DNA of 64,000 bases from Tritonibacter litoralis (GTDB taxonomy: Bacteria > Pseudomonadota > Alphaproteobacteria > Rhodobacterales > Rhodobacteraceae). The stretch lies in NCBI RefSeq assembly GCF_009496005.1, contig NZ_WIBF01000001.1, positions 682,001-746,000 of the forward strand. Direction: 5' to 3'. Below are positions 1-64,000 of the stretch, one piece after another (positions within the stretch are counted from its first letter, which is position 1; each line of letters opens with the position of its first letter). The notes under the pieces were generated by a model. That model had not been told where the DNA came from. It worked only from the letters and a program-made list of their open reading frames with translations, and searched no databases. The translations under genes were made by a program, and so were the position numbers.

Positions 1-696
1 CGCGCTGGTGAGCGCTGCCGCATAGTCGGGCTCAGGCATATCGACATAAGGGATGTCCCTGCCCGCCTGGGCAGACAGCGTCGCGGCCAGATCGGTCAGG
101 GTATAGCTGTCATCACCGGAGAGCTCGTAGGTCTTGCCTTGAAGGCCCGTGTCCAGCAAGACAGCCGCAGCAGCATCGGCGTAGTCCTGCCGCGTGGCTG
201 AAGATATCCGGCCATCCCCGGCCGCACCGATCAATGCGTTGTGTTCCAGTGCCGCGGGCAACCCCATGGTGTAGTTTTCCGTGTACCAACCGTTGCGCAG
301 CACGGTATGGCCGATGCCAGATGCGGCCAGAAGTTTTTCTGTCTCCACGTGTTCCAGCGCAAGGCCCAGCGTGCTGTTTGGTGCGTTCAGCAGGCTTGTA
401 TAGACAATGTGCTTCACACCCGCTTCCTTGGCGGCTTCGATCACCGCTGCATGTTGAGGAACACGGCGACCGACTTCGCTGCCCGAGATCAACAGCAGCG
501 TCTCAACGCCTCCCAAAGACGCAGCGAGCGTTTCAGGGGCGTCGTAGTCAAAAGCACGGACAGGCACGCCCAGATCGGCGGCCTTGTCGGGATTGCGGGC
601 CAAAGCAATGAGACCCTCCGGCGCGGCTTTGGTTTTCAGGGTCTCGACAACAAGGCGGCCAAGCTGGCCGGTGGCCCCGGTCACTGCGATTGTCAT
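1..696 (-). CDS. NmrA-like NAD(P)-binding quinone oxidoreductase (partial, C-terminus outside window)
   Basis: The frame opens at an ATG at 694-696 and runs to the left edge without a stop, giving 232 residues. It begins with a Rossmann nucleotide-binding loop TGATGQLG at residues 6-13. The body resembles the NmrA/QorB group of atypical short-chain dehydrogenases, which bind NADPH and reduce quinones or sense redox state; these lack the usual Tyr-x-x-x-Lys pair. It is divergent from an HxlR regulator 101 bp away, an arrangement typical of electrophile-responsive oxidoreductases, so HxlR control is inferred. The exact substrate cannot be told. Confidence 0.8.
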   Translation of the reverse strand, partial: MTIAVTGATGQLGRLVVETLKTKAAPEGLIALARNPDKAADLGVPVRAFDYDAPETLAASLGGVETLLLISGSEVGRRVPQHAAVIEAAKEAGVKHIVYTSLLNAPNSTLGLALEHVETEKLLAASGIGHTVLRNGWYTENYTMGLPAALEHNALIGAAGDGRISSATRQDYADAAAAVLLDTGLQGKTYELSGDDSYTLTDLAATLSAQAGRDIPYVDMPEPDYAAALTSA

Positions 697-741
697 GGCT
701 GATATCTCCAAATTTTTTCCATGCCATACAGCTAGGCCCTT

Positions 742-780
742 TACTTGCAAAAGGTAAGTACATACATTTTTGTTAGTATG
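742..780. promoter_or_regulatory. Inverted repeats in the qorB-like/hxlR intergenic region
   Basis: Two inverted repeats lie end to end in the 101 bp between the divergent genes: TACTT-N9-AAGTA (742-760) and CATAC-N10-GTATG (761-780). Both have the arm length and spacing expected for a dimeric winged-helix repressor. Binding by the adjacent HxlR protein is inferred from position. Confidence 0.4.
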
Positions 781-797
781 AAATTTATGAGGTCTCC

Positions 798-1187
798 ATG
801 CCGAAACTCAGTGACGCCGTTCGTTCGGGCAAGTTGATAGGAAACCTGCAAGCACAGGAATGTCCGTCGCGCAGTATCCTCAAGCATGTCACTGGCCGCT
901 GGGCCGTTCTGACGCTGATTGCGCTTCAGGGAAGGACGATCCGCTTTGCTGCGCTCAGGCGAACGATCGGCGGGGTCAGTGATCGGATGCTGACACAAAC
1001 GCTTCAGACATTGGAAGCAGATGGATTCGTGCATCGGCAGGCCTTCAAGGTCGTACCGCCTCATGTTGAATACAGCTTGACCCCGATGGGCGAAGAGGTC
1101 GCGCAACATGTGCGCGTGCTCGCAGACTGGATCGAAGACAACACCGGCAACATCCTGTCGACGCGGGAAGAGATCGCGGCAGATTAA
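798..1187 (+). CDS. HxlR-family winged-helix transcriptional regulator
   Basis: This 129-residue protein has the full HxlR layout: an N-terminal Cys in 'ECPSRSILKHVTGRW' near residue 23, the helix-turn-helix around residues 45-75 with 'GVSDRMLTQTLQTLEADG', and the wing with 'VEYSLTPMGEE'. Length and motif order match the family. The lone Cys in the ECP context is the redox- or electrophile-sensing residue in several characterised members such as HypR and QorR. It is divergent from the NmrA-like oxidoreductase, which is the most likely target. Confidence 0.88.
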   Translation: MPKLSDAVRSGKLIGNLQAQECPSRSILKHVTGRWAVLTLIALQGRTIRFAALRRTIGGVSDRMLTQTLQTLEADGFVHRQAFKVVPPHVEYSLTPMGEEVAQHVRVLADWIEDNTGNILSTREEIAAD

Positions 1188-1381
1188 TCGGACGCTATGG
1201 AGCCCAAACCGGCGGCAATCTTATGCGCCGTGAATGATAGCGCGCCTATGCTGATTTTCGCGGCTGTCGCGACCCGCAAAAAGCGGCCAATTAGATCAGA
1301 AATGGCAATTGCACCAAAGTTGGGTCAACGGCTGGTTTCCGAGAAAGATGGCGGCCAACGTTGGTTGGCCACCGCGACCGG

Positions 1382-1675
1382 TTATAAATGTGCTAGGATG
1401 ACACTTGTCGGTTGCTCTGCGAGCATATTCTCAAGGCCAGCCCACGCGCCTGATGCGACCAGATTGTTGATATGAGTTGCATGCTTGTCTGCGCTTTCCC
1501 AATCTTCAATAAGCATAAACACCGCTGGGTCGTCGTGGTGTGTCATTACGCGAACACCTGTACACCCATCTACCAAAGGCAATTCGCTCTTAACCGATTG
1601 CATAGCTTCGGCGAAGGCTGTGAGATGTTCTGACTTTGGTTTGAAAGTTACCGCAACAATATGGGTTTTTGTCAT
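1382..1675 (-). CDS. Antibiotic biosynthesis monooxygenase (ABM) domain protein
   Basis: A 97-residue ferredoxin-like-fold protein of the ABM superfamily. The pattern 'HIVAVTFKPK', then 'LPLVDGCTGVRVM', 'FMLIEDWES' and 'HINNL' matches small quinol monooxygenase-like dimers, many of unknown function. The start chosen is the ATG at 1675, preceded by AGGA at a 10-nt gap; an in-frame ATG at 1723 would add 16 residues unlike the family. It is divergent from a LysR regulator, which probably controls it. Substrate unknown. Confidence 0.7.
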   Translation of the reverse strand: MTKTHIVAVTFKPKSEHLTAFAEAMQSVKSELPLVDGCTGVRVMTHHDDPAVFMLIEDWESADKHATHINNLVASGAWAGLENMLAEQPTSVILAHL

Positions 1676-1796
1676 AAGGAGGATGTCCTTTGTTGTTTTG
1701 AGTTCCATTAATGAAAGTGGCACATCAGCTTTAATTCGCTAATTCGTTTACTAATTACGCTGGTGTTAATCCAATTTCGACGGCAATATTCGAAAC

Positions 1797-2690
1797 ATGT
1801 CTTTCAAAAATAAAATACAGAACTGGGATGACCTCCGACTTTTTCTGGCTGTCGCGCAAGAAGGCGGACTGGTTGGTGCGGCGGCAACTTCGGGGTCAAG
1901 TTCACCCACGTTGAGCCGTAGGATGCGACACCTGGAAGACACCCTGGATGTCCAGCTCTTTGACAGAACCTCAACCGGATATGACCTTACCTCCCACGGT
2001 CGCGAGCTTCTTAGTAGAGTTCTGGAAATGGATGGGCAGTCGAAGTCGATTCAAACGTGGCTTTCGCAACTTGATCATCGACCAGTTGTACGGGTCACGG
2101 CGGGCTTTTGGACAAGCGTCTTTTTGGCGCGACACTTGAGAGACATTTCAACGGGCTCCACTGGACCTCGAATTGAGCTGCTAACAGGTGCGAATTTCCT
2201 CAACCTGTCGCGACGTGAAGCGGATATTGCCGTGCGCAACAAAGTTCCCGACAATCAAGGGATAACGAAGAAGCGGATCGGCCGTGTTAGTTTTGCGATT
2301 TATGGATCAATCGAATACTGCGCCTCGCATCCAGACGCATTTGCGGATCATCGCTACGCGCGCTGTGATTGGGTCGTCCCATCCGTCGCTGGGGGGACCG
2401 GCACCTCATCCTTTTGGTTGCGGCAGCAGATCGGTGGCACGGCGGCCCTAATTTGCGATTCACCTCAAGCGGTTATGGAGGCGGCGGCGGCAGGCGTGGG
2501 GCTGTGTGTTCTCCCAGTGTTCATTGGCTCCTCAGAGCCACGTCTACAGCAATGTTCGCCCCCAATAGAAAGCATCGAACATACGCAATGGTTGGTCAAA
2601 CACCAAGACGACGGAAATCTTACTCACGTTCGAAAAGTCTTTCGCAAGATTGACTCCCTGTTTGAACGGCACAGGGAGTCGTTTCATTAG
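1797..2690 (+). CDS. LysR-family transcriptional regulator
   Basis: A 297-residue LysR-type regulator. The N-terminal winged helix-turn-helix (residues about 8-66) reads 'WDDLRLFLAVAQEGGLVGAA' and 'PTLSRRMRHLEDTL', followed by a periplasmic-binding-protein-like effector domain. Compared with the usual family signature the recognition helix keeps the S-x-x-T-x-S-R-R pattern. It is divergent from the ABM-domain gene; the intergenic stretch holds three closely spaced TAATT motifs (1732-1755) that could belong to its operator. Effector unknown. Confidence 0.88.
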   Translation: MSFKNKIQNWDDLRLFLAVAQEGGLVGAAATSGSSSPTLSRRMRHLEDTLDVQLFDRTSTGYDLTSHGRELLSRVLEMDGQSKSIQTWLSQLDHRPVVRVTAGFWTSVFLARHLRDISTGSTGPRIELLTGANFLNLSRREADIAVRNKVPDNQGITKKRIGRVSFAIYGSIEYCASHPDAFADHRYARCDWVVPSVAGGTGTSSFWLRQQIGGTAALICDSPQAVMEAAAAGVGLCVLPVFIGSSEPRLQQCSPPIESIEHTQWLVKHQDDGNLTHVRKVFRKIDSLFERHRESFH

Positions 2691-2718
2691 ATTGACTTGA
2701 AACTGGAAGGCTTTACGC

Positions 2719-2913
2719 ATTTCCCCGCAAAAGGACACGACAACACCTGAATGGTCAAAACCCGGCATCTACGGAGCGCTTCTCGGCGCGGCCTTTGTCA
2801 GCATCGTTGGATTTTCCTGGGGCGGCTGGATGACCGGAAATGGCGCCGAAGAGATGGCCAACAAGCTGGCTGGGAATCGGGTTTCAGGAGATCAATGGCG
2901 CGACCTGTCTTGA
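2719..2913 (+). pseudogene. Remnant of a small inner-membrane protein (start lost, C-terminus truncated)
   Basis: In one frame the translation reads 'PEWSKPGIYGALLGAAFVSI' then 'GFSWGGWMTGNGAEEMANKL', which resembles the N-terminal membrane segment of a small protein common in alphaproteobacteria. No ATG, GTG or TTG precedes it in frame at a sensible place, and a TGA at 2911-2913 cuts it off after about 60 residues, well short of what I recall for that family. I therefore read it as a gene fragment. Confidence 0.45.
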
Positions 2914-3367
2914 GGTGGTGGTGCCCGATGGCGGATATCTGACGCTGGTATGACGCCCAGATGATCGCCCGCAATCCTCTGCGACGCACTACCCGCATCT
3001 TTTTCTCTGTTCCCAGTGCCGCGAAAGTACGGTCTCAATGTCGCTGCCAAGAGAGGTTGGCAATGACTGATTGGGCAACTCTTCAAAGCCCGCTTTCTGC
3101 GTGCATGCCACAGGGATATTCTGCCCAGTCAGAGTTTTGAACGACAATGGCACACCACGAGCGCAATAAAACGACGAGGAAACCTGTGGCCCTGGTCGCG
3201 AGATGGAGATAGTAAACCAAAGTCGGCTTCGTCCCGCTGAGACCTTGGACAACCACACACGTTTTCACGTCTCAACCCAGCGTTCGGGCATTATCAGCAA
3301 AATTCATCATACAGATTGACCAATTTAGTCTAATGTATTTAAGTGTAGATACAGCAGGAGAAGTCCA
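2914..3367. other. Non-coding stretch, probably decayed DNA
   Basis: No frame with credible protein character is visible on either strand in these 450 bases. Together with the membrane-protein fragment just to the left this looks like an old breakpoint separating the LysR locus from the hexuronate cluster. The right end (3320-3367) holds the promoter region of the GntR gene. Confidence 0.4.
3325..3333. promoter_or_regulatory. Palindrome TTAGTCTAA upstream of the GntR regulator
   Basis: TTAG-T-CTAA is a perfect 9-bp palindrome 35 bp before the proposed start of the regulator. FCD-type GntR proteins often bind short palindromes in their own promoters, so autoregulation is possible. The half-sites differ from the TTGTATGA motif ahead of the catabolic operon, which weakens the case. 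Confidence 0.3.
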
Positions 3368-4084
3368 ATCATTACCGAGAACAAGCAAACCCGTGTCGCC
3401 ACCCTCCGCGAAGAACTGAAAGCTCAGATCGAAGGCGGACAATTTGGCGTTGGCGACCGACTGCCCAGCGAGGCGCGGTTGACGGAGGAGTTTTCGGTTA
3501 GCCGTACCGTTGTCCGGGAGGCTATTGCCGCGTTGCGCGCGGATGGTTTGGTCGAACCTCGCCAAGGATCGGGGGTCTACGTCCTTGAACCAAAGCCGCA
3601 GGCTGAAACGCCCTTTACCTCTGTGGATATGGGGCGGCTGTCATCCGTTATCGAATTGTTGGAGGTGCGCACAGCCGTGGAAGTGGAGTCCGCAGGCCTT
3701 GCTGCGCAGCGATGCAGCCCAAGCGAGGAAGAAGACATCATCGAATGTCTCAAGGAGGTCACCCGCCTGAATTCCGCACAGCAATCCTCCAGCGACGCGG
3801 ATTTCGCATTGCATCAAGCCATTGCACGGGCAACCCACAACCCGCGATTTGTGGAATTTCTCGGCATTTTGGGCCCATCCGCCATTCCGCGTCGCGCGCT
3901 CAACGGCTCAAAGAACCGGCCCTACCCGCAAAGCTATGTGGACTGTATCAACGCCGAACATGATGAGATTGTCACCGCAATCCTGAACCGTGATGAAGAC
4001 GGCGCGCGTGCTGCAATGCGCAGCCACCTAAAAGACAGCCAGCAGCGTTACCGAAGCCTCTTGCGCGGCCAGCCCGAAAGCTAA
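3368..4084 (+). CDS. FCD-domain GntR (FadR subfamily) regulator of hexuronate catabolism
   Basis: About 238 residues: a GntR winged helix (residues about 10-75, with 'GDRLPSEARLTEEFSVSRTV', 'EAIAALRADGLVEPRQGSGV') and a C-terminal all-helical FCD domain. A TTG at 3479 would remove half of the DNA-binding domain, yet the frame upstream stays open with family-like sequence to a TAG at 3326-3328 and contains no ATG, GTG or TTG. The best start is ATC at 3368 (AGGAG at 3356-3360, 7-nt gap) or ATT at 3371. It converges on the uronate operon, whose control is its likely role; GguR, DgoR and UxuR are functional relatives. Confidence 0.8.
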   Translation: MITENKQTRVATLREELKAQIEGGQFGVGDRLPSEARLTEEFSVSRTVVREAIAALRADGLVEPRQGSGVYVLEPKPQAETPFTSVDMGRLSSVIELLEVRTAVEVESAGLAAQRCSPSEEEDIIECLKEVTRLNSAQQSSSDADFALHQAIARATHNPRFVEFLGILGPSAIPRRALNGSKNRPYPQSYVDCINAEHDEIVTAILNRDEDGARAAMRSHLKDSQQRYRSLLRGQPES

Positions 4085-4105
4085 GCCACGCCAAGCGGTC
4101 CCGCC

Positions 4106-4981
4106 TTAGGCGCGGCCCTCCTCTGCCCAGGTTGGAAACCCATAAAGCTCTTGCGGGTTGTCGACAAGGACCTGCTGCAGCGCCGTATCAGGCACCCAGG
4201 ACAGGACCGTATCCAACAGAGCACCATCGTCCGGGTAATCTTCTGTTTTTTGCGCCAGATTATGCGGCCAATTGGTTCCCCAAATCACGCGCTCGGGCGC
4301 ATATTCCACAACCGCCTTTGCCACTTTGGCGATGTCAGAGAACTCTGGCCCGCCCTCGCGACTGCTTTCATAGCAGCCCGCGAATTTGAACCACATATTG
4401 CCGCCGTCCAACAAACGTTTGATCGCATCCAGATGCGCCTGCGTCGCCCCCTCAAAGATCTTGGCGTGATGGTCCAAAACCCAACGCGACTTTAGGGACG
4501 AGAGTTGATCCAAACGGTCCGGCAAGGTGCTGCCGTCAAATTGAACGGCCATCATCCAGTTTGCCGCATGGGCCGTTGCATCCACATCCGCCAGCGCCTC
4601 CAGCCCTGTTGCACCACCAGGCAGATCCATAATCCGCGCCCCGACGATGCCTTTGGCAGACAGAGCCTCGATCTCCTTCTCCGTCTCAGAACCGGTGATC
4701 ACAGCGACACCACGCGCCAGATCGCCCATCTGATCCAGGCAAGCCAGCAGCGAGGCATTTTGTGCCTGATGCGCATTTGCCTGGGTAACAACCACGCGAT
4801 CGATCCCAAGCCATGCCATGACCTGTTTGTACATCTCTGGGGTGGGCAACGGATCAAGCGGCAAACCGGGCCCGCCGTCCTCGGCCGGAAATCCCGGCAG
4901 GAAAAGATGGGTCTGCGTGTCCACAGTCCCCCGTGGCAGCGAAAGGCGTGGCGGTTGCCCTGTTAGTTTTCGGTCAATCAT
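4106..4981 (-). CDS. gli: D-galactarolactone isomerase (amidohydrolase superfamily)
   Basis: A 291-residue member of the amidohydrolase_2 family (TIM barrel). It opens with 'VDTQTHLFLPG', the first-strand H-x-H position being T-x-T-H here; 'WVLDHHAK' near residue 165 and 'VIWGTNWPHNL' near residue 237 mark later barrel strands. In Agrobacterium the amidohydrolase next to Gci interconverts D-galactaro-1,5- and 1,4-lactone, so that substrates from both galacturonate and glucuronate reach the cycloisomerase. Here it overlaps the cycloisomerase gene by 4 bp (ATGA) and is last in the operon, which supports that assignment. Confidence 0.75.
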   Translation of the reverse strand: MIDRKLTGQPPRLSLPRGTVDTQTHLFLPGFPAEDGGPGLPLDPLPTPEMYKQVMAWLGIDRVVVTQANAHQAQNASLLACLDQMGDLARGVAVITGSETEKEIEALSAKGIVGARIMDLPGGATGLEALADVDATAHAANWMMAVQFDGSTLPDRLDQLSSLKSRWVLDHHAKIFEGATQAHLDAIKRLLDGGNMWFKFAGCYESSREGGPEFSDIAKVAKAVVEYAPERVIWGTNWPHNLAQKTEDYPDDGALLDTVLSWVPDTALQQVLVDNPQELYGFPTWAEEGRA

Positions 4982-6117
4982 GATCTCTCTCTCAAAGCAA
5001 AATCGCGCAGTGCGTCGCGGTTGATTTCGATCCCCAAACCGGGTCCATCCGGGATCGCAACTACGCCACGCTCGTGGTCCAGCGGGGTTGATAAAACCGC
5101 CTGGCGGAAGGGATTATGTGTTCGGTCAAACTCCAATATCGGCTCGACCGGATTGGGGCGTACCGGCGACGGCACCATGGCCGCAATAAACTGCAATGCC
5201 GCAGCGATCTGAACGCCTGTTCCCCAAACATGCGGCACCAGGCGGACGCCATAAAGCGCGGCAATATCGGCGATTTTCTTCGCCTCGCTCAAGCCACCTA
5301 CCCCACAGATATCCGGCTGGGCAATATCAACCAGCCGCCGGGAGAGCGGTTCGGAAAAACCCCAGCGCGTGTGCCAAGTCTCTCCCCCCGCAACGGGAAT
5401 GGGCTGTCGGTTGCGCACCTCGCCATAGGCCGCAAGCTGCTCTGGAACCACCGGTTCTTCGAACCAGTCGACGCCATAATCTGCCGCACGAGACCCCAGG
5501 CGCACCGCATCCACCACGTCGTAACCGTGATTGGCGTCAATCATCAGGCGCATGTCCTGGCCCATGACATCACGTACGGCTTTGATGACCTCCAGATCTT
5601 CGGCAACATCAAACCCGATCTTTACCTTGGCCGCATGAAAACCTGCCTCTTTATGCTCTGCCATTTCGCGCGCATTGTCTTCAACCCGATCAACACCATC
5701 GCGTTTAAAACTGCCGGTGGCATAGGCACGCACACTGTCACGGAACCGACCGCCCAAAAGGGTGGACACAGGCACGCCAAACCGCTTCCCTTTGATGTCC
5801 CATAGCGCAACGTCAATGCCAGAGAGCGCTGTGACCGTCAGACCGCGCTGTCCCTGATCCCGCAACGCATTATAGAGTGTCGCCCAGATCTTTTCCGTTT
5901 CAAGCGGATCCTGGCCGATGAGCCAACTCCGGTAGCTTGCGACAACAGCAGCGTTGGGCACTGCCGGCCCCAAACATTCACCCCAGCCGATTGTCCCATC
6001 ATCGCAGATGACCTCAACCAACACGTGCTGCCGCCGATCAAACCTCATGGAGGCGCTTTGAAACGGGACCTCCAGACGGTGCTCCAACAGATGCGTGCGA
6101 ACGTCAGCGATTTTCAT
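4978..6117 (-). CDS. gci: D-galactarolactone cycloisomerase (enolase superfamily)
   Basis: A 379-residue enolase-superfamily protein with both the N-terminal capping domain and the barrel. Visible active-site residues are the KxK pair K164/K166 ('AKVKIG'), metal ligands D194 ('MIDANHGYD'), E220 ('FEEP') and E246 ('GGET'), and H296 ('VPHVWG'). The family opens the aldarolactone ring to give 3-deoxy-2-keto-hexarate. Its place between the lactone isomerase and the keto-deoxy-aldarate dehydratase is as in the characterised Agrobacterium oxidative galacturonate pathway. Mandelate racemase or another acid-sugar dehydratase would be the alternative on sequence alone. Confidence 0.8.
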   Translation of the reverse strand: MKIADVRTHLLEHRLEVPFQSASMRFDRRQHVLVEVICDDGTIGWGECLGPAVPNAAVVASYRSWLIGQDPLETEKIWATLYNALRDQGQRGLTVTALSGIDVALWDIKGKRFGVPVSTLLGGRFRDSVRAYATGSFKRDGVDRVEDNAREMAEHKEAGFHAAKVKIGFDVAEDLEVIKAVRDVMGQDMRLMIDANHGYDVVDAVRLGSRAADYGVDWFEEPVVPEQLAAYGEVRNRQPIPVAGGETWHTRWGFSEPLSRRLVDIAQPDICGVGGLSEAKKIADIAALYGVRLVPHVWGTGVQIAAALQFIAAMVPSPVRPNPVEPILEFDRTHNPFRQAVLSTPLDHERGVVAIPDGPGLGIEINRDALRDFALRERS

Positions 6118-6127
6118 GCGCTTCTCC

Positions 6128-8570
<2,443 letters not shown>

Positions 8571-8655
8571 TGCAATTCTCCGCTTTGGCGGACATAGCTC
8601 CGCCATCCGGAGCGGGGGATCCCCTGCTCCGGTGTTTCAAGTGAAAGTAGAACGA

Positions 8656-9450
8656 TCAGTCTTTTATGATCGGATCTGCCGTGAACTTGCCTCCTTGCCA
8701 CAACACATCCGACGCATCGGCAGGCCGCGGAGGCAGCGTTTCGATTTCTGCTCGATAGATTTCACTGTTGTCCTGTGCGGTCCAACCCAGCCAGCCAATG
8801 TGGCTGTTGTCCCACCAGCCACAGCTGTTGTTGGAAACGCCCCAGATCACCGGGCAGCCAAGTTTTGGCACGGTGAACAGACGTTCCATAAGGCGGCAAT
8901 AATCGTCATAACTAAACCAGGTGGCCATCATTCTGCGATCGACAGGTTTTTCAAAACACGAGCCAATGCGCAGCAACGCTGTCTCTTGGCCAAATTTGGC
9001 GTGATACATCTGTGCCACCGCTTCGCCATAGACCTTTGACACCCCGTACCATCCATCCGGTCGCGTGGGGGCATCGACAGTCAGCCGTTGGGATTGCGGG
9101 TAAAAACCGATTGTATGATTGGAACTGGCAAAGACAATCCGAGGCATGCCCTGAGCCCGAGCCGCTTCATAAAGGTTGTGCACCCCGCGAAGATTGGCGG
9201 CCTCAATCAGCTCATAACTTTTCTCAACCGACACGCCGCCCAAATGCAGCACCGCATCGCAGTCTTTGACCAGCTGCGTGACTGCGGTTGCATCAGCAAG
9301 GTCGGCCGTCACGATCTCTTCTTGGTCTGACAGGCGTTCAAACGGCTCGATGTCTGTGGCGCGAATGTGTTTGGCCAAATGCGACAGACGCGTGCGGCTC
9401 ATTCGGCCCAAATTGCCTGCGGCCCCGGTAATCAAAAGGCGGTTTAGCAT
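8656..9450 (-). CDS. udh: Uronate dehydrogenase
   Basis: A 264-residue extended-SDR protein oxidising galacturonate or glucuronate with NAD+ to the aldarolactone. The dinucleotide loop is 'TGAAGNLG' (residues 8-15); the catalytic triad is S110 ('FASSNH'), Y135 and K139 ('YGVSK'). 'RIGSCFEKP' and 'DNSHIGWLGW' are typical of characterised Agrobacterium and Pseudomonas enzymes. It stands 3 bp after dctM, so transport and first oxidation are translationally close. Confidence 0.9.
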   Translation of the reverse strand: MLNRLLITGAAGNLGRMSRTRLSHLAKHIRATDIEPFERLSDQEEIVTADLADATAVTQLVKDCDAVLHLGGVSVEKSYELIEAANLRGVHNLYEAARAQGMPRIVFASSNHTIGFYPQSQRLTVDAPTRPDGWYGVSKVYGEAVAQMYHAKFGQETALLRIGSCFEKPVDRRMMATWFSYDDYCRLMERLFTVPKLGCPVIWGVSNNSCGWWDNSHIGWLGWTAQDNSEIYRAEIETLPPRPADASDVLWQGGKFTADPIIKD

Positions 9451-9453
9451 AGG

Positions 9454-10731
9454 TTACTCCATAAGGTTTGGCAGGAACATGGACACTGCCGGAATGTAAG
9501 TGACGCACAGCAGTGCAGCGAGAATGGCCAGGTGAAACGGCCAGATCGTCTTGACCGCGTCTTCGATGCGCACCTTCCCCACAACGCAGCCGACAAAGAG
9601 GCAAGCGCCAACAGGCGGTGTGCACAGGCCCAAACCCAGGTTCATCATCAAGATTACACCAAACTGGATCGGATCCATTCCAAGGCCGACGACAACTGGT
9701 AGGAAGATCGGTGTGCAAATCAGGATCAGCGCCGCCATATCCATGATCATCCCCAGCAACAGCAGGATCAGATTGATCATCAAAAGGATCACAAACGGAT
9801 TGTCAGAGAGGACGGTCACCGCATGCGCCAGCAGATCCGGAACACGATAAAGGGCCAAAAGGTATGAGAACGCAGACGCCGCAGCCACCAGCATCATCAC
9901 CAAGGCGGTGGTCCGAACAGAGGTCACCACGGCGCGTTTGAACGCATCCCACGTCAGCTCGCGGTAGACCAATGTGGTGACAAGCAATGCCCAGATCACG
10001 CCAAAGGCACCAGATTCTGTCACCGTCATAACCCCGGACAAAACTCCGCCCACAATGATCACCGCAGTCATCAGCCCTGGCAACGCGACAATGGTTGCGA
10101 TGCCCAGTGCTTTGAAGCCCGGAAAGGTTTCGGCGGGATATCCGCGACGCACCGCGACCCAATAGGCCACAAGCGCAAGGCACAGACACATCAGAACGCC
10201 AGGCACGATCCCCGCAATAAACAATTTGGACACCGACAGCCCACCTGCCGCGACAGCATAGAGGATCATATTATGACTGGGCGGGATCACAACGCCGGCA
10301 ACCGAAGAGGTCACGGTTACGTTGACGGCGTAGTCGGCATCATAGCCTTTGTCTTTCATGACCGGCATCAGGATCGAGCCCAAAGCAGAGGTATCTGCAA
10401 CAGCCGAGCCGGAGATCCCCCCAAAGAGCATGGAAGACAGGACATTGACCACCCCCAGCCCCCCTCGGATTGACCCAACTGCCGAGGCCGCCAAACGCAC
10501 CAGACGGTTGGCAATACCGCCCTGCATCATCAATTCACCGGCGAAAATGAAAAACGGGATGGCCAGCAGCGAAAACACAGAAATGCCCGACATTATCCGC
10601 TGGAACCCGATAAAGAGCGGAAGACCCTCATACAGGAAGCCCCCAACGGCCGCGAGTCCCAGTGCAAAAGCCACAGGCATCCCGCAAAACAGCCCAAGGG
10701 CAAATATGCCAAAAAGAACGGTAAGGCCCAC
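9454..10731 (-). CDS. TRAP transporter large permease (DctM family)
   Basis: A 425-residue polytopic membrane protein with about 12-13 hydrophobic segments and the DctM signatures 'FALGLAAVGGF', 'GGISGSAVADTSALGSI' and 'GLGLCTPPVGACLFVG'. It uses the sodium gradient to move a solute delivered by the DctP protein. The start is GTG (10731-10729) immediately after the dctQ TAA, so the two genes abut. Substrate is inferred as galacturonate/glucuronate from the operon. Confidence 0.92.
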   Translation of the reverse strand: MGLTVLFGIFALGLFCGMPVAFALGLAAVGGFLYEGLPLFIGFQRIMSGISVFSLLAIPFFIFAGELMMQGGIANRLVRLAASAVGSIRGGLGVVNVLSSMLFGGISGSAVADTSALGSILMPVMKDKGYDADYAVNVTVTSSVAGVVIPPSHNMILYAVAAGGLSVSKLFIAGIVPGVLMCLCLALVAYWVAVRRGYPAETFPGFKALGIATIVALPGLMTAVIIVGGVLSGVMTVTESGAFGVIWALLVTTLVYRELTWDAFKRAVVTSVRTTALVMMLVAAASAFSYLLALYRVPDLLAHAVTVLSDNPFVILLMINLILLLLGMIMDMAALILICTPIFLPVVVGLGMDPIQFGVILMMNLGLGLCTPPVGACLFVGCVVGKVRIEDAVKTIWPFHLAILAALLCVTYIPAVSMFLPNLME

Positions 10732-11247
10732 TTACTTAGCTCCCGCGTCAAAAGGTTTACCCTGTGCCAGAAGGGTCATGTGATAGATTGAAAAGACAAC
10801 AGTCAGCGCGCCACAAACAGACATCGGCACCGCCCTCCAGCCTTCGTTTATTCCCAACATTGGGATGATGCGCGGCCAGGTTTTGTCCGCCAGCACATAG
10901 CCTTGGTAGGCAAGAAACGCACCAAAAGCGGCAACACCAGAGACCGCGAGCCAGCGCAAAGGCGTACGCACAGGTCCTGGAAACCCCTCTCGGATGAAAT
11001 CAATGGACAAGTGATCCTTGTACCAGACACCGGCCGCGGCCCCCAGAAAGGTGATCCAGACCACAAGCACCAGGGCCAATTGTTCCACCCATGTTGGCGT
11101 GTCATTCAATACGTACCGGCCAAAAACCAGCCAGCCGAAGATGGCAATCAACGAAACAAGTTTTACACCTGCAATCGCAATGCAGAGCCGCGCACAGCCA
11201 TCCAACACCCGGAATACCGGCCCCGATCCTGAAGCTTGATGATACAT
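10732..11247 (-). CDS. TRAP transporter small permease (DctQ family)
   Basis: A 171-residue protein with four hydrophobic helices and the DctQ-typical stretch 'GRYVLNDTPTWVEQLALVLV' at the end of the first segment. The ATG at 11247 follows GAGAG; a GTG 18 bases upstream is the alternative but has no ribosome-binding site. It pairs with the DctM protein encoded directly downstream. Confidence 0.9.
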   Translation of the reverse strand: MYHQASGSGPVFRVLDGCARLCIAIAGVKLVSLIAIFGWLVFGRYVLNDTPTWVEQLALVLVVWITFLGAAAGVWYKDHLSIDFIREGFPGPVRTPLRWLAVSGVAAFGAFLAYQGYVLADKTWPRIIPMLGINEGWRAVPMSVCGALTVVFSIYHMTLLAQGKPFDAGAK

Positions 11248-11278
11248 TTTCTCTCTTTCGCCCACTGTCGAACAAGGG

Positions 11279-11306
11279 GAGCGGCCAGTTTACGGGCTGG
11301 CCGCTC
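11279..11306 (-). terminator. Stem-loop between dctP and dctQ
   Basis: GAGCGGCCAG and CTGGCCGCTC form a perfect 10-bp stem with an 8-nt loop, 17 bp after the dctP stop. No T-run follows on the minus strand, so it is more likely an RNA-stabilising or attenuating hairpin that raises dctP expression over the membrane subunits. Confidence 0.6.
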
Positions 11307-11323
11307 TGGGGACCTGAAAGCCG

Positions 11324-12301
11324 TTATTTGGCAGACTGAATATCTGCGATTAGGCTTTCAAGTGCGGGGTTCTGAGCGATGAACTTCGCGTAAATCGGTT
11401 CCATTGCAGCCTGAAAGGCCAACGGGTCCTTAACTTCGTTGATTGTGGCCCCTGCGGCTTCCACTTTTTCGCGGCTGGCCAGCTCTCGTTTCGCCCAAAG
11501 GTCGCGCTGGATCTCAGCTGCTTCCTGTGCAGCCGCCGCAATAGCAACCTTGTCATCCTCAGACACCTGGTCCCACACGATGGTCGAGACACAAAGGCAC
11601 TCTGGAATGATCAGGTGGTTTGTAATCGAGTAATATTTGGCCACTTCAAAGTGACCCGAGCTTTCAAAGGAAGGATAGTTGTTCTCAGCCCCGTCAATCA
11701 CCCCGGTTTGCAAGGACTGGTAAACTTCGCCATAGGCCATCGGCGTCGCGTTCCCTCCCAGTTGCGACACCATCTGGACATATAAGTCATTGTTCATGAC
11801 GCGAAATTTCATGCCATTCATATCGGCCGGCTCTGCAATAGGCTGCTTGCTATTGTAAAAGCTGCGCGATCCGCTGTCGAACCAGGACAAGGCCACCAGA
11901 CCCGATTCACTCAATGCAGCAGAGAATTGGTCGCCCACCTCACCGTCCATCGCCACATGCATATGATCCACATCACGAAAGACAAATGGCAGCGACAAGA
12001 CATTGGTCGCAGGAACAATCTCTCCCATCGGGCCCATATTGAAATTTGCCCATTCCAACGCACCCGCACGCACCTGTTCAATCGCGTCCGGTTGGCTGCC
12101 CAGAACACCACCCGCATAGACTGTTGGCGTAACACGCCCATCGGTAACCTCAGCCACTTTCTCCGCAAAAGCCTGCATTGCAACTGTGTTGGGATAATCC
12201 TCGGGATGGATCGACCACCCCTTCCAGTCCCCAGCCAAAGTCGCGCTCGGTGCAGCGACCAACGTGACCGCCGCGACCGTGGACAATATCATTTCACGCA
12301 T
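11324..12301 (-). CDS. TRAP transporter substrate-binding protein (DctP family), probable hexuronate binder
   Basis: A 325-residue periplasmic binding protein. A Sec signal peptide spans residues 1 to about 23 ('MREMILSTVAAVTLVAAPSA', cut after 'LAG'). DctP hallmarks follow: 'GGVLGSQPDAIEQVRAGALE', 'LPFVFRDVDHMH', 'GMKFRVMNNDLYVQM' with the carboxylate-binding Arg, and 'GEVYQSLQTGVIDGAENN'. The ATG at 12301 has GGGAGG 11 nt upstream. As the first gene of the uronate operon it probably binds galacturonate and/or glucuronate. Confidence 0.9.
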   Translation of the reverse strand: MREMILSTVAAVTLVAAPSATLAGDWKGWSIHPEDYPNTVAMQAFAEKVAEVTDGRVTPTVYAGGVLGSQPDAIEQVRAGALEWANFNMGPMGEIVPATNVLSLPFVFRDVDHMHVAMDGEVGDQFSAALSESGLVALSWFDSGSRSFYNSKQPIAEPADMNGMKFRVMNNDLYVQMVSQLGGNATPMAYGEVYQSLQTGVIDGAENNYPSFESSGHFEVAKYYSITNHLIIPECLCVSTIVWDQVSEDDKVAIAAAAQEAAEIQRDLWAKRELASREKVEAAGATINEVKDPLAFQAAMEPIYAKFIAQNPALESLIADIQSAK

Positions 12302-12343
12302 AGTAATTTCCTCCCTAAAGCCCCATACGCGAGGCTGCACAAT

Positions 12344-12353
12344 TTGTATGACA
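12344..12353. promoter_or_regulatory. TTGTATGACA motif at the dctP promoter
   Basis: TTGTATGACA lies 43 bp upstream of the dctP ATG. A near-identical TTGTATGATA is 179 bp further upstream. This is the half-palindromic kind of site bound by FCD-type GntR sugar-acid regulators, so it is a plausible operator for the regulator encoded at 3368-4084. Confidence 0.45.
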
Positions 12354-13054
12354 GATATTCCCGCAACTTGTCAACAGGCGGCCGGGAACGCATAAAATCG
12401 AAGAAAATTCGTGCGCTAGACCCCTAAATCACAAAAATCAGGCAATGGATTTCTGCACAAACCACCGACTCATCATCAGATTCGTGATGAATCACCGGTA
12501 TCCGATCCAGAAATCCCCAAAGTTGTATGATAACATTCATGTCATTTGCGTTGATCAAACACAGAATAGGCTTTGCCCCGCGAACGCTCATCGAATGAAG
12601 TCGATAGAGGCCACCGCAGCCGCATCAAAGCCAAGCCAATCAAGAGGCGCAAAAGGCTCAGGAACACGACGTGCAGGTGCAATCAGACCACAGCGCCCCG
12701 ACGCAAAGCCTATGCCTATGTGCCCATGAAGCGATGGGCCGCCCGAGCGAGAAATTCAGAATCGAGCAATCAGCCCCCCGATCCGCAAGGTTCGGGCGTT
12801 TTGAACAGAGGGTATTTACAGACCTGTGGAGCCATCCACACGCTTTACAGCCGACGTCAGCCCTGCACCCGTTTTGCCGTATCCGAGCGAATGTCCACCT
12901 GCCACTAGGAAGCTCCATGGGCAACGGCATAGACCCCGGCCATTGGAGCGCTTGTGCGTAACCACTGTTGCGATTTTTTACGAGTGTCTCAGCTCGATCT
13001 TTGGTTTGTCAGTCGTCAGAGCCCAAGCCAGCTTCACAGGGCACAATCCATCGC
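12354..13054. other. Intergenic region upstream of the uronate operon
   Basis: About 700 bp with no credible gene. It holds the second TTGTATGA motif and an inverted repeat GATTC-N5-GAATC (12479-12493). The stretch 12600-12760 is rich in basic codons on the plus strand but gives no recognisable protein and may be decayed coding DNA. Confidence 0.45.
12523..12534. promoter_or_regulatory. Second TTGTATGATAAC motif upstream of dctP
   Basis: TTGTATGATAAC repeats the motif at 12344-12353 with one change in ten positions. Two copies about 180 bp apart would fit a looping repressor or two overlapping promoters. Binding by the local GntR protein is inferred. Confidence 0.4.
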
Positions 13055-13528
13055 TCAGGCCTCAAGCTTGTCCAGAAGCGTTCGAAAGGCTTTGCGCGCC
13101 GTACCGGGGTGGCGCACTTTCTTTGCAGCGGCCAAATTGTGCATGTCTCCCCCGACAACAATCAATCCAACCATGCCCCATTCATAATGTGGCACACAGA
13201 TGTGGCCATAGATGCCGGGCACCGTGAATTCGACTGTCAGTTCTTCATCAACTGCGCCGTTCCAAGGCTCGGCCCCTTCGGGGATCATGCCACGTTTGGA
13301 GGCCGAGTTATGACCGTCATCCGTGGCCAGGAAGGTCACTGTGTCTCCGACATTTATGCGCAACAGGGCCGGTTCGAACACGTTCGGCATATCTGGATCA
13401 CCACAGCCTGTGTTCAGCATCAAGACAGAATGCGATTTGCCAGCCGGTACAGGTACAGGGCAAGACATGGCCGCACCCGCACTCATCAAGGCGCCCATTG
13501 AAAGGGTAAAACTACGACGCGTAAGCAT
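13055..13528 (-). CDS. Pseudoazurin-like periplasmic type 1 copper protein
   Basis: A 157-residue cupredoxin with a Tat-like leader (RRSF in residues 1-10, then a hydrophobic stretch to about residue 25). The copper ligands are visible: first His in 'DDGHNS', then Cys, His and Met in 'GHICVPHYEWGM'. Pseudoazurins carry electrons to nitrite and nitrous-oxide reductases, but no denitrification gene is in view. The start codon lies 17 bases inside the 3' end of the ABC ATPase gene, so it belongs to that operon and may work in metal handling. The ATG at 13528 gives the only plausible export leader; an upstream ATG would add about 35 residues unlike the family. Confidence 0.85.
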   Translation of the reverse strand: MLTRRSFTLSMGALMSAGAAMSCPVPVPAGKSHSVLMLNTGCGDPDMPNVFEPALLRINVGDTVTFLATDDGHNSASKRGMIPEGAEPWNGAVDEELTVEFTVPGIYGHICVPHYEWGMVGLIVVGGDMHNLAAAKKVRHPGTARKAFRTLLDKLEA

Positions 13529-14285
13529 GAACAAGTAAGTCCTCTCTTGGGCCGGTGGAGATCTCGATCTCGACCCCATAGGTTTTGGAAATCGCAGAAG
13601 ACCGCAGAACTTCATCGGGTGCGCCCTGGGCAAGAACGCACCCGTTGCCGATCAACAAAAGATGATCAGCAAAACGGGCGGCCAGGTTCAAATCATGCAA
13701 AGCCACGATCCCAACCGCACCGCGCGTGGCAACCGCCGTTTTGATTTGATCCAGGACGGAAATTTGATGGCGCAGATCCAACGCCGAGGTTGGTTCGTCA
13801 AACAGGTATACATCCGAGCGCCGAATAAGCGCCTGAGCCGCCGAAACCATCTGCGACTGCCCGCCCGACAAATCGCTGATGTAGGCCTCAGACAGGTGCG
13901 CAATGCCAGCCGCCTCTAACGCGCGGGCAACAGCGATCATGTCTTCTTCGCTCACACGCCAACCTTCGAGCTGTTTATGGGCCATCATTACGACGTCAAA
14001 GACCGTCAACGCCGCATTGGCCGCAAAGAACTGCGGCATAAAACAGATACGCTTCAGACGCTTGCGGCTGCTCAGCGTATCCAGATCTGTCTCGTCCAGA
14101 TAGGTTTTGCCGGATTGAGGCTTTAAAAGCCCCGCCATCACCCGAAAGAGCGTTGATTTACCGGCCGCATTCGGGCCGATAAGCGCCGTTAGCTTGCCGG
14201 GCTGAAGCGCGTTGAAACTGACGTTGTTCAACACTTTGCGCGCGCCATATGCAAAACACAGGCCGTCTGCTCTTAAACCAGTCAT
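13512..14285 (-). CDS. FecE-type ABC transporter ATP-binding protein
   Basis: A 257-residue ATPase of the iron-siderophore/haem/cobalamin importer class. Walker A is 'GPNAAGKST' (about residues 37-45), the signature motif is 'LSGGQSQM', Walker B 'VYLFDEPTSALD', and the switch His lies in 'IVALHDLNLA'. It overlaps the permease gene by 4 bp upstream and the cupredoxin gene by 17 bp downstream, so all four genes are probably translated together. Confidence 0.92.
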   Translation of the reverse strand: MTGLRADGLCFAYGARKVLNNVSFNALQPGKLTALIGPNAAGKSTLFRVMAGLLKPQSGKTYLDETDLDTLSSRKRLKRICFMPQFFAANAALTVFDVVMMAHKQLEGWRVSEEDMIAVARALEAAGIAHLSEAYISDLSGGQSQMVSAAQALIRRSDVYLFDEPTSALDLRHQISVLDQIKTAVATRGAVGIVALHDLNLAARFADHLLLIGNGCVLAQGAPDEVLRSSAISKTYGVEIEISTGPREDLLVHAYAS

Positions 14286-15352
14286 TGCCAGTGCCTCTTA
14301 CGCTGCCCAAGGATCAGAAGGATAAAAAACGGGACGCCAATCAGCGAGGTGATCATGCCAATCGGATAAACGATACCAGGGGTGATCGCCTTTGAAGCAA
14401 TGGACGTGCCCGACAGGATCAAAGCCCCACAGAGGGCCGCCAGCGGCAAGAAGCCGCGCTGATCTTCGCCAACAATCATGCGAGCGATATGCGGACCAAC
14501 AAGCCCGACAAAGGCGATGGCGCCAACAAAGGACACAGCCACCGCCGCAAGAAGCGACACCCCAGCCAGGACCCCAACCCTTAGGAGGCCAACGTTCACA
14601 CCAAGGGCTGCGGCTTTGTCTTCGCCCATGCGCAGGGCGGTCAACGCCCATGCACGGCTATAAAACCACGGCAAAAGAACCCCCAGCACAACCGCGCAGA
14701 TCATGACCTTGTCCCATGTGGCGCGTGACAAGGATCCAAGCTGCCAAAAGATGAGCTGCGCCAGCTGCATCTCGGAAGCTCCGTATTGCAGAAACGCCAG
14801 CAAGGCATTGAAGGTAAAGAGCATCGCGATCCCAACAAGGATCATCCCCTCGGGCGACACCCCACGTAGCTTGGTGAATAAATAGAGCGCCGCAGATGCG
14901 CCCAGGGCAAACACAAACGCGTTTACAGTGACAAACAAACCGCCAACACCAGGCACAATCGACCACCCCAGAACGATTGCAAGCGCAGCGCCGAAACTGG
15001 CCGCCGCCGAAAGTCCCAGGGTGAACGGGTCGGCCAACGGGTTGTTCAGGATGGTCTGCATCTCGGCCCCGGCAACGCCCAGCATCGCGCCGACCAGCAC
15101 CGCCATCAGGGCAACCGGCATGCGCAGTTTCCAGATGATGACGTCTTCTTTGGGCGTGGCGATGGAAGGATCCAGAATAACCTGCAACGTGCGTCCAAAG
15201 GTCAAATTTGCAGGCCCCGTGATAATGTCGAGGACCACAAGCGCGACCAGCGCGACCAATGCGGCGAGCACCATCAACAGTTTGCGGCTATTTCGGCTGC
15301 GGTAATCTTTCACAAGATCCGTGGCAGCCAGGGTGAGTGTTTGATCAGACAT
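14282..15352 (-). CDS. FecCD-family ABC transporter permease
   Basis: A 356-residue membrane protein with about ten hydrophobic segments and FecCD/BtuC signatures: 'LRMPVALMAVLVGAMLGVAG', 'NPLADPFTLGLSAAASFGAA', 'GAIAFVGLVGPHIARMIVGE' and 'PIGMITSLIGVPFFILLI'. Such permeases act as homodimers importing ferric chelates, haem or cobalamin. The gene follows the binding-protein gene after 58 bp and overlaps the ATPase gene by 4 bp. Confidence 0.92.
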   Translation of the reverse strand: MSDQTLTLAATDLVKDYRSRNSRKLLMVLAALVALVALVVLDIITGPANLTFGRTLQVILDPSIATPKEDVIIWKLRMPVALMAVLVGAMLGVAGAEMQTILNNPLADPFTLGLSAAASFGAALAIVLGWSIVPGVGGLFVTVNAFVFALGASAALYLFTKLRGVSPEGMILVGIAMLFTFNALLAFLQYGASEMQLAQLIFWQLGSLSRATWDKVMICAVVLGVLLPWFYSRAWALTALRMGEDKAAALGVNVGLLRVGVLAGVSLLAAVAVSFVGAIAFVGLVGPHIARMIVGEDQRGFLPLAALCGALILSGTSIASKAITPGIVYPIGMITSLIGVPFFILLILGQRKRHWQ

Positions 15353-15410
15353 ATTTCAAACCTGAAAAGGAGAAGTGACCCGCAGGCTTGCGCTTGCAGG
15401 TCGGCTGCAT

Positions 15411-16571
15411 TCAGTACTGGGCTGCGGGTGCAGACATCCAGAATGTACCGTCCGCTTCGAACGGCAAGAAGCGCGCGTGAAGCTCTTGGAAATTGGCCCA
15501 AGGATCCAGATCTTCGAAATCATCGGGATGGAACCATTTCGCCAGCTGCTGGATCGCGATGAAATGGTAGGGCGAATTGTAGAACTGGTGGAAGATGGCA
15601 TGGTAATTGCCCGCTTGAACCGCTGACAATTCGGCAAACCCGTCGCGTGCCGCAAGCGCTTTGATACGATCTGCATTGGCCTCTTCGGTGGCTTCATAGC
15701 CCAGAAGAACTGAGGTCACTTCAGGACGAGCTTCGGCCCAGTTCGCGCCAGTGGCAACGATATGGGCTGGATCGGCTTCGATCACACCCTCAAGGTTCAG
15801 TGTCACGGAATACGCATTGGCCAAGGTCGAGGCATAGTTGGTGCCCCCGGCCAGTTCAACAAAACGGCCATAATTATATGGGCCAAACGACCAGCAGCAG
15901 AAATCGACCTGCCAACCGGCTGCGTTTTCAACCACAACAAGCGGGCGCTCTTCCGCCGGGATTTGGTCGATAACATTGGTCACGCGACGCATCTGAGCCA
16001 TGTAAAAATCGATGAACTCTGACGCGCGTTTTTCTGCTCCAAAAACACGACCAAGCAGCAGGAGCGATGGCACCGTGTTCTCGGTTGCGTTGCGGCGGAA
16101 GTCGATGAATGCAACCTGTACGCCAGCGGCACCCAGCTTCTCCATCAAACCCGTTTCTTCGGCCTTAAACAGGCTGCCAGCCTCCAGAAGGACCAGATCG
16201 GCTTCGCTTTCCAATACCGCTTCGATGCTGAAGTCGCCGGCGTAGGGGTTGCCAAAGCTGATCATCCGCGCAGTGTCTTCCGGGAAGGCGGTCTGGAACT
16301 TGCGGAACCCATCGGGGTCATACTGAATCAAATCGTCGTTCCAGCCGACGATCTTTTCAAACGGGTTGTCGCCGACGACGGCGGAAATACCGTACATCAT
16401 GCGGCCTTCGCCAAGGATGATTTTGTCGGGCATTTCAGGAAGCGTCACTTGACGTCCTGCAATATCGGTAAAGGTCAAGGCTTCGGCTTGAGCATCGGTG
16501 GCTGACACAAGGCAGGTTGCGCTGGCTGCAATTGCACCAAGGAAGCCGCTGAGTTTTGTCGAATACGACAT
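15411..16571 (-). CDS. FecB/BtuF-like ABC transporter substrate-binding protein
   Basis: A 386-residue periplasmic binding protein of the helical-backbone metal-chelate class. A signal peptide covers residues 1 to about 29 (ending 'SATDAQA'), followed by 'TFTDIAGRQVTLPEMPDKII', the family's first conserved block. An unusual 'DFCCWSFGPYNYG' occurs near residue 225 with two adjacent cysteines. Ligand is unknown: the FecB class suggests an iron chelate or haem, while the linked cupredoxin raises copper or a copper chelate as an alternative. Confidence 0.85.
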   Translation of the reverse strand: MSYSTKLSGFLGAIAASATCLVSATDAQAEALTFTDIAGRQVTLPEMPDKIILGEGRMMYGISAVVGDNPFEKIVGWNDDLIQYDPDGFRKFQTAFPEDTARMISFGNPYAGDFSIEAVLESEADLVLLEAGSLFKAEETGLMEKLGAAGVQVAFIDFRRNATENTVPSLLLLGRVFGAEKRASEFIDFYMAQMRRVTNVIDQIPAEERPLVVVENAAGWQVDFCCWSFGPYNYGRFVELAGGTNYASTLANAYSVTLNLEGVIEADPAHIVATGANWAEARPEVTSVLLGYEATEEANADRIKALAARDGFAELSAVQAGNYHAIFHQFYNSPYHFIAIQQLAKWFHPDDFEDLDPWANFQELHARFLPFEADGTFWMSAPAAQY

Positions 16572-16636
16572 AAGCGGTCTCCGTTTGGATTGTTACAAAA
16601 CCTCTCATATGTTTGATGATTTGAGAGCGCAAGTAA

Positions 16637-16657
16637 CTCCGATTAAAAAAGTCGGAA
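16637..16657. promoter_or_regulatory. Imperfect palindrome upstream of the FecB-like gene
   Basis: TCCGA (16638-16642) and TCGGA (16652-16656) form an inverted repeat with a 9-bp A-rich centre, 66 bp before the start of the binding-protein gene. On the minus strand an AT-rich segment precedes it, as in a promoter. A metal-responsive repressor site is a reasonable guess, but the protein is not identifiable. Confidence 0.4.
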
Positions 16658-16721
16658 TAATTTATGTCCGCGCACCCCTGCCGCCGTCTCGCTGCCCCGC
16701 CCTATCCCGATTGCGCCTGAT

Positions 16722-17612
16722 TTACGCCCGTAAAGCAGACGTAGTGGGGCGTGGGAGTTTGGCCTTACCTCTCAGCGCATATTGACCCACCAGAACGCTC
16801 AGCAGCACAGTGCTCATGCCGATGCTCTGCATCACAGTCAGGCTTTCCTGCAGGATGACCCAGCCCAAAATCGCCGCGCTCAGGGGACTCAGCAGACCCA
16901 ACAAGGAGACAGCCGCCGGTTGGATCAGGCGGATCCCCCGCAGCCAGATAATATAAGTCACCCCCGCGCCGATCAGCCCCAGATAGGCAAGGCCCAGGGC
17001 GTTTTCGATGGTGACACTTGACAAATCCGTGGGGGCAAAAGGCGCAAACGGCAGCAAAAGCAGCCCTCCGGCGGTCAATTGCCAGCTGGTGAAGGTCAAT
17101 GCCGATACGGGCGGTTGCCACTTGCGGCTCAAGACGGTGCCCAGCCCCATAGACGCAGACCCGGCAAGACCGGCGACCACGCCCCACAGATCCAGATCCG
17201 CCTGCGGCGTCAGCACCAGCAGCGCCACACCCGCCGCCGCAGCGGCCACGGACACCAAAGACAGCAGTTTGATCTGAGACCCCAACAAGACCCGCGCGGC
17301 AAAGATCACCACAAAGGGCTGCAAGGCCCCCATCACAGCCGCAACGCCACCCGGCAACCGATAGGCCGCATAAAACAGCAACGACCAGAACACCGCAAAA
17401 TTCAGCGCCCCCAGCACAAACATTTTCCAGATCCAATGGCCTTGCGGCAGCTGGCGGACCAGACACAGCAGCAAAAGCCCGGCCGGTAGCGCCCGCAGCA
17501 CCGAAATCGTCAGCGGGTCCAAATTGGGCAGGAACTGCGTCGTTACAATATAGCTGCTGCCCCAGATCAACGGGGCCAAAGCGGTCAGGGCGAGGTCAGA
17601 CGGGCGCGACAT
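16722..17612 (-). CDS. EamA/DMT-superfamily transporter
   Basis: A 296-residue protein with ten hydrophobic segments in two repeated EamA halves ('LTALAPLIWGSSYIVTTQFL' at the start; 'ENALGLAYLGLIGAGVTYII' in the second half). Members export amino acids, cysteine metabolites or drugs; the substrate cannot be told here. It is divergent from a MarR regulator, and two operator-like palindromes lie between them, so repression by that protein is likely. Confidence 0.85.
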   Translation of the reverse strand: MSRPSDLALTALAPLIWGSSYIVTTQFLPNLDPLTISVLRALPAGLLLLCLVRQLPQGHWIWKMFVLGALNFAVFWSLLFYAAYRLPGGVAAVMGALQPFVVIFAARVLLGSQIKLLSLVSVAAAAAGVALLVLTPQADLDLWGVVAGLAGSASMGLGTVLSRKWQPPVSALTFTSWQLTAGGLLLLPFAPFAPTDLSSVTIENALGLAYLGLIGAGVTYIIWLRGIRLIQPAAVSLLGLLSPLSAAILGWVILQESLTVMQSIGMSTVLLSVLVGQYALRGKAKLPRPTTSALRA

Positions 17613-17624
17613 AAGCGTCTCCTT

Positions 17625-17670
17625 TTATCTTGACGTAGAGATAAATGCTTTTAACTTGACGTCAAGATAA
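17625..17670. promoter_or_regulatory. Tandem operator pair between eamA-like gene and marR
   Basis: Two related palindromic sites stand 26 bp apart: TTATCTTGACGTAGAGATAA (17625-17644) and TTAACTTGACGTCAAGATAA (17651-17670). The second has a perfect CTTGACGTCAAG core. One site lies just before each divergent start codon, as expected for a MarR dimer controlling both genes. Confidence 0.7.
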
Positions 17671-17691
17671 AAAACCCATCACACTGTCCGC

Positions 17692-18183
17692 ATGTTTGAT
17701 ATCGAAGACATCCGGGCCCAATGGGCCAAGCAGCGGCCCGACATAGACACAGGTCCTATGGGGCTGATTGGCCGGGTGGTGCGTTTGTCCGCCCTGTTCA
17801 ACGACGAGATGGGCAAAACCTTTGCCAAACACGGGCTCAACTTTGCCAGCTTTGACGTTCTGGCCACGCTCCTGCGGTCGGGCCCGCCCCATGCGCTGTC
17901 ACCGAACCAACTGCTGGCAACGATGATGGTCACCTCGGGCACCATGACCAACCGCATCGACCAGCTTGAAAAGGAAGGTCTGGTGGCGCGCGTCCCAAAC
18001 CCCGTGGACAAGCGCAGCATCCGTGTGCAGCTGACTCCGCGCGGCAAGGAGAAAATCGATGCCGCCATCACCGATCACGTGGTGGTTCAGAAACAACTGG
18101 TCCAGGCCCTGTCACCCAGCGATCAGTCCACATTAAACCAACTCATGGACCAAGCGCTCCTGTCCCTAGCAGAGCCGGATTAA
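17692..18183 (+). CDS. MarR-family transcriptional regulator
   Basis: A 163-residue winged-helix protein. The DNA-binding core is at residues about 60-115: 'FDVLATLLRSGPPHALSPNQ', 'TSGTMTNRIDQLEKEGLVAR' and the wing 'DKRSIRVQLTPRG'. Length and order match the MarR family. The gene is divergent from the EamA transporter with two shared operators, suggesting autorepression and control of export. Confidence 0.9.
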   Translation: MFDIEDIRAQWAKQRPDIDTGPMGLIGRVVRLSALFNDEMGKTFAKHGLNFASFDVLATLLRSGPPHALSPNQLLATMMVTSGTMTNRIDQLEKEGLVARVPNPVDKRSIRVQLTPRGKEKIDAAITDHVVVQKQLVQALSPSDQSTLNQLMDQALLSLAEPD

Positions 18184-18208
18184 TCAGCGCCTTGCCGCGC
18201 CCAACACC

Positions 18209-18217
18209 TTATCCACA
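18209..18217 (+). promoter_or_regulatory. Consensus DnaA box upstream of dnaB
   Basis: TTATCCACA, the exact DnaA-box consensus, lies 78 bp before the dnaB start codon in the short gap after the MarR gene. It could make dnaB responsive to DnaA, but one box alone may be chance. Confidence 0.45.
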
Positions 18218-18294
18218 GGATATCCAGATTGCGCGTTCCGCAGCGCTTGGGGTACAACATCAGCCCAGAGGCACGGCAGGCGGGACAGCACAGC

Positions 18295-19806
18295 ATGAAC
18301 GAGATCAGATCATTTGACGGCGACGCGCCGCTGCCCGCTCCAATGGGCGAAGACACCAGCGGTGCCACCACAAACGAGTTGCCCCATTCTATTGAAGCAG
18401 AACAACAGCTTCTGGGCGCGATCCTCACCAATAACGACGTCTACGACCGCATCGCGATGACCATCAACTCGGGCCATTTCTATGACCCGGTCCATGCCCG
18501 GATTTTTGAGGTCGCCGCCGCGCGAATCTCCAAAAACGCCCTGGCCTCTCCGGTGACGCTCAAGGCGTTTATGGAGGATGACAACGGCCTGCGCGAATTG
18601 GGCGGGGCCGCCTATCTGGTGAAACTCGCCGGCGCCTCGATCTCCTCCTTTGCGGTGCGCGACTATGCGCAGATGATCTATGACCTCGCAATCCGGCGCG
18701 AACTGATCGCGCTTGGCAATTCCATCGCCGATCAGGCGCGGCGGGTGAATGTGGCCTCCGAGCCCAAGGAACAGATCGTCGACGCCGAACAGAAGCTCTA
18801 TTCCCTGGCCGAACAGGGCCAGACCGAAAGCGGGTTCAAATCCTTCCTCAAAGCCGTGACCGAGGCGGTGAATGTCACCAACGAAGCCTATCAGCGCGGC
18901 GGCGGCATGGCGGGGATCTCCACCGGGTTGGCCGACCTTGATAAACAACTCGGCGGCCTCCACCCTTCGGATTTGCTGATCCTGGCGGGGCGTCCCTCCA
19001 TGGGGAAAACCTCGCTGGCGACCAACATCGCCTTTAACGTCGCCAAAGCCTATAAGCGCGGGACCAAGGCCGACGGCAGCGAAGGCGCCGTGGACGGCGG
19101 CGTTGTGGGCTTCTTCTCACTCGAGATGTCGGCGGAACAGCTGGCCGGCCGGATCCTGGCTGAGGCGTCCGAGATTTCCAGCCACAAGATCCGCCAGGGC
19201 GACATGACCGAGGGTGAGTTCCGCCGGTTTGTGCAGGCCGCCAAGGATCTGGAAAGCTGCCCGCTGTTCATCGACGACACGCCCGCGATCCCGATCTCGC
19301 AACTCGCCGCCCGCGCCCGCCGCCTGAAACGGACCCATGGGCTGGACCTTCTGGTGATCGACTACCTGCAGCTCTGCCGCGGCATGTCCGACAACCGCGT
19401 GAACGAGATCGCCGAGATCTCGATGGGTATGAAAGCCATCGCCAAGGAACTCAACATCCCCGTCATCGCCCTGTCGCAGCTCTCACGTCAGGTAGAAAGC
19501 CGCGACGACAAACGCCCGCAGCTCTCGGACCTGCGCGAATCCGGCTCGATCGAACAGGACGCCGACGTGGTGATGTTCGTCTTCCGTGAGGAATATTATA
19601 AAGAGCGTGAAAAACCCGGCGATCACGAGTTGGACAAGATGGAAGAGTGGAAGGTCGCGATGGAACGCCTCCACGCCAAGGCCGAAGTTATCGTGGGCAA
19701 ACAACGCCACGGCCCCATCGGCACGGTTGAACTCTCGTTCGAAGCCCAATTCACCCGCTTCGGCAACCTCGCCAAAGCCTGGCAGCAGGAGCCTGAGGGG
19801 TATTGA
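18295..19806 (+). CDS. dnaB: Replicative DNA helicase DnaB
   Basis: A 503-residue replicative helicase that unwinds the fork as a hexamer and contacts primase through its N-terminal domain. The N-terminal domain begins 'PHSIEAEQQLLGAIL'; the RecA-like domain has Walker A 'GRPSMGKTS' near residue 237, Walker B-region 'LLVIDYLQL', and the DnaB motif 'LSQLSRQVESRDDKRPQLSD'. The ATG at 18295 gives a family-like N-terminus; an upstream TTG at 18229 would add residues with no family resemblance. In related genomes alr usually follows closely, but here about 4 kb intervenes. Confidence 0.95.
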   Translation: MNEIRSFDGDAPLPAPMGEDTSGATTNELPHSIEAEQQLLGAILTNNDVYDRIAMTINSGHFYDPVHARIFEVAAARISKNALASPVTLKAFMEDDNGLRELGGAAYLVKLAGASISSFAVRDYAQMIYDLAIRRELIALGNSIADQARRVNVASEPKEQIVDAEQKLYSLAEQGQTESGFKSFLKAVTEAVNVTNEAYQRGGGMAGISTGLADLDKQLGGLHPSDLLILAGRPSMGKTSLATNIAFNVAKAYKRGTKADGSEGAVDGGVVGFFSLEMSAEQLAGRILAEASEISSHKIRQGDMTEGEFRRFVQAAKDLESCPLFIDDTPAIPISQLAARARRLKRTHGLDLLVIDYLQLCRGMSDNRVNEIAEISMGMKAIAKELNIPVIALSQLSRQVESRDDKRPQLSDLRESGSIEQDADVVMFVFREEYYKEREKPGDHELDKMEEWKVAMERLHAKAEVIVGKQRHGPIGTVELSFEAQFTRFGNLAKAWQQEPEGY

Positions 19807-19811
19807 TTGCT

Positions 19812-19988
19812 ATGATCGGCCATCTCATGATGGCCCTTCCTTTGGCGTTTCTCTTTTACGTTTTTATCGTTTACGTTCGATGGCAAAACTCCACTGAGAC
19901 AGACCAGTCCTTTGCACAAGACTATTGGTACAGCGACAAGAACCCTCTAAGAAGGACATGGTGGCCGGTCCTTGCTGTGGTGTTTTAA
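19812..19988 (+). CDS. Small single-pass membrane protein, unknown
   Basis: A 58-residue frame starting 5 bp after the dnaB stop: one strong hydrophobic segment (residues 2-21, 'IGHLMMALPLAFLFYVFIVY') then a polar segment with several Trp and Tyr and a short hydrophobic end. I do not recognise the family. Base composition is more AT-rich than dnaB, suggesting it arrived with the accessory DNA to its right. It may be only a chance frame. Confidence 0.35.
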   Translation: MIGHLMMALPLAFLFYVFIVYVRWQNSTETDQSFAQDYWYSDKNPLRRTWWPVLAVVF

Positions 19989-20061
19989 ATCATCGCAGCT
20001 CTGTATCTCGCTCTATTTGTTTCGACACCAGACTTGTGCAGTGGAGCCAAGTGCCCCCCCC

Positions 20062-20085
20062 AAAAAACACCCTGCGAACGCAGGG
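20062..20085 (-). terminator. Rho-independent terminator of the VPLPA-CTERM gene
   Basis: CCCTGCG-AA-CGCAGGG forms a 7-bp GC stem (20070-20085); on the minus strand it is followed by TGTTTTTTG. It lies 26 bp after the stop codon at 20112. Confidence 0.75.
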
Positions 20086-20111
20086 CATCTTAATGAGACC
20101 GCAAAGCGGAC

Positions 20112-20861
20112 TTAAGCACTCTTACGCCGCGCACGTAGAACTCCGAAGCCGGCCAAACCAGCCAGCATCAGCGGCAAACCCGCCGGTAATGGGATTGGGG
20201 ACGGCGGAAGCGGTTCTATCTCAACGCCTGAATTGAAATTATCGAAACCAAGCCCGAAGAAACCGATCGTGGGAGCTCTGTTGCTGCGTCCCTCGAACTC
20301 TACCCGCAGAATTTCAGCCGCCCCGTGATCATAGTTTACGGTTGTCGCAACGCCATTTCCGGTGTTAGGCGAGCTCGCGCTGAGAAGAATCGTGTTCAAC
20401 AGATTACCGCCGGTAACAGCGTCATAAAATCTGATTTCAAATGTTTCCGAGAAGTCCAAGTCCAGGATATCTGCAGAGATAAAGGACGACGCCACACTGT
20501 ATTCCGCCACCAGAATGGGGTTTCTTAACCCCCCAGACCCAAGACCATCGTCGGTCAAAAAGAAATTTCCAATTTGGGCTGCGCTTCCAGGGGCAATTGT
20601 ATCCCCGCCACCACCAAAACCACCGAATGCAGTTCCAGGCCCTCCGACCTCGGCCAAAACGGGTCCTTGCGCAAGCGCGCTTCCTGTTGACCCGTCGATC
20701 AACCCAAAAGTCACGCCTGCCGTAGCTGCGAATTGATTGGTAATTTCTAACCCATCTACAGGTGGCATCCCTGCAATGTCTTCAAAGGTTATCGATGCGG
20801 CGGAAGCTGAGGTCGCGAACATTAAGGAAGCAAAAGAAATCGCTGCGGCTTGTGTCTTCAT
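20112..20861 (-). CDS. VPLPA-CTERM (PEP-CTERM-like) exported surface protein
   Basis: A 249-residue exported protein: signal peptide at residues 1 to about 21 (ends 'ATSASA'), a beta-rich middle with Gly-rich loops ('FGGFGGGGDT'), and a C-terminal sorting tail 'IPLPAGLPLMLAGLAGFGVL' followed by the basic end 'RARRKSA'. Such tails are recognised by exosortase-type enzymes, which anchor or process matrix proteins; no exosortase gene is in the window. It has its own terminator, and a pair of direct repeats lies 97 bp upstream. Function of the body is unknown. Confidence 0.8.
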   Translation of the reverse strand: MKTQAAAISFASLMFATSASAASITFEDIAGMPPVDGLEITNQFAATAGVTFGLIDGSTGSALAQGPVLAEVGGPGTAFGGFGGGGDTIAPGSAAQIGNFFLTDDGLGSGGLRNPILVAEYSVASSFISADILDLDFSETFEIRFYDAVTGGNLLNTILLSASSPNTGNGVATTVNYDHGAAEILRVEFEGRSNRAPTIGFFGLGFDNFNSGVEIEPLPPSPIPLPAGLPLMLAGLAGFGVLRARRKSA

Positions 20862-20957
20862 ATTATGTTTTCCGTATACTACAAAGTGGGAAACAAACTT
20901 AAAATCAATAAACACCCCAGGCACGCCTCCAGATATTTTCTAGACGCTTGCCTATTG

Positions 20958-21002
20958 GCAGATTCATCTCGCGCGAGCACGTTGCAGATTTATCTCGCGC
21001 GA
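20958..21002. repeat. Two 19-bp direct repeats upstream of the VPLPA-CTERM gene
   Basis: GCAGATTCATCTCGCGCGA (20958-20976) and GCAGATTTATCTCGCGCGA (20984-21002) differ at one base and are 26 bp apart centre to centre. The spacing, about two and a half helical turns, and position upstream of the minus-strand gene suggest an activator or repressor site. Confidence 0.55.
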
Positions 21003-21146
21003 CCGTAGAATTTACAAGGGGAAAGTTCACTTTCAGCTAAACTTGATCAATTTCTGGATTTTGAGTGTTTAAATCTCTCATCGTCCTTCGGACATAGGGC
21101 ATGTTCTCTCGCCGCTATTTGAACTTGCCGTTTTGACCGGACGCCA

Positions 21147-21266
21147 CACAAATCCCCGCTCAACCCGCGCGCGCGGAACTTTCCCACTTGACCCGAGCGT
21201 GCGGCAAGCCTGGAACAGCGCATGAGTACGGCAAAACAACCCGTCGATCCGGACGCGCTGGTCCTT
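21147..21266 (+). repeat. Diverged second copy of the alr promoter and first codons
   Basis: This 120-bp block matches 23749-23868 in register: both begin CACAAATCCCCG, both have ACTTTCCCACTTGACC, both place the ATG 75 bp from the block start, and both continue ATGAGTACGGCAAAA and later GATC(C/T)GGACGCGCTGGTC. After about 15 codons the similarity to alr ends. It is a relic of alr or of a rearrangement, not a working gene. Confidence 0.75.
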
Positions 21267-21425
21267 CCTCTCGGGCCATTACCCTCAGATCAAAACCCGG
21301 GAACAAAGCCTGCAACCAATGTTTCAACACCAAAAAACACCCTGACGCCCCAGAAGGATCAAACGCTGCCCAAGGGTTGCGTCAGGAATGTTACAAGCGG
21401 ACCTCTCCGGGCGAATGCGGCCAGG

Positions 21426-22532
21426 CTACGGAGTAAACACCCGCACGATGGGCACGCCGTCCAGAATTTCGTAAAGGCTGGGCGTATGGGCTTGCTGGTT
21501 AAACTGCCCGTTTTGAAGACCATTGCCGATGAGCTGCACAATCTCTGGCGAGCCTGCGAATTTGGAATGTGTACCGGCGGCAGAATCGTCAACCGCGCTC
21601 AGGTCCAGCACATCAACGCCCAGCCCAGCGAGGTCCGATGCATCCGCATTGCCAACCCTGTTCACCCCGCCTGACACCCGCTGCGAAATCCGCAAGGCTT
21701 TGTCATCCTTAGAAATCATTAGATAGATGTCTTTGTCAGCTTCATCCAAATAAGAAAGCTGCGCTTGGAACAGGTTCAGGTCAATGTCTGGAGAGGCAAG
21801 GATAATACCGCGCGGACGTACATTTGAATCATAGAGCCCATTCAGCTTGGCGTGGACGATAGCTTCCATGGTCAAAAACGTGCCCATGGAGTGGGCAAAA
21901 ACATTGACCCCTTCCGCATTTGTCGTGCGCAGGATCCGCGATGCCTCCAGCAGTTTGGGGCGCGCCACCAGCGCACTGTTGATGTCATAGACATAGCGGG
22001 AGATCTGATTTGCTGAAGCCCAGGAAAACAACACAGGAACGCCCTGGAAATCCGTATCCTCGACAAACTGAGCAAGACGCAGGATCGCATCGCTCATTGA
22101 GGTGTTGTAACCGTGGACAAAGAAAAGCAACTGGCGTTGCCCGGCAGGTTTTTTGGCCAAAGCCGCGTCGACGCGGCTGGCAAAGATCCGGCTGTCTTCA
22201 TAGACCATAGGCGACACCACGGCAAATTCCTTACGTGGGTCCGGTGGCAGGCGCTTTGGGCGTTCAATCTCGCCCGAGACATGGGTCGGCGGAATGGTGA
22301 CCTCCACCGAGGCAAAGCCCAATTCGGGTGCGCGGTCTGGCCCGTAAAACACGCCTTCGGCCTCACTTGCCTCACGTGTGGTCATAATGAAGATGCTTTG
22401 GCGATCAACCGCAGGGACGCTCAGCGCCGGAGTTTCAAGATTATCAACCCCAACCAGATCCGGTGCTTTGCTACAGGACGCGGCCCCAAAGCCAATAACG
22501 ACGGCCATAAAAAGCTTTAGATGTAAACGCAA
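21426..22532 (-). CDS. Alpha/beta hydrolase lipoprotein (DUF900 / COG4782 esterase type)
   Basis: A 368-residue protein with a lipoprotein signal (lipobox 'GAASC', Cys at residue 20). It carries 'LLFFVHGYNTSM' (oxyanion region), the nucleophile elbow 'NVFAHSMGTF', an Asp in 'LASPDIDLNLF', and a candidate His near the C-terminus in 'GTHSKFAG'. This matches the DUF900 group of uncharacterised esterases. It should be anchored to the inner or outer membrane facing the periplasm. It is part of the accessory DNA between dnaB and alr. Confidence 0.8.
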   Translation of the reverse strand: MRLHLKLFMAVVIGFGAASCSKAPDLVGVDNLETPALSVPAVDRQSIFIMTTREASEAEGVFYGPDRAPELGFASVEVTIPPTHVSGEIERPKRLPPDPRKEFAVVSPMVYEDSRIFASRVDAALAKKPAGQRQLLFFVHGYNTSMSDAILRLAQFVEDTDFQGVPVLFSWASANQISRYVYDINSALVARPKLLEASRILRTTNAEGVNVFAHSMGTFLTMEAIVHAKLNGLYDSNVRPRGIILASPDIDLNLFQAQLSYLDEADKDIYLMISKDDKALRISQRVSGGVNRVGNADASDLAGLGVDVLDLSAVDDSAAGTHSKFAGSPEIVQLIGNGLQNGQFNQQAHTPSLYEILDGVPIVRVFTP

Positions 22533-22689
22533 AGGAATATCCTGTCCTTTTAATAGTCACTGAAAACATACCCGGCGTTTTTTGCCGAGATTTGACTCGC
22601 ACTTCACTATGCTTCGCGCGCCACAATGCGGTCAACAAAACGGTCTCTATCGATTAAAAATAATCCAGAGGCTCAAACCTCCATCGCCA

Positions 22690-23694
22690 CTCTGAGAGAT
22701 TTGATGAGGATCCGTGCAACTCTGGAAGAGGTCATGCTGATCAGCCCCACCTGCGTCGTCCAATTAGACTGTTGGTGCATGATTGGCCTTGATCCATCCT
22801 GCACGGCGTGAGCGACAAATTCTGGGCTGTTGTCCAAACGAATGACCGGTGGGAGACCGCGTAAAGTGAACACGTCGCTTAACGTTATCGATGATGTGGA
22901 GAGGGCCAAGCGCCTTTCCGTTTTCCGGGTAAATGATCCACCGGATCACGTCCTGTTCCTTGCAACTCAGTTCGGCAATGCACAAAGTCCTACGATCAAA
23001 CATGGTTTCTATGCTCAGGCCAAAGCCGGACACGCGTCCCATCCATTGCCCGGCAGCGGTTTGCAGAGCAAACCATGAGAGAGGGTCAGCCAGGATCGCC
23101 CTTTTTAGGGTATTTCATTGGTACTTTCAGGATGGTCGGGAAAACAGTACCCCAGACTGTTTTCTGATCCTCCGCGCGCTCGTTGCCTCAGCATTTCGAC
23201 CCGCTTGTCATTCACATGCCAGCCTGCATCCCTCAGCAGCGCTGCGGTCCGACGGTAATCGTATTGGCCAAATTGCCGAGTAAGATCGATCACGTCGGCC
23301 ACCCACCGCTCTTCATCTGCGCGACCATTTGGCAGCCTTCGCTGTGTTGATCGGTTCAGCTTGCTCAAAGTCGGATCCGATACTGTCTTTCTCAACCATT
23401 CGCTGTCCCGCCTGACAATCGATCCCCCAAATCGTTTACTTGACCGGCGCTAATTCTGAAGGTGTTTCAGTACTTTTGATTAATCCCCTACCTCCAATTC
23501 CGATTTACTTGTTTGGCGGGGAAACGCCTCACCGGGGTCTTTTCTTGTCCGCCTGCACTCCAGCAATAATAGGTTTGTTCAGTCACACCGATCTGCAGGA
23601 TCGCATCCGGACGCGGCTTGCCTTGCTCCGTCAGAACCTCAAACTGCCGTAACTTCGTGACAATTTTCTCTGGCCTGGAGCGCTTGTCTGCCAT
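22690..23694 (-). mobile_element. Degraded IS3-family insertion sequence (orfA and orfB fragments)
   Basis: The minus strand carries broken pieces in order. OrfA begins at ATG 23694: 'ADKRSRPEKIVTKLRQFEVL', 'GVTEQTYYCW', a typical IS3-type helix-turn-helix. OrfB pieces are near 23110-23395 ('DYRRTAALLRDAGWHVNDKR') and 22795-22909 ('FTLRGLPPVIRLDNSPEFVA', the region of the second catalytic Asp). Several frameshifts separate them and no terminal repeats were found, so the element is dead. It lies inside the dnaB-alr insertion. Confidence 0.8.
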
Positions 23695-23748
23695 GGTCTT
23701 GCTCCGTTTTCCTAAACATCGCAGAGGAGCACGTCTGGGGGGAAGGAT

Positions 23749-23823
23749 CACAAATCCCCGCGCAACATGCGCCTGCAATACTTTCCCACTTGACCTGTCC
23801 GGCGCAGATGTCATGAACGGCGC
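23749..23823 (+). promoter_or_regulatory. alr upstream region (duplicated block)
   Basis: This is the upstream part of the second copy of the block at 21147-21266. ACTTTCCCACTTGACC, with a TTGACC hexamer that could be a -35 element, is conserved between copies, which hints at function; no clear -10 hexamer is visible. Confidence 0.35.
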
Positions 23824-24876
23824 ATGAGTACGGCAAAATTGACAATCGATCTGGACGCGCTGGTCACCAACTGGCGGTCTTTGGATGCAAAAACCAATTG
23901 CGAGACCGCTGCGGTGGTCAAGGCCAACGGCTATGGGCTGGATGTGACCCGCGTGGGCAAGGCTTTGGCAGCAGCGGGCGCGCGCAATTTCTTTGTGGCG
24001 GCGGCTGAGGAAGGCGTGATCCTGCGCCGCGCTTTGGGGGCTGGCCCCGGTATTTCGGTGTTCTCGGGCCATATGGACGGCGACACCAAGCTCTTGCAAG
24101 AGTTTCAGCTGACCCCGATGGTCAATTCGCTGGATCAGCTCTTGCGCCATTTCGAACATCTGCCCGGCCATCCCTTTGGGGTGCAGCTGGACACCGGCAT
24201 GAACCGTCTGGGCATGGAGCCTGCGGAATGGGGCGCGGTGCGCGATATCGCGCTGGGTCAGGGTCCGGTTCTGTTGATGTCGCATCTGGCCTGCGCCGAT
24301 GAACCCGGCCATGGGATGAACGCCCATCAGCTAAAGATGTTCCGCGACATGACCGACGGCATCGAAGTGCCCCGGTCGCTCTCGGCCACCGGCGGGCTGT
24401 TGCTGGGGCCCGACTATCACTTTGACCTATGTCGTCCGGGCATCGGCCTTTATGGCGGCCTGCCCTTTGCCCAGGCGATGCCCGTGGTGCGCTTGGACCT
24501 GCCCGTCATTCAGACCCGCGATCTGGTGCCTGGAGAAACCGTGGGCTATGGCAATATGTGGACCGCCCAGCGCCCGACCCGCATTGCCACCGTCGCCGCC
24601 GGCTATGCCGATGGTCTGATCCGCGCGATGGGCAATCTGGATATGGGCGCTGGCGGCATTCAAGTCTTTGCCGAGGCCACGCCCTGCCCCGTCGTGGGCC
24701 GCGTCTCGATGGATCTAATCACCGTGGATGTCACCGATATTGCCGAGGTGCCCGCCAGCCTGTCGCTGATCAATGAGGTCCAGACCGTGGATGTGGTGGC
24801 AGATGCCGCAGGCACCATCGGATATGAGATCCTGACGTCGCTGGGTCACCGCTACGCCCGGACCTACAAAGGTTAA
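23824..24876 (+). CDS. alr: Alanine racemase
   Basis: A 350-residue PLP enzyme making D-alanine for peptidoglycan. The Schiff-base lysine is K33 in '[12 protein letters not shown]', '[10 protein letters not shown]' lies near residue 123, and the second catalytic base Tyr is in '[10 protein letters not shown]' near residue 260. The C-terminal beta domain is present. Its 5' end and upstream region are duplicated about 2.6 kb to the left. It is followed 8 bp later by mlaE, as in other Rhodobacterales. Confidence 0.93.
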
Positions 24877-24884
24877 ATCCCCCC

Positions 24885-25667
24885 ATGTCGCCTGCTCTCC
24901 TTCTCGCGCAGCTTGGTCGCGCGGTGCTCTCGACGCTGGCCTCGGTGGGGCGTGTGTCGCGCTTTGCCGCCTCCAGCTTCAGCCACATGCTGCGCCCGCC
25001 CTTTTACCCGCGCGAGTTTCTTCTGGCGCTGCTGCAGGTGGGCTGGCTGTCCCTGCCGGTGGTTGGCCTCACCGCGATTTTCACCGGCGGCGCGCTGGCG
25101 CTGCAGATCTATTCCGGCGGCGCGCGGTTCAACGCCGAAGCGGTGGTGCCCCAGATCGTCGCCATCGGTATGGTGCGTGAACTCGGCCCCGTGCTTGCAG
25201 GCCTGATGATTGCCGCCCGCGTGACCTCATCGATTGCAGCCGAAATCGCCACCATGAAAGTGACCGAGCAGATCGACGCCCTGGTGACGCTCTCGACCAA
25301 CCCGATGAAATACCTGGTCGCGCCCCGCGTGCTGGCAGCGCTGCTGACCGTGCCGCTGCTGGTGGGCGTGGGCGACATCATCGGCATCATGGGCGGCTAT
25401 GTGGTGGCCACGCAGAACCTCGGCTTTAACCCCGCCGCCTATCTGAAAAACACTGTCGATTTCCTCGAATGGCTCGACATCATGTCCTCGCTTACCAAGG
25501 GTGCTGCCTTTGGCGTCATCGCCGCCCTGATGGGCTGCTATTACGGTATGCAATCGGGCCGCGGAGCGCAAGGCGTGGGCCGCGCTACCAAATCCTCGGT
25601 CGAAGCCGCAGCCGTGCTGATCCTCGCCGCCAATTTCGTACTCACAGGGATGTTCTTCTCGCTATGA
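24885..25667 (+). CDS. mlaE: MlaE-family ABC permease (phospholipid transport)
   Basis: A 260-residue protein with about five to six hydrophobic segments and MlaE signatures: 'PVVGLTAIFTGGALALQIYS', 'VRELGPVLAGLMIAARVTSS', 'EIATMKVTEQIDALVTLSTN'. It is the inner-membrane core of the Mla retrograde phospholipid system that maintains outer-membrane asymmetry. It overlaps mlaF by 4 bp. MlaD and MlaC genes are not in the window. Confidence 0.92.
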   Translation: MSPALLLAQLGRAVLSTLASVGRVSRFAASSFSHMLRPPFYPREFLLALLQVGWLSLPVVGLTAIFTGGALALQIYSGGARFNAEAVVPQIVAIGMVRELGPVLAGLMIAARVTSSIAAEIATMKVTEQIDALVTLSTNPMKYLVAPRVLAALLTVPLLVGVGDIIGIMGGYVVATQNLGFNPAAYLKNTVDFLEWLDIMSSLTKGAAFGVIAALMGCYYGMQSGRGAQGVGRATKSSVEAAAVLILAANFVLTGMFFSL

Positions 25668-26410
25668 TCCGTCTGGAAAACGTCCACAAAACTTTTGGCG
25701 ACAATCAGGTGCTGCGCGGCTTTGATCTTGAGATCGCAAAAGGCACCTCAATGGTGATCATCGGCGGCTCCGGCACCGGGAAATCCGTGTCGCTGAAATG
25801 TGTCCTGGGCCTGATCACCCCCGACAGCGGCAAGATCCTAGTGGACGGTCAGGACGTGACCAAAGCCGACCGCGACGCTTTCCTTGCACGCTTTGGCATG
25901 TTGTTCCAGGGCGCGGCACTCTTTGACTCCCTACCCGTCTGGCAAAACGTGGCCTTCCGCCTGCTGCGCGGCTCCCTCGCCCGCCCGCGTGACGAGGCCC
26001 GCGAGATCGCCATTGAAAAACTCCGCCGTGTGGGTCTGAAACCGGACGTCGCCGACCGGTTTCCGGCGGAGCTTTCCGGCGGCATGCAAAAACGCGTGGG
26101 CCTTGCCCGCGCCATCGCCGCCGAGCCCGAGATCATCTTTTTCGATGAGCCCACTACCGGGCTGGACCCAATCATGTCCGGGGTCATCAATGACCTTATC
26201 CGCGAGATCGTGGTCGAAATGGGCGCCACCGCCATGACCATCACCCACGACATGACCTCGGTGCGCGCAATTGCCGACAATGTTGCCATGCTCCACGGAG
26301 GCAAAATCCGCTGGACCGGCCCGGTGGCAGAAATGGATGCATCCGGAGACCCTTACGTGGAGCAATTCATCTCCGGCAGCGCAGAGGGGCCGATTGAAGC
26401 GGTGCGGTAG
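25664..26410 (+). CDS. mlaF: MlaF-type ABC ATPase (phospholipid transport)
   Basis: A 248-residue ATPase. Walker A is 'GGSGTGKSVS' near residue 37, the signature is 'LSGGMQKRVGLARAIA' (the GGMQ form typical of MlaF), and Walker B is 'IIFFDEPTTGLD'. The ATG at 25664 overlaps the mlaE stop. It powers MlaE in the inner membrane. Confidence 0.93.
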   Translation: MIRLENVHKTFGDNQVLRGFDLEIAKGTSMVIIGGSGTGKSVSLKCVLGLITPDSGKILVDGQDVTKADRDAFLARFGMLFQGAALFDSLPVWQNVAFRLLRGSLARPRDEAREIAIEKLRRVGLKPDVADRFPAELSGGMQKRVGLARAIAAEPEIIFFDEPTTGLDPIMSGVINDLIREIVVEMGATAMTITHDMTSVRAIADNVAMLHGGKIRWTGPVAEMDASGDPYVEQFISGSAEGPIEAVR

Positions 26411-26797
26411 ATGACAATGGGCCTCTTCTTCGCGTTCCTCTGGAGCCCTTTGTTTTTTATCTTGCTGTACTTCATCGTGCTTGAAAAGATCCCTCATAAG
26501 GGCTCGGCTCAACGGTCTTTTGTCACAAAAGCCCTCTGGCCTTTGCTGACGCTCTGCTTCTACTACATTCTCGTCATCGACCCAATGCCGCACTTTTTTG
26601 GGCTACCCGGCTTTCTTCTCATGGCACTCATAACTGCCTGCTACGTCCGCGGCACAATTGAACTGCTGAGATTACTTCAGAAGGGATATGCAAAGAAACG
26701 CATTGTTCTGGCGCTTTGTTTGTGGGGAATTTCAATTATCCCTTATAGTTATATGGCGTTTGTGAGTGTCAGGCACGGTGGCTTAACCTGGCCTTAA
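26411..26797 (+). CDS. Hypothetical four-helix membrane protein
   Basis: A 128-residue protein with about four hydrophobic segments (roughly residues 4-24, 43-60, 64-82, 98-118). No family recognised. Its ATG directly follows the mlaF stop codon, so it is probably co-translated with mlaEF, yet its codon use is more AT-rich than that of the operon, which suggests a later addition. An envelope role is only guilt by association. Confidence 0.5.
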   Translation: MTMGLFFAFLWSPLFFILLYFIVLEKIPHKGSAQRSFVTKALWPLLTLCFYYILVIDPMPHFFGLPGFLLMALITACYVRGTIELLRLLQKGYAKKRIVLALCLWGISIIPYSYMAFVSVRHGGLTWP

Positions 26798-26972
26798 GAT
26801 AAGAAACGCATGGCGCACCTCATTGAGGTCGGCCCGTCACTGTTGCCACACTGATGTACCCGGTGGTACGTGTCGGTGACAAAGTTTGAGACTGAATTGA
26901 ACGACACCATCCATGAAAATCTAGCGCGCTTGGCGACGCACTCTTCGGTTTCTTTTTCTGAAACAAGCTTAA

Positions 26973-27035
26973 GGCCAACGCCCGACCGCGGGTGGGCGTA
27001 AAGCGCCCGCCCATGGGGGCGGTCGGGCGCTGGCC
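26973..27035. repeat. Large nested inverted repeat (REP-like)
   Basis: The outer arms 26973-26989 and 27019-27035 pair at 16 of 17 positions (GGCCAACGCCCGACCGC against its complement). Inside, GGGCG and CGCCC arms form a second stem around TAAAG. The structure would make a strong cruciform or RNA hairpin. Confidence 0.7.
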
Positions 27036-27152
27036 GGGCCGCAAGCGACCCAGCCGGAACAAACCGCACGCTTTGCGACAGCCTGCGCAAAACGACGCGA
27101 ATTGAAAGCCTCCGCGCAAAGCACACGAAGCACTCATCCACTTCTGTATTAT

Positions 27153-27227
27153 GGAACCGGTCTTGGGGCTCCGCCCGTTCGGACCTTAAACTGTCCCCCG
27201 GACAGTTTATCCCTGCGGGAACCGGTC
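27153..27227. repeat. Palindrome TAAACTGTCC-CCC-GGACAGTTTA between direct repeats
   Basis: A perfect 10-bp-arm palindrome (27187-27209) with a 3-bp centre is bracketed by two copies of GGAACCGGTC at 27153-27162 and 27218-27227. The layout suggests a small mobile or repeated intergenic unit. Confidence 0.6.
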
Positions 27228-27526
27228 CTCACTGTTGCACACCCCCCGTACGCCCCACTTGCCCGGCGTTAACTGCGCTCCGCTACACTGCCAAACGTTC
27301 GAGCACCCGCCGTAGATCTGGCACATCCACGGCACATATGAAGACCCCAAGGAGATACGGGCGGCCGCGCACAGCCACAGACCACCTTTTGACCGGGTTA
27401 AAGACCCCGTGACCAGGTGCAGGCCCCGCGCGGCACCCAGATGCGCTCTGACCCGGGGAGAGATCCCCCACCCGGCCCTCCGCCCCCCGGCGGCCGCCAC
27501 CTTTATGATTGCCCACCCCGCCCTGC

Positions 27527-27548
27527 TTTCATCTTTTTACAAATACTC
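27527..27548 (-). repeat. Dispersed intergenic repeat, copy 1
   Basis: On the minus strand this reads GAGTATTTGTAAAAAGATGAAA, a shorter and more diverged copy of the repeats at 28181-28203 and 44401-44423. Confidence 0.5.
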
Positions 27549-27691
27549 ACAGAGCCAAGGCAGGCCGCACAGCACCGCGCTCCAGAATTCCCCCGGCGCC
27601 CGCCCCAGGGTTGATCGGGCCAAACGCCGTGCCCACATTTTAGTCACGAACAGTTTTGCACCAACCCCACCCCCATGATAGATGCGCCTAT

Positions 27692-28144
27692 ATGATCCTG
27701 CGATGTGCCACCCTCTCCCTCCTCATCCTCTACCCCATCGCCTGGTTCGCCCCCCTGGTGCGCGCGGGGCTGTTGCCAATCTTTGGCCTCTCGGAGATCA
27801 GCGTCATAACCGGGCTGCAATCCCTCTGGAGCAAGGATGTGTTCCTTGCCCTCATCGTCACGCTTTTTGCGCTTTTTGCGCCCTATGTAAAAACCATCGG
27901 CCTTGCGCTGGTGCAATGGCACTTGCTGGACCGCCGCACCCTGCCGGTGCTACACGCCTTGGGCAAACTGGCGATGGCTGATACCTTCCTGATCGCGCTC
28001 TACATCACCCTGGCCAAAGGGATCGGCATGGGCACGCTTGAGACCGCCTGGGGGCTCTACCTCTTTACTGCTTGCATTTTGATGTCCCTGGCTCTGTCCC
28101 TCTTTACAGAAAAATCGCTCCCGCCTGAACCGAGGTCACAATAG
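27692..28144 (+). CDS. PqiA-like integral membrane protein
   Basis: A 150-residue protein with four hydrophobic segments resembling one PqiA domain: 'LLILYPIAWFAPLVRAG', 'SEISVITGLQSLW', 'FLALIVTLFALFAPYVK', 'ALGKLAMADTFLIALYITL'. PqiA proteins work with MCE-domain lipid-transport systems at the envelope, which fits the nearby mlaEF. It lacks the N-terminal zinc-ribbon cysteines of full PqiA and is single-domain. The ATG at 27692 was chosen because it starts right before the first helix. Confidence 0.75.
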   Translation: MILRCATLSLLILYPIAWFAPLVRAGLLPIFGLSEISVITGLQSLWSKDVFLALIVTLFALFAPYVKTIGLALVQWHLLDRRTLPVLHALGKLAMADTFLIALYITLAKGIGMGTLETAWGLYLFTACILMSLALSLFTEKSLPPEPRSQ

Positions 28145-28203
28145 GGGGCGCTGCCCCCTCGGGCTTGCGCCCTCACCCCCGAAGTATTTTTAGAAAGATG
28201 AAA
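28143..28203 (+). repeat. Dispersed intergenic repeat, copy 2 (hairpin plus GAAGTATTTTT...GATGAAA)
   Basis: Starting at the pqiA-like stop codon, AGGGGG-CGCTG-CCCCCT (28143-28160) is followed by a GC-rich spacer and then GAAGTATTTTTAGAAAGATG plus AAA (28181-28203). The hairpin and the T-run may terminate transcription. The same tail occurs at 44401-44423. Confidence 0.6.
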
Positions 28204-28335
28204 TGGACGACTGGCGCAACCGCGCCGCGTCAGCGGCGCCCGGCCCAACAGGAACAGATCATCTTTTGATGATCGCATGACTGGCGGGAGCCTTTGCCCC
28301 TTGAACAAAACCTGAACATCAGGCAGACAAACATC

Positions 28336-29700
28336 ATGGCAAAGACATCTTTTTCTTGCTCCGCCTGCGGGGCCTCCTTTTCCAAGTGGTCCGGTCGCTG
28401 TGAGGCTTGTGGCGAGTGGAACACCATTAGCGAGGACAAGGGCCTGGCCGCTGGAGGCCCCGCCAAAAAGTCGCTCGGGGCCAAACGTGGCCGCGCGGTG
28501 ACGCTGACAGATCTCGCCGCGCATGAGGCGCCGCCGCCGCGCACGGAATGTGGTGTGGGTGAGCTGGACCGGGTTCTGGGCGGTGGCCTTGTTCCCGCCT
28601 CTGCCATTCTGGTGGGCGGCGATCCTGGGATCGGTAAATCCACGCTTTTGTTGCAGGCGGCGGCGCAATTTGCCCATTGTGGGCTCAAGACGATTTATGT
28701 CAGCGGCGAAGAAGCCTCGGCCCAGGTGCGCATGCGCGCGCAACGTCTGGGTCTGGCCAAAGCGCCGGTCAAACTGGCGGCGGAAACCAATCTGCGCGAC
28801 ATTCTGACAACCCTCGAACAGGAAGCGCCGCAGCTGGTTATCATTGATTCGATCCAGACCATGTGGGTCGACAATGTGGACAGCGCGCCAGGCTCTGTTT
28901 CTCAGGTGCGCGCAGTCGCACATGAGCTGACCAGTTTTGCCAAACGCAACGGCATTTCTGTCATTATGGTCGGCCATGTCACCAAAGAAGGCCAGATCGC
29001 AGGCCCCCGCGTGGTCGAACATATGGTCGACACGGTTTTATACTTTGAAGGCGAGCGCGGCCATCAGTTCCGGATCTTGCGCGCGGTGAAGAACCGTTTT
29101 GGTCCAGCGGATGAGATCGGCGTCTTTGAGATGACCGGTCAGGGCTTGGCTGAAGTTATCAACCCCTCGGCCCTGTTTTTGTCCGAACGCGGTCAACCGG
29201 CGCCGGGATCGGTGGTTTTTGCGGGCATCGAAGGCACCCGGCCCGTCCTGGTCGAGATGCAGGCCCTGGTCGCACCGTCGCCCCATTCGCAGCCGCGCCG
29301 AGCTGTGGTGGGTTGGGACAATGCGCGGCTGGCGATGATTCTTGCGGTTCTGGAAGCGCGCTGTGGCATCCCCTTTGCGGGCTTGGATGTCTATTTAAAC
29401 GTGGCCGGTGGTATGAAAATTCAGGAGCCTGCGGCCGACCTTGCGGTCGCTGCCGCCTTGCTCAGCGCTCGCGAAGATGTGTCTTTACCCGCCGATACCG
29501 TGATTTTTGGGGAAATTTCCCTGTCAGGTGCCCTTCGCCCGGCCCCTCAGACCGAAAACCGGTTGAAAGAAGCCCAAAAACTTGGTTTCACCGCAGGCAT
29601 AGCTCCAAGTGGTGGCAAATCAGTTTCGGTCGAGGGTCTGACCTTGCGCAATGCAAGTGACCTCACCGGGTTTGTCGGCGCGTATTTTGGGGCGGGATAG
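28336..29700 (+). CDS. radA: DNA repair protein RadA (Sms)
   Basis: A 454-residue branch-migration ATPase acting in recombination. It has the N-terminal C4 zinc finger (C8, C11, C22, C25 within 'CSACGASFSKWSGRCEAC'), Walker A 'GGDPGIGKST' (residues 94-103), the RadA-specific 'KNRFG' motif, and a C-terminal Lon-protease-like domain. The ATG at 28336 is right before the zinc finger. cvpA follows after 37 bp, as usual in this order. Confidence 0.95.
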   Translation: MAKTSFSCSACGASFSKWSGRCEACGEWNTISEDKGLAAGGPAKKSLGAKRGRAVTLTDLAAHEAPPPRTECGVGELDRVLGGGLVPASAILVGGDPGIGKSTLLLQAAAQFAHCGLKTIYVSGEEASAQVRMRAQRLGLAKAPVKLAAETNLRDILTTLEQEAPQLVIIDSIQTMWVDNVDSAPGSVSQVRAVAHELTSFAKRNGISVIMVGHVTKEGQIAGPRVVEHMVDTVLYFEGERGHQFRILRAVKNRFGPADEIGVFEMTGQGLAEVINPSALFLSERGQPAPGSVVFAGIEGTRPVLVEMQALVAPSPHSQPRRAVVGWDNARLAMILAVLEARCGIPFAGLDVYLNVAGGMKIQEPAADLAVAAALLSAREDVSLPADTVIFGEISLSGALRPAPQTENRLKEAQKLGFTAGIAPSGGKSVSVEGLTLRNASDLTGFVGAYFGAG

Positions 29701-29737
29701 ACCGCAGTATTCATTCGCGCAAGAACAGGCGAGGCAC

Positions 29738-30292
29738 ATGGAAGATTTCACCATAGTCGACGGGGTGGTTGCCCTTGTAATTGTAATTTCTGCTTTGCTT
29801 GCCTATTCGCGCGGATTTGTGCGCGAAGCTATGGCCATTGCGGGTTGGATTGCCGCTGCTGTGCTGGCCTTTATCTTTGCCCCCCAAGCGGAACCGCTGA
29901 TGGCAGAGATCCCGGTGGTGGGCGAGTTCCTGGCCGACAGTTGTGAATTGGCGCTGATTGCCGGTTTCTTTGCCGTGCTGGCAATCGCGCTGATTATCGT
30001 CTCTTTCTTTACACCGCTGTTCTCCTCCTTGGTGCAACGCTCGGCGCTTGGTGGGATCGATCAGGGGGCTGGCTTTTTCTTTGGGGTGCTGCGCGGCATC
30101 CTTTTGGTGGCCATCGCCTTCTTCCTTTATAATGTGGTGATGACCGGGCAGAGCTTTGCGATGGTCGATGACAGCCGTTCGGCTGTGGTGTTTGAACGCC
30201 TCATTGGTCAGATCGAAGATCGCAACCCCGAAGATGCGCTGGGTTGGGTCACCGGCAAATACGAGAGCCTGATGGGGCATTGCGAACAGTAA
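29738..30292 (+). CDS. cvpA: CvpA family membrane protein
   Basis: A 184-residue protein with four hydrophobic segments matching CvpA: 'VDGVVALVIVISALLAYSRG' at the start, 'FVREAMAIAGWIAAAVLAF', and 'GIDQGAGFFFGVLRGILLVA'. In many bacteria cvpA precedes purF and affects colicin V production and envelope stress; here a Hint-type gene lies between them. A strong terminator follows at 30334. Confidence 0.9.
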   Translation: MEDFTIVDGVVALVIVISALLAYSRGFVREAMAIAGWIAAAVLAFIFAPQAEPLMAEIPVVGEFLADSCELALIAGFFAVLAIALIIVSFFTPLFSSLVQRSALGGIDQGAGFFFGVLRGILLVAIAFFLYNVVMTGQSFAMVDDSRSAVVFERLIGQIEDRNPEDALGWVTGKYESLMGHCEQ

Positions 30293-30333
30293 GCCATCGC
30301 ATGGGTTTCGACCGAAGACTTACGTGGATTTAC

Positions 30334-30361
30334 GGGCGCTCTTTTGAGCGCCCTTTTTCTT
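30334..30361 (+). terminator. Rho-independent terminator after radA-cvpA
   Basis: GGGCGCTC-TTTT-GAGCGCCC (30334-30353) is followed by TTTTTCTT, 41 bp after the cvpA stop. Confidence 0.9.
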
Positions 30362-30689
30362 GGGAGCCACGCCCACAAGAGGCATACACAAGTTTATCCA
30401 CAGAGGCTGTTAACGAGTCTTAAGCCCCGCAAACAAAATTAACCCATTGTTAACATTTGAGAATCAAAAGACTTAGGATTCTCTATCCACAAGTCAAATC
30501 CGGCTCAGCTGGTTAACAAATCCACGTCAGAGCGCGGCAAAGGTTAACAAATCCTAGGAAAATCACGCCATTTTCACATAAATCTGAACAATTTCTACCT
30601 CTGCCCCAAGCTTGCCCCAATTTAGGCCCAATTCGAAGGCCACATAAGCTCAACACAAAACGAGCACGAGCAGGCAAAGGGGACATCAC
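30362..30689. promoter_or_regulatory. AT-rich intergenic region with DnaA boxes, a CtrA site and GTTAAC repeats
   Basis: In 330 bp the sequence has a consensus DnaA box TTATCCACA (30394-30402), a one-mismatch box CTATCCACA (30483-30491), a perfect CtrA-type site TTAACCCATTGTTAA (30439-30453; TTAA-N7-TTAA), and GGTTAACAAATCC twice (30511-30523, 30542-30554). GTTAAC occurs four times in all. It is upstream of the Hint-like gene and is unusually AT-rich for this genome. Confidence 0.6.
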
Positions 30690-31391
30690 ATGTTTCTGGA
30701 TCATTTCAGCGCTTTCGCGAACTACCAACCGGTTGAATTCGTGGCGGATTTGCCGTCTTCCTTTGAAGGCGCCGTGCCGCGCAACACCCACCGTCCCCGC
30801 GCGGGTGGTCTGCTGCCGCATACTGTGATTGAGACCGAAGCAGGCTTTGTTCAGGCCCGTGATCTGAAATCCGGTGACATGGTGTTCACGTTTGACGGAG
30901 GCTCCCAAAAAGTCATCGCCGTTAAGCATTCGGTGCCCCGCCTGACCCCGATGATGCATGTGCCTGCCGGTGCTTTGGGCAATGAACGCGCAATGGATCT
31001 GCCTGCGGATCAGATGATCGCGTTGGACGAAGCCACCGCAGACCGTCTGTTTGACGTGCCTGTGGTGCTGGCGAAACTGGTCTCTTTGGCGGGCTACAAT
31101 GGCATCACCCCAGCCATGCCGCAGCGTCTGGCCCGCATTCACATCACCTTTGAAGAAGAAGAGCTGATCTGGGGCGAAGGTGGCATGCTGATGCATGTGG
31201 CTGATACCGACGCCGAAGACAGCGCCTTTTGGACCCTGTCGCTGAGCGAAAGCCGGGCGCTGGTTGCCTCTTCCCAAGACCGCGTTCTGCCGCAACCTTC
31301 CGAGATTGTGCGGAACGCGCAGGAAAGCTCTGTGTTGCCTGCATGGCTGCAGCAGCTGAAGATCGCCACACCCTTTGGCCTGGCCGCCTGA
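30690..31391 (+). CDS. Hint-domain (Hedgehog/intein-type) protein, apparently without the catalytic cysteine
   Basis: A 233-residue protein whose middle reads 'HTVIETEAGFVQARDLKSGD' then 'MVFTFDGG', the Hint block A pattern in which a Cys/Ser normally precedes a 'GT-x-I' turn. Here the position reads 'LLPHTVIET' with no Cys or Ser. Later blocks are weakly kept ('LPADQMIALDE', 'IHITFEEEELIWGEGGMLMH'). The family is abundant in Rhodobacteraceae with unknown function; self-cleavage looks unlikely for this member. A CtrA-type site and DnaA boxes lie upstream. Confidence 0.7.
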   Translation: MFLDHFSAFANYQPVEFVADLPSSFEGAVPRNTHRPRAGGLLPHTVIETEAGFVQARDLKSGDMVFTFDGGSQKVIAVKHSVPRLTPMMHVPAGALGNERAMDLPADQMIALDEATADRLFDVPVVLAKLVSLAGYNGITPAMPQRLARIHITFEEEELIWGEGGMLMHVADTDAEDSAFWTLSLSESRALVASSQDRVLPQPSEIVRNAQESSVLPAWLQQLKIATPFGLAA

Positions 31392-31794
31392 TCACAGTTT
31401 TGCCACCGGACAAGCAACAGGCCAAAGAGCAGGCCAAAACAACAGGCGTTTGTGCAGGCTTACCCGGAAACCCCGGTGTGAGCCTTTTTCATTTGTGATC
31501 CTTTGATGACAGCAGCCGCCAATCGTTCTATGTGGGGGCCTGTTAGCTTTATTGGGATTCGGAGCCACACCCCTTGCCGATGCTATGGTTGCAGCCGCCC
31601 TGCGCGATGACTTCTGGTTCTGTGCGGAACCCAAGGGCCTCGAACCAGCAGCCTGGCATTGACCTTACACAGAGTTTTACCGCTACAGGCTTGGACAATT
31701 GTGCAAGCATGGGATAAGCGCGGGTCCGTGGCTGGACAAGACCGTAAAGTAACACAACTGAACATCAACGCCGAAGTGGAAATGGAGCCATTCT
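31392..31794. other. purF upstream region with a possible broken exported microprotein
   Basis: About 400 bp with no intact gene. From ATG 31506 a frame reads 'MTAAANRSMWG'; a one-base shift in a G5 run near 31535 would join it to 'GLLALLGFGATPLADAMVAA', a signal-peptide-like sequence ending in a TGA near 31667. It may be a decayed small exported protein. No purine riboswitch or PurR-type site was recognised. Confidence 0.3.
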
Positions 31795-33315
31795 ATGTGC
31801 GGGATTTTGGGAATCGCAAACCGGGACTCGGATGTCTTTGCGGAGATCTATGATGGTTTGCTGATGCTTCAGCACCGGGGCCAAGACGCCTCGGGCATTG
31901 TGACTTACACGGGGGAATTCTTCCGTGAGCGCAAGGAAAACGGTCTGGTCAAAGACGTCTTTGGACCACAAGACGCTGAGACATTGGTGGGCACAATTGG
32001 CATGGGCCATGTGCGCTACCCCACGGCAGGCTCCCTCTCTGCCGCCGAGGCGCAGCCGTTTTTTGTCAACGCGCCGTATGGGATCTATTTGGTTCATAAC
32101 GGCAATATCACCAATACCGCCGAGCAGCGCGAAAAGGTCACCGGCAAATACAGCCGTCATCTGCGCACCACCTCGGATTCTGAAATCCTGCTAAACGTTC
32201 TGGCCGACAAGGTGGCCGACGCGATCAAGGTGAACGGCAATGCCGATCCGATCCGCAACATCCTGGCCGGGGCCAAAATGACCATGGAGCGGGTGCAAGG
32301 TGCCTATTCCGTGATCTGCATGATCGCAGGCGTGGGCATGCTGGCGTTCCGCGATCCTTACGGCATCCGCCCGCTGTCTGTGGCCAAACGCGCCGCAAAA
32401 GGGGACGGCGATGACTATGCCTTTGCGTCCGAGGATGTGGCCTTTGGCATCAACGGGTTTGAAAAGATCCGCGACGTGAAACCGGGCGAAGCGCTGTTGG
32501 TGGATCTGGACGGAAACCTGCATGAATTTCAGGCGGTTGAGGGACGGTTGAACCCCTGTATCTTTGAATATGTCTATCTGGCGCGCCCCGATACCATGCT
32601 GGACGGCGTCTCGGTCTATAAAACCCAGCTGCGGATGGGTCAGGCTTTGGCGCAACAGATCAAAGAGTCGGGGCTTGAGATCGACAGCATCATCCCGGTG
32701 CCGGATTCAGCCCGTCCTGTGGCGCTGGAAGTGGCCAATGCAACCGGCATCCGTTACCGCGAAGGCCTGGTCAAAAACCGCTATGTCGGTCGGACCTTTA
32801 TTATGCCCGGCCAGCAAGAGCGAAAGAAATCGGTGCGGCGCAAGCTCAATGCAATTCCGTTGGAGTTCAAAGGCTTGAACGTGCTTCTGATCGACGATTC
32901 CATCGTGCGCGGCAATACCATCAAAAAGATCGTGGAAATGTGCCGCGATGCGGGTGCGAAAAAGGTCTATATTGCTTCGGCCTCGCCGCCAGTGAAATAC
33001 CCGAACGTCTATGGCATCGACATGCCCACCAAACATGAGCTGATCGCCAATGGTCTGGGTGTGGATGAGATCCGCCAAGAGCTGGGCGCGGATGCGCTGT
33101 TTTATCAGAACCTGGATGATCTGGTCTGGGCCGCCAAAGAAGGCAACCCGGATATCGAGGGCTTTGACTGCTCTTGTTTCAACGGGGAATACGTCACCGG
33201 CGTCACACAGGATTATCTGGATGCGCTGGAAAACAGCAGCCGCGTCAGCGCCAAGATCAAGGATATGCCCGCAGCCGGCAGTTCCTGGAACCAGGACCAA
33301 GCCGCCTCAAACTGA
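31795..33315 (+). CDS. purF: Amidophosphoribosyltransferase
   Basis: A 506-residue enzyme making 5-phosphoribosylamine from PRPP and glutamine, the first committed purine step. The N-terminal nucleophile C2 ('MCGILGIANRD') directly follows Met, so there is no propeptide. The PRPP-binding loop is 'VLLIDDSIVRGNT' near residue 363. Length matches the E. coli-type enzyme. Confidence 0.95.
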   Translation: MCGILGIANRDSDVFAEIYDGLLMLQHRGQDASGIVTYTGEFFRERKENGLVKDVFGPQDAETLVGTIGMGHVRYPTAGSLSAAEAQPFFVNAPYGIYLVHNGNITNTAEQREKVTGKYSRHLRTTSDSEILLNVLADKVADAIKVNGNADPIRNILAGAKMTMERVQGAYSVICMIAGVGMLAFRDPYGIRPLSVAKRAAKGDGDDYAFASEDVAFGINGFEKIRDVKPGEALLVDLDGNLHEFQAVEGRLNPCIFEYVYLARPDTMLDGVSVYKTQLRMGQALAQQIKESGLEIDSIIPVPDSARPVALEVANATGIRYREGLVKNRYVGRTFIMPGQQERKKSVRRKLNAIPLEFKGLNVLLIDDSIVRGNTIKKIVEMCRDAGAKKVYIASASPPVKYPNVYGIDMPTKHELIANGLGVDEIRQELGADALFYQNLDDLVWAAKEGNPDIEGFDCSCFNGEYVTGVTQDYLDALENSSRVSAKIKDMPAAGSSWNQDQAASN

Positions 33316-33332
33316 GCGCGGCGCAAGGCTGC

Positions 33333-33370
33333 TCTGCAAAACTAGGGTTTGAACTCCCTTAGTTTGCAGA
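33333..33370. repeat. Bulged inverted repeat after purF
   Basis: TCTGCAAA (33333-33340) pairs with TTTGCAGA (33363-33370), and the inner parts pair with one bulge. It lies 17 bp after the purF stop and precedes the clearer terminator, so it may protect the mRNA 3' end. Confidence 0.5.
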
Positions 33371-33400
33371 GTAAGAGGCCCGTCATCATCAGTAGACCCA

Positions 33401-33432
33401 AGACGCTGATCCTTTGTGTCAGCGTCTTTTTC
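33401..33432 (+). terminator. Rho-independent terminator after purF
   Basis: AGACGCTGA (33401-33409) and TCAGCGTCT (33419-33427) form a perfect 9-bp stem followed by TTTTCTTT. Confidence 0.85.
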
Positions 33433-33464
33433 TTTGTGCCCAAGGGCAGGATTGGAACGCCATT

Positions 33465-34028
33465 TTGGACCCTCATTTCGCGCGGCTTTTGTCGTCTCAG
33501 CGCATCTGCAAATGCTGCGGCGCAACGTTTGCGCAGCTGTTGAGCCTGTCGTGCGACCGGCCTGACATCTGCAGCGAAGATCTGGTGGTGCAGGACAATT
33601 CGGCCATCCTGACCGAACGCGGCGATGTGCTGACCGAGGATTTCTGCCGTCTGGGGGATCTGCATTTCCTGCGCGTGGTTCTGGGCCTGCCGATACAGGG
33701 CGCGGGTGGAGTGGAGTTTATTCTGGGCACCTGGGCCAGCGTCGCGCCAGAGGTGTTTGACGAATACCTGTCGCTGTTTGACGTGCGCGAGACAGAGGCG
33801 ATGGGGCCCAAACCCGCCTGGCTTGCCAATGCGTTGCCCCTGTCCGATGGGGCACCACCCGCGGGCCGCATCCGCCCCCGCGCCGATGGGCAATATCCGG
33901 ATCTCGACATCGTCGAAACCGCGCACCCCCTGTATGAGCTGCAATCGCGGGGGCTTGAGTTCGAGGAAGTGCTTGAGATGCTTTATGCCTATGGCCACGA
34001 CCTGCCCTCGCTGCTTTATGATGCGTGA
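33465..34028 (+). CDS. DUF2199-like protein
   Basis: About 187 residues. A CxxC pair near the start ('ICKCCGATF'), then 'CDRPDIC', 'CRLGDLHFLRVVLGLPIQGA', 'FILGTWASVAPEVFDEYLSL' and 'HPLYELQSRGLEFEEVLEML' match the DUF2199 family of unknown function, which often has an N-terminal zinc-binding cysteine cluster. The start is uncertain: no ATG is available, the frame runs back into the purF terminator, and TTG at 33465 is the best choice. Confidence 0.7.
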   Translation: MDPHFARLLSSQRICKCCGATFAQLLSLSCDRPDICSEDLVVQDNSAILTERGDVLTEDFCRLGDLHFLRVVLGLPIQGAGGVEFILGTWASVAPEVFDEYLSLFDVRETEAMGPKPAWLANALPLSDGAPPAGRIRPRADGQYPDLDIVETAHPLYELQSRGLEFEEVLEMLYAYGHDLPSLLYDA

Positions 34029-34262
34029 TCCTGCATTGGGTCCCGGGCGCTGAATTCAAGGGCCGCCCCCTCGTGACAGGCTGTGACAAGACGCGCGCCA
34101 GCGCGATTTTGCCCAAGCCTGTTGGGGCCACAGGCAAAACTCTGCGTCCGTTGCCGTCTGAGCCCCAACCACAGTTTTCCCTCAAATCACATTCTGATAG
34201 CAGCCCCCGTCGCTGGCGCGTTTTGCGCCAGCCCCAACACCTATAGACAGGCACAACACCTC

Positions 34263-34535
34263 ATGGGCTCAAACGCCGCAACTGCAAAAACCCCCGACCA
34301 TGTCGCACAGACCGCCACCCAGTCCGACGCCCTGCCCGATGGGGGCACGGTTCTGATTGGCATTTTTGGCGCAAAAACCGCCCCCCAGGCCCTGGTGCGC
34401 ACCGCCAGCGGGCGGGTCAAGCGGATTAAAAACGGCAGCCGCATCGCCGCGTCGCATGTGGTGGCCATCGATGCCGAGGGGCTGATCCTGGAACGCAATG
34501 GGCAAACCCGGCGTCTGGCCATGCCCGGCGGTTAG
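34263..34535 (+). CDS. Small PilP/PulC-like SH3-fold protein, unknown
   Basis: A 90-residue protein. After a polar N-terminal tail of about 25 residues comes a beta-rich core 'GGTVLIGIFGAKTAPQALVR', 'ASGRVKRIKNGSRIAASHVV' and 'EGLILERNGQTRRLAMPG'. This resembles the small homology-region domains of PilP and PulC, but no secretion genes are nearby, so the role is unknown. Confidence 0.5.
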   Translation: MGSNAATAKTPDHVAQTATQSDALPDGGTVLIGIFGAKTAPQALVRTASGRVKRIKNGSRIAASHVVAIDAEGLILERNGQTRRLAMPGG

Positions 34536-34591
34536 TCGCACCCGCTGCACTGCCCCTTGACCCCTTCGCGCTTGAGGCTCATGAACGCAGC

Positions 34592-35278
34592 ATGACACAA
34601 AAGACTGCCGAGATGACCGAACAGACGACCAAACAGAAACTCGCTTTGATCACTGGCGCTTCGCGCGGCCTTGGTGCGGCCCTGGCCGAAGCGCTGGCCC
34701 CCACCCATCACATTGTTGCCGTGGCCCGCACCACTGGCGCCCTCGAAGAGCTGGACGACCGGATCCAGTCCAACGGCGGCACGGCGACGCTGGCACCGAT
34801 GGACATCACGGTGCCCGATGCCATGGCCACGCTCTGCCGCGGTATTCACGACCGCTGGGGCAGCTTGGATCTGTGGGTCCACACCGCCATTCACGCAGCC
34901 CCGTTGAGCCCTGCCAATTTTGTCGCTGCCAAAGACTGGGACAAAAGCCTTGAGATCAACGCCAGCGCCACCGCGCGGCTGATCACCTATGTGGCGCCTT
35001 TGCTTGGGCAAACAGGCCAGGCCGTGTTCTTTGACGACCCCCGCGCCGGAGAGAAATTCTTTGGCACCTATGGCGCGACCAAGGCGGCGCAGCTGGCGCT
35101 GGCGCGCAGCTGGCAGGTCGAAGGCGAACGCACCGGCCCCAAAGTGTCGATCCTGTCCCCCCAGCCGATGTCGACCGCGCTGCGGGCCCGGTTCTTTCCA
35201 GGTGAAGACCGCGCCGCCTTGGCCACGCCCCAGGCCGAAGCCACGCGTCTGTTGCCCGAGATTGTGACCAACAGCTGA
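34592..35278 (+). CDS. Short-chain dehydrogenase/reductase family protein
   Basis: A 228-residue SDR protein. The cofactor loop is 'TGASRGLGAAL' near residue 21, 'LEINASATARLITYVAPLL' carries the conserved Asn, and the catalytic YxxxK is 'YGATK' near residue 163. The catalytic Ser region reads 'AVFFDDPRAG', so the usual Ser is not obvious; activity may be altered. Substrate unknown. It stands alone before surE. Confidence 0.75.
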   Translation: MTQKTAEMTEQTTKQKLALITGASRGLGAALAEALAPTHHIVAVARTTGALEELDDRIQSNGGTATLAPMDITVPDAMATLCRGIHDRWGSLDLWVHTAIHAAPLSPANFVAAKDWDKSLEINASATARLITYVAPLLGQTGQAVFFDDPRAGEKFFGTYGATKAAQLALARSWQVEGERTGPKVSILSPQPMSTALRARFFPGEDRAALATPQAEATRLLPEIVTNS

Positions 35279-35292
35279 TCCCGGACGCGCCC

Positions 35293-35314
35293 GCGCCGCG
35301 CGCTCGCGCGGCGC
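35293..35314. repeat. GC-only hairpin between the SDR gene and surE
   Basis: GCGCCGCGCG and CGCGCGGCGC are perfect 10-bp arms around CT, just after the SDR stop. No T-run follows, so it is a stable hairpin rather than a standard terminator. Confidence 0.5.
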
Positions 35315-35512
35315 TTGGCCCAAGGCAGCGCGCGGCATCTTTGATGCAGCGCGATGGCGCGGGAGCCCCCGCTTTGCGCGCGCAACAGTGTTTTAAAACC
35401 ACGCAAGCCCGCAAATCCCTTCGCTTTCCACCCCCAAGCGCGCCCAGAGGTCTTGCCCCCTTGCCATGCAAACCATATTCAGAATTGGAAACCACTGAAC
35501 GCAGGGCGAGAT

Positions 35513-36295
35513 ATGCGAATTCTGATCACCAATGATGACGGCATCAACGCCCAAGGTCTGCAAGTTCTCCATGCCATAGCCACCCGGCTTGCAGGCGCCG
35601 ACGGTGAGGTTTGGACTGTCGCGCCCGCCTTTGAACAATCCGGGGTCGGCCATTGCATCAGCTACACCCGCCCTTTTATGATCTCGGAACTGTCCCCGCG
35701 CCGCTTTGCCGCCGAAGGTTCCCCGGCCGATTGCGTCTTGGCAGGTCTGCACAATGTGCTTCAGGATCAAAAACCGGATCTGATCCTGTCAGGCGTTAAC
35801 CGTGGCAATAACTCGGCGGAAAACACGCTCTACTCCGGCACCCTGGGCGCGGCCATGGAAGGCGCGCTGCAAGGCATCCCCTCCTTTGCGCTGTCGCAAT
35901 ATTATGGCCCAGACAACAAAGACCTGGACAACCCGTTTGAAGCCGCCGCCGCCTTTGGCGTTGAGGCGATCTCAAAGGTCTTGCAGGCGTCGACACACAA
36001 CCCCAGCGCCTATCAGCTGTTTTACAATATCAACTTCCCGCCCGTCCCTGCCGCCGCCGTCAAAGGTCTGCGCTACACCGCCCAGGGTCTGCGGCAAAAC
36101 ACGCATTTCAGCGCCTCCAACGAAGTGTCGCCCAACGGCCGCCATTACACTTGGATCAAAGGCGGCGACCAGCGCGCGCCCACAGCGCCCGGCACCGATG
36201 CAGCCTCAAACCTTGACGGCTATGTCTCCATCACCCCGATGCGGGCGGATCTGACAGCCCATGACGTGCTAGAGGCGCTGCAGTCCGCCCCATGA
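35513..36295 (+). CDS. surE: 5'/3'-nucleotidase SurE
   Basis: A 260-residue metal-dependent phosphatase for nucleoside monophosphates. The N-terminus '[19 protein letters not shown]' holds the metal-binding Asp pair D8/D9, and '[20 protein letters not shown]' is the second family block. The ATG at 35513 gives the canonical start. It overlaps pcm by 4 bp, part of the widely conserved surE-pcm-nlpD order tied to stationary-phase survival. Confidence 0.95.
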
Positions 36296-36945
36296 CGCAT
36301 CCCGGCCCTGATCCAGAAACCCAGATGCAGTTCCTGTTTGCCTTGCGCTCCAAAGGGGTGACCGATCAACCGGTGCTGGAAGCGATGGAAGCGGTCAACC
36401 GCGGCCTCTTTGTCAAAGGGCTGTTTGCCGATCGCGCCTATGAAGACATGCCGCTGCCCATTTCCTGTGGCCAGACCATTTCCCAACCCTCTGTGGTGGG
36501 GCTGATGACCCAAGCCCTGCAGGTCGCGCCTCGCGACACGGTATTGGAGATCGGCACCGGATCGGGGTATCAGGCGGCCATCCTCGCGCGGCTGGCGCGG
36601 CGAGTCTATACCATTGACCGTCACGCCCGATTGGTGCGCGAAGCCCGCGACGTGTTTGACCATCTGGCGATCTCGAACCTCACCTCGATGGTGGGGGATG
36701 GCTCGCATGGGATGCCGGAACAGGCACCGTTTGATCGCATTATTGTCACCGCCGCCGCCGAAGATCCGCCCGGTCCGCTGTTGGCGCAGTTGAAAGTTGG
36801 CGGCATAATGGTTCTGCCCGTGGGGCAATCAGACCATGTGCAATCGCTCATTCGTGTGCATAAAACCGCCGATGGGCTGGAATATGACGAATTACGCTCT
36901 GTCCGTTTTGTTCCCCTGCTTGAGGGGTTGGGCAAAGACACCTAA
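36292..36945 (+). CDS. pcm: Protein-L-isoaspartate O-methyltransferase
   Basis: A 217-residue SAM-dependent enzyme repairing isoaspartyl damage in proteins. The SAM-binding motif is '[16 protein letters not shown]' near residue 84, and '[18 protein letters not shown]' near residue 60 is the substrate-binding block. Its ATG overlaps the surE stop. Confidence 0.94.
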
Positions 36946-37069
36946 GAGATTAATGAAACCACCCGTTTTCCGCCAAGGGCCGAACCACCCCTTTGGCGAG
37001 TCGCAAGAGGTGGCCGACAGGACCCGCGCAGCCACCGTCCAACCGGTTGCGATTTCGAGGAGAGCAGCG

Positions 37070-38290
37070 ATGACCGTGACCATCCTATCCCACCCGCACC
37101 GTGTTTTGCGCGCTGGATCTGCGCTTGCCCTGATGGCAGCGCTGGCAGCCTGCGACGGCTCGCCTCTGGATTATGATCTGCGCGGACGTGTCGGCGGCTT
37201 TAGCACAGCCCCTGCAGCCCAAAGCGCCACCAGCAGCCGGCCCACAGCAGATGCGCGGGGGCTGATCAGCTACCCCTCCTATCAGGTGGCCGTGGCCCAA
37301 CGCGGCGACACGGTTGCGGATGTGGCCAATCGCATTGGTCTGCCCGCCGGTGAGATCGCCCGGTTCAACGGGGTTCAGCCAGACGACAAGCTGCGCCCCG
37401 GTGAGGTCATCGCCCTGCCCCGCCGCGCCCCTGATGTGCTGCCGCAATCCGAAGATGTTGCACCCGGTGGTGTGGACATCGCAGCCCTGGCTGGTCAGGC
37501 GATTGACACCGCGCCGCTGACCTCGGACAATCCGGGATCGGCCACCCCGACCACCATTCAGCCACGCCCGGAGCCTGTCGCGCCCGAGGTTCAGGACGGC
37601 CCCGAACCTGTGCGCCACAAGGTCAAACGCGGTGAGACCGCCTTTACCATCTCAAGGCTCTATCAGGTGCCAGTGAAATCCCTGGCGGAATGGAACGGGC
37701 TTGGCAGCAATTTTGCCATCCGCGAAGGGCAGTATCTGCTGATCCCGACCAAGGACCAGCCCGCGCCGAAACGGGAGACCCAGCCCGAGGTTGCCGTGGT
37801 GACCGCACCGGGTGTGGGCAGCCCGACGCCGACCCCACCCAGCGCCGTCAAACCGCTGCCGGATGAGCAGATCGAACCCGCCGCAGTCCAGCCCGAAGCC
37901 AAGCCCGAAGTCAAAGTGCCCGAACCCACCGCAGCACCAGATTCCGCCATGGTTTATCCGGTACAGGGCAAGATCGTGCGCACCTATAGCAAAGGCAAGA
38001 ACGACGGCATCGACATTTCCGGCCCCGCAGGTGCCACCGTGCGCGCCGCGGATGCGGGTACTGTCGCTGCAATCACCAAGGACTCTAACGGCATCCCGAT
38101 CATCGTTATTCGTCATGATCCCAAGCTGTTGTCGGTCTATGCCAATGTGGATCAGATCGAAGTCAACAAAGGCGACGCCGTCCGCCGTGGCCAGTCTATC
38201 GCGGCCCTGCGCGAAGAAGCCACGCCCTATGTCCATTTCGAGGTCCGCAACGGGTTCGACAGCGTGGATCCCCTGCCCTATCTCAACTGA
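37070..38290 (+). CDS. nlpD: LysM / degenerate M23 lipoprotein, NlpD-like amidase activator
   Basis: A 406-residue lipoprotein with lipobox 'LAAC' (Cys near residue 24), two LysM domains ('VAQRGDTVADVANRIGLPAG' near residue 80 and 'HKVKRGETAFTISRLYQVPV' near residue 183), a Pro-rich linker, and a C-terminal LytM domain. In the LytM domain the metal-binding His is replaced: 'KNDGIDISGPAG' has Asn where endopeptidases have His, as in E. coli NlpD, so it should activate amidases at the septum rather than cut peptidoglycan. RBS GAGGAG precedes the ATG at 37070. Confidence 0.88.
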   Translation: MTVTILSHPHRVLRAGSALALMAALAACDGSPLDYDLRGRVGGFSTAPAAQSATSSRPTADARGLISYPSYQVAVAQRGDTVADVANRIGLPAGEIARFNGVQPDDKLRPGEVIALPRRAPDVLPQSEDVAPGGVDIAALAGQAIDTAPLTSDNPGSATPTTIQPRPEPVAPEVQDGPEPVRHKVKRGETAFTISRLYQVPVKSLAEWNGLGSNFAIREGQYLLIPTKDQPAPKRETQPEVAVVTAPGVGSPTPTPPSAVKPLPDEQIEPAAVQPEAKPEVKVPEPTAAPDSAMVYPVQGKIVRTYSKGKNDGIDISGPAGATVRAADAGTVAAITKDSNGIPIIVIRHDPKLLSVYANVDQIEVNKGDAVRRGQSIAALREEATPYVHFEVRNGFDSVDPLPYLN

Positions 38291-38317
38291 TGCCGCGCGC
38301 CTGCCTCCCCAATGGCA

Positions 38318-38767
38318 TCAAGCTTTGGGGCGCGCCGGTGTGATCTTGTGCAACAGGCGGTTCAGTTCCGCCAATTCCGATGGGCTGATGCGGCTTTGAA
38401 TCAGCGTGATCAACGCTCCGGCATAGATCGGCCACATTGCTTTTCGGGTGTCCCGTCCCTTTTCGGTCAGGCGCACGATCTGGCCGCGACCGTCTGTTTC
38501 GACATCCTCGCGCGTGATCAGGCCGGCCTTGGCGACACGGTCCAACAAACGTGAAGTGCCGTATTGCGGCAGCAGCAAACGCTCTTTCAATTCAAAGGGG
38601 CGGATACCATCGGCCCCAGCCTTTTCGATTTCTAGCAGCGCGTCATACCAGCTGAGCTGCGGCAGCCCATGGGCTTTTAGCCCTGATTCAACGCCGTCAA
38701 GCAGGGCCTGACTGGCCCGAAACAAAGACGTCCAGGCCTCAACTGTGTGCGGATCCGGTATGGTCAT
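38318..38767 (-). CDS. MarR-family transcriptional regulator
   Basis: A 149-residue winged-helix protein: 'HGLPQLSWYDALLEIEKAGA', the recognition region 'LLLPQYGTSRLLDRVAKAGL', wing 'DGRGQIVRLTEKGRDT'. The ATG at 38767 gives the family-like N-terminus. It is divergent from a glutathione S-transferase gene, and two copies of an ATGCA-NN-TGCAT palindrome lie between them. Confidence 0.88.
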   Translation of the reverse strand: MTIPDPHTVEAWTSLFRASQALLDGVESGLKAHGLPQLSWYDALLEIEKAGADGIRPFELKERLLLPQYGTSRLLDRVAKAGLITREDVETDGRGQIVRLTEKGRDTRKAMWPIYAGALITLIQSRISPSELAELNRLLHKITPARPKA

Positions 38768-38787
38768 GGATATATATAAACAAGAAG

Positions 38788-38847
38788 ATGCATGTGCATC
38801 AACCTTGAATTCCATGCAAAGGACTGCCATGTAAATGCAACTGCATC
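38788..38847. promoter_or_regulatory. Two ATGCA-NN-TGCAT palindromes between marR and GST genes
   Basis: ATGCA-TG-TGCAT (38788-38799, extended to GATGCA/TGCATC) and ATGCA-AC-TGCAT (38835-38846) lie in the 96-bp divergent promoter region, one close to each start codon. They are probable binding sites of the adjacent MarR protein. Confidence 0.6.
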
Positions 38848-38863
38848 TATTTGGAGAATTCGC

Positions 38864-39520
38864 ATGACCCTTCACCTGATGAGCCACACACTGTGCCCTT
38901 ATGTTCAGCGCTCGGTGATCTCGATGTTGGAAAAAAACATACCGTTTGAACGGACCTATATTGACCTGGCTAACAAACCTGATTGGTTTCTCAGCATTTC
39001 GCCGCTGGGTAAGACACCTGTGCTGACCGACAAGGACGACGCGATTTTTGAATCGGTTGCGATCCTGGAGTATCTGGAAGACACGCAACCCCATCCCCTA
39101 CATCCTGCGTCCCCCCTGATCCGCGCTCAGCACCGGGGATGGATCGAGTTTGGGTCCGCCATTTTGAATGACATCGCCGGATTTTATAACGCGCCAACCG
39201 CCGCGGTATTTGCGACCAAAACGGCGGCCTTGACGGCCAAGTTTCAGCAGCTGGAGGCACAATTGGGGGATGGGCCCTATTTCGCGGGGGATGCGTTTAC
39301 CCTGGTGGATGCGGTTTTTGGCCCGGTCTTTCGCTATTTTGACATGTTTGACGACATCGCAGATTTTGGCATTCTGACCGATTTGGACAAAGTCCAGTCC
39401 TGGCGCCGAAACTTGGCGGCGCGCCCCTCTGTCCAACAAGCGGTATCCGAGGAGTATCCACAACTGTTGTCAGCCTTTCTGCGCAATCGAAACGCCTATC
39501 TTTCAACGCTCATGGCCTGA
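38864..39520 (+). CDS. Glutathione S-transferase family protein
   Basis: A 218-residue GST: thioredoxin-like N-terminal domain with 'SHTLCPYVQRSVISMLEKNI' (Cys-Pro at the active-site position) and the 'TPVLTDKDDAIFESVAILEY' glutathione-binding block, then the helical C-terminal domain. It is divergent from a MarR regulator that probably represses it until an electrophile is sensed. Confidence 0.88.
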   Translation: MTLHLMSHTLCPYVQRSVISMLEKNIPFERTYIDLANKPDWFLSISPLGKTPVLTDKDDAIFESVAILEYLEDTQPHPLHPASPLIRAQHRGWIEFGSAILNDIAGFYNAPTAAVFATKTAALTAKFQQLEAQLGDGPYFAGDAFTLVDAVFGPVFRYFDMFDDIADFGILTDLDKVQSWRRNLAARPSVQQAVSEEYPQLLSAFLRNRNAYLSTLMA

Positions 39521-39724
39521 GCCGATGACTTGAACGGACGCTCTGCGCAGATGGGCCGTTTCAAATCCCGGCGCGACCAAGGTGACGGATGCTGAAAGGC
39601 ATTCCAACGGCAGCTTTCCGGCGCACTGCGGCGCATCACATCTGGTGTTATCTGATGATTTATTGTGGCCCTATCGCGCCCGACTGAAGCTGATAGCTTC
39701 GCGCAGAGAAGCAGGAGGAAGTCC

Positions 39725-40024
39725 ATGTCGAGATGGGTCGTGATTTTTACCGATAGCCCCGAGATGCTCGAAGTCCGAGCAAAAAAGAGTTTGCGGGATG
39801 CGCATGTCGCCTATGCGAAGGCGCATCCTGAACTTTTGATTGGCGGCGGTTTGAAACCCGCACCCGATCAGGATTTTTGCGGAGCGCTTTGGGTCGTTGA
39901 GGCCAATGCGAAGTCTGACATAGAAGAGCTAGTAAAGAATGATCCCTTTTATGTTCCAGAATACCGAAGTTTTGAGATCTTCACTTGGGGAAAAATCCTT
40001 GAAGATCAGACCGTCACACTCTGA
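39725..40024 (+). CDS. YCII-related domain protein
   Basis: A 99-residue protein with the YciI layout: 'RWVVIFTDSPEMLEVRAK', 'SLRDAHVAYAKAHPELLIGG', 'GALWVVEANAKSDIEELVKN', ending with 'DPFYVPEYRSFEIFTWG'. The conserved His-Asp region reads 'RDAH'. Function of the family is unclear. A perfect AGGAGGA lies 8 nt before the ATG. Confidence 0.8.
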   Translation: MSRWVVIFTDSPEMLEVRAKKSLRDAHVAYAKAHPELLIGGGLKPAPDQDFCGALWVVEANAKSDIEELVKNDPFYVPEYRSFEIFTWGKILEDQTVTL

Positions 40025-40192
40025 CGCCTTGCCACCTGGCGCGATACGATCGAGCGGATGATCTGTGAGAGAAAGTGGACCAGCAGCTCTGCTCGGATCC
40101 CCGCCCTGTCACCATTTTTTGCGCCACGATCAGATGCGCAAGGGGCACATCGGGTTCTGAGCCCTGATCTGCCCATGTGCGTTGGCGTAATC

Positions 40193-41035
40193 CTACGTCA
40201 ACGCCACCCCATGCCGTCCAGCCAGATCGCAGAAGAACTGCCAGGCCACGCGGCCTGAGCGGCTGCCGCGGGTGGCTTGCCATTCGATGGCCTCGGCGCG
40301 CAGGTCTTCGTCTGAAATTTCAACTCCGTAGGCGCTGCAATAGCCCTGGATCATCGACAGGTATTCGTCCTGATCACAGGGGTGGAAGCCCAGCCAGAGG
40401 CCAAAGCGATCCGAGAGGGAGACTTTTTCCTCGACCGCTTCAGAGGGGTTGATGGCGCTGGAGCGTTCGTTTTCGATCATGTCACGCGGCATCAGGTGGC
40501 GGCGGTTGGAGGTGGCGTAGAACACCACATTGTCGGGCCGGCCTTCGACGCCGCCATCCAGAACCGCCTTGAGGCTTTTGTAGTGCTGGTCATCATGGCT
40601 GAACGACAGATCATCGCAATACAGAATGAACCGGCAGGGTGCCGCGCGCAGGTGGTTGAGCAGCTGCGCCACGGTGGGCAGATCCTCACGTTGGAGTTCC
40701 ACCAGTTTCAGATCCGGGTGATCAGCGCTCAGCGCGCCGTGCACCGCCTTGACCAGCGAGGATTTACCCATGCCGCGCGCGCCCCATAACAGCGCGTTAT
40801 TGGCGGCGTAGCCTTGCGCAAAGCGGCGGGTGTTGTCCAAGAGCGTGTCGCGCGCCCGGTCGATGCCCACCAGCAGATCCAGCGCCACCCGATTGACCTG
40901 GGGCACAGGGGTCAGGCGTTCGGGAGAGACATGCCAGACAAAGGCCGGAGCGCTGGTGAAATCGGGTGCGGCCTGCGGCGCGGGTGACATCCGTTCCAAT
41001 GCGTCGGCGATCCGGTTCAGGGCAGTCTCGTCCAT
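40193..41035 (-). CDS. DUF815-family AAA+ ATPase
   Basis: A 280-residue P-loop ATPase: 'NNALLWGARGMGKSSLVKAV' (Walker A near residue 85), Walker B-like 'RFILYCDDLSFS', sensor 'VVFYATSNRRHLMPRDM', and 'SLSDRFGLWLGFHPCDQDEY'. The protein matches the DUF815 family of uncharacterised cytoplasmic ATPases. It converges with the YCII-domain gene. Confidence 0.88.
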   Translation of the reverse strand: MDETALNRIADALERMSPAPQAAPDFTSAPAFVWHVSPERLTPVPQVNRVALDLLVGIDRARDTLLDNTRRFAQGYAANNALLWGARGMGKSSLVKAVHGALSADHPDLKLVELQREDLPTVAQLLNHLRAAPCRFILYCDDLSFSHDDQHYKSLKAVLDGGVEGRPDNVVFYATSNRRHLMPRDMIENERSSAINPSEAVEEKVSLSDRFGLWLGFHPCDQDEYLSMIQGYCSAYGVEISDEDLRAEAIEWQATRGSRSGRVAWQFFCDLAGRHGVALT

Positions 41036-41205
41036 TTATCCATCCTTTTGGCTCTTTGGCGGATTTAAAACCATGTTCCGCCGGGCGCGACAAGTCTTGT
41101 GAATTGTCATGTTAAAGCTGCGTGCTAGGTTCATATTCAGCATGCGGCGCTGCGCGCCTGTGAGACGACATCAAGGAACAGGAATTTTACACAAGAGGAC
41201 CCACT

Positions 41206-41403
41206 ATGCTCTATCCTATTGCGACGCTTGAAGCGACGAAGTTAAACGCGATCCAGACCCTGGAACAGGAGCTTGGCAGCCCGGTTGTGGCGCTGGCCCC
41301 GGTAGAGGCGGCCACCGCTGATCTGTCCGAGGATAAGATCGCAAAACTGCGCGCATTGGAAGACGAGCTGGGCCTGGTTCTGGTGGCCGTGCGCCCCAGC
41401 TGA
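41206..41403 (+). CDS. 65-residue protein with an internal duplication
   Basis: The protein is built from two 21-residue units: K12-P32 ('KLNAIQTLEQELGSPVVALA' then P) and K44-P64 ('KIAKLRALEDELGLVLVAVR' then P). Each has an amphipathic helix, LE-x-ELG, then a short hydrophobic strand ending in Pro. RBS AGAGGA precedes the ATG, and a strong terminator follows. I do not recognise the family; the fold suggests a compact dimer or a protein-binding module. Confidence 0.7.
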   Translation: MLYPIATLEATKLNAIQTLEQELGSPVVALAPVEAATADLSEDKIAKLRALEDELGLVLVAVRPS

Positions 41404-41425
41404 GCCGGAGCATCGCGCCACCAAA

Positions 41426-41456
41426 AACGCCCCCGAGATGACGGGGGCGTTTTTTG
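41426..41456. terminator. Bidirectional terminator between the 65-residue gene and tatC
   Basis: ACGCCCCCG and CGGGGGCGT form a 9-bp stem with a 6-nt loop; AAAAA precedes and TTTTTT follows, so it can stop both converging transcripts. Confidence 0.9.
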
Positions 41457-41475
41457 GTTTTTAGGGCGTCGAGGA

Positions 41476-42381
41476 TCACTCCTCTTCCACCTCATCATCA
41501 TAGTAACCTTCGGCCTTCAGCTTGGCTTCACGTTTCTTTTCCACCCGGCCCACCAGGAAGATCGAGATCTCATAAAGGCCGTAAACCACGCTGAAGAGAA
41601 TCAGCTGGGTCACCACATCCGGCGGGGTCACCAGCGCGGCCAGCAGCAAAATGCCAACCATTGCGTATTTGCGCACGCCGCCCAGACCTTCGGCGGTGAC
41701 CAGACCGGCCTTGCCCATCAAGGTGAGCAGCACCGGCAGCTGGAAGCACAGGCCAAAGGCCATGATGAATTTCAGCGTGATATCAAGGCTTTCATTCACC
41801 TTCCCAAAGAAGGTGATGCGCACCCCTTCGCTGGTTTCGGGCACAACGGCCACATCCGCGGGCACCTCATTGGCTGCATTGCCCACCAGGTTGGCGAACA
41901 CCGAGGCCACATCCGCAAAGCCCAGGAAAAACTGCATGGCAAGCGGGGTCACCACCATCTGCGCAAAGCTCGCCCCCAAAAGGAACATAAACGGAGAGGC
42001 GATCAGGAACGGCAGAAACGCGCCCTTCTCGCTTTTGTAAAGCCCCGGCGCAACAAACCGCCACATCTGATAGCCGATCACCGGAAAGGACAGCGCAAAG
42101 CCTCCAACCATGGAGATCCGAAACAATGTAAACAGATATTCCTGCGGCGAGGTGTATTGCAATGTGGGCGCAGGATCGCCCAGCGCGCGCAGACTTTCAA
42201 CAATCGGACCCACCAGGAAATTCAGCACATGTTCTGCAATAAAATCCCCATTGATGGGAATAAAGAACAGGCTGATCGCCACGATGAAGGCAATAACCGA
42301 GCGGATAAGCCGCGTGCGCAGCTCGGCCAGATGTTCAATCAGCGGCGCGGCTGAATCGTCAATGTCTTCGCTTTGAGCCAT
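41476..42381 (-). CDS. tatC: Sec-independent protein translocase TatC
   Basis: A 301-residue protein with six hydrophobic segments and the TatC signature near the N-terminus ('PLIEHLAELRTRLIRSVIAF') plus 'MWRFVAPGLYKSEKGAFLPF'. TatC recognises twin-arginine signals; the pseudoazurin-like protein in this window is one likely client. The charged C-terminal tail (about 25 residues) extends past the core. It is the third gene of tatABC. Confidence 0.95.
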   Translation of the reverse strand: MAQSEDIDDSAAPLIEHLAELRTRLIRSVIAFIVAISLFFIPINGDFIAEHVLNFLVGPIVESLRALGDPAPTLQYTSPQEYLFTLFRISMVGGFALSFPVIGYQMWRFVAPGLYKSEKGAFLPFLIASPFMFLLGASFAQMVVTPLAMQFFLGFADVASVFANLVGNAANEVPADVAVVPETSEGVRITFFGKVNESLDITLKFIMAFGLCFQLPVLLTLMGKAGLVTAEGLGGVRKYAMVGILLLAALVTPPDVVTQLILFSVVYGLYEISIFLVGRVEKKREAKLKAEGYYDDEVEEE

Positions 42382-42384
42382 GCC

Positions 42385-42888
42385 TTAAGCCTCATCTTTG
42401 GGTGGGGCGCTTTTGGGCATCGCCGCCACCTCGGCCTCTGCGGCCTCTGCCTTGACCATCGCCTCTTGGGCCTCACGCGCCATCCGCTCAGCTGCGGCGC
42501 GCGCCGAAGCCGCCTGAATGCGTTTGGCGTTCTGGGCGCGTTCTTCGGACAATGGCGCGGAGGATGGGGACGTGCTGTCACCGGGTTGCGCCGCGCTGCC
42601 GAATTTGGTCGGATCCACCGTGTCACGCAGATCTTCGGCCGCCTTGCGCATGGTGTCGCTGACAGCACCCAGCGGATTGCTGGCGGTTTTCAAACCTTTG
42701 GCCACATCTTTGACGCCGGTCTCATCCGCCGCATCGCTCATGGCGCGGCTGAACTCCCGCGCCATACCGCGCGCTTTGCCCACAAATCGGCCAACGTTGC
42801 GAAACAGAACCGGCAGATCCTTGGGACCGACGACAATCAACGCAACGATCCCAATGACCAGCAGTTCGGTCATTCCAAGATCGAACAT
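42385..42888 (-). CDS. tatB: Sec-independent protein translocase TatB
   Basis: A 167-residue protein: one N-terminal helix '[20 protein letters not shown]' with the conserved GPK/LP hinge, an amphipathic helix, then a long Ala/Glu-rich tail. It forms the receptor complex with TatC, encoded 3 bp downstream. Confidence 0.93.
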
Positions 42889-42894
42889 GGCGGG

Positions 42895-43113
42895 TTACGC
42901 CTTGTCTTTTTCGGTCTCGGGAGTGACGTCTTTCGCCTCAGCCGCCGCGTCTTCTTCCAGCTCTTTGGTGCTGTCGTTCACGCCTTTCTTGAAGGCGGTG
43001 ATGCCTTTGCCCACTTCGCCCATCAGGGACGAGATTTTGCCGCGTCCAAACAGAACCAGCACCACAACCGCGATCAGCAGAAGACCCGGAAGACCGATAT
43101 TACCAAGACCCAT
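42895..43113 (-). CDS. tatA: Sec-independent protein translocase TatA
   Basis: A 72-residue protein: a transmembrane helix 'GLPGLLLIAVVVLVLFGRGK', the amphipathic helix 'ISSLMGEVGKGITAFKKGV', and an acidic tail. The ATG at 43113 is preceded by AAAAGGAG. TatA oligomers form the translocation path. It is the first gene of tatABC. Confidence 0.94.
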   Translation of the reverse strand: MGLGNIGLPGLLLIAVVVLVLFGRGKISSLMGEVGKGITAFKKGVNDSTKELEEDAAAEAKDVTPETEKDKA

Positions 43114-43339
43114 GACGAACACTCCTTTTATTGTTCCGTGCGACAGCGATCTGCCGCAGATGTCTGTTGGCTTTAAATTACGGCGCGCTTGGGTCGGTGG
43201 GCTAGTGCGGGGCACAGCGCAATCGCAGATCCGTGATGGGTTTCGCCACTTTCTGCGGGCCGTGCGCACACAACTGACAGGTTTATGTCAGTTGGGTTGC
43301 GCTAAACCGGCGCCATTCCATGTCCAAAAGGAGCAAGAC

Positions 43340-43666
43340 ATGACTCAGACCGTTGTTGAAACCGTGACCTTTGAGCTGGCCGAAAGCGCAACCGAACAAG
43401 AGCTGCTGACCCGAATCAAATCCACCGAAGCCTTTGTGCGCGCGCTGCCCGGATTTATCTTCCGCCGCCTCAGCTGTGGTGCAGACGGGCGCTGGAGCGA
43501 TTGTGTGGTCTGGCAGGATATGGCCAGCGCCACCGCCGCCGCCAAAGCGTTTGAAGCGCAGCCGTTTGTGCCAGACCTGATGGCCACCATGAAACCGGGC
43601 AGCGTCCAGATGCGGCACGAAAGCGTGGCCTGGACAATGGACGCCACGCACAGGGATGCAAGCTAA
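43340..43666 (+). CDS. Small ABM-like (dimeric alpha/beta barrel) protein
   Basis: A 108-residue protein: 'VVETVTFELAESATEQELLT', 'TEAFVRALPGFIFRRLSC', 'DCVVWQDMASATAAAKAFEA', 'MKPGSVQMRH'. The pattern of a beta strand followed by 'LPGF..R' and 'D.V.W..' is that of stress-responsive dimeric alpha/beta barrel proteins. Substrate unknown. GGAGCAAGAC-ATG marks the start. It precedes a WYL regulator by 51 bp, possibly in one unit. Confidence 0.65.
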   Translation: MTQTVVETVTFELAESATEQELLTRIKSTEAFVRALPGFIFRRLSCGADGRWSDCVVWQDMASATAAAKAFEAQPFVPDLMATMKPGSVQMRHESVAWTMDATHRDAS

Positions 43667-43717
43667 GCCCTTGATAAGTCCTTGACGCCGAACAGCCCCA
43701 TGCGCCAAGGGTAACCC

Positions 43718-44389
43718 ATGCGCCGCACGGACCGACTGTTTGAAATCATCCAAATCCTGCGCGACGGTCAGTTGCACCGCGCGCAGGACATCGCCGACCA
43801 GCTAGAGGTCTCGGTGCGCACGATCTATCGCGATATGGACACGCTGGTGGCCTCGGGCGTGCCGGTCGAAGGTGAGCGCGGCGTAGGCTATCTGGTGCGC
43901 GAACAGATCACGCTGCCCCCCCTTAACCTGACCGCCGAAGAGCTAGAGGCGCTTAATCTGGGCATGGCGATTGTGGCCGAAGCCGCCGATCCCGACCTCA
44001 AATCCGCAGCCCTGTCCCTGGCGGAGAAGATCGACGCGGTGCTGCCCACCCAGACCGTGGCCGAGGCGGACGCCTGGAAATTTGCCGTTTACCCCTTTGC
44101 CGATGCGGCGCGGGGGTTTTCCCATATGTCGACGCTGCGCGCCGCAATCAAAGCCCGGCAGAAGCTGGCGCTGCGGTATCGGCGCATTGACGGCACCCTG
44201 ACGGATCGCACCATTCGCCCCTTGCATATGGAATATTGGGGCCGCGTCTGGACCTTGACCGCCTGGTGCGAGACCCGCGCAGCCTTTCGCGTCTTTCGCA
44301 TCGATCTGATCGAAGAGGCGCGCGCGCTGCCGGAACTCTTCGTGGATGAACCGGGCAAGCGGCTGGCGGATTTCGACCCCACAGCCTGA
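43718..44389 (+). CDS. WYL-domain (YafY/PafC-type) transcriptional regulator
   Basis: A 223-residue regulator: N-terminal HTH_11 domain ('RLFEIIQILRDGQLHRAQDI', 'VSVRTIYRDMDTLVASGVPV') and a C-terminal WYL-like domain in which 'LALRYRRIDGTLTDRTIRPL' is followed by 'YWGRVWTLTAWCETRAAFRV'. WYL domains sense small ligands or nucleic acids. Likely targets are neighbouring genes, in particular the small barrel protein upstream. Confidence 0.87.
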   Translation: MRRTDRLFEIIQILRDGQLHRAQDIADQLEVSVRTIYRDMDTLVASGVPVEGERGVGYLVREQITLPPLNLTAEELEALNLGMAIVAEAADPDLKSAALSLAEKIDAVLPTQTVAEADAWKFAVYPFADAARGFSHMSTLRAAIKARQKLALRYRRIDGTLTDRTIRPLHMEYWGRVWTLTAWCETRAAFRVFRIDLIEEARALPELFVDEPGKRLADFDPTA

Positions 44390-44400
44390 GGCCCCGCCGC

Positions 44401-44454
44401 TTTCATCTTTTCAAAAATACTTCCGCCGGAGGCAGCCACGCGTCTCGCGTGGCT
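44401..44454 (-). repeat. Dispersed intergenic repeat, copy 3, with hairpin next to the ABC stop codon
   Basis: On the minus strand, right after the ABC ATPase stop codon, AGCCACGCG-AGA-CGCGTGGCT (44434-44454) is followed by GCCTCCGGCG and then the tail GAAGTATTTTTGAAAAGATG plus AAA (44401-44423). The tail matches the copy at 28181-28203 at 21 of 23 positions. The hairpin and T-run may serve as a terminator. Confidence 0.65.
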
Positions 44455-45558
44455 TTACTTGGGGAACACAAAACAATGGCGACGCGGCACCGTCAGCCAC
44501 ATCACCCGGCCTGCTTCGGGCAGGAACACGCTGGGCACCGTGACCTTCTGAATGGATCCGTCAAACTCCATGCGGAATTCCACCAGGCTTTCATGGCCCA
44601 AAAACCGGGCGCGTTCCACAGTGGCACGCGCCGCCACACCATGCGTCGGGGTGGGCAAAGGGCCCGAGCCGTTGCGGTCAAAATCAATGCGCACATGCTG
44701 GGGGCGAAAGACAATCTCCACCTCGGTGCCATCCGGGTGGCCCGGTGTCAGGAACTGGCCAAAAGGCGTATCCACCAAAGCGCCCTGAACCGTTCCCTTG
44801 ACCACATTCACATCGCTGAAAAACGCCACCGCCGCCCGGTCGACCGGGTTGGTATAAACGTTATAAGGCGCGCCCTGCTGGATAATGCGCCCCCCCCGCA
44901 TCAGCGCGATCTGATCCGCCATGCGCATTGCTTCTTCGGGTTCATGGGTGACCAGCAGCACCGCCGTGTCCTCATCCTTGAGGAGCGACAGCGTCTCGTC
45001 CCGGATACCATCGCGCAGCCGGTTGTCGAGGCCCGAAAACGGCTCATCCATCAGCATAATGCGGGGGCGCGGTGCCAGGGCACGGGCCAGGGCCACACGT
45101 TGCTGTTCGCCGCCCGACAGCTGATGGGGGAATTCATCAATATACTGGCTGAGCGAGACCTTCTCCAACAGCTCCGTCACACGGGCGCGTTTTTCGGCGC
45201 GCGTCCCTTTCAAACCAAAGGCCACGTTATCGGCCACACTCAGATGGGGAAACAGGGCAAAGTCCTGAAACATCAGCCCGATTTCGCGCCGCTCCGGGGG
45301 CACGCGATAGACGGTGTCGCAGATCAGTTTGCCATCCACATAGATCTCACCGGCGTCCTGCATTTCAACGCCTGCGATAATGCGCAAGGTGGTGGATTTG
45401 CCGCAGCCCGATGGACCCAGCAGACAGGTCACCTGCCCCGCCTGCACCGTCAGGGAGACGTTATCCACAACCGGCCTGTCGTCAAACGAACAGTGGATAT
45501 TGCGGATTTCCAGACGCGGAGCGGTCTCCGTGTGCAGGGGCTGGGCAGAGGTATTCAT
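44455..45558 (-). CDS. Iron/polyamine-type ABC transporter ATP-binding protein (no partner genes nearby)
   Basis: A 367-residue importer ATPase with the long C-terminal regulatory (TOBE-like) domain of the FbpC/PotA/CysA class. Walker A 'GPSGCGKSTTLRII' near residue 52, signature 'LSGGEQQRVALARALA', Walker B 'IMLMDEPFSGLD', and 'LLVTHEPEEAMRMAD' are present. 'GLMFQDFALFPHLSVADNVA' is FbpC-like. No permease or binding protein is adjacent; an arsenite methyltransferase gene is directly upstream. The ATG at 45558 was preferred over one at 45633, which leaves only 6 bp after the arsM stop. Confidence 0.85.
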   Translation of the reverse strand: MNTSAQPLHTETAPRLEIRNIHCSFDDRPVVDNVSLTVQAGQVTCLLGPSGCGKSTTLRIIAGVEMQDAGEIYVDGKLICDTVYRVPPERREIGLMFQDFALFPHLSVADNVAFGLKGTRAEKRARVTELLEKVSLSQYIDEFPHQLSGGEQQRVALARALAPRPRIMLMDEPFSGLDNRLRDGIRDETLSLLKDEDTAVLLVTHEPEEAMRMADQIALMRGGRIIQQGAPYNVYTNPVDRAAVAFFSDVNVVKGTVQGALVDTPFGQFLTPGHPDGTEVEIVFRPQHVRIDFDRNGSGPLPTPTHGVAARATVERARFLGHESLVEFRMEFDGSIQKVTVPSVFLPEAGRVMWLTVPRRHCFVFPK

Positions 45559-45639
45559 CGCGGCTTGGACCTTGTTGCATGTGTCGGGAGTGCCACCGGC
45601 ATCTGCCGCAGATAGCAATCCCGACTGTTTCACGCAAGA

Positions 45640-46689
45640 TCAGCAGCAGCCTGCCTCTTCGCTGCCTGTGGCATCAAAGGCAAAGGGGGTGTCGCCCCCG
45701 CAGCCCGGAAACAGGCCGTAGTGGGTGTCGAAATTGCCGATGAACTCAAAATGTTCCGCAAACCGCGTGTCTTTCAGCATCATCCAGGTGTTGCCGCAGA
45801 CCGGAAAGACCTTGCCGGTTTCGATCTTGTGGTGGCTGTCCAGTTCAAAGGCGTGGGGCGCATGTTCCAGCGTGCCTTTGTAGATCACCGCCTGGCCGTA
45901 GTCTTCGCAGGCGCTTTCGAGCGCGGGCAGTTTGAACAGCCGATAGGTGGTGGAGGAGAAGGTCAACGGGGCCACGCGCGCTTCAAGCACCGGGTTGTCC
46001 ACGGTCAGCTGTCGCGTGTTGACCATACGCGGATCGCCAAAGCCCGATTGTTTGGCAATGGTCAGGAAGTCGTTCCAATAGAGCGCGCCGGACAGGCATT
46101 CGCCATAAAGCACCTCATCCTCGGCCATGGCTTTGGGCACGCGGCGGTCGGCGTAAACATCCGAGAAATACATCTCTCCGCCTTCTTTCAGCAGATGCGC
46201 CGCGCCCCGCAGCACCGCGCCTTTGTCGGTGGCCAGGTTGATCACGCAGTTGGAGACGATGATGTCAAAGCTGCCGGGTTCCAGATCCAGCTCATCGAGC
46301 TTTTCGATAAAGCCGTGGTGAAACTCCACATTGGACTGGGCAAAGCCGAATTTCTCGGCGTGATACGCCTTGTGACGCTCGGCCACTTCCAGCTGGGCCG
46401 GGGTCATGTCGACGCCCACCACTTTGCCGGTTTCGCCCACCATCTGCGACAGCGCATAGACATCGCGACCTGCGCCGCAGCCCAGATCCAGAATGCGCGC
46501 GCCTTCCAGTGCCAGAGGGGCAATCAAACCGCAGCCATAATAGCGGGTCAGGACCTCGTCATGGATCTGGCCCAGGACTTTTTTGACGTAATCCGGCATG
46601 TCATCCGGTGTGCAACAGGCGTTGGTTTGCAGATCATCGCTGCCTTGCAGTACTTCGCCATAGTAGTTTTGCACGTTTTCGTGTTTCAT
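45640..46689 (-). CDS. arsM: Arsenite S-adenosylmethionine methyltransferase
   Basis: A 349-residue ArsM-type enzyme methylating As(III). SAM binding is by 'ARILDLGCGAGRDVYALSQM' near residue 65 and 'VGVDMTPAQLEVAERHKAYH'. Candidate arsenic-binding cysteines are in 'ACCTPDDMPDY', 'IVSNCVINLATDK' and 'LYGECLSGALYW'. The C-terminus ends in GCC, as in several ArsM proteins with vicinal cysteine tails. No ArsR, ArsB/Acr3 or ArsC gene is in the window, so detoxification may depend on genes elsewhere. Confidence 0.9.
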   Translation of the reverse strand: MKHENVQNYYGEVLQGSDDLQTNACCTPDDMPDYVKKVLGQIHDEVLTRYYGCGLIAPLALEGARILDLGCGAGRDVYALSQMVGETGKVVGVDMTPAQLEVAERHKAYHAEKFGFAQSNVEFHHGFIEKLDELDLEPGSFDIIVSNCVINLATDKGAVLRGAAHLLKEGGEMYFSDVYADRRVPKAMAEDEVLYGECLSGALYWNDFLTIAKQSGFGDPRMVNTRQLTVDNPVLEARVAPLTFSSTTYRLFKLPALESACEDYGQAVIYKGTLEHAPHAFELDSHHKIETGKVFPVCGNTWMMLKDTRFAEHFEFIGNFDTHYGLFPGCGGDTPFAFDATGSEEAGCC

Positions 46690-46792
46690 CTGGGCACGCT
46701 CCTGTCTACCTGCGCCACGAGCTACGCATACCCTATGCCCAGTGCAAGAAAGGCGCGCCTCGTGTCACGTAACAGTGATCGTTATCAAGGGA

Positions 46793-47917
46793 TTATTTCT
46801 GCGCCTCGAGATTAAACGCATGTTCGGCGCGCACCACACCGTTGACCATCAGTTCAATCCGGTGGGGGCCGGGATGGAGGGAAAAGGTGCTGGCATTGCC
46901 TTTGAGCGGGTGTTTCTTGGCCAGGGTGAGCGTGCCGCCTTTCAGCTTGGCCTGTTTCAGTTTGAACACCTTGCGCCGTGTCTTGCCTGCGGGGGTCGGG
47001 AAATAGAGGCAGTAGTCCACAAGAACCGGCAGATCATCGTCTGCGGTGACTGTGCAGGTGATCTGGAGCGCCTCGCCGATGGCCACGGTCTGGCGGGCCA
47101 GCGTCAGATCCACCGCGACAGGCGCATCCGGGTGATAGCCCAACATGCGCATCGCCTCTGGGTGGCCGTCCTTGATCAGCCCACGCAGGGCATGGGTGGT
47201 CATCCAGCGCAGTTCAGCCTCGGATTGCTGGCCCTGCTCCCCCCAAAGTTTGAGGCGGTCGAGAACCAGGTCGGGATCTTTTTTGGTGATGTCATTCAAG
47301 TGATTGGCCACGGACCGCGTGACATATCGGGTGGGGTCGCGGTGCAGCTGATCCAGGATTGGCAACGGATCCGCCAGATCAAGGCCCACGGATTGCCCCC
47401 AGGGCAGACGCGGACGGCTGCCTTCGCTGGCCAGACGGCGCACGTGGTAATTGCTGTCTTGGGCCCAGAGTGCCATCCGCGCAAGCGTCAGATCCTGCCA
47501 TTGGTTCAGGAAAGGGCGGATGGCCCATTCCATCGAGAACCGCTGGGTGATGGCATGGAGCAGATCCAGGCTGAGATCCGGGTGATCCACCAGCCCTTTG
47601 GCCACCACCAATTCCCCAAGGGGGGCAAAGATGAAATCGCCAAAATCATCATCGCTAAGGTTTGGGTCCAAGGGCGGCGGCAGCGCCTTTAACATCTGCG
47701 GCGCAATCTCTGGCAAATCGCCTGCCAGATGGGTGCCCAGAACATCGGCGATCCACTGGATCCGCTCTTTCAGTTCCAGATCCAACAGCCGCGCCATGAC
47801 CTCAGCTTCAAACGCGGTGGCGTCGAAGCTGGGATCGGCGGCCTGAAAAAGACCCGCAAGATACCGGGTCTTGTCCAGATTAAACAGCTGATCTTTGAGA
47901 GAGAACCCAGTTGCCAT
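46793..47917 (-). CDS. AlkC/AlkD-like DNA alkylation repair protein with C-terminal Ig-like domain
   Basis: A 374-residue HEAT-like repeat protein. The helical part (residues 1 to about 235) contains 'FSMEWAIRPFLNQWQDLTLA', 'VRRLASEGSRPRLPWG' and 'DPTRYVTRSVANHLNDITKK', which match alkylpurine glycosylases of the AlkC group (COG4335). The C-terminal 110 residues ('LARQTVAIGEALQITCTVTA' onward) form an Ig-like beta domain, a known AlkC feature. It should excise 3-methyladenine-type lesions. A short-chain dehydrogenase gene lies 15 bp upstream on the same strand. Confidence 0.82.
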   Translation of the reverse strand: MATGFSLKDQLFNLDKTRYLAGLFQAADPSFDATAFEAEVMARLLDLELKERIQWIADVLGTHLAGDLPEIAPQMLKALPPPLDPNLSDDDFGDFIFAPLGELVVAKGLVDHPDLSLDLLHAITQRFSMEWAIRPFLNQWQDLTLARMALWAQDSNYHVRRLASEGSRPRLPWGQSVGLDLADPLPILDQLHRDPTRYVTRSVANHLNDITKKDPDLVLDRLKLWGEQGQQSEAELRWMTTHALRGLIKDGHPEAMRMLGYHPDAPVAVDLTLARQTVAIGEALQITCTVTADDDLPVLVDYCLYFPTPAGKTRRKVFKLKQAKLKGGTLTLAKKHPLKGNASTFSLHPGPHRIELMVNGVVRAEHAFNLEAQK

Positions 47918-47932
47918 GGATCAGAACTTGGA

Positions 47933-48715
47933 TCAGAGCGTTGCGTTGGTTGAGCCGCCATCCAACAGGATGTTCTGGCCCACCATATAGCCCGCGTATT
48001 GGGAGCACATGAAGGCGCAGGTCGCGCCGAACTCGGCCCGCGTGCCATAACGTTTGGCGGGAATTGTGGCGGCGCGGTTGGCTTGGGCTTCCTCGATCGA
48101 GATCCCCTGCTGGCTGGCGACCCCTTCATCGAGCGATACGGCACGGTCGGTGGCGTGGATGCCCGGCAGGAGGTTGTTGATGATCACACCGTGTTCGGCC
48201 ACCTGACGCGCGGTGCCTGCCACATATCCGGTGAGACCTGCGCGGGCCGAATTGGACAGGCCCAGCACCGCAATCGGCGCTTTGACGGATTGAGAGGTGA
48301 TATTGACCACCCGGCCCCAGCCGCGGTCGATCATGCCGGGCAAGAGCGCTTTCATCAGCGCAATCGGGGTCAGCATATTGCTATCCAGCGCCTTGATGAA
48401 ATCGTCGCGGTCCCAGTCGCTCCACAGGCCCGGAGGGGGGCCGCCTGCGTTGGTCACCAGAATGTCGATCTGGCCTGCGGCATCCAGCAGTTTGGCGCGG
48501 CCTTCCTCGGTGGTGACATCGGTGGCAACCGTTGTGACCTCAACCCCATAGGTGCTTCGGATCGCCTCGGCCGAGGCCTCAAGTGCTTCGTTGCCGCGGG
48601 CGTTCATCACCAGGTTCACCCCGGCTTCGGCCAGCGCCTCGGCGCAGCCCAATCCCAACCCTTTGCTGCTGGCACAGACCAGCGCGCGTTTGCCTGAAAT
48701 CCCCAGATCCATGGC
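47933..48715 (-). CDS. SDR-family oxidoreductase (FabG-like)
   Basis: A 260-residue classical SDR: 'RALVCASSKGLGLGCAEALA' cofactor loop with Ser-Lys-Gly in place of Gly-x-x-x-Gly, 'DILVTNAGGPPPG' (NAG motif with extra prolines), and catalytic Ser in 'NITSQSVKAPI' with Asn-Ser-Ala in 'GLSNSARAGL' where the Tyr-x-x-x-Lys would normally stand. The usual Tyr is therefore replaced, a known feature of a distinct SDR subgroup. Substrate unknown. Confidence 0.82.
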   Translation of the reverse strand, partial: AMDLGISGKRALVCASSKGLGLGCAEALAEAGVNLVMNARGNEALEASAEAIRSTYGVEVTTVATDVTTEEGRAKLLDAAGQIDILVTNAGGPPPGLWSDWDRDDFIKALDSNMLTPIALMKALLPGMIDRGWGRVVNITSQSVKAPIAVLGLSNSARAGLTGYVAGTARQVAEHGVIINNLLPGIHATDRAVSLDEGVASQQGISIEEAQANRAATIPAKRYGTRAEFGATCAFMCSQYAGYMVGQNILLDGGSTNATL

Positions 48716-48938
48716 TTTGTCCTTCACATATCTTCCATTTGGCGGCGACATTTGCACAGCCAAGGAGATGTGACCAGCCCCCGTTTCACGAGCCGCATGG
48801 CGGGCAAGGTCACGAAATGTTCAGAGGCTGGCCGGTAAATGGCCACAATCAATCGTTAAAGATTTAGTGATACTCTACTCTGAGAATTCAAGGCACTCTC
48901 CTTTGCTTCAATCTTCTGCGCGTTTGATCGTCACCTCC

Positions 48939-49943
48939 ATGCCCTCATCCTCTGCCTCTTCCCTGTCTTTGCCGGCCTATCGCGCGGATCAGTTCCGTGT
49001 GGAATCAGGCGCGAATATGGGGGACAATCTGGGCGTTCTGGATGATCTGGTGCTGGACGACGTCTATGAGCTGCGCGCGAGCAGTGTGGCGCGCCGCCTG
49101 GGTGTTGCGGCCCATCACGACGGGCAGCTGAGGCTAGCGCAAGACACCCAGCTGGGTTCAGCCGGGGCTGATCTGCATCTGGATTGCGTGGTGACCCTGA
49201 TGCCCGCACACGGCCCCAATGTAGAGGCGCTGGTGGCGGTCGAAGTGGACCGCGAGGGCATGATTGCCGAGATTTACCTGCTGCCGCTGGCACCATTGAT
49301 GGCGGGTCAGGGCTATACGCTGGTGCGAGCCGAGCGGGAGAATATGCGCCAGACATTGGCGCAGGTGGCCTGTGTCTCCTTCAGCCGGGGCACTCATATC
49401 ACGCTGGCCTCCGGGGCCCAGCGCCCAATCGAAGCGTTGCAGGTGGGCGACCGGGTGCTGACCCGCGATGACGGCCCGCAGGAAATCCGCTGGATCGGGC
49501 TTACGACATTACAAGCGGTGGGGCCCATGGCGCCGATCCTGATCCGCAAAGGGGCGTTGAACAATGCCAATGATCTGCTGGTTAGCCCGGATCATCGGCT
49601 GATGGTCTATCAGCGCAGTGATGCCATTGGCACCGGCGTTCCAGAAATTCTGGTGCGGGCGCGGGATCTCGTGAATGGCAGCACCGTGGTGGTGCAAGAC
49701 GGCGGCTATGTGGATTATTACCAGATCCTGTTTGACAGCCATCACATCATCTATGCCGAGGGGATCGCGGCTGAGACGCTGTTTCTGACCCCCTTTACCG
49801 AACCGGCGCTGCCCTCGGAGCTGCTGTCGCAGATCCGCCCGACGGGTGTGGCGGCACAGCCCCTGCCCTTTGCCGAGACCGCCAAGGGGCAATTGCCCGC
49901 AGGCGATGCGGCGGCGATCCTCAAGGCGGCGTCGCGCCGTTAA
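48939..49943 (+). CDS. Hint-domain protein with intact catalytic motifs
   Basis: About 334 residues. The N-terminal 145 residues have no known fold. The Hint domain starts at 'VACVSFSRGTHITLASGAQR' (nucleophile Cys, then GT-x-I), continues 'PIEALQVGDRVLTRDDGPQE', 'LLVSPDHRLMVYQRS' (the T/S-x-x-H block) and ends 'DSHHIIYAEGIAAETLFLTP'. The family is common in Rhodobacteraceae surface and matrix-like proteins; self-processing is possible. The start is uncertain because no good ribosome-binding site precedes ATG 48939. Confidence 0.78.
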   Translation: MPSSSASSLSLPAYRADQFRVESGANMGDNLGVLDDLVLDDVYELRASSVARRLGVAAHHDGQLRLAQDTQLGSAGADLHLDCVVTLMPAHGPNVEALVAVEVDREGMIAEIYLLPLAPLMAGQGYTLVRAERENMRQTLAQVACVSFSRGTHITLASGAQRPIEALQVGDRVLTRDDGPQEIRWIGLTTLQAVGPMAPILIRKGALNNANDLLVSPDHRLMVYQRSDAIGTGVPEILVRARDLVNGSTVVVQDGGYVDYYQILFDSHHIIYAEGIAAETLFLTPFTEPALPSELLSQIRPTGVAAQPLPFAETAKGQLPAGDAAAILKAASRR

Positions 49944-50094
49944 ATTTGGCGCAAGGTTCCAGATCCGGACAAAGACGGACGATTTTGCGCAGCTTTGTCT
50001 GTCGTGCGATTTACGTCTGTCATATGCAGCCGTTAACCTGATCCCATGATTTCAGCTGCGCGCGCGGCGCGCTTTCTTTGTTACGGGGATAACG

Positions 50095-51150
50095 ATGTAT
50101 TTAGAGACCTCTGCCCTTCCCAAGTTCAAAACCCAAGGCCAGCATTCGATTTCCGGCCTGTCTTCGGGGGCATTTATGACCGTGCAGATGCACGTGGCGC
50201 ATTCGGCCGATTTTATGGGCGCTGGCGTGATTGCCGGTGGCCCCTATCGCTGTGTCGAAAGCTATATGAATGCGGCCCAGAAACCGGCCGACGCCTATGT
50301 GCTGAACGCGCTTTATGTGGCGATGAACCCGTTGACCCGCGACACCGCCCCCAATGGCAAAGAGCTGGCGGAAAAGGCGCGCTGTACAGAGAACATTGAT
50401 GATCTGAAGAACCTGAAGAATGACAAAGTCTATATCTTTACAGGCTCCAAAGATCTGGTGGTGCGCTCTGTCTCGGTGGCGGCGACGCGGGATTTCTATG
50501 TGGAGCTGGGCGTGCCGGAAAAGAACATCGCCTTTGACAACACGGTGCCTGCGGGCCATTCGATCATCACCCTGAACGACACCGACAGCCCCTTGGGCGC
50601 GAACAAGCCGCCCTATATCAACAAGGGGGATTTTGTGCAGTCCCACCGGGTGCTGGAACATATCTATGGCAAACTGAAACCGGCGGCGCATCACACCTAT
50701 GGCCGTTATGTGCAGTTTGAACAGGAGCCGTTCTGGGGCAGCGAAGGCGCGCGCGCCAGCATGGCAAAATACGGCTATGCCTATATCCCCTCTGAGGTCG
50801 ACAAGGGTACGGCCGAAGCCAAGGGCGTCCATATTGTGATGCATGGCTGCAAACAGGGCTATTCCTATGTGAACTATGTAAACGGGCTGGCGGACAAGGC
50901 CAATCAACCGCCCTATGGCGCGCGGTACATCACCACAACGGGCTATGTTGAGATGGCCGAGGCCAACAATATCATCCTGCTGTTCCCGCAGGCGGTGGGC
51001 GCGGACACCAATGCGGCGCAAAACCCCGAAGGCTGTTGGGACTGGTGGGGCTATAGCGACACCGAGTCGCCTGAGCCTGATTACTACACCAAAGACGCTG
51101 TGCAGATCAGTGCAATCCACGGGATGCTGTCGCAACTGGCCTCTTTGTAA
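50095..51150 (+). CDS. Polyhydroxybutyrate depolymerase-like esterase
   Basis: A 351-residue alpha/beta hydrolase of the PHB-depolymerase type. The nucleophile lies in 'ISGLSSGAFMTVQMHVAHSA' (G-L-S-S-G, near residue 22), 'TGSKDLVV' carries a candidate Asp, and 'VPAGHSIIT' a candidate His. 'HIVMHGCKQGY' and 'CWDWWGYSD' are also typical of extracellular short-chain PHA depolymerases. There is no signal peptide, and a phasin gene follows 34 bp later, so it more likely acts on the intracellular granule. Confidence 0.82.
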   Translation: MYLETSALPKFKTQGQHSISGLSSGAFMTVQMHVAHSADFMGAGVIAGGPYRCVESYMNAAQKPADAYVLNALYVAMNPLTRDTAPNGKELAEKARCTENIDDLKNLKNDKVYIFTGSKDLVVRSVSVAATRDFYVELGVPEKNIAFDNTVPAGHSIITLNDTDSPLGANKPPYINKGDFVQSHRVLEHIYGKLKPAAHHTYGRYVQFEQEPFWGSEGARASMAKYGYAYIPSEVDKGTAEAKGVHIVMHGCKQGYSYVNYVNGLADKANQPPYGARYITTTGYVEMAEANNIILLFPQAVGADTNAAQNPEGCWDWWGYSDTESPEPDYYTKDAVQISAIHGMLSQLASL

Positions 51151-51184
51151 TCCCCTCATTCTTGTTCCCAAAAGGATCAGACCC

Positions 51185-51583
51185 ATGTTTGAAGATCACA
51201 TCGTTAAACCCTGCGAAGTTCAGGCCAAAAATGGCATGCGGGCCATGGGCACGCTGAAGGACGTGGCGGTTTTGGCGACCAAGTCGGACCAAACCAAAAC
51301 CGCATTTGAGGCCATGTCCCTGTTTTACAGCGCAGGCCAGCGCAGTATTGAGATGCAGCAGCAATGGCAGGAGGACTGGAAGGACTGGATGATCTATGCC
51401 TCCAAACTGCCGGGCGCGGACACCACGTCAAAACTGGTGGACCGGCAGAGTAACATCGTCCTGCAGGCCTCGGCCCAGATGAGCAAACAGACCACGCAGG
51501 CGCTGGAGCTGATGGACAATATCTTTGTTAGCTATTCCTTCTGGCTGAGCCAGCAGGCGGCCCCGGAAAAAGAACAGAGCTGA
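51185..51583 (+). CDS. Phasin family protein
   Basis: A 132-residue, largely helical, amphipathic protein with 'AFEAMSLFYSAGQRSIEMQQ' and 'ALELMDNIFVSYSFWLSQQA', resembling phasins that coat PHA granules. It is in one unit with the PHB depolymerase and is followed by a terminator. Confidence 0.75.
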   Translation: MFEDHIVKPCEVQAKNGMRAMGTLKDVAVLATKSDQTKTAFEAMSLFYSAGQRSIEMQQQWQEDWKDWMIYASKLPGADTTSKLVDRQSNIVLQASAQMSKQTTQALELMDNIFVSYSFWLSQQAAPEKEQS

Positions 51584-51625
51584 ACCGGTCCAACCGTAAT
51601 GTTTCACCGGTTTCCCCACCGGTTC

Positions 51626-51655
51626 CCCCCTTGTGATGGCAAGGGGGCTTTTTCT
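51626..51655 (+). terminator. Rho-independent terminator after the phasin gene
   Basis: CCCCCTTG-N6-CAAGGGGG (51626-51647) is followed by CTTTTTCTT. It lies 35 bp before the prfC start chosen here. Confidence 0.85.
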
Positions 51656-51690
51656 TGCCGAAGGTGAAAAAACGACCTATATCCGCGCAC

Positions 51691-53298
51691 ATGTTGGACA
51701 CCGCTACAAATCGCCCCGAATTGCCGCCTGAAATTGCCCGTCGCCGGACCTTTGCGATCATTTCGCACCCGGATGCGGGTAAAACCACGCTGACGGAGAA
51801 GTTCCTGCTTTATGGTGGCGCGATCCAGATGGCGGGTCAGGTCCGGGCCAAAGGCGAAGCGCGCCGGACCCGGTCCGACTTTATGCAGATGGAAAAAGAC
51901 CGCGGGATCTCGGTCTCGGCCTCGGCGATGTCCTTTGATTTTGACGGCTTCCGCTTCAACCTGGTGGACACGCCCGGCCACTCGGACTTTTCCGAGGACA
52001 CCTATCGCACGCTGACAGCGGTGGATGCGGCGGTGATGGTGATTGACGGTGCAAAGGGCGTGGAAAGCCAAACGCAGAAGCTGTTTGAGGTCTGCCGCCT
52101 GCGCGATCTGCCGATCCTGACGTTCTGTAACAAGATGGACCGCGAAAGCCGCGAGACCTTTGATATTATCGATGAGATCCAGGAAAATCTGGCGATTGAT
52201 GTGACGCCGGCCTCCTGGCCCATTGGCGTGGGCCGTGAATTTATCGGCTGTTACGACATGCTGCGCGACCGGCTGGAGCTGATGGACCGCGCGGACCGCA
52301 ACAAAGTGGCCGAAAGCATCCAGATTGACGGGTTGGATGACCCGAAGCTAGCCGAACATGTGCCCGAACACCTGCTGGAAAAGCTGCTGGAAGAGGTCGA
52401 AATGGCCAAGGAGCTGCTGCCGACGCTCGACCCGCAGGCGGTGCTGGAAGGGCATATGACCCCGATCTGGTTCGGCTCTGCCATCAACTCATTTGGTGTC
52501 AAAGAACTGATGAGCGGCATCTCCACCTATGGGCCCGAACCGCAGGTGCAATCAGCGCAACCGCGGGAAATCGCGCCCGAGGAAAAGAAGGTTGCGGGAT
52601 TTGTGTTCAAGGTGCAGGCCAATATGGATCCCAAGCACCGCGACCGCGTGGCCTTTGTGCGGATGGCATCCGGCCATTTCAAACGCGGCATGAAGCTGAC
52701 CCATGTGCGGACCAAGAAACCGATGGCCGTGTCCAATCCGGTGCTGTTCCTGGCATCAGATCGGGAACTGGCCGAAGAAGCCTGGGCCGGGGATATCATC
52801 GGCATCCCCAACCACGGCCAGCTGCGCATTGGTGATACGCTGACCGAAGGTGAGGCGCTGCGGGTCTCGGGCATCCCGTCGTTCGCGCCGGAACTTCTGC
52901 AAGGCGTGCGCGCGGGCGATCCGATGAAGGCGAAACACCTGGAAAAGGCGTTAATGCAGTTTGCCGAGGAAGGCGCAGCCAAAGTGTTTAAACCGGCGAT
53001 TGGCTCGGGCTTTATCGTTGGGGTTGTGGGGGCGCTGCAGTTTGAGGTGCTTGCCAGCCGGATCGAGATGGAATACGGCCTGCCGGTGCGGTTTGAGCAG
53101 TCGCAGTTCACCTCGGCCCGGTGGTTGTCGGGTGACAAGGCAGACGTCGAAAGATTCGCCGACCGTAACAAGCAGCACATGGCCTTTGACCACGACGGCG
53201 ACTATGTGTTCCTGACCCGTCTGCAATGGGACATCGACCGCGTGGTCCGCGACCACCCCGAGCTGAAGCTGACCGCGACCAAGGAAATGATGGTCTGA
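51691..53298 (+). CDS. prfC: Peptide chain release factor 3
   Basis: A 535-residue translational GTPase that recycles RF1/RF2. G1 is 'SHPDAGKTTLTEKFL' near residue 24, G3 'DTPGHSDF', G4 'NKMDRE'. 'RGISVSASAMSFDFDGFRFN' matches the RF3 switch region. The ATG at 51691 fits the family N-terminus; an upstream TTG at 51655 would start in the terminator. Confidence 0.95.
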   Translation: MLDTATNRPELPPEIARRRTFAIISHPDAGKTTLTEKFLLYGGAIQMAGQVRAKGEARRTRSDFMQMEKDRGISVSASAMSFDFDGFRFNLVDTPGHSDFSEDTYRTLTAVDAAVMVIDGAKGVESQTQKLFEVCRLRDLPILTFCNKMDRESRETFDIIDEIQENLAIDVTPASWPIGVGREFIGCYDMLRDRLELMDRADRNKVAESIQIDGLDDPKLAEHVPEHLLEKLLEEVEMAKELLPTLDPQAVLEGHMTPIWFGSAINSFGVKELMSGISTYGPEPQVQSAQPREIAPEEKKVAGFVFKVQANMDPKHRDRVAFVRMASGHFKRGMKLTHVRTKKPMAVSNPVLFLASDRELAEEAWAGDIIGIPNHGQLRIGDTLTEGEALRVSGIPSFAPELLQGVRAGDPMKAKHLEKALMQFAEEGAAKVFKPAIGSGFIVGVVGALQFEVLASRIEMEYGLPVRFEQSQFTSARWLSGDKADVERFADRNKQHMAFDHDGDYVFLTRLQWDIDRVVRDHPELKLTATKEMMV

Positions 53299-53339
53299 TC
53301 CAGCTGGTATTTTGCGGGCCGAGGGCCGTGTTTGAAAAA

Positions 53340-53369
53340 GGTGCAGACCCTTTTTGCGAGGTCTGCACC
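53340..53369. repeat. Perfect inverted repeat after prfC
   Basis: GGTGCAGACC (53340-53349) and GGTCTGCACC (53360-53369) form a 10-bp stem with a 10-nt loop 41 bp after the prfC stop. No T-run follows, so it may be a weak terminator or mRNA stabiliser. Confidence 0.6.
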
Positions 53370-53522
53370 GCTGCGGCGCATGTTTGGTTTTAGCCCGAAC
53401 TGCAAGATACGGTGCGGCAGGGGAAAGGCGGCTTTTAAAAACAAACGCGCTTACCGACCCTTAAAGTTCAGCATTGCTCATCGATTGCCGCCAAGCCCTG
53501 TCTGTTGCTAGAGTTCAGACCT

Positions 53523-54239
53523 TTATTGCCAGTTCGGCCCGAGAACCTCTTGGAGGCTTCCGCTTTGCACTGCGTCTTCGATGCCCTTGGTAAGCAAGGC
53601 ATCAATTTCAGTGTCACCCTCTTTGATCACAAAATGCGTTGGATATCGTTTGTAGAGGGTTTCAGCCAGACCGGTAATCCCTTCAGCTTCGGCAATAGCA
53701 ATCACGTCCAGATTCGCAAAAAGAAAAGCGTCAACCCGGCCCGCAACGACTTTTTTTAAGGAACACGGTATGCAGCTTGTCCCTGTGGTGGGGAAAGAAA
53801 ACAGGTCTGTGTGCGCCAGCTCTGTTTCAATGTTCAGACTGGCCAGATTTGACATATCGATTTCAACACCGGGACGATGAAACAGAGAGAACTGCGTATG
53901 GAACAAAGGCGTTGAGTTAAAGGCCAGTCCCGGCGCTGGCACGCTTCCATTCCCAGGGTTCAGGAATGGCAGATGCGCTTGGTGTTTGCCTTTTGCAACC
54001 GACATGATCGAACGTTTGAACGGTTGCACAATCATCCCAAATTCAGCTCCGGCAGATGCGCCGATCAATCGCATGACGTCTGGAAGGATGCCCTCCTGAG
54101 CGCTCTCAGAGAAGCCCGGAATTTCTCCAAATGTCACAGAATGTTCCGCTGCATTTGCAGTCGTATAGCCAAATGTTGCCACTACTAGTAACGCACTCAA
54201 AAACTTCACAAGGATCTCCCTCGTCCTCAGACTCTTCAC
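53523..54239 (-). CDS. Orphan periplasmic solute-binding protein (amino-acid ABC type, SBP_bac_3)
   Basis: A 238-residue protein with a signal peptide (about residues 10-31, ending 'TTANAA') and the SBP_bac_3 pattern 'GILPDVMRLIGASAGAEFGM', 'VVAGRVDAFLFANLDVIAIA'. It has an extra pair of cysteines in 'SCIPCSLKK', probably a disulphide. No permease or ATPase is adjacent; some such orphans feed sensor kinases or shared permeases. The neighbour is a ROK regulator, transcribed on the same strand from upstream. Confidence 0.75.
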   Translation of the reverse strand: MKSLRTREILVKFLSALLVVATFGYTTANAAEHSVTFGEIPGFSESAQEGILPDVMRLIGASAGAEFGMIVQPFKRSIMSVAKGKHQAHLPFLNPGNGSVPAPGLAFNSTPLFHTQFSLFHRPGVEIDMSNLASLNIETELAHTDLFSFPTTGTSCIPCSLKKVVAGRVDAFLFANLDVIAIAEAEGITGLAETLYKRYPTHFVIKEGDTEIDALLTKGIEDAVQSGSLQEVLGPNWQ

Positions 54240-54434
54240 AGTACAAAATACAACTCCAGCTCAGTATGAATGCGGTCTTCTAAGATAAGGTAAACCTCTC
54301 ATAGGGGCCCAGAGCCTTTGGATCCTTTGTGCAATCGACGGCCGGGAAATTGTCTGCGTCCATTATCTAAGCAACATGTTTATTCGGGCGAGATGGAGAA
54401 GCCTAAGTTATGTAGTGGGCGTCGCTCGTACCAT

Positions 54435-55592
54435 TTAGCCGTTCGCAAATGCGCGTGTGAGTGGCAAGATCGCAGCTCCGAAGGCAACCGTGTTCCTGTC
54501 CGTCTCATGACACAGTACGTCTGGAGTTTGATTCCACAGATGCAGTTTCTCGCTGAGCCTTGTGCGAACTTTGTCGCTCACATCGTATAGAATGTCCTTG
54601 GGCAATTCTCCCCCGAGAACAATTGTGCTGACATCCAACATATAAGTTGAGATTTCCGCAGCTTGGGCGATCGCATCCCCTGCAGTGCGGATCCACTCGG
54701 TCAGCCGTTGTTCCTCATCCGGCGTTAGCAGAGATAGGCAATCGTTCAAAAGGGCTTTGCTTGCCTCAATACCCAATGCCTTTTTGAGCGCAACCGTACT
54801 GGCGACTTGGCTGAGACGGGCCGTTCCTGCACCTGCATTCGTCGACACCGGGATGCGACCGATTTCACCTGCATTTCCTTCAGTGCCGCGAATGGGCTTT
54901 CCCGCTGAAATGAGCCCTGCACCGATACCGCGACCAATATGAACATAGAGAAGCTGCTGATCCTGTGTTTCAGGGTTTAGGAATGCATATCCTGCGGCGC
55001 CTGCAGTTGCGTCGTTTTCCCAGATAACAGGTAACAGCACCTTGTTCGCCAGGGCCTCCGGCATGGCTATATGCTGCCACCGCTGGAGCGTTTTTGGGGG
55101 AATAACCCGCGCCTCTTTTGAGGTGAAGCGTCCTGGAAAACTCAACCCGACGCCAAGGATACGATCCCGACTTATCCCACATTCATCAACCATCGTATCG
55201 ATTTCCCGATCCGCGCGGTCCAGAACCCACTGTGCAGATGCGTTGCGGATTTCCAAAGTGTTCTGCGCCACCGGAGTGCCTTTTAAATTCAGGCAAAGGA
55301 CCGTTAGAAACTCCTGCTCAATGTGAACACCAAAGGCGTAGGCGCCCGTTTCATTGATCGCATAGAGCTTCGCCGGGTAACCGCGTGCGCCGGTCCGTTT
55401 GGCTATTTCCCGCACCAGCCCGAGGTCCGTAAGGCGGGCAACAATGTTGGAGGAGGCCTGCGCGGTCACCCCAGTAACGCGTGTCAGTTCAGCGCGACTC
55501 ACGGCCTTTCCACGTCGAATGAGCTCCAGGAACTGGCGTTGATTCTCTGTACGCAAGGCGAGATCGCGGTTTTGCCAGGCTGTTTCCTTCAT
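54435..55592 (-). CDS. ROK-family transcriptional regulator (NagC/XylR type)
   Basis: A 385-residue protein: an N-terminal helix-turn-helix ('NQRQFLELIRRGKAVSRAEL' and 'TAQASSNIVARLTDLGLV') and a ROK sugar-kinase-like domain ('IWENDATAGAAGYAF', 'HIGRGIGAGLISAGKPIRGT', 'GNAGEIGRIPV'). The zinc-binding cysteine cluster of many ROK proteins is absent. It is divergent from the ABC operon with EEP-type enzymes, 262 bp apart, and so is its likely regulator; a sugar or sugar-phosphodiester would be the effector. Confidence 0.88.
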   Translation of the reverse strand: MKETAWQNRDLALRTENQRQFLELIRRGKAVSRAELTRVTGVTAQASSNIVARLTDLGLVREIAKRTGARGYPAKLYAINETGAYAFGVHIEQEFLTVLCLNLKGTPVAQNTLEIRNASAQWVLDRADREIDTMVDECGISRDRILGVGLSFPGRFTSKEARVIPPKTLQRWQHIAMPEALANKVLLPVIWENDATAGAAGYAFLNPETQDQQLLYVHIGRGIGAGLISAGKPIRGTEGNAGEIGRIPVSTNAGAGTARLSQVASTVALKKALGIEASKALLNDCLSLLTPDEEQRLTEWIRTAGDAIAQAAEISTYMLDVSTIVLGGELPKDILYDVSDKVRTRLSEKLHLWNQTPDVLCHETDRNTVAFGAAILPLTRAFANG

Positions 55593-55854
55593 AACTGGCG
55601 ACTGTTTTCTTTTATCATGAAAAATTCACAATCCTCATTCGAGGCCCGCGATTTCCAGCCCGGAAAATCGGCACCGCCGATAAATCTCTGATTTCCAAAA
55701 TTTACTCTACATACTTGAATTAATCAGATCAACCGTGGAGCGGCACAACTGCAGCTGCAGCCCAGGGAAGGCTAAAGGACTGACATCAAATTGAAATGTG
55801 CCCGTCACAAAAGCCGGTCACGCAATTGTGGTCAAAGCCAACCGGAGAGGTCCC
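55593..55854. promoter_or_regulatory. Divergent promoter region between ROK regulator and ABC operon
   Basis: The middle (about 55680-55735) is AT-rich with scattered AATT motifs of the kind found in NagC-type operators, but no convincing repeated palindrome. GGAGAGG 5 nt before the ATG at 55855 is a good ribosome-binding site. Confidence 0.35.
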
Positions 55855-57213
55855 ATGACACTGACATCGAAATTCACGACACTGGGTGCAGCAGCGCTTG
55901 TTGCCACAACCGGGCTTGTTGCCCCAGCTTTTGCTGAAGACGTTACCATCGATCTGTGGTCGCGGGCGGACCGCTCGGGCCCGCTGCGTCCCGGCAATAT
56001 CGTTGCGGCCGCCGAACAGTTGAACCGCGCGTTCGAGGCTGCGGGGTCCGACACGCGCGTCGTAGTCAATCTGATCGAAACCAATGCCAAAGGCTTTGAT
56101 GCCGACGCGCTGAACCTGCTGAAAGCCCACAGTGTTGGCGAAACCCCAGACATCATCGTCGCCGCCCATGAATGGATCGGCTCCTTTGTAGAAGCCGGTC
56201 TGGCGGCCAATCTGGAAGGTCACATCGCAGCCAATGAAGCGATGTATGCGGACATCATCCCCAACCTTTGGAATTCGGTGATGTATAAGGGCGAGCGTTA
56301 CGGCATCCCGCAGGATTCCGAAGTGCGTATGTTCTTTGTCAACAACGACATCCTGCGTTCCGCTGGCAAGGACGAAGCTTTCATCGCCGCACTGCCGGGC
56401 AAAGTCGAAGCTGGCGAATTCACCATGTATGACTGGTGTGATCTGGCTGCCGAAGCGGTTGAAAGCGGCGCTGCCAAGTATGGCTGGGTTCACCGTCCCA
56501 ATGTTGGCCCTGATTTCCAGATGGCAATGGCAAGCTTTGGCATCGATATCTACAATGAAGACGAGGCCAAGCTGCAGATCACCAAGTCGGGTCTGGAGAA
56601 CTACTATGACTGGCTCGGCTATTGCGTGAACAACGGCTCGCTGCCGGCAGACATGACCACCTGGACGTGGGATTCGACCCACGCGGCCTTCCGCGGCGGT
56701 GAATCGATGGGCAAGTTCCACGGCATCTGGAATGTGGGCAAACAGTTGGATGCCTTCGGCCTGGACGGCAAAGAGGCCTATTTTGACAAGCTGACCTGGA
56801 TCCATGCCCCTGCGGGTGAAAAGGGTGGCCAGCCGAAGAACCTGAGCCACCCGATCGTCTACGTCGTTGGCGACACCGAGAATAAAGAGCTGGCCGCTTT
56901 GCTGGTCGCCATGGCCAGCCAGCACGTGCCGAACACGGCCCATGCGGTTGGCACCAATCACACTCCGATCAACTATGGCCAGATCGCGATGCCTGAGTTT
57001 CAGGAAAAAGGTTGGGCGCTGATCGCTGGTACACCGATGTTGAAATACGCTGAGTTCATGCCGAACCACGCCAAGATCGGTCAGTACAACGCCATCACCT
57101 ATACCGGTGTTCAAGCGGTTGAAACTGGCGAAATGACCCCGGCTGAAGCCACTGAAATGGTGATCGAAGAGCTGGAAATCGAATTGGGCGATGACGTGAT
57201 CATCCTTGACTAA
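55855..57213 (+). CDS. Sugar-type ABC transporter substrate-binding protein (SBP_bac_1)
   Basis: A 452-residue periplasmic protein with signal peptide residues 1 to about 28 (cleaved after 'VAPAFA') and the SBP_bac_1/MalE-UgpB pattern: 'TIDLWSRADRSGPLRPGNIV', 'TPDIIVAAHEWIGSFVEAGL', 'GERYGIPQDSEVRMFFVNND'. It heads an operon with two permeases, an ATPase and two EEP-family enzymes, so the ligand is inferred to be a sugar- or polyol-linked phosphodiester. A hairpin follows the gene, a common way to raise the level of the binding protein. Confidence 0.88.
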   Translation: MTLTSKFTTLGAAALVATTGLVAPAFAEDVTIDLWSRADRSGPLRPGNIVAAAEQLNRAFEAAGSDTRVVVNLIETNAKGFDADALNLLKAHSVGETPDIIVAAHEWIGSFVEAGLAANLEGHIAANEAMYADIIPNLWNSVMYKGERYGIPQDSEVRMFFVNNDILRSAGKDEAFIAALPGKVEAGEFTMYDWCDLAAEAVESGAAKYGWVHRPNVGPDFQMAMASFGIDIYNEDEAKLQITKSGLENYYDWLGYCVNNGSLPADMTTWTWDSTHAAFRGGESMGKFHGIWNVGKQLDAFGLDGKEAYFDKLTWIHAPAGEKGGQPKNLSHPIVYVVGDTENKELAALLVAMASQHVPNTAHAVGTNHTPINYGQIAMPEFQEKGWALIAGTPMLKYAEFMPNHAKIGQYNAITYTGVQAVETGEMTPAEATEMVIEELEIELGDDVIILD

Positions 57214-57223
57214 TCCCTGCGCG

Positions 57224-57250
57224 GCGGCGGGTCATTCGGCCCGCCGCTTT
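57224..57250 (+). terminator. Attenuator-like hairpin between the binding-protein and permease genes
   Basis: GCGGCGGG (57224-57231) and CCCGCCGC (57240-57247) are followed by TTTTCC. It probably lets part of transcription pass into the membrane-component genes. Confidence 0.7.
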
Positions 57251-57273
57251 TCCTCTTGTTAGACAGGACCGAA

Positions 57274-58215
57274 ATGTCGAGTTCAAAATTCCGCCAAGCC
57301 TCCAACGCTCTGCTTTTCCTTGGGCCAGCGTCACTGTTTCTGATCGGCCTTCTGCTGGTGCCGATCATTGTCGATCTGGTGGTGTCCTTCACCGATATGA
57401 ACCAGACGATCAAGGTGGATGAATTCACCACCAAACAGTTCCGCAAGCTGGTCAAACCGTCGGAGGAAGCCTGGTTCGGGTTTGAATTGCGGTCTTCCTT
57501 CTACCGGGCGCTGATGTTGTCAGCGATTTATGTGTTTTTCACTCTGACCATTTTCAATATCGGCTTTGCACTGGTGCTGGCACTGACCACCACCGCGCTG
57601 CCTGGGCGTTTGGGTGGGCTGTTCCGGGCCATCTGGCTGTTGCCCCGCATGAGCCCTTCTGTGGTCTATGCCCTGCTCTGGCTGTGGGTGGTGGACCCGA
57701 CCGACCGGGGCTTGCTGAACCAGATCCTGAGCATAACAGGCCTTGGGCCGATTAATCCCAAGCTGGATGCCCCGATCATGGTGATTGTCTGTGCCAACGG
57801 TTTTATCGGGGCTTCGATGGGAATGCTGATCCTGACATCGGCGATCCGGTCGATCCCGGAGCATCTGTTTCATGCGGCGCGCGCGGATGGGGCTGGCGGG
57901 TTGTCAGTGATCCGCCACATTGTGCTGCCTGCGCTGCGCTGGCCACTGTCCTATATCACCGTGTTCCAGTTCCTGGCGTTGCTGGTCAGCTTTGAATACA
58001 TCTTTCTGATCATGGGACCGGCCCGCTCCACCATGACCATGTCGATGCTCTCCTACACCAAGACGCTGGCACCTGACACCGGATCTGGCCAATACGCCTA
58101 TGGAGCCGCCATTACCTTGATCCTGATCGTGATCGGTATGGCTGTCGCCCTGTTGCTTTGGCGTCTGACCAATATGAAGCAACTGCTTACTCAGCCAAGG
58201 ATTGAAGTACAATGA
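57274..58215 (+). CDS. ABC transporter permease (MalF/UgpA type)
   Basis: A 313-residue permease with six hydrophobic segments. The inner-membrane EAA-like loop reads 'EHLFHAARADGAGGLSVIRH', with 'VLPALRWPLSYITVFQFLAL' after it. The start ATG at 57274 follows AGGACC. It pairs with the MalG-type permease directly downstream (4-bp overlap, ATGA). Confidence 0.9.
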   Translation: MSSSKFRQASNALLFLGPASLFLIGLLLVPIIVDLVVSFTDMNQTIKVDEFTTKQFRKLVKPSEEAWFGFELRSSFYRALMLSAIYVFFTLTIFNIGFALVLALTTTALPGRLGGLFRAIWLLPRMSPSVVYALLWLWVVDPTDRGLLNQILSITGLGPINPKLDAPIMVIVCANGFIGASMGMLILTSAIRSIPEHLFHAARADGAGGLSVIRHIVLPALRWPLSYITVFQFLALLVSFEYIFLIMGPARSTMTMSMLSYTKTLAPDTGSGQYAYGAAITLILIVIGMAVALLLWRLTNMKQLLTQPRIEVQ

Positions 58216-59255
58216 CCGCGATTGATTGGACTGCGCTTGCCCGCCGGTCCCGCCGCCGCCGCAGCTGGTCGACCGGAGTGTTGGTTGGCTTTCTCAGCCT
58301 GGTTTCGATCCCCGTGCTGCTGCCGTTTTTCTGGATGCTGGTGATCTCGTTCTCTGCCCGCACCGGCGGGGTTGACAGCGCGGTTTTGTGGCGCGCCTGT
58401 GCGGTATTGGTGCCTGTAACCGCCGCCTATGTCGCGCTGCATGCGTTCCGGCCATGGCCTCGCAGCTATTCCGCGGTGGCTTGTCTGCTTGCCGCAGGGC
58501 TGGGGCTGTGGGGGATGGTGGGGGATGACCTACATCTCTATAACTATCGTTTCCTTGTCACCCCCAACCTGATCGAGGAGCTACACGGCGCAGCAACTGC
58601 TGGCGGGCAGTTTCCCTGGGTTTGGACTGCGCTTGGCAACTCGTTACTGGTGGCTTCGGCTTCCACCCTTCTGAAGGTCACTGTCGCGACTTTGGCCGGT
58701 TACTATATCAGCCGCTATCAGTTCCGCGGCCGGGCGGGTTTCCTGCAGGGACTGTTGATCCTGGAAGTGTTCCACCCTTGGATGCTGGCGATCCCGATTT
58801 TTCTGGTGATCTATTGGGTGGGGCTGCTCAACACCTTGTCGGGACCGATCCTGGTGCTGACTGCCATCGACCTGCCGTTTTTCATTTTCATCATGAAAGG
58901 GTTCTTTGACGGGGTGCCTTGGGACATCGAAATGTCCGCAATGACGGACGGAGCGACCCGGCGGCAAGCCTTTTATCGCGTGGTGCTACCGCAGGCCCGT
59001 GCTGGGATTATCGCGATCACGGTGCTTGGTTTTATCAAGGGCTGGGAAGAATACGTCTTTGTCACCGGGCTCAGAACTGGCAACTCCTATTGGGTGATGT
59101 CCACCTATCTTTACTATGTGGCCGAAGATGTGATGGGCGTCGATTACGGCGTCGTCGCCGCTGTGGCGGTGATCTATATTCTCCCGTCGCTCATCCTCTA
59201 TCTCTTTACTCAAAAATACCTGACCCAAATGACGATGGGCGGGGTGAAAGGCTGA
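58212..59255 (+). CDS. ABC transporter permease (MalG/UgpE type) with extra N-terminal hydrophobic segments
   Basis: A 347-residue permease, about 65 residues longer than usual for the family. After the first helix ('LLPFFWMLVISFSA') come two extra hydrophobic stretches ('ALWRACAVLVPVTAAYVALH' region, residues about 57-75, and 'YSAVACLLAAGLGLWGMVGD' near residue 95) before the standard 'WTALGNSLLVASASTLLKVT'. The EAA loop is 'DIEMSAMTDGATRRQAFYRV' then 'VLPQARAG'. Confidence 0.88.
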   Translation: MTAIDWTALARRSRRRRSWSTGVLVGFLSLVSIPVLLPFFWMLVISFSARTGGVDSAVLWRACAVLVPVTAAYVALHAFRPWPRSYSAVACLLAAGLGLWGMVGDDLHLYNYRFLVTPNLIEELHGAATAGGQFPWVWTALGNSLLVASASTLLKVTVATLAGYYISRYQFRGRAGFLQGLLILEVFHPWMLAIPIFLVIYWVGLLNTLSGPILVLTAIDLPFFIFIMKGFFDGVPWDIEMSAMTDGATRRQAFYRVVLPQARAGIIAITVLGFIKGWEEYVFVTGLRTGNSYWVMSTYLYYVAEDVMGVDYGVVAAVAVIYILPSLILYLFTQKYLTQMTMGGVKG

Positions 59256-59257
59256 TC

Positions 59258-60322
59258 ATGGCACGCGTTGAACTTCGAAACCTCAGCAAAGTCTGGGACA
59301 GCTCAGTTGCTGTCAACGGCATTGATCTGTCGATTGCGGACCGTGAGTTTGTTGCCATTCTCGGCCCCTCAGGCTGCGGAAAATCCACCACGCTCTTTAT
59401 GTTGGCGGGCGTCTACATGCCCACCGGCGGCGAAATCCGTTTTGATGATGCGGTGGTCAATGACGTTGAGGCCCGCGACCGCAATGTCGGCATCGTGTTT
59501 CAGAGCTATGCGTTGTACCCCAATATGAGCGTGCTGCAGAACATCATGTTCCCGCTGCGCTTTCAGAAGGTTGACAACCCCGAAGCAAAGGCCCGCGACA
59601 TGGCGGATCTGGTGCAGGTGGGTGAATTGCTCGACCGCAGACCCAGCCAGCTGTCTGGTGGGCAGCAACAGCGGGTCGCCCTGGCACGGGCTTTGGTTAA
59701 ACGCCCCAACCTTTTGTTGCTGGACGAACCGTTGTCGAACCTCGACGCCACTCTGCGCCTGACCATGCGGTCCGAGATCCGCCGGATTACCCGCGAATTG
59801 GGGGTGACCACCGTCCTGGTGACCCATGATCAGCTGGAAGCCACCACCATGGCAGATCGGGTGATTTGCATGCGGGCTGGTCAGATCGAACAAGTGGGCA
59901 GTGCAGAGGATCTGTATCTGCGGCCCGAAACTTTGTTTGTTGCCAGTTTTATTGGATCACCGCCGATCAATCTGATTGCGGGCGAAGGCCGCAATGGCCG
60001 GGTTGAGGCCGGAGATCAGCGGATCGAAACCGGCCAGGACGGGCAGCTGACCATCGGCATTCGCCCGGAGATGATCACGGTGGCCGAGACCGGCCTGCCC
60101 GGAACGATCCGGGTAGTCGAAGCCATGGGGCGCGAGATCCTTTATGCCGCAGAAACCAACTTTGGCCTGATCCGTTTCCTTGAAGCCACGTCACAGCCGC
60201 GCTGGCGGGATGGGGATCAGGTGGCATTGGCTTTTCAGCCGGAACAAACGCTGCTGTTTGGTGCAGAGGGCAAGCGGATTGCTGATCACTATGCCAAGCT
60301 GGGAGTGACAACCGATGCGTGA
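59258..60322 (+). CDS. ABC transporter ATP-binding protein (MalK/UgpC type)
   Basis: A 354-residue ATPase: Walker A 'GPSGCGKSTTLFML' near residue 36, Q-loop 'IVFQSYALYPNMSVLQNIMF', signature 'LSGGQQQRVALARALV', Walker B 'LLLLDEPLSNLD', then a C-terminal OB-type regulatory domain. It is the fourth gene of the operon and overlaps the first EEP-enzyme gene by 8 bp. Confidence 0.92.
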   Translation: MARVELRNLSKVWDSSVAVNGIDLSIADREFVAILGPSGCGKSTTLFMLAGVYMPTGGEIRFDDAVVNDVEARDRNVGIVFQSYALYPNMSVLQNIMFPLRFQKVDNPEAKARDMADLVQVGELLDRRPSQLSGGQQQRVALARALVKRPNLLLLDEPLSNLDATLRLTMRSEIRRITRELGVTTVLVTHDQLEATTMADRVICMRAGQIEQVGSAEDLYLRPETLFVASFIGSPPINLIAGEGRNGRVEAGDQRIETGQDGQLTIGIRPEMITVAETGLPGTIRVVEAMGREILYAAETNFGLIRFLEATSQPRWRDGDQVALAFQPEQTLLFGAEGKRIADHYAKLGVTTDA

Positions 60323-61346
60323 CCCGATCCGAACCGTTACCGAAACCATGATCTGCCCCAGCATTGAGGCGCGGGCAGAAGCCGCAACGCAAGGTGGCGA
60401 TCAAGCCGCACATAACCAGTTCCAAGCCACCTGGCCCTGCCTGACCAACATCGAAGCGCGGCGGCCGAAGGTCGATCTGCCAGTACCGAGCGACCTAACC
60501 ATTGCGGCCTGGAACATCGAACGCTGCAAGCGGGTCGAGGACAGCGCCGCGCTGATCCGTGCCAGCGGTGCTGATATCGTGCTAGCGACTGAAATGGATC
60601 TGGGCATGGCCCGCTCTGGTCAAAGGCACACGACCCGTGACCTCGCCGATCTGCTGGGTTTTGGCTATGTCTTCGGCACAGAGTTTGTCGAATTGGGCAC
60701 CGGGGATTCCTATGAAACCCCTCTGTTTGCGGATCTGGCAAATCAGGGCGGGCTGCATGGCAATGCGATCCTGTCGCGCTACCCGCTGCGGTCGCCTGCA
60801 TTGATCCCCATCGCGGATGAGGGCATGTGGTTTGTCGGCCAGCCCAAGAATGATGGGCAGCTTCGCATTGGTGGTCGCATGGCTATGGCCGCGCAGATTG
60901 AAGCGCCAAATGGTCCCCTTACTCTGGCTTCGGTGCATTTCGAAAGCGAAAGCGACGCTGAGGGGCGTGCGGCGCAGAGCGAGCGGCTGATCGCCAGCCT
61001 AGACGCGCTTTATGGCCGCGCCCGTTGTGTTATTGGCGGCGACCTCAATACAAAGGCGCTGTCTGATCAGGAACTGACGGCGCAACAATGCCTCTTTGCG
61101 CCGGAAGATGCGGAGCCCAGTTTCGCCCGATTTGCGGCAGCAGGTTATGACTGGCGGTTAACCAATACCGGCGCTCCGACCACCCGCGCGGCACCGGGCA
61201 AACCGGTGAGCTATCCGCTGAGTGTGTTGGACTGGCTGTTCACCCGTAATGTGGCCGCGGCTCAACCAAAGGTCATCCCGGCCCTGTCTAGTCATGGGCA
61301 TTACTTGTCCGACCACGAAATGATCACGACGAGGATCACGCTATGA
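60315..61346 (+). CDS. Endonuclease/exonuclease/phosphatase-family enzyme 1
   Basis: A 343-residue EEP-superfamily protein with a 60-residue N-terminal extension. Catalytic motifs: Asn in 'LTIAAWNIERC', Glu in 'IVLATEMDLG', 'GNAILSRYPL', His in 'LASVHFESES', Asp-x-Asn in 'VIGGDLNTKA' and the final 'LSDHEMI'. There is no signal peptide, so it acts in the cytoplasm. The superfamily includes nucleases, sphingomyelinases and inositol-polyphosphate phosphatases. Overlap with the ABC ATPase gene (8 bp) and with the next gene (4 bp) ties it to the transporter. Confidence 0.85.
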   Translation: MRDPIRTVTETMICPSIEARAEAATQGGDQAAHNQFQATWPCLTNIEARRPKVDLPVPSDLTIAAWNIERCKRVEDSAALIRASGADIVLATEMDLGMARSGQRHTTRDLADLLGFGYVFGTEFVELGTGDSYETPLFADLANQGGLHGNAILSRYPLRSPALIPIADEGMWFVGQPKNDGQLRIGGRMAMAAQIEAPNGPLTLASVHFESESDAEGRAAQSERLIASLDALYGRARCVIGGDLNTKALSDQELTAQQCLFAPEDAEPSFARFAAAGYDWRLTNTGAPTTRAAPGKPVSYPLSVLDWLFTRNVAAAQPKVIPALSSHGHYLSDHEMITTRITL

Positions 61347-62203
61347 AATGTGTAAGCTACAATATTCAATATGGGTTGGGGATTGACGGTGTGTATGATC
61401 TGGCGCGGATCGCAAGCGAGGTCGCAGAGGCGGACATCATCGCCTTGCAAGAGGTTGACCGGTTCTGGCAGCGCAGCGGTATGGTGGACAGCCCGTCGGT
61501 TCTCGCTGAACTGCTGCCCCAACATTATTATGTCTATGGTGCCAACCTGGATATTGCTGCGGACATCCAGACGCCGAACGGCATCGTGCACCGCCGCAAG
61601 CAATTCGGCACCATGATCCTCAGCCGATGGCCGATTTTATCGAGCCGAAATTTCCCGCTGCCGAAATGGGGCGACCGCAATAACCACTCGATCCAACAAG
61701 GGCTGCTTGAAGCTGTTATCGATACGCCTGTCGGCCTTGTGCGAGTCTATTCTGTGCATCTTAGCCATCTGGCGCCTTTCACCCGACTGCCACAGATTGA
61801 ACGGATCAAGGACATCCTGAAAACCGCCCCGGAAGAAGGCGGCGCCTGGTGCGGTGGACACCCGAACCCAGACGCCGGTTGGTTGGAGGAAGCCGAACCC
61901 CCCATGCCCGATAGTGTCATTCTGATGGGTGATATGAATTTCGCCCCCGGGGGACCGGAATATGATGCAATGATCGGAGGCCGCTCAGCAGACTATGGCC
62001 GGTTGATCAATCGCAAGGGGCTCGTCGACGCCTGGGTCGAGGCCGGTCACCCCGAAAACGAAGGTGCAACACATCCCAATGCACCGACCCGCATCGACCA
62101 TTGTTTCGTTTCTGTCGATATCGCAGCAAAGGTGAAGAAATGCTGGGTAGATTCTGATGCCAAAGGCTCAGATCATTGGCCTGTATGGGTGCAATTCGAA
62201 TAG
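61343..62203 (+). CDS. Endonuclease/exonuclease/phosphatase-family enzyme 2
   Basis: A 286-residue EEP-superfamily protein without extension or signal peptide. Motifs: 'VSYNIQYGLGIDG', 'IIALQEVDRFWQRSG' (Glu), 'GTMILSRWPI', 'VYSVHLSHL' (His), 'ILMGDMNFAPG' (Asp-x-Asn), 'RIDHCFVS' and 'GSDHWPV'. The set is complete, so it should be an active metal-dependent phosphodiesterase or phosphatase. It overlaps the preceding EEP gene by 4 bp but is clearly different in sequence, so the pair probably act on different bonds or substrates. Confidence 0.87.
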   Translation: MKCVSYNIQYGLGIDGVYDLARIASEVAEADIIALQEVDRFWQRSGMVDSPSVLAELLPQHYYVYGANLDIAADIQTPNGIVHRRKQFGTMILSRWPILSSRNFPLPKWGDRNNHSIQQGLLEAVIDTPVGLVRVYSVHLSHLAPFTRLPQIERIKDILKTAPEEGGAWCGGHPNPDAGWLEEAEPPMPDSVILMGDMNFAPGGPEYDAMIGGRSADYGRLINRKGLVDAWVEAGHPENEGATHPNAPTRIDHCFVSVDIAAKVKKCWVDSDAKGSDHWPVWVQFE

Positions 62204-62456
62204 GTAATGCGCGCGTGCGCTATACCGGTCCAACAGAGTTTTTTTGAGCCACCGGTCGTGACGGGTTTCATCCTCTGCCCTGCCCTTTGGTGGGGGGTGA
62301 GGCGCTTGGCCGCCCGCAGTCCTATAAAAGGTCGGCAATACTGAACAAAACAAAGCCACCACTCCCAGGGCTATGTTTCCGCGCGTAAAGTACCTATGAT
62401 GAGAAAGTCGCTGACATCCCAAGAGCGCGGTCCTGAAATTCCACCGAGAACTTCCC
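62204..62456. promoter_or_regulatory. Promoter region of the LacI regulator
   Basis: About 250 bp with two ACCGGT motifs (near 62223 and 62251) around a T7 run, which may end the upstream operon, and a LacI-type operator at 62376-62389. No gene seen. Confidence 0.4.
62376..62389. promoter_or_regulatory. LacI-type operator, one mismatch, upstream of lacI-like gene
   Basis: TTTCCGCGCGTAAA differs at one position from the perfect palindrome TTTACGCGCGTAAA found after the gene at 63519. It lies 68 bp before the LacI start codon, consistent with autoregulation. Confidence 0.6.
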
Positions 62457-63488
62457 ATGACAGGCACAAAAATTAAGAATATGGAAGAATTTGCCTCCGT
62501 GAGTGGGATTTCACGGCCAACTCTGTCCAAGTTTTTCAACGATCCTGACAGCGTGCGCGCGTCGACACGTAAGCGCATCGAGGCTGCATTGGAGCAATAT
62601 GACTATCAGCCCAATCTTTACGCGGTGAACCAAAACCGGCGGCTGACCAAGAATATCGGCATTGTTGTGCCCTATTTGGCAGACCCGTTTTTTGCAAAGA
62701 TCGCGCGCACGATTGAAGAGCATATCATTGAGACCGGGTTCCGGCCGGTTCTGCTTGGATCACATGGCAGCCCAGCCATGGAGATTGCCAACTTGGAAAA
62801 CCTTCGCAGCATCAAACCTGCTGGTGTTCTTTTGGCTCCCTTGGGGCGGGCGTCAGAGCACGCAAAAATCAAAGCCTTCTGTCAGGATGTGCCCACAGTT
62901 TTGTTTGATGCCAATATTGATGAAGTTGGCGAAGCTTTTGTCGGCTCAAACAATGAGCAAAGCATTGGCTTGATAGTGGATTACCTGTGCCGCACAGGAG
63001 AGGTTCCCAGTTTTTTTGAAATGAAATCCCCCACCAACCCAAATGCGTTCAAACGCCGAAACGCCTATATTTCAGCGATGAAACGGCTTGGACATCACCC
63101 AAACCTGATCCAAGCTGAAGGCGAAGGCTGGGAATTTGAGGAAATTGGATTTCGTGCGGGTACGCGGGTTGTACGGGATCGCAATTTGCCGACCAACACC
63201 ATTCTATGCAGCAATGACCGTTTGGCCATCGGATTACTCTCTGCGGCCTTTGAAGCCGGGCTGCGCGTAGGGATTGGACAGGACTGTGATCTGCGGGTTG
63301 CAGGTCACGATGACCATCCGTTTTCACGTTACACCTGCCCTACCTTAACCACTGTTTCGCAAGACTATGAAGCGATTGCCAAGAAAAGCGCGGCGGTTCT
63401 GCTGGACCGAATCGAAACAGATGAAGTCGGCGATTCGCGGCGTGAAACATTGTTTGACGGGCGATTGATCATGAGATCGTCCGCATAA
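62457..63488 (+). CDS. LacI-family transcriptional regulator
   Basis: A 343-residue regulator: N-terminal LacI helix-turn-helix and hinge ('EFASVSGISRPTLSKFFNDP', 'RIEAALEQYDYQPN') and a periplasmic-binding-protein-like effector domain ('IGIVVPYLADPFFAKIARTI', 'TNTILCSNDRLAIGLLSAAF'). It sits between two ABC systems. The matching palindromes upstream and downstream point to control of itself and of the transporter starting at 63603. Confidence 0.92.
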   Translation: MTGTKIKNMEEFASVSGISRPTLSKFFNDPDSVRASTRKRIEAALEQYDYQPNLYAVNQNRRLTKNIGIVVPYLADPFFAKIARTIEEHIIETGFRPVLLGSHGSPAMEIANLENLRSIKPAGVLLAPLGRASEHAKIKAFCQDVPTVLFDANIDEVGEAFVGSNNEQSIGLIVDYLCRTGEVPSFFEMKSPTNPNAFKRRNAYISAMKRLGHHPNLIQAEGEGWEFEEIGFRAGTRVVRDRNLPTNTILCSNDRLAIGLLSAAFEAGLRVGIGQDCDLRVAGHDDHPFSRYTCPTLTTVSQDYEAIAKKSAAVLLDRIETDEVGDSRRETLFDGRLIMRSSA

Positions 63489-63518
63489 AGTTTTGATCTT
63501 CCTCTTCAATTCTAATTT

Positions 63519-63532
63519 TTTACGCGCGTAAA
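63519..63532. promoter_or_regulatory. Perfect palindrome TTTACGCGCGTAAA, LacI-type operator
   Basis: A 14-bp perfect palindrome with a central CG, the hallmark of LacI-family operators, 71 bp before the start of the sugar-binding protein gene. Confidence 0.7.
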
Positions 63533-63602
63533 TTTTTAAATTGACGCAAGTTGCCATCAGACATTAGCTTGATGGCAAGCATCTATATTAGGGAGGATGA
63601 GG

Positions 63603-64000
63603 ATGTTTAAGAAAGGCGCGCTTTGCACAGCCACGGCCATGTCAATCATGGCTGCGGGTGGTGTTTTTGCCGAAACACTCACAATTGCGATCGTAAACAA
63701 CGGTCACATGATCAACATGCAGAAGGTTGCCCAAGCCTATACTGCGCAAACTGGTGTTGAGTTGAAATGGGTCTCATTGGAAGAAGGGGTTCTGCGCGAA
63801 CAGGTCACGTCCGATACTGCGACGGGCGGTGGTCAGTACGACATAATCAACATCGGCATGCAGGAAGCGCCGATCTGGGGAGCCGCAGGCTGGATTGAAC
63901 CACTGAATTTCTCGGCTGGCTATGATGTGAACGACATTCTGCCCGCGATGCGCAACGGCCTGTCCCATGATGGCCAGCTTTATGCTGCGCCTTTCTATGG
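63603..64000 (+). CDS. ABC transporter sugar/polyol-binding protein (partial, continues past window)
   Basis: The first 132 residues are present. A signal peptide covers residues 1 to about 23 ('ALCTATAMSIMAAGGVFA'), followed by 'ETLTIAIVNNGHMINMQKVA' and 'GQYDIINIGMQEAPIWGAAG', resembling binding proteins of sorbitol/mannitol-type (SmoE) transporters. The upstream LacI operator and LacI gene fit regulated polyol or sugar uptake. The remaining transporter genes are expected to the right. Confidence 0.8.
   Translation, partial: MFKKGALCTATAMSIMAAGGVFAETLTIAIVNNGHMINMQKVAQAYTAQTGVELKWVSLEEGVLREQVTSDTATGGGQYDIINIGMQEAPIWGAAGWIEPLNFSAGYDVNDILPAMRNGLSHDGQLYAAPFY

Follow-up and report, generated by a model that had tools for sequence, protein, structure and literature searches.

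A pseudoazurin-type cupredoxin encoded with a FecBCD-type importer in an operon that is probably iron-regulated

The DNA analysed here (a stretch of 64,000 nt, hereafter the window) carries a FecBCD-type importer operon whose last gene encodes a pseudoazurin-type cupredoxin, and we conclude that this operon is very probably regulated by iron and does not serve denitrification. For the cupredoxin itself, our preferred reading, to which we give a probability of roughly 0.4 on the strength of sequence comparison, is that it would serve iron acquisition as a redox partner under iron starvation, acting as a one-electron acceptor. The four genes form a single minus-strand operon (16571-13055) in the order substrate-binding protein (SBP), permease, ATPase, cupredoxin. 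They encode a FecB/YiuA-like SBP of the Peripla_BP_2 family (15411..16571; 386 aa), a FecCD-type permease (14282..15352; 356 aa; PF01032, 272 bits), a FecE-type ATPase (13512..14285; 257 aa) and the cupredoxin (13055..13528; 157 aa). Copper-bind, ABC_tran, FecCD and Peripla_BP_2 each scored above the Pfam cut-off, and the occurrence of the last three within one operon identifies the importer as FecBCD-type. The ATPase gene overlaps the permease gene by 4 nt and shares its last 17 nt, down to its stop codon (ending at 13512), with the cupredoxin gene, whose ATG (13528) falls inside it. An earlier note on this DNA had placed the start codon there and had taken the cupredoxin to be co-translated with the importer; the position is correct and, given the overlap, translational coupling is probable. 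A search for promoter-like sites found two, against 2.3 in shuffles, i.e., no excess, and a tRNA search of the window found none.

The cupredoxin stands beside the importer by more than chance. Comparative genomics, which the earlier note had proposed as a check of the four-gene order, showed that, of 35 public loci encoding this cupredoxin, 32 have the same importer immediately upstream; of 57 cupredoxin matches, 28 were dropped, being the window itself or lacking a locus. Seven genomes reached through the SBP alone, that of the window and six more, carry this gene order. The cupredoxin gene also adjoins six of the eight other fetched importers with an SBP identity of at least 62%, being truncated in one of the remaining two and decayed in the other, but it is absent from all 31 fetched FecBCD-type relatives with an SBP identity of 52% or less (14 weaker SBP matches, at 38% identity or less, were excluded from fetching). 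Close importers lacking the cupredoxin had been named in the earlier note as evidence against its proposal; on this point the result within the clade favors the note. The clade with the linked cupredoxin comprises roseobacters and Roseibium, and the 17-nt overlap recurs in 26 of its 33 loci, including L118, where a full-length cupredoxin is kept beside a mere ATPase remnant. In L083 and L120 the importer is kept, with a truncated cupredoxin and one interrupted by a single stop, respectively. Given these three loci and the cupredoxin-less relatives at 52% identity or less, neither the importer nor the cupredoxin strictly requires the other. A methyltransferase gene follows the cupredoxin in L111, L112, L114-L116, L121, L122 and L132 (= L081) and was considered as a constant extra gene, but it is missing after the window cupredoxin and thus lies outside the operon core.

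Regulation by iron is indicated by the promoter. An Iron-Rhodo-box-like palindrome, TCCGACTTTTTTAATCGGA, is located at 16638..16656 on the minus strand, 66 nt before the SBP ATG, and scores 20.5 bits with a hemP-trained matrix; the Iron-Rhodo-box of the IscR regulon, a 19-bp palindrome, is described in PMC4618611. The matrix was built from hemP sites only (30 sites from 14 loci), not from the published consensus letters, and its seed, one 19-mer with its reverse complement, was chosen by eye after the hemP and operon promoters had been viewed. With this matrix all 32 operon promoters scored above 9 bits (L118 and L123, which lack an SBP start, are absent from the set), whereas 9 bits was reached by one of the 124 regions upstream of other ORFs and by none of 91 AT-matched stretches, the latter added because the ORFs behind the 124 controls were defined mechanically and certainly include non-genes. 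Given this contrast, iron is the likely signal of the operon, as judged from its sequence. The Mann-Whitney p value of 5e-18 for promoters versus controls is too small, since some of the 32 promoters are near-copies of one another (L136/L138/L139, L121/L122 and L129/L131). The sole control above threshold, in L143 at 419 (21.3 bits) before an ABC transporter ORF, may be a true box and was counted as a control. Rrf2-family proteins, the family of IscR, were found in 12 of 12 genomes. The box also precedes 9 of 18 cupredoxin-less relatives examined; it therefore supports the importer directly and the cupredoxin indirectly.

In seven loci iron genes lie next to the operon. An imelysin (irpA-like) gene stands back to back with it in L133, L134, L136, L138, L139, L140 and L083, with a bacterioferritin gene behind it in six of these seven loci (families checked on L134), and in G380 hemP lies next to the operon in divergent position. 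A second pseudoazurin lineage, on a separate branch of the cupredoxin tree (from which L144, L030 and L120 were omitted), follows EitA-like importer genes in L106 and L145. These EitABC-like siderophore importer loci resemble the window in having FecBCD-type genes followed by a pseudoazurin gene, but differ in importer subfamily, in pseudoazurin branch and in the iron box, none being seen at either locus with the hemP matrix. L145 was retrieved by a search pattern containing Glu, and may be broken or badly sequenced since its permease is spread over three reading frames.

The SBP matches YiuA (PDB 6b2x) with a phmmer E-value of 1.5e-76, and in an alignment counted by hand YiuA R64, R165, H331 and Y334 correspond to SBP R57, R159, H328 and Y331. 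R57 and R159 are present in 39 of 39 cupredoxin-linked SBP rows. The third position of the YiuA triad is Ala in all 39 and likewise in all 22 cupredoxin-less rows of at least 38% identity, so that loss of the third Arg was rejected as a mark of the linked SBPs. The cupredoxin-less sister SBPs mostly have an Arg one residue before that column. With two of the three proposed arginines kept, the YiuA site does not fix the substrate. The system is like YiuABC of Yersinia and other FecBCD/FhuBCD-type importers in two of three site arginines, the His, the Tyr, a Cys-Cys pair, FecCD and FecE; YiuABC is not known to include a cupredoxin gene. By column count, the Cys pair lies at residues 225-226 (15894..15899, minus strand), where the earlier note had put it, and occurs in 39 of 39 linked rows (six genomes counted twice). 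That note had called it unusual, which does not hold: the pair is a family feature, found in 22 of 22 other rows of at least 38% identity, in 4 of 10 more distant rows and in YiuA, whose two cysteines are joined in an intramolecular disulfide (PMC5683015).

From its sequence, the cupredoxin fold is clear. The protein scores 123.1 bits against the TIGR02375 pseudoazurin model (cut-off 109.85), its best PDB match is a pseudoazurin (E 4.5e-30), and all type 1 Cu ligands are kept (H73, C111, H114 and M119) with the C-x2-H-x4-M spacing of pseudoazurin. In these three respects it is like the pseudoazurins of Achromobacter, Paracoccus, Alcaligenes and Sinorhizobium, and it was the sole pseudoazurin match in a whole-genome search. 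The complete His, Cys, His, Met set was as the earlier note had reported, and the family model and ligands make its functional pseudoazurin-like cupredoxin probable. Motif reading, without a prediction program, placed a twin-arginine (TRRSF) signal region at about residues 1-22 (13463..13528, minus strand). By script count RR-x-F/L occurs in 30 of 34 clade rows versus 6 of 32 others, and is therefore commoner in the clade but not unique to it; in L143 the motif precedes the likely start. Apart from its operon partner, an iron-type importer, the window protein differs from pseudoazurin at several positions (L144 was excluded from the column counts). C42 has been gained in 30 of 34 clade rows. 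E116 (codon 13181..13183, minus strand), two residues past ligand His114 and at the position of A83 of A. faecalis pseudoazurin, is a signature of the clade: it is Glu in all 33 clade rows having a residue there versus none of 53 unlinked rows, and L106 of the EitA-linked lineage has Ala. The proportion among the 35 loci is biased upward, as that Glu was part of one search pattern, but Glu is also present in 7 of 7 of a set free of such selection. Lysines K10, K38, K57 and K77 of pseudoazurin matter for NirK binding (PMC6274584). The window has T40, D71, N90 and I110 at these positions, and basic residues occur there in 0/34, 2/34, 0/33 and 0/33 clade rows versus 24/28, 25/28, 17/28 and 17/28 unlinked rows, although these docking lysines are a functional and not a defining feature of pseudoazurin. 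Net charge of the whole mature protein was rejected as a discriminator (mean -3.8 versus -4.9); the docking-face positions alone discriminate.

An ordinary denitrification donor that lies in an importer operon by accident is largely refuted and, in our estimate, very improbable. It would agree with the score above the TIGR02375 cut-off and with a short cytochrome d1-like match in the same genome (32.3 bits versus the Pfam 25.5, about 100 of 368 positions). Against it, the NirK-binding lysines are lost in the clade, and a whole-genome profile search found no NirK or NosZ above cut-off, which extends to the genome the earlier observation that denitrification is not in view. Among eight genomes NirK occurred only in G380, where the cupredoxin is truncated, and NosZ with a strong cytochrome d1 only in G235. 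A cupredoxin beside nitrite reductase genes would have spoken against the proposal in the earlier note; NirK, NirS or NosZ lay near 0 of 44 linked cupredoxin rows, versus NirK-like genes adjoining 10 of 56 rows of the comparison set.

According to our preferred reading, a regulator that senses [Fe-S], which in Rhodobacter is IscR, would free the promoter when iron is short, and the copper protein would then appear in the periplasm along with the importer. There the cupredoxin may take up one electron at a time, holding periplasmic iron in the ferric state or bringing it there, the step of which we are least sure; ferric iron would stay in the chelate taken up by the FecBCD importer, and the electron would pass from the cupredoxin to the respiratory chain. 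Given that ferric siderophores have a potential too low for reduction by a blue copper protein, electron acceptance from Fe(II) is more plausible than the redox release of a metal from its chelate that the earlier note had put forward. It speaks against our reading that an oxidant is not obviously required by an importer of ferric chelates. The mode would resemble that of FtrB in FtrABCD. There, as in EfeUOB (N-terminal cupredoxin-like domain of EfeO), a periplasmic cupredoxin-fold protein serves an iron importer, and FtrB speeds Fe(II) oxidation in vitro (PMC11966278). FtrB, however, has a D118/H121 copper site that lacks the type 1 His-His-Cys residues and is paired with an Ftr1p-type permease that takes Fe(II), whereas the operon in the window combines the classical type 1 set with a FecCD permease in an importer that belongs to the ferric-chelate family and is driven by ATP, and is thus not of the FtrB type. 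We consider it rather doubtful that the operon is a copper-assisted ferric-chelate ABC importer, with a dedicated type 1 cupredoxin, stripped of its docking lysines and bearing an acidic residue at its copper edge, oxidizing Fe(II) or an Fe(II)-chelate at the SBP and the Fe(III)-chelate being trapped and imported by FecBCD. A close rival to electron acceptance from Fe(II), and a tenable if tentative one, is an iron-sparing electron carrier, co-expressed because both products are needed at low iron and replacing heme cytochrome c in respiration, much as plastocyanin replaces cytochrome c6. The iron box, the single pseudoazurin match in the genome and the ability of importer and cupredoxin each to persist alone (L083, L118 and L120) fit such a carrier, but the basic docking positions are lost, and at the loci examined near pseudoazurins both importer-linked lineages sit with importer genes and not elsewhere in the iron regulon. 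Import of a copper chelate, with the cupredoxin as periplasmic copper acceptor or user, is improbable: a copper protein in the operon and an SBP in which one arginine of the proposed siderophore-binding triad of YiuA is missing would suit it, but that column is Ala in the cupredoxin-less rows too, the SBP family binds ferric chelates, iron genes adjoin the operon in seven loci and the operon has an iron-type promoter element, for which reason the copper uptake role suggested in the earlier note is not favored.

In this lineage pseudoazurin genes, readily taken as signs of denitrification, mark iron starvation, and annotation based on TIGR02375 could therefore mislead. Copper supply limits iron acquisition in yeast and diatoms; the same would hold for marine bacteria were the cupredoxin to participate in uptake, and the operon would then represent a link between copper and iron in prokaryotes, built on a siderophore-type ABC importer. 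Should the copper-assisted reading be true, ferroxidase-coupled iron import would have evolved once more, on an ABC importer, and perhaps twice, in the YiuA-like and EitA-like lines.

On the minus strand of the window, four genes follow one another in the order binding protein (SBP, 16571-15411; Pfam Peripla_BP_2), FecCD permease (15352-14282; Pfam/NCBIfam FecCD), ATPase (14285-13512; Pfam/NCBIfam ABC_tran) and cupredoxin (13528-13055; Pfam/NCBIfam pseudoazurin), the best PDB sequences being 6b2x (YiuA) for the SBP (E 1.5e-76) and 3tu6 (pseudoazurin) for the cupredoxin (E 4.5e-30). The permease and ATPase genes overlap by 4 nt and the ATPase and cupredoxin genes by 17 nt, which bears out the earlier note in placing the cupredoxin start inside the ATPase gene, beside a FecBCD-type importer. 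A cupredoxin search of the same genome matched only this protein (E <= 0.01) and found no second pseudoazurin. Elsewhere in the window, inspection by eye picked out an ArsM-like methyltransferase with paired cysteines (44455-46689, minus strand) adjoining an ABC ATPase gene, possibly for arsenic handling, and two proteins with apparent Hint-type domains (30690-31391 and 48867-49943, both plus strand).

SBP relatives were present in 41 of 394 sampled genomes of the family (E <= 1e-30) and, at E <= 1e-20, in 9 of 18 genomes from the genus, T. litoralis included in each count. Neighbourhoods were fetched for 39 of the 53 other matches, the 14 left out all having at most 38% identity, and a 40th locus, L106, was taken from the cupredoxin search. 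The results showed that the four-gene order is kept in close importer homologues, since the cupredoxin was the fourth gene in six of the eight loci with SBP identity of at least 62% (L071, L072, L079-L082), the other two having a truncated cupredoxin (L083, 5800-6138) or a decayed operon (L093, 8300-10200); it stood beside none of the 31 fetched importers with SBP identity of 52% or less. In the reverse direction, one scan of the genome_contigs collection with A1, an alignment of seven cupredoxins found through the SBP, yielded 35 loci, mostly from roseobacters and Roseibium/Labrenzia, of which L117, L119, L124, L126, L132 and L143 duplicate six genomes of the SBP-based set. The same importer lay directly upstream in 32 of the 35, with the SBP visible in 31 (L123 begins at a contig end), and the exceptions were an ATPase remnant (L118), a cupredoxin fragment (L144) and a different importer (L145). 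In the tree (few columns, midpoint root), 33 cupredoxins formed a clade with support of 100/99, and six Roseibium rows were nested with roseobacter rows in a starred set of nine, which suggests that the importer-cupredoxin unit moved between lineages by transfer.

Several loci showed further features. Decay or sequencing error may account for the damage in L083 and L093, for one stop in the L120 cupredoxin (about 6265) and for an L122 permease split over frames (4170-5247). In L144 (Ruegeria arenilitoris, 165-6542) the fragment is accompanied by a methyltransferase-related ORF and by ExbD, TonB, a TonB-dependent receptor and an MFS transporter, as though the importer had given way to a different uptake system. 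In L111 (3913-4590, plus strand), L112, L114-L116, L121, L122 and L132/L081 the gene after the cupredoxin encodes a class I SAM methyltransferase, and a different methyltransferase directly follows the ATPase in the cupredoxin-less L084 and L088. A DUF1636 protein and then second FecBCD-type importer genes lie near the operon in L138 (10466-12473, where the DUF1636 assignment was checked), L136, L139 and L143. The flanks of L100-L104, where distant SBP relatives lie near large NRPS-module-like ORFs and a receptor-like and an esterase-like protein (by eye), are probably siderophore synthesis loci.

The Iron-Rhodo-box is described as a 19-bp palindrome ahead of Rhodobacteraceae iron genes that IscR binds in Rhodobacter (PMC4618611). 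hemP was located in 12 of 12 genomes, and a matrix was trained on 14 hemP promoters. All 32 operon promoters, those of the window and of 31 loci, contained a similar site 49-112 nt upstream of the SBP gene, with best scores of 9.1 to 22.4 that shuffles seldom equalled (p 0.01-0.03, 100 shuffles each); the window site, TCCGACTTTTTTAATCGGA, scored 20.5 bits. As controls, 1 of 124 regions upstream of other long ORFs in these loci and 0 of 91 AT-matched stretches reached the threshold of 9 bits. Nine of 18 cupredoxin-less relatives likewise reached it; thus the predicted iron control is a property of the importer, which the cupredoxin has joined. An imelysin (irpA-like) gene is the neighbour facing away from the operon in L133, L134, L136, L138, L139, L140 and L083, with bacterioferritin behind it in six of these seven (families assigned by Pfam on the L134 proteins).

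L106 (genome G038) and L145 (Szabonella alba) combine an EitA-like SBP with FecCD, ATPase and pseudoazurin, and L145 additionally has a methyltransferase. With 278 bits the L106 SBP falls short of the EitA cut-off (640); it is 51% identical to that of L145, whose permease (4208-5150) matches in three frames, so the L145 copy may be defective or carry sequencing errors. The hemP-trained matrix found no iron box at either locus. Their pseudoazurins formed a separate branch (support 100/94), so that on this tree coupling to FecBCD-type importers would most simply have arisen twice. Pseudoazurin reached threshold in 25 of 385 sampled Alphaproteobacteria, and coupling is rare overall, since 3 of 56 checkable rows (matches to the window's cupredoxin plus this sample) were importer-linked.

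The earlier note had called the Cys-Cys pair of the SBP unusual, which did not hold: residues 225-226 are Cys-Cys in 39/39 linked rows, and also in 22/22 other SBP rows of at least 38% identity and 4/10 below 38%. YiuA likewise has two cysteines, reported to be joined by a disulfide at the C-terminal lobe's base (PMC5683015), and the pair is most likely structural, without a tie to the cupredoxin.

In A. faecalis pseudoazurin, K10, K38, K57 and K77 are reported to matter for NirK binding, and NirK perturbs H81, Y82, A83 and M84 among the strongest (PMC6274584). The equivalents of these lysines were basic in 0/34, 2/34, 0/33 and 0/33 clade rows, in contrast to 24, 25, 17 and 17 of 28 pseudoazurins away from such importers. 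Glu occupied the A83 position in 33/33 clade rows against 0/53 unlinked rows, a count inflated because one pattern of the 35-locus search contained this Glu; in the unbiased set, the seven A1 proteins, it was present in 7/7. An additional Cys42 occurred in 30/34 clade rows, and a script found a twin-arginine motif in 30/34 (one before the likely start) against 6/32 other rows. Among the eight operon genomes, NirK exceeded its cut-off only in G380, whose cupredoxin is truncated, NosZ did so only in G235, and a strong cytochrome d1 match was likewise confined to G235; in the T. litoralis genome a short cytochrome d1 match (32.3 bits) passes Pfam's low cut-off. Relatives of NirK, NirS or NosZ lay near none of the 44 linked rows (the 35 A1 loci, eight others and the window), in agreement with the earlier view that this cupredoxin is not tied to denitrification. 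A NirK relative adjoins 10 of 56 comparison rows (L206 and L028 being one place and three rows importer-linked), with identity of at least 65% in eight of the ten, even though the flanks were about 1.5 kb long.

That a ferric-chelate-type importer and a periplasmic copper protein are expressed together under iron control is a prediction that the sequence supports well. Reduction of a ferric siderophore by the cupredoxin is unlikely, judged on potential. The reading in which the cupredoxin accepts an electron from Fe(II) would be slightly favoured by its link to importer genes, by the loss of the docking lysines, by a Glu at the copper edge and by the precedent of FtrB, a cupredoxin described as acting on Fe(II) (PMC11966278). 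An iron-sparing electron carrier would be favoured in turn because either part survives separately: L083 and L120 keep the importer although their cupredoxin is broken (by one stop in L120), and L118 keeps the cupredoxin without an importer. In an open-access library, including PMC9409073 and with subscription journals mostly uncovered, we found no account of an operon of this make-up. Cupredoxin-aided iron import is already known from FtrABCD and EfeUOB, whereas the present combination of a classical pseudoazurin, a FecBCD importer and a preceding iron box looks new.
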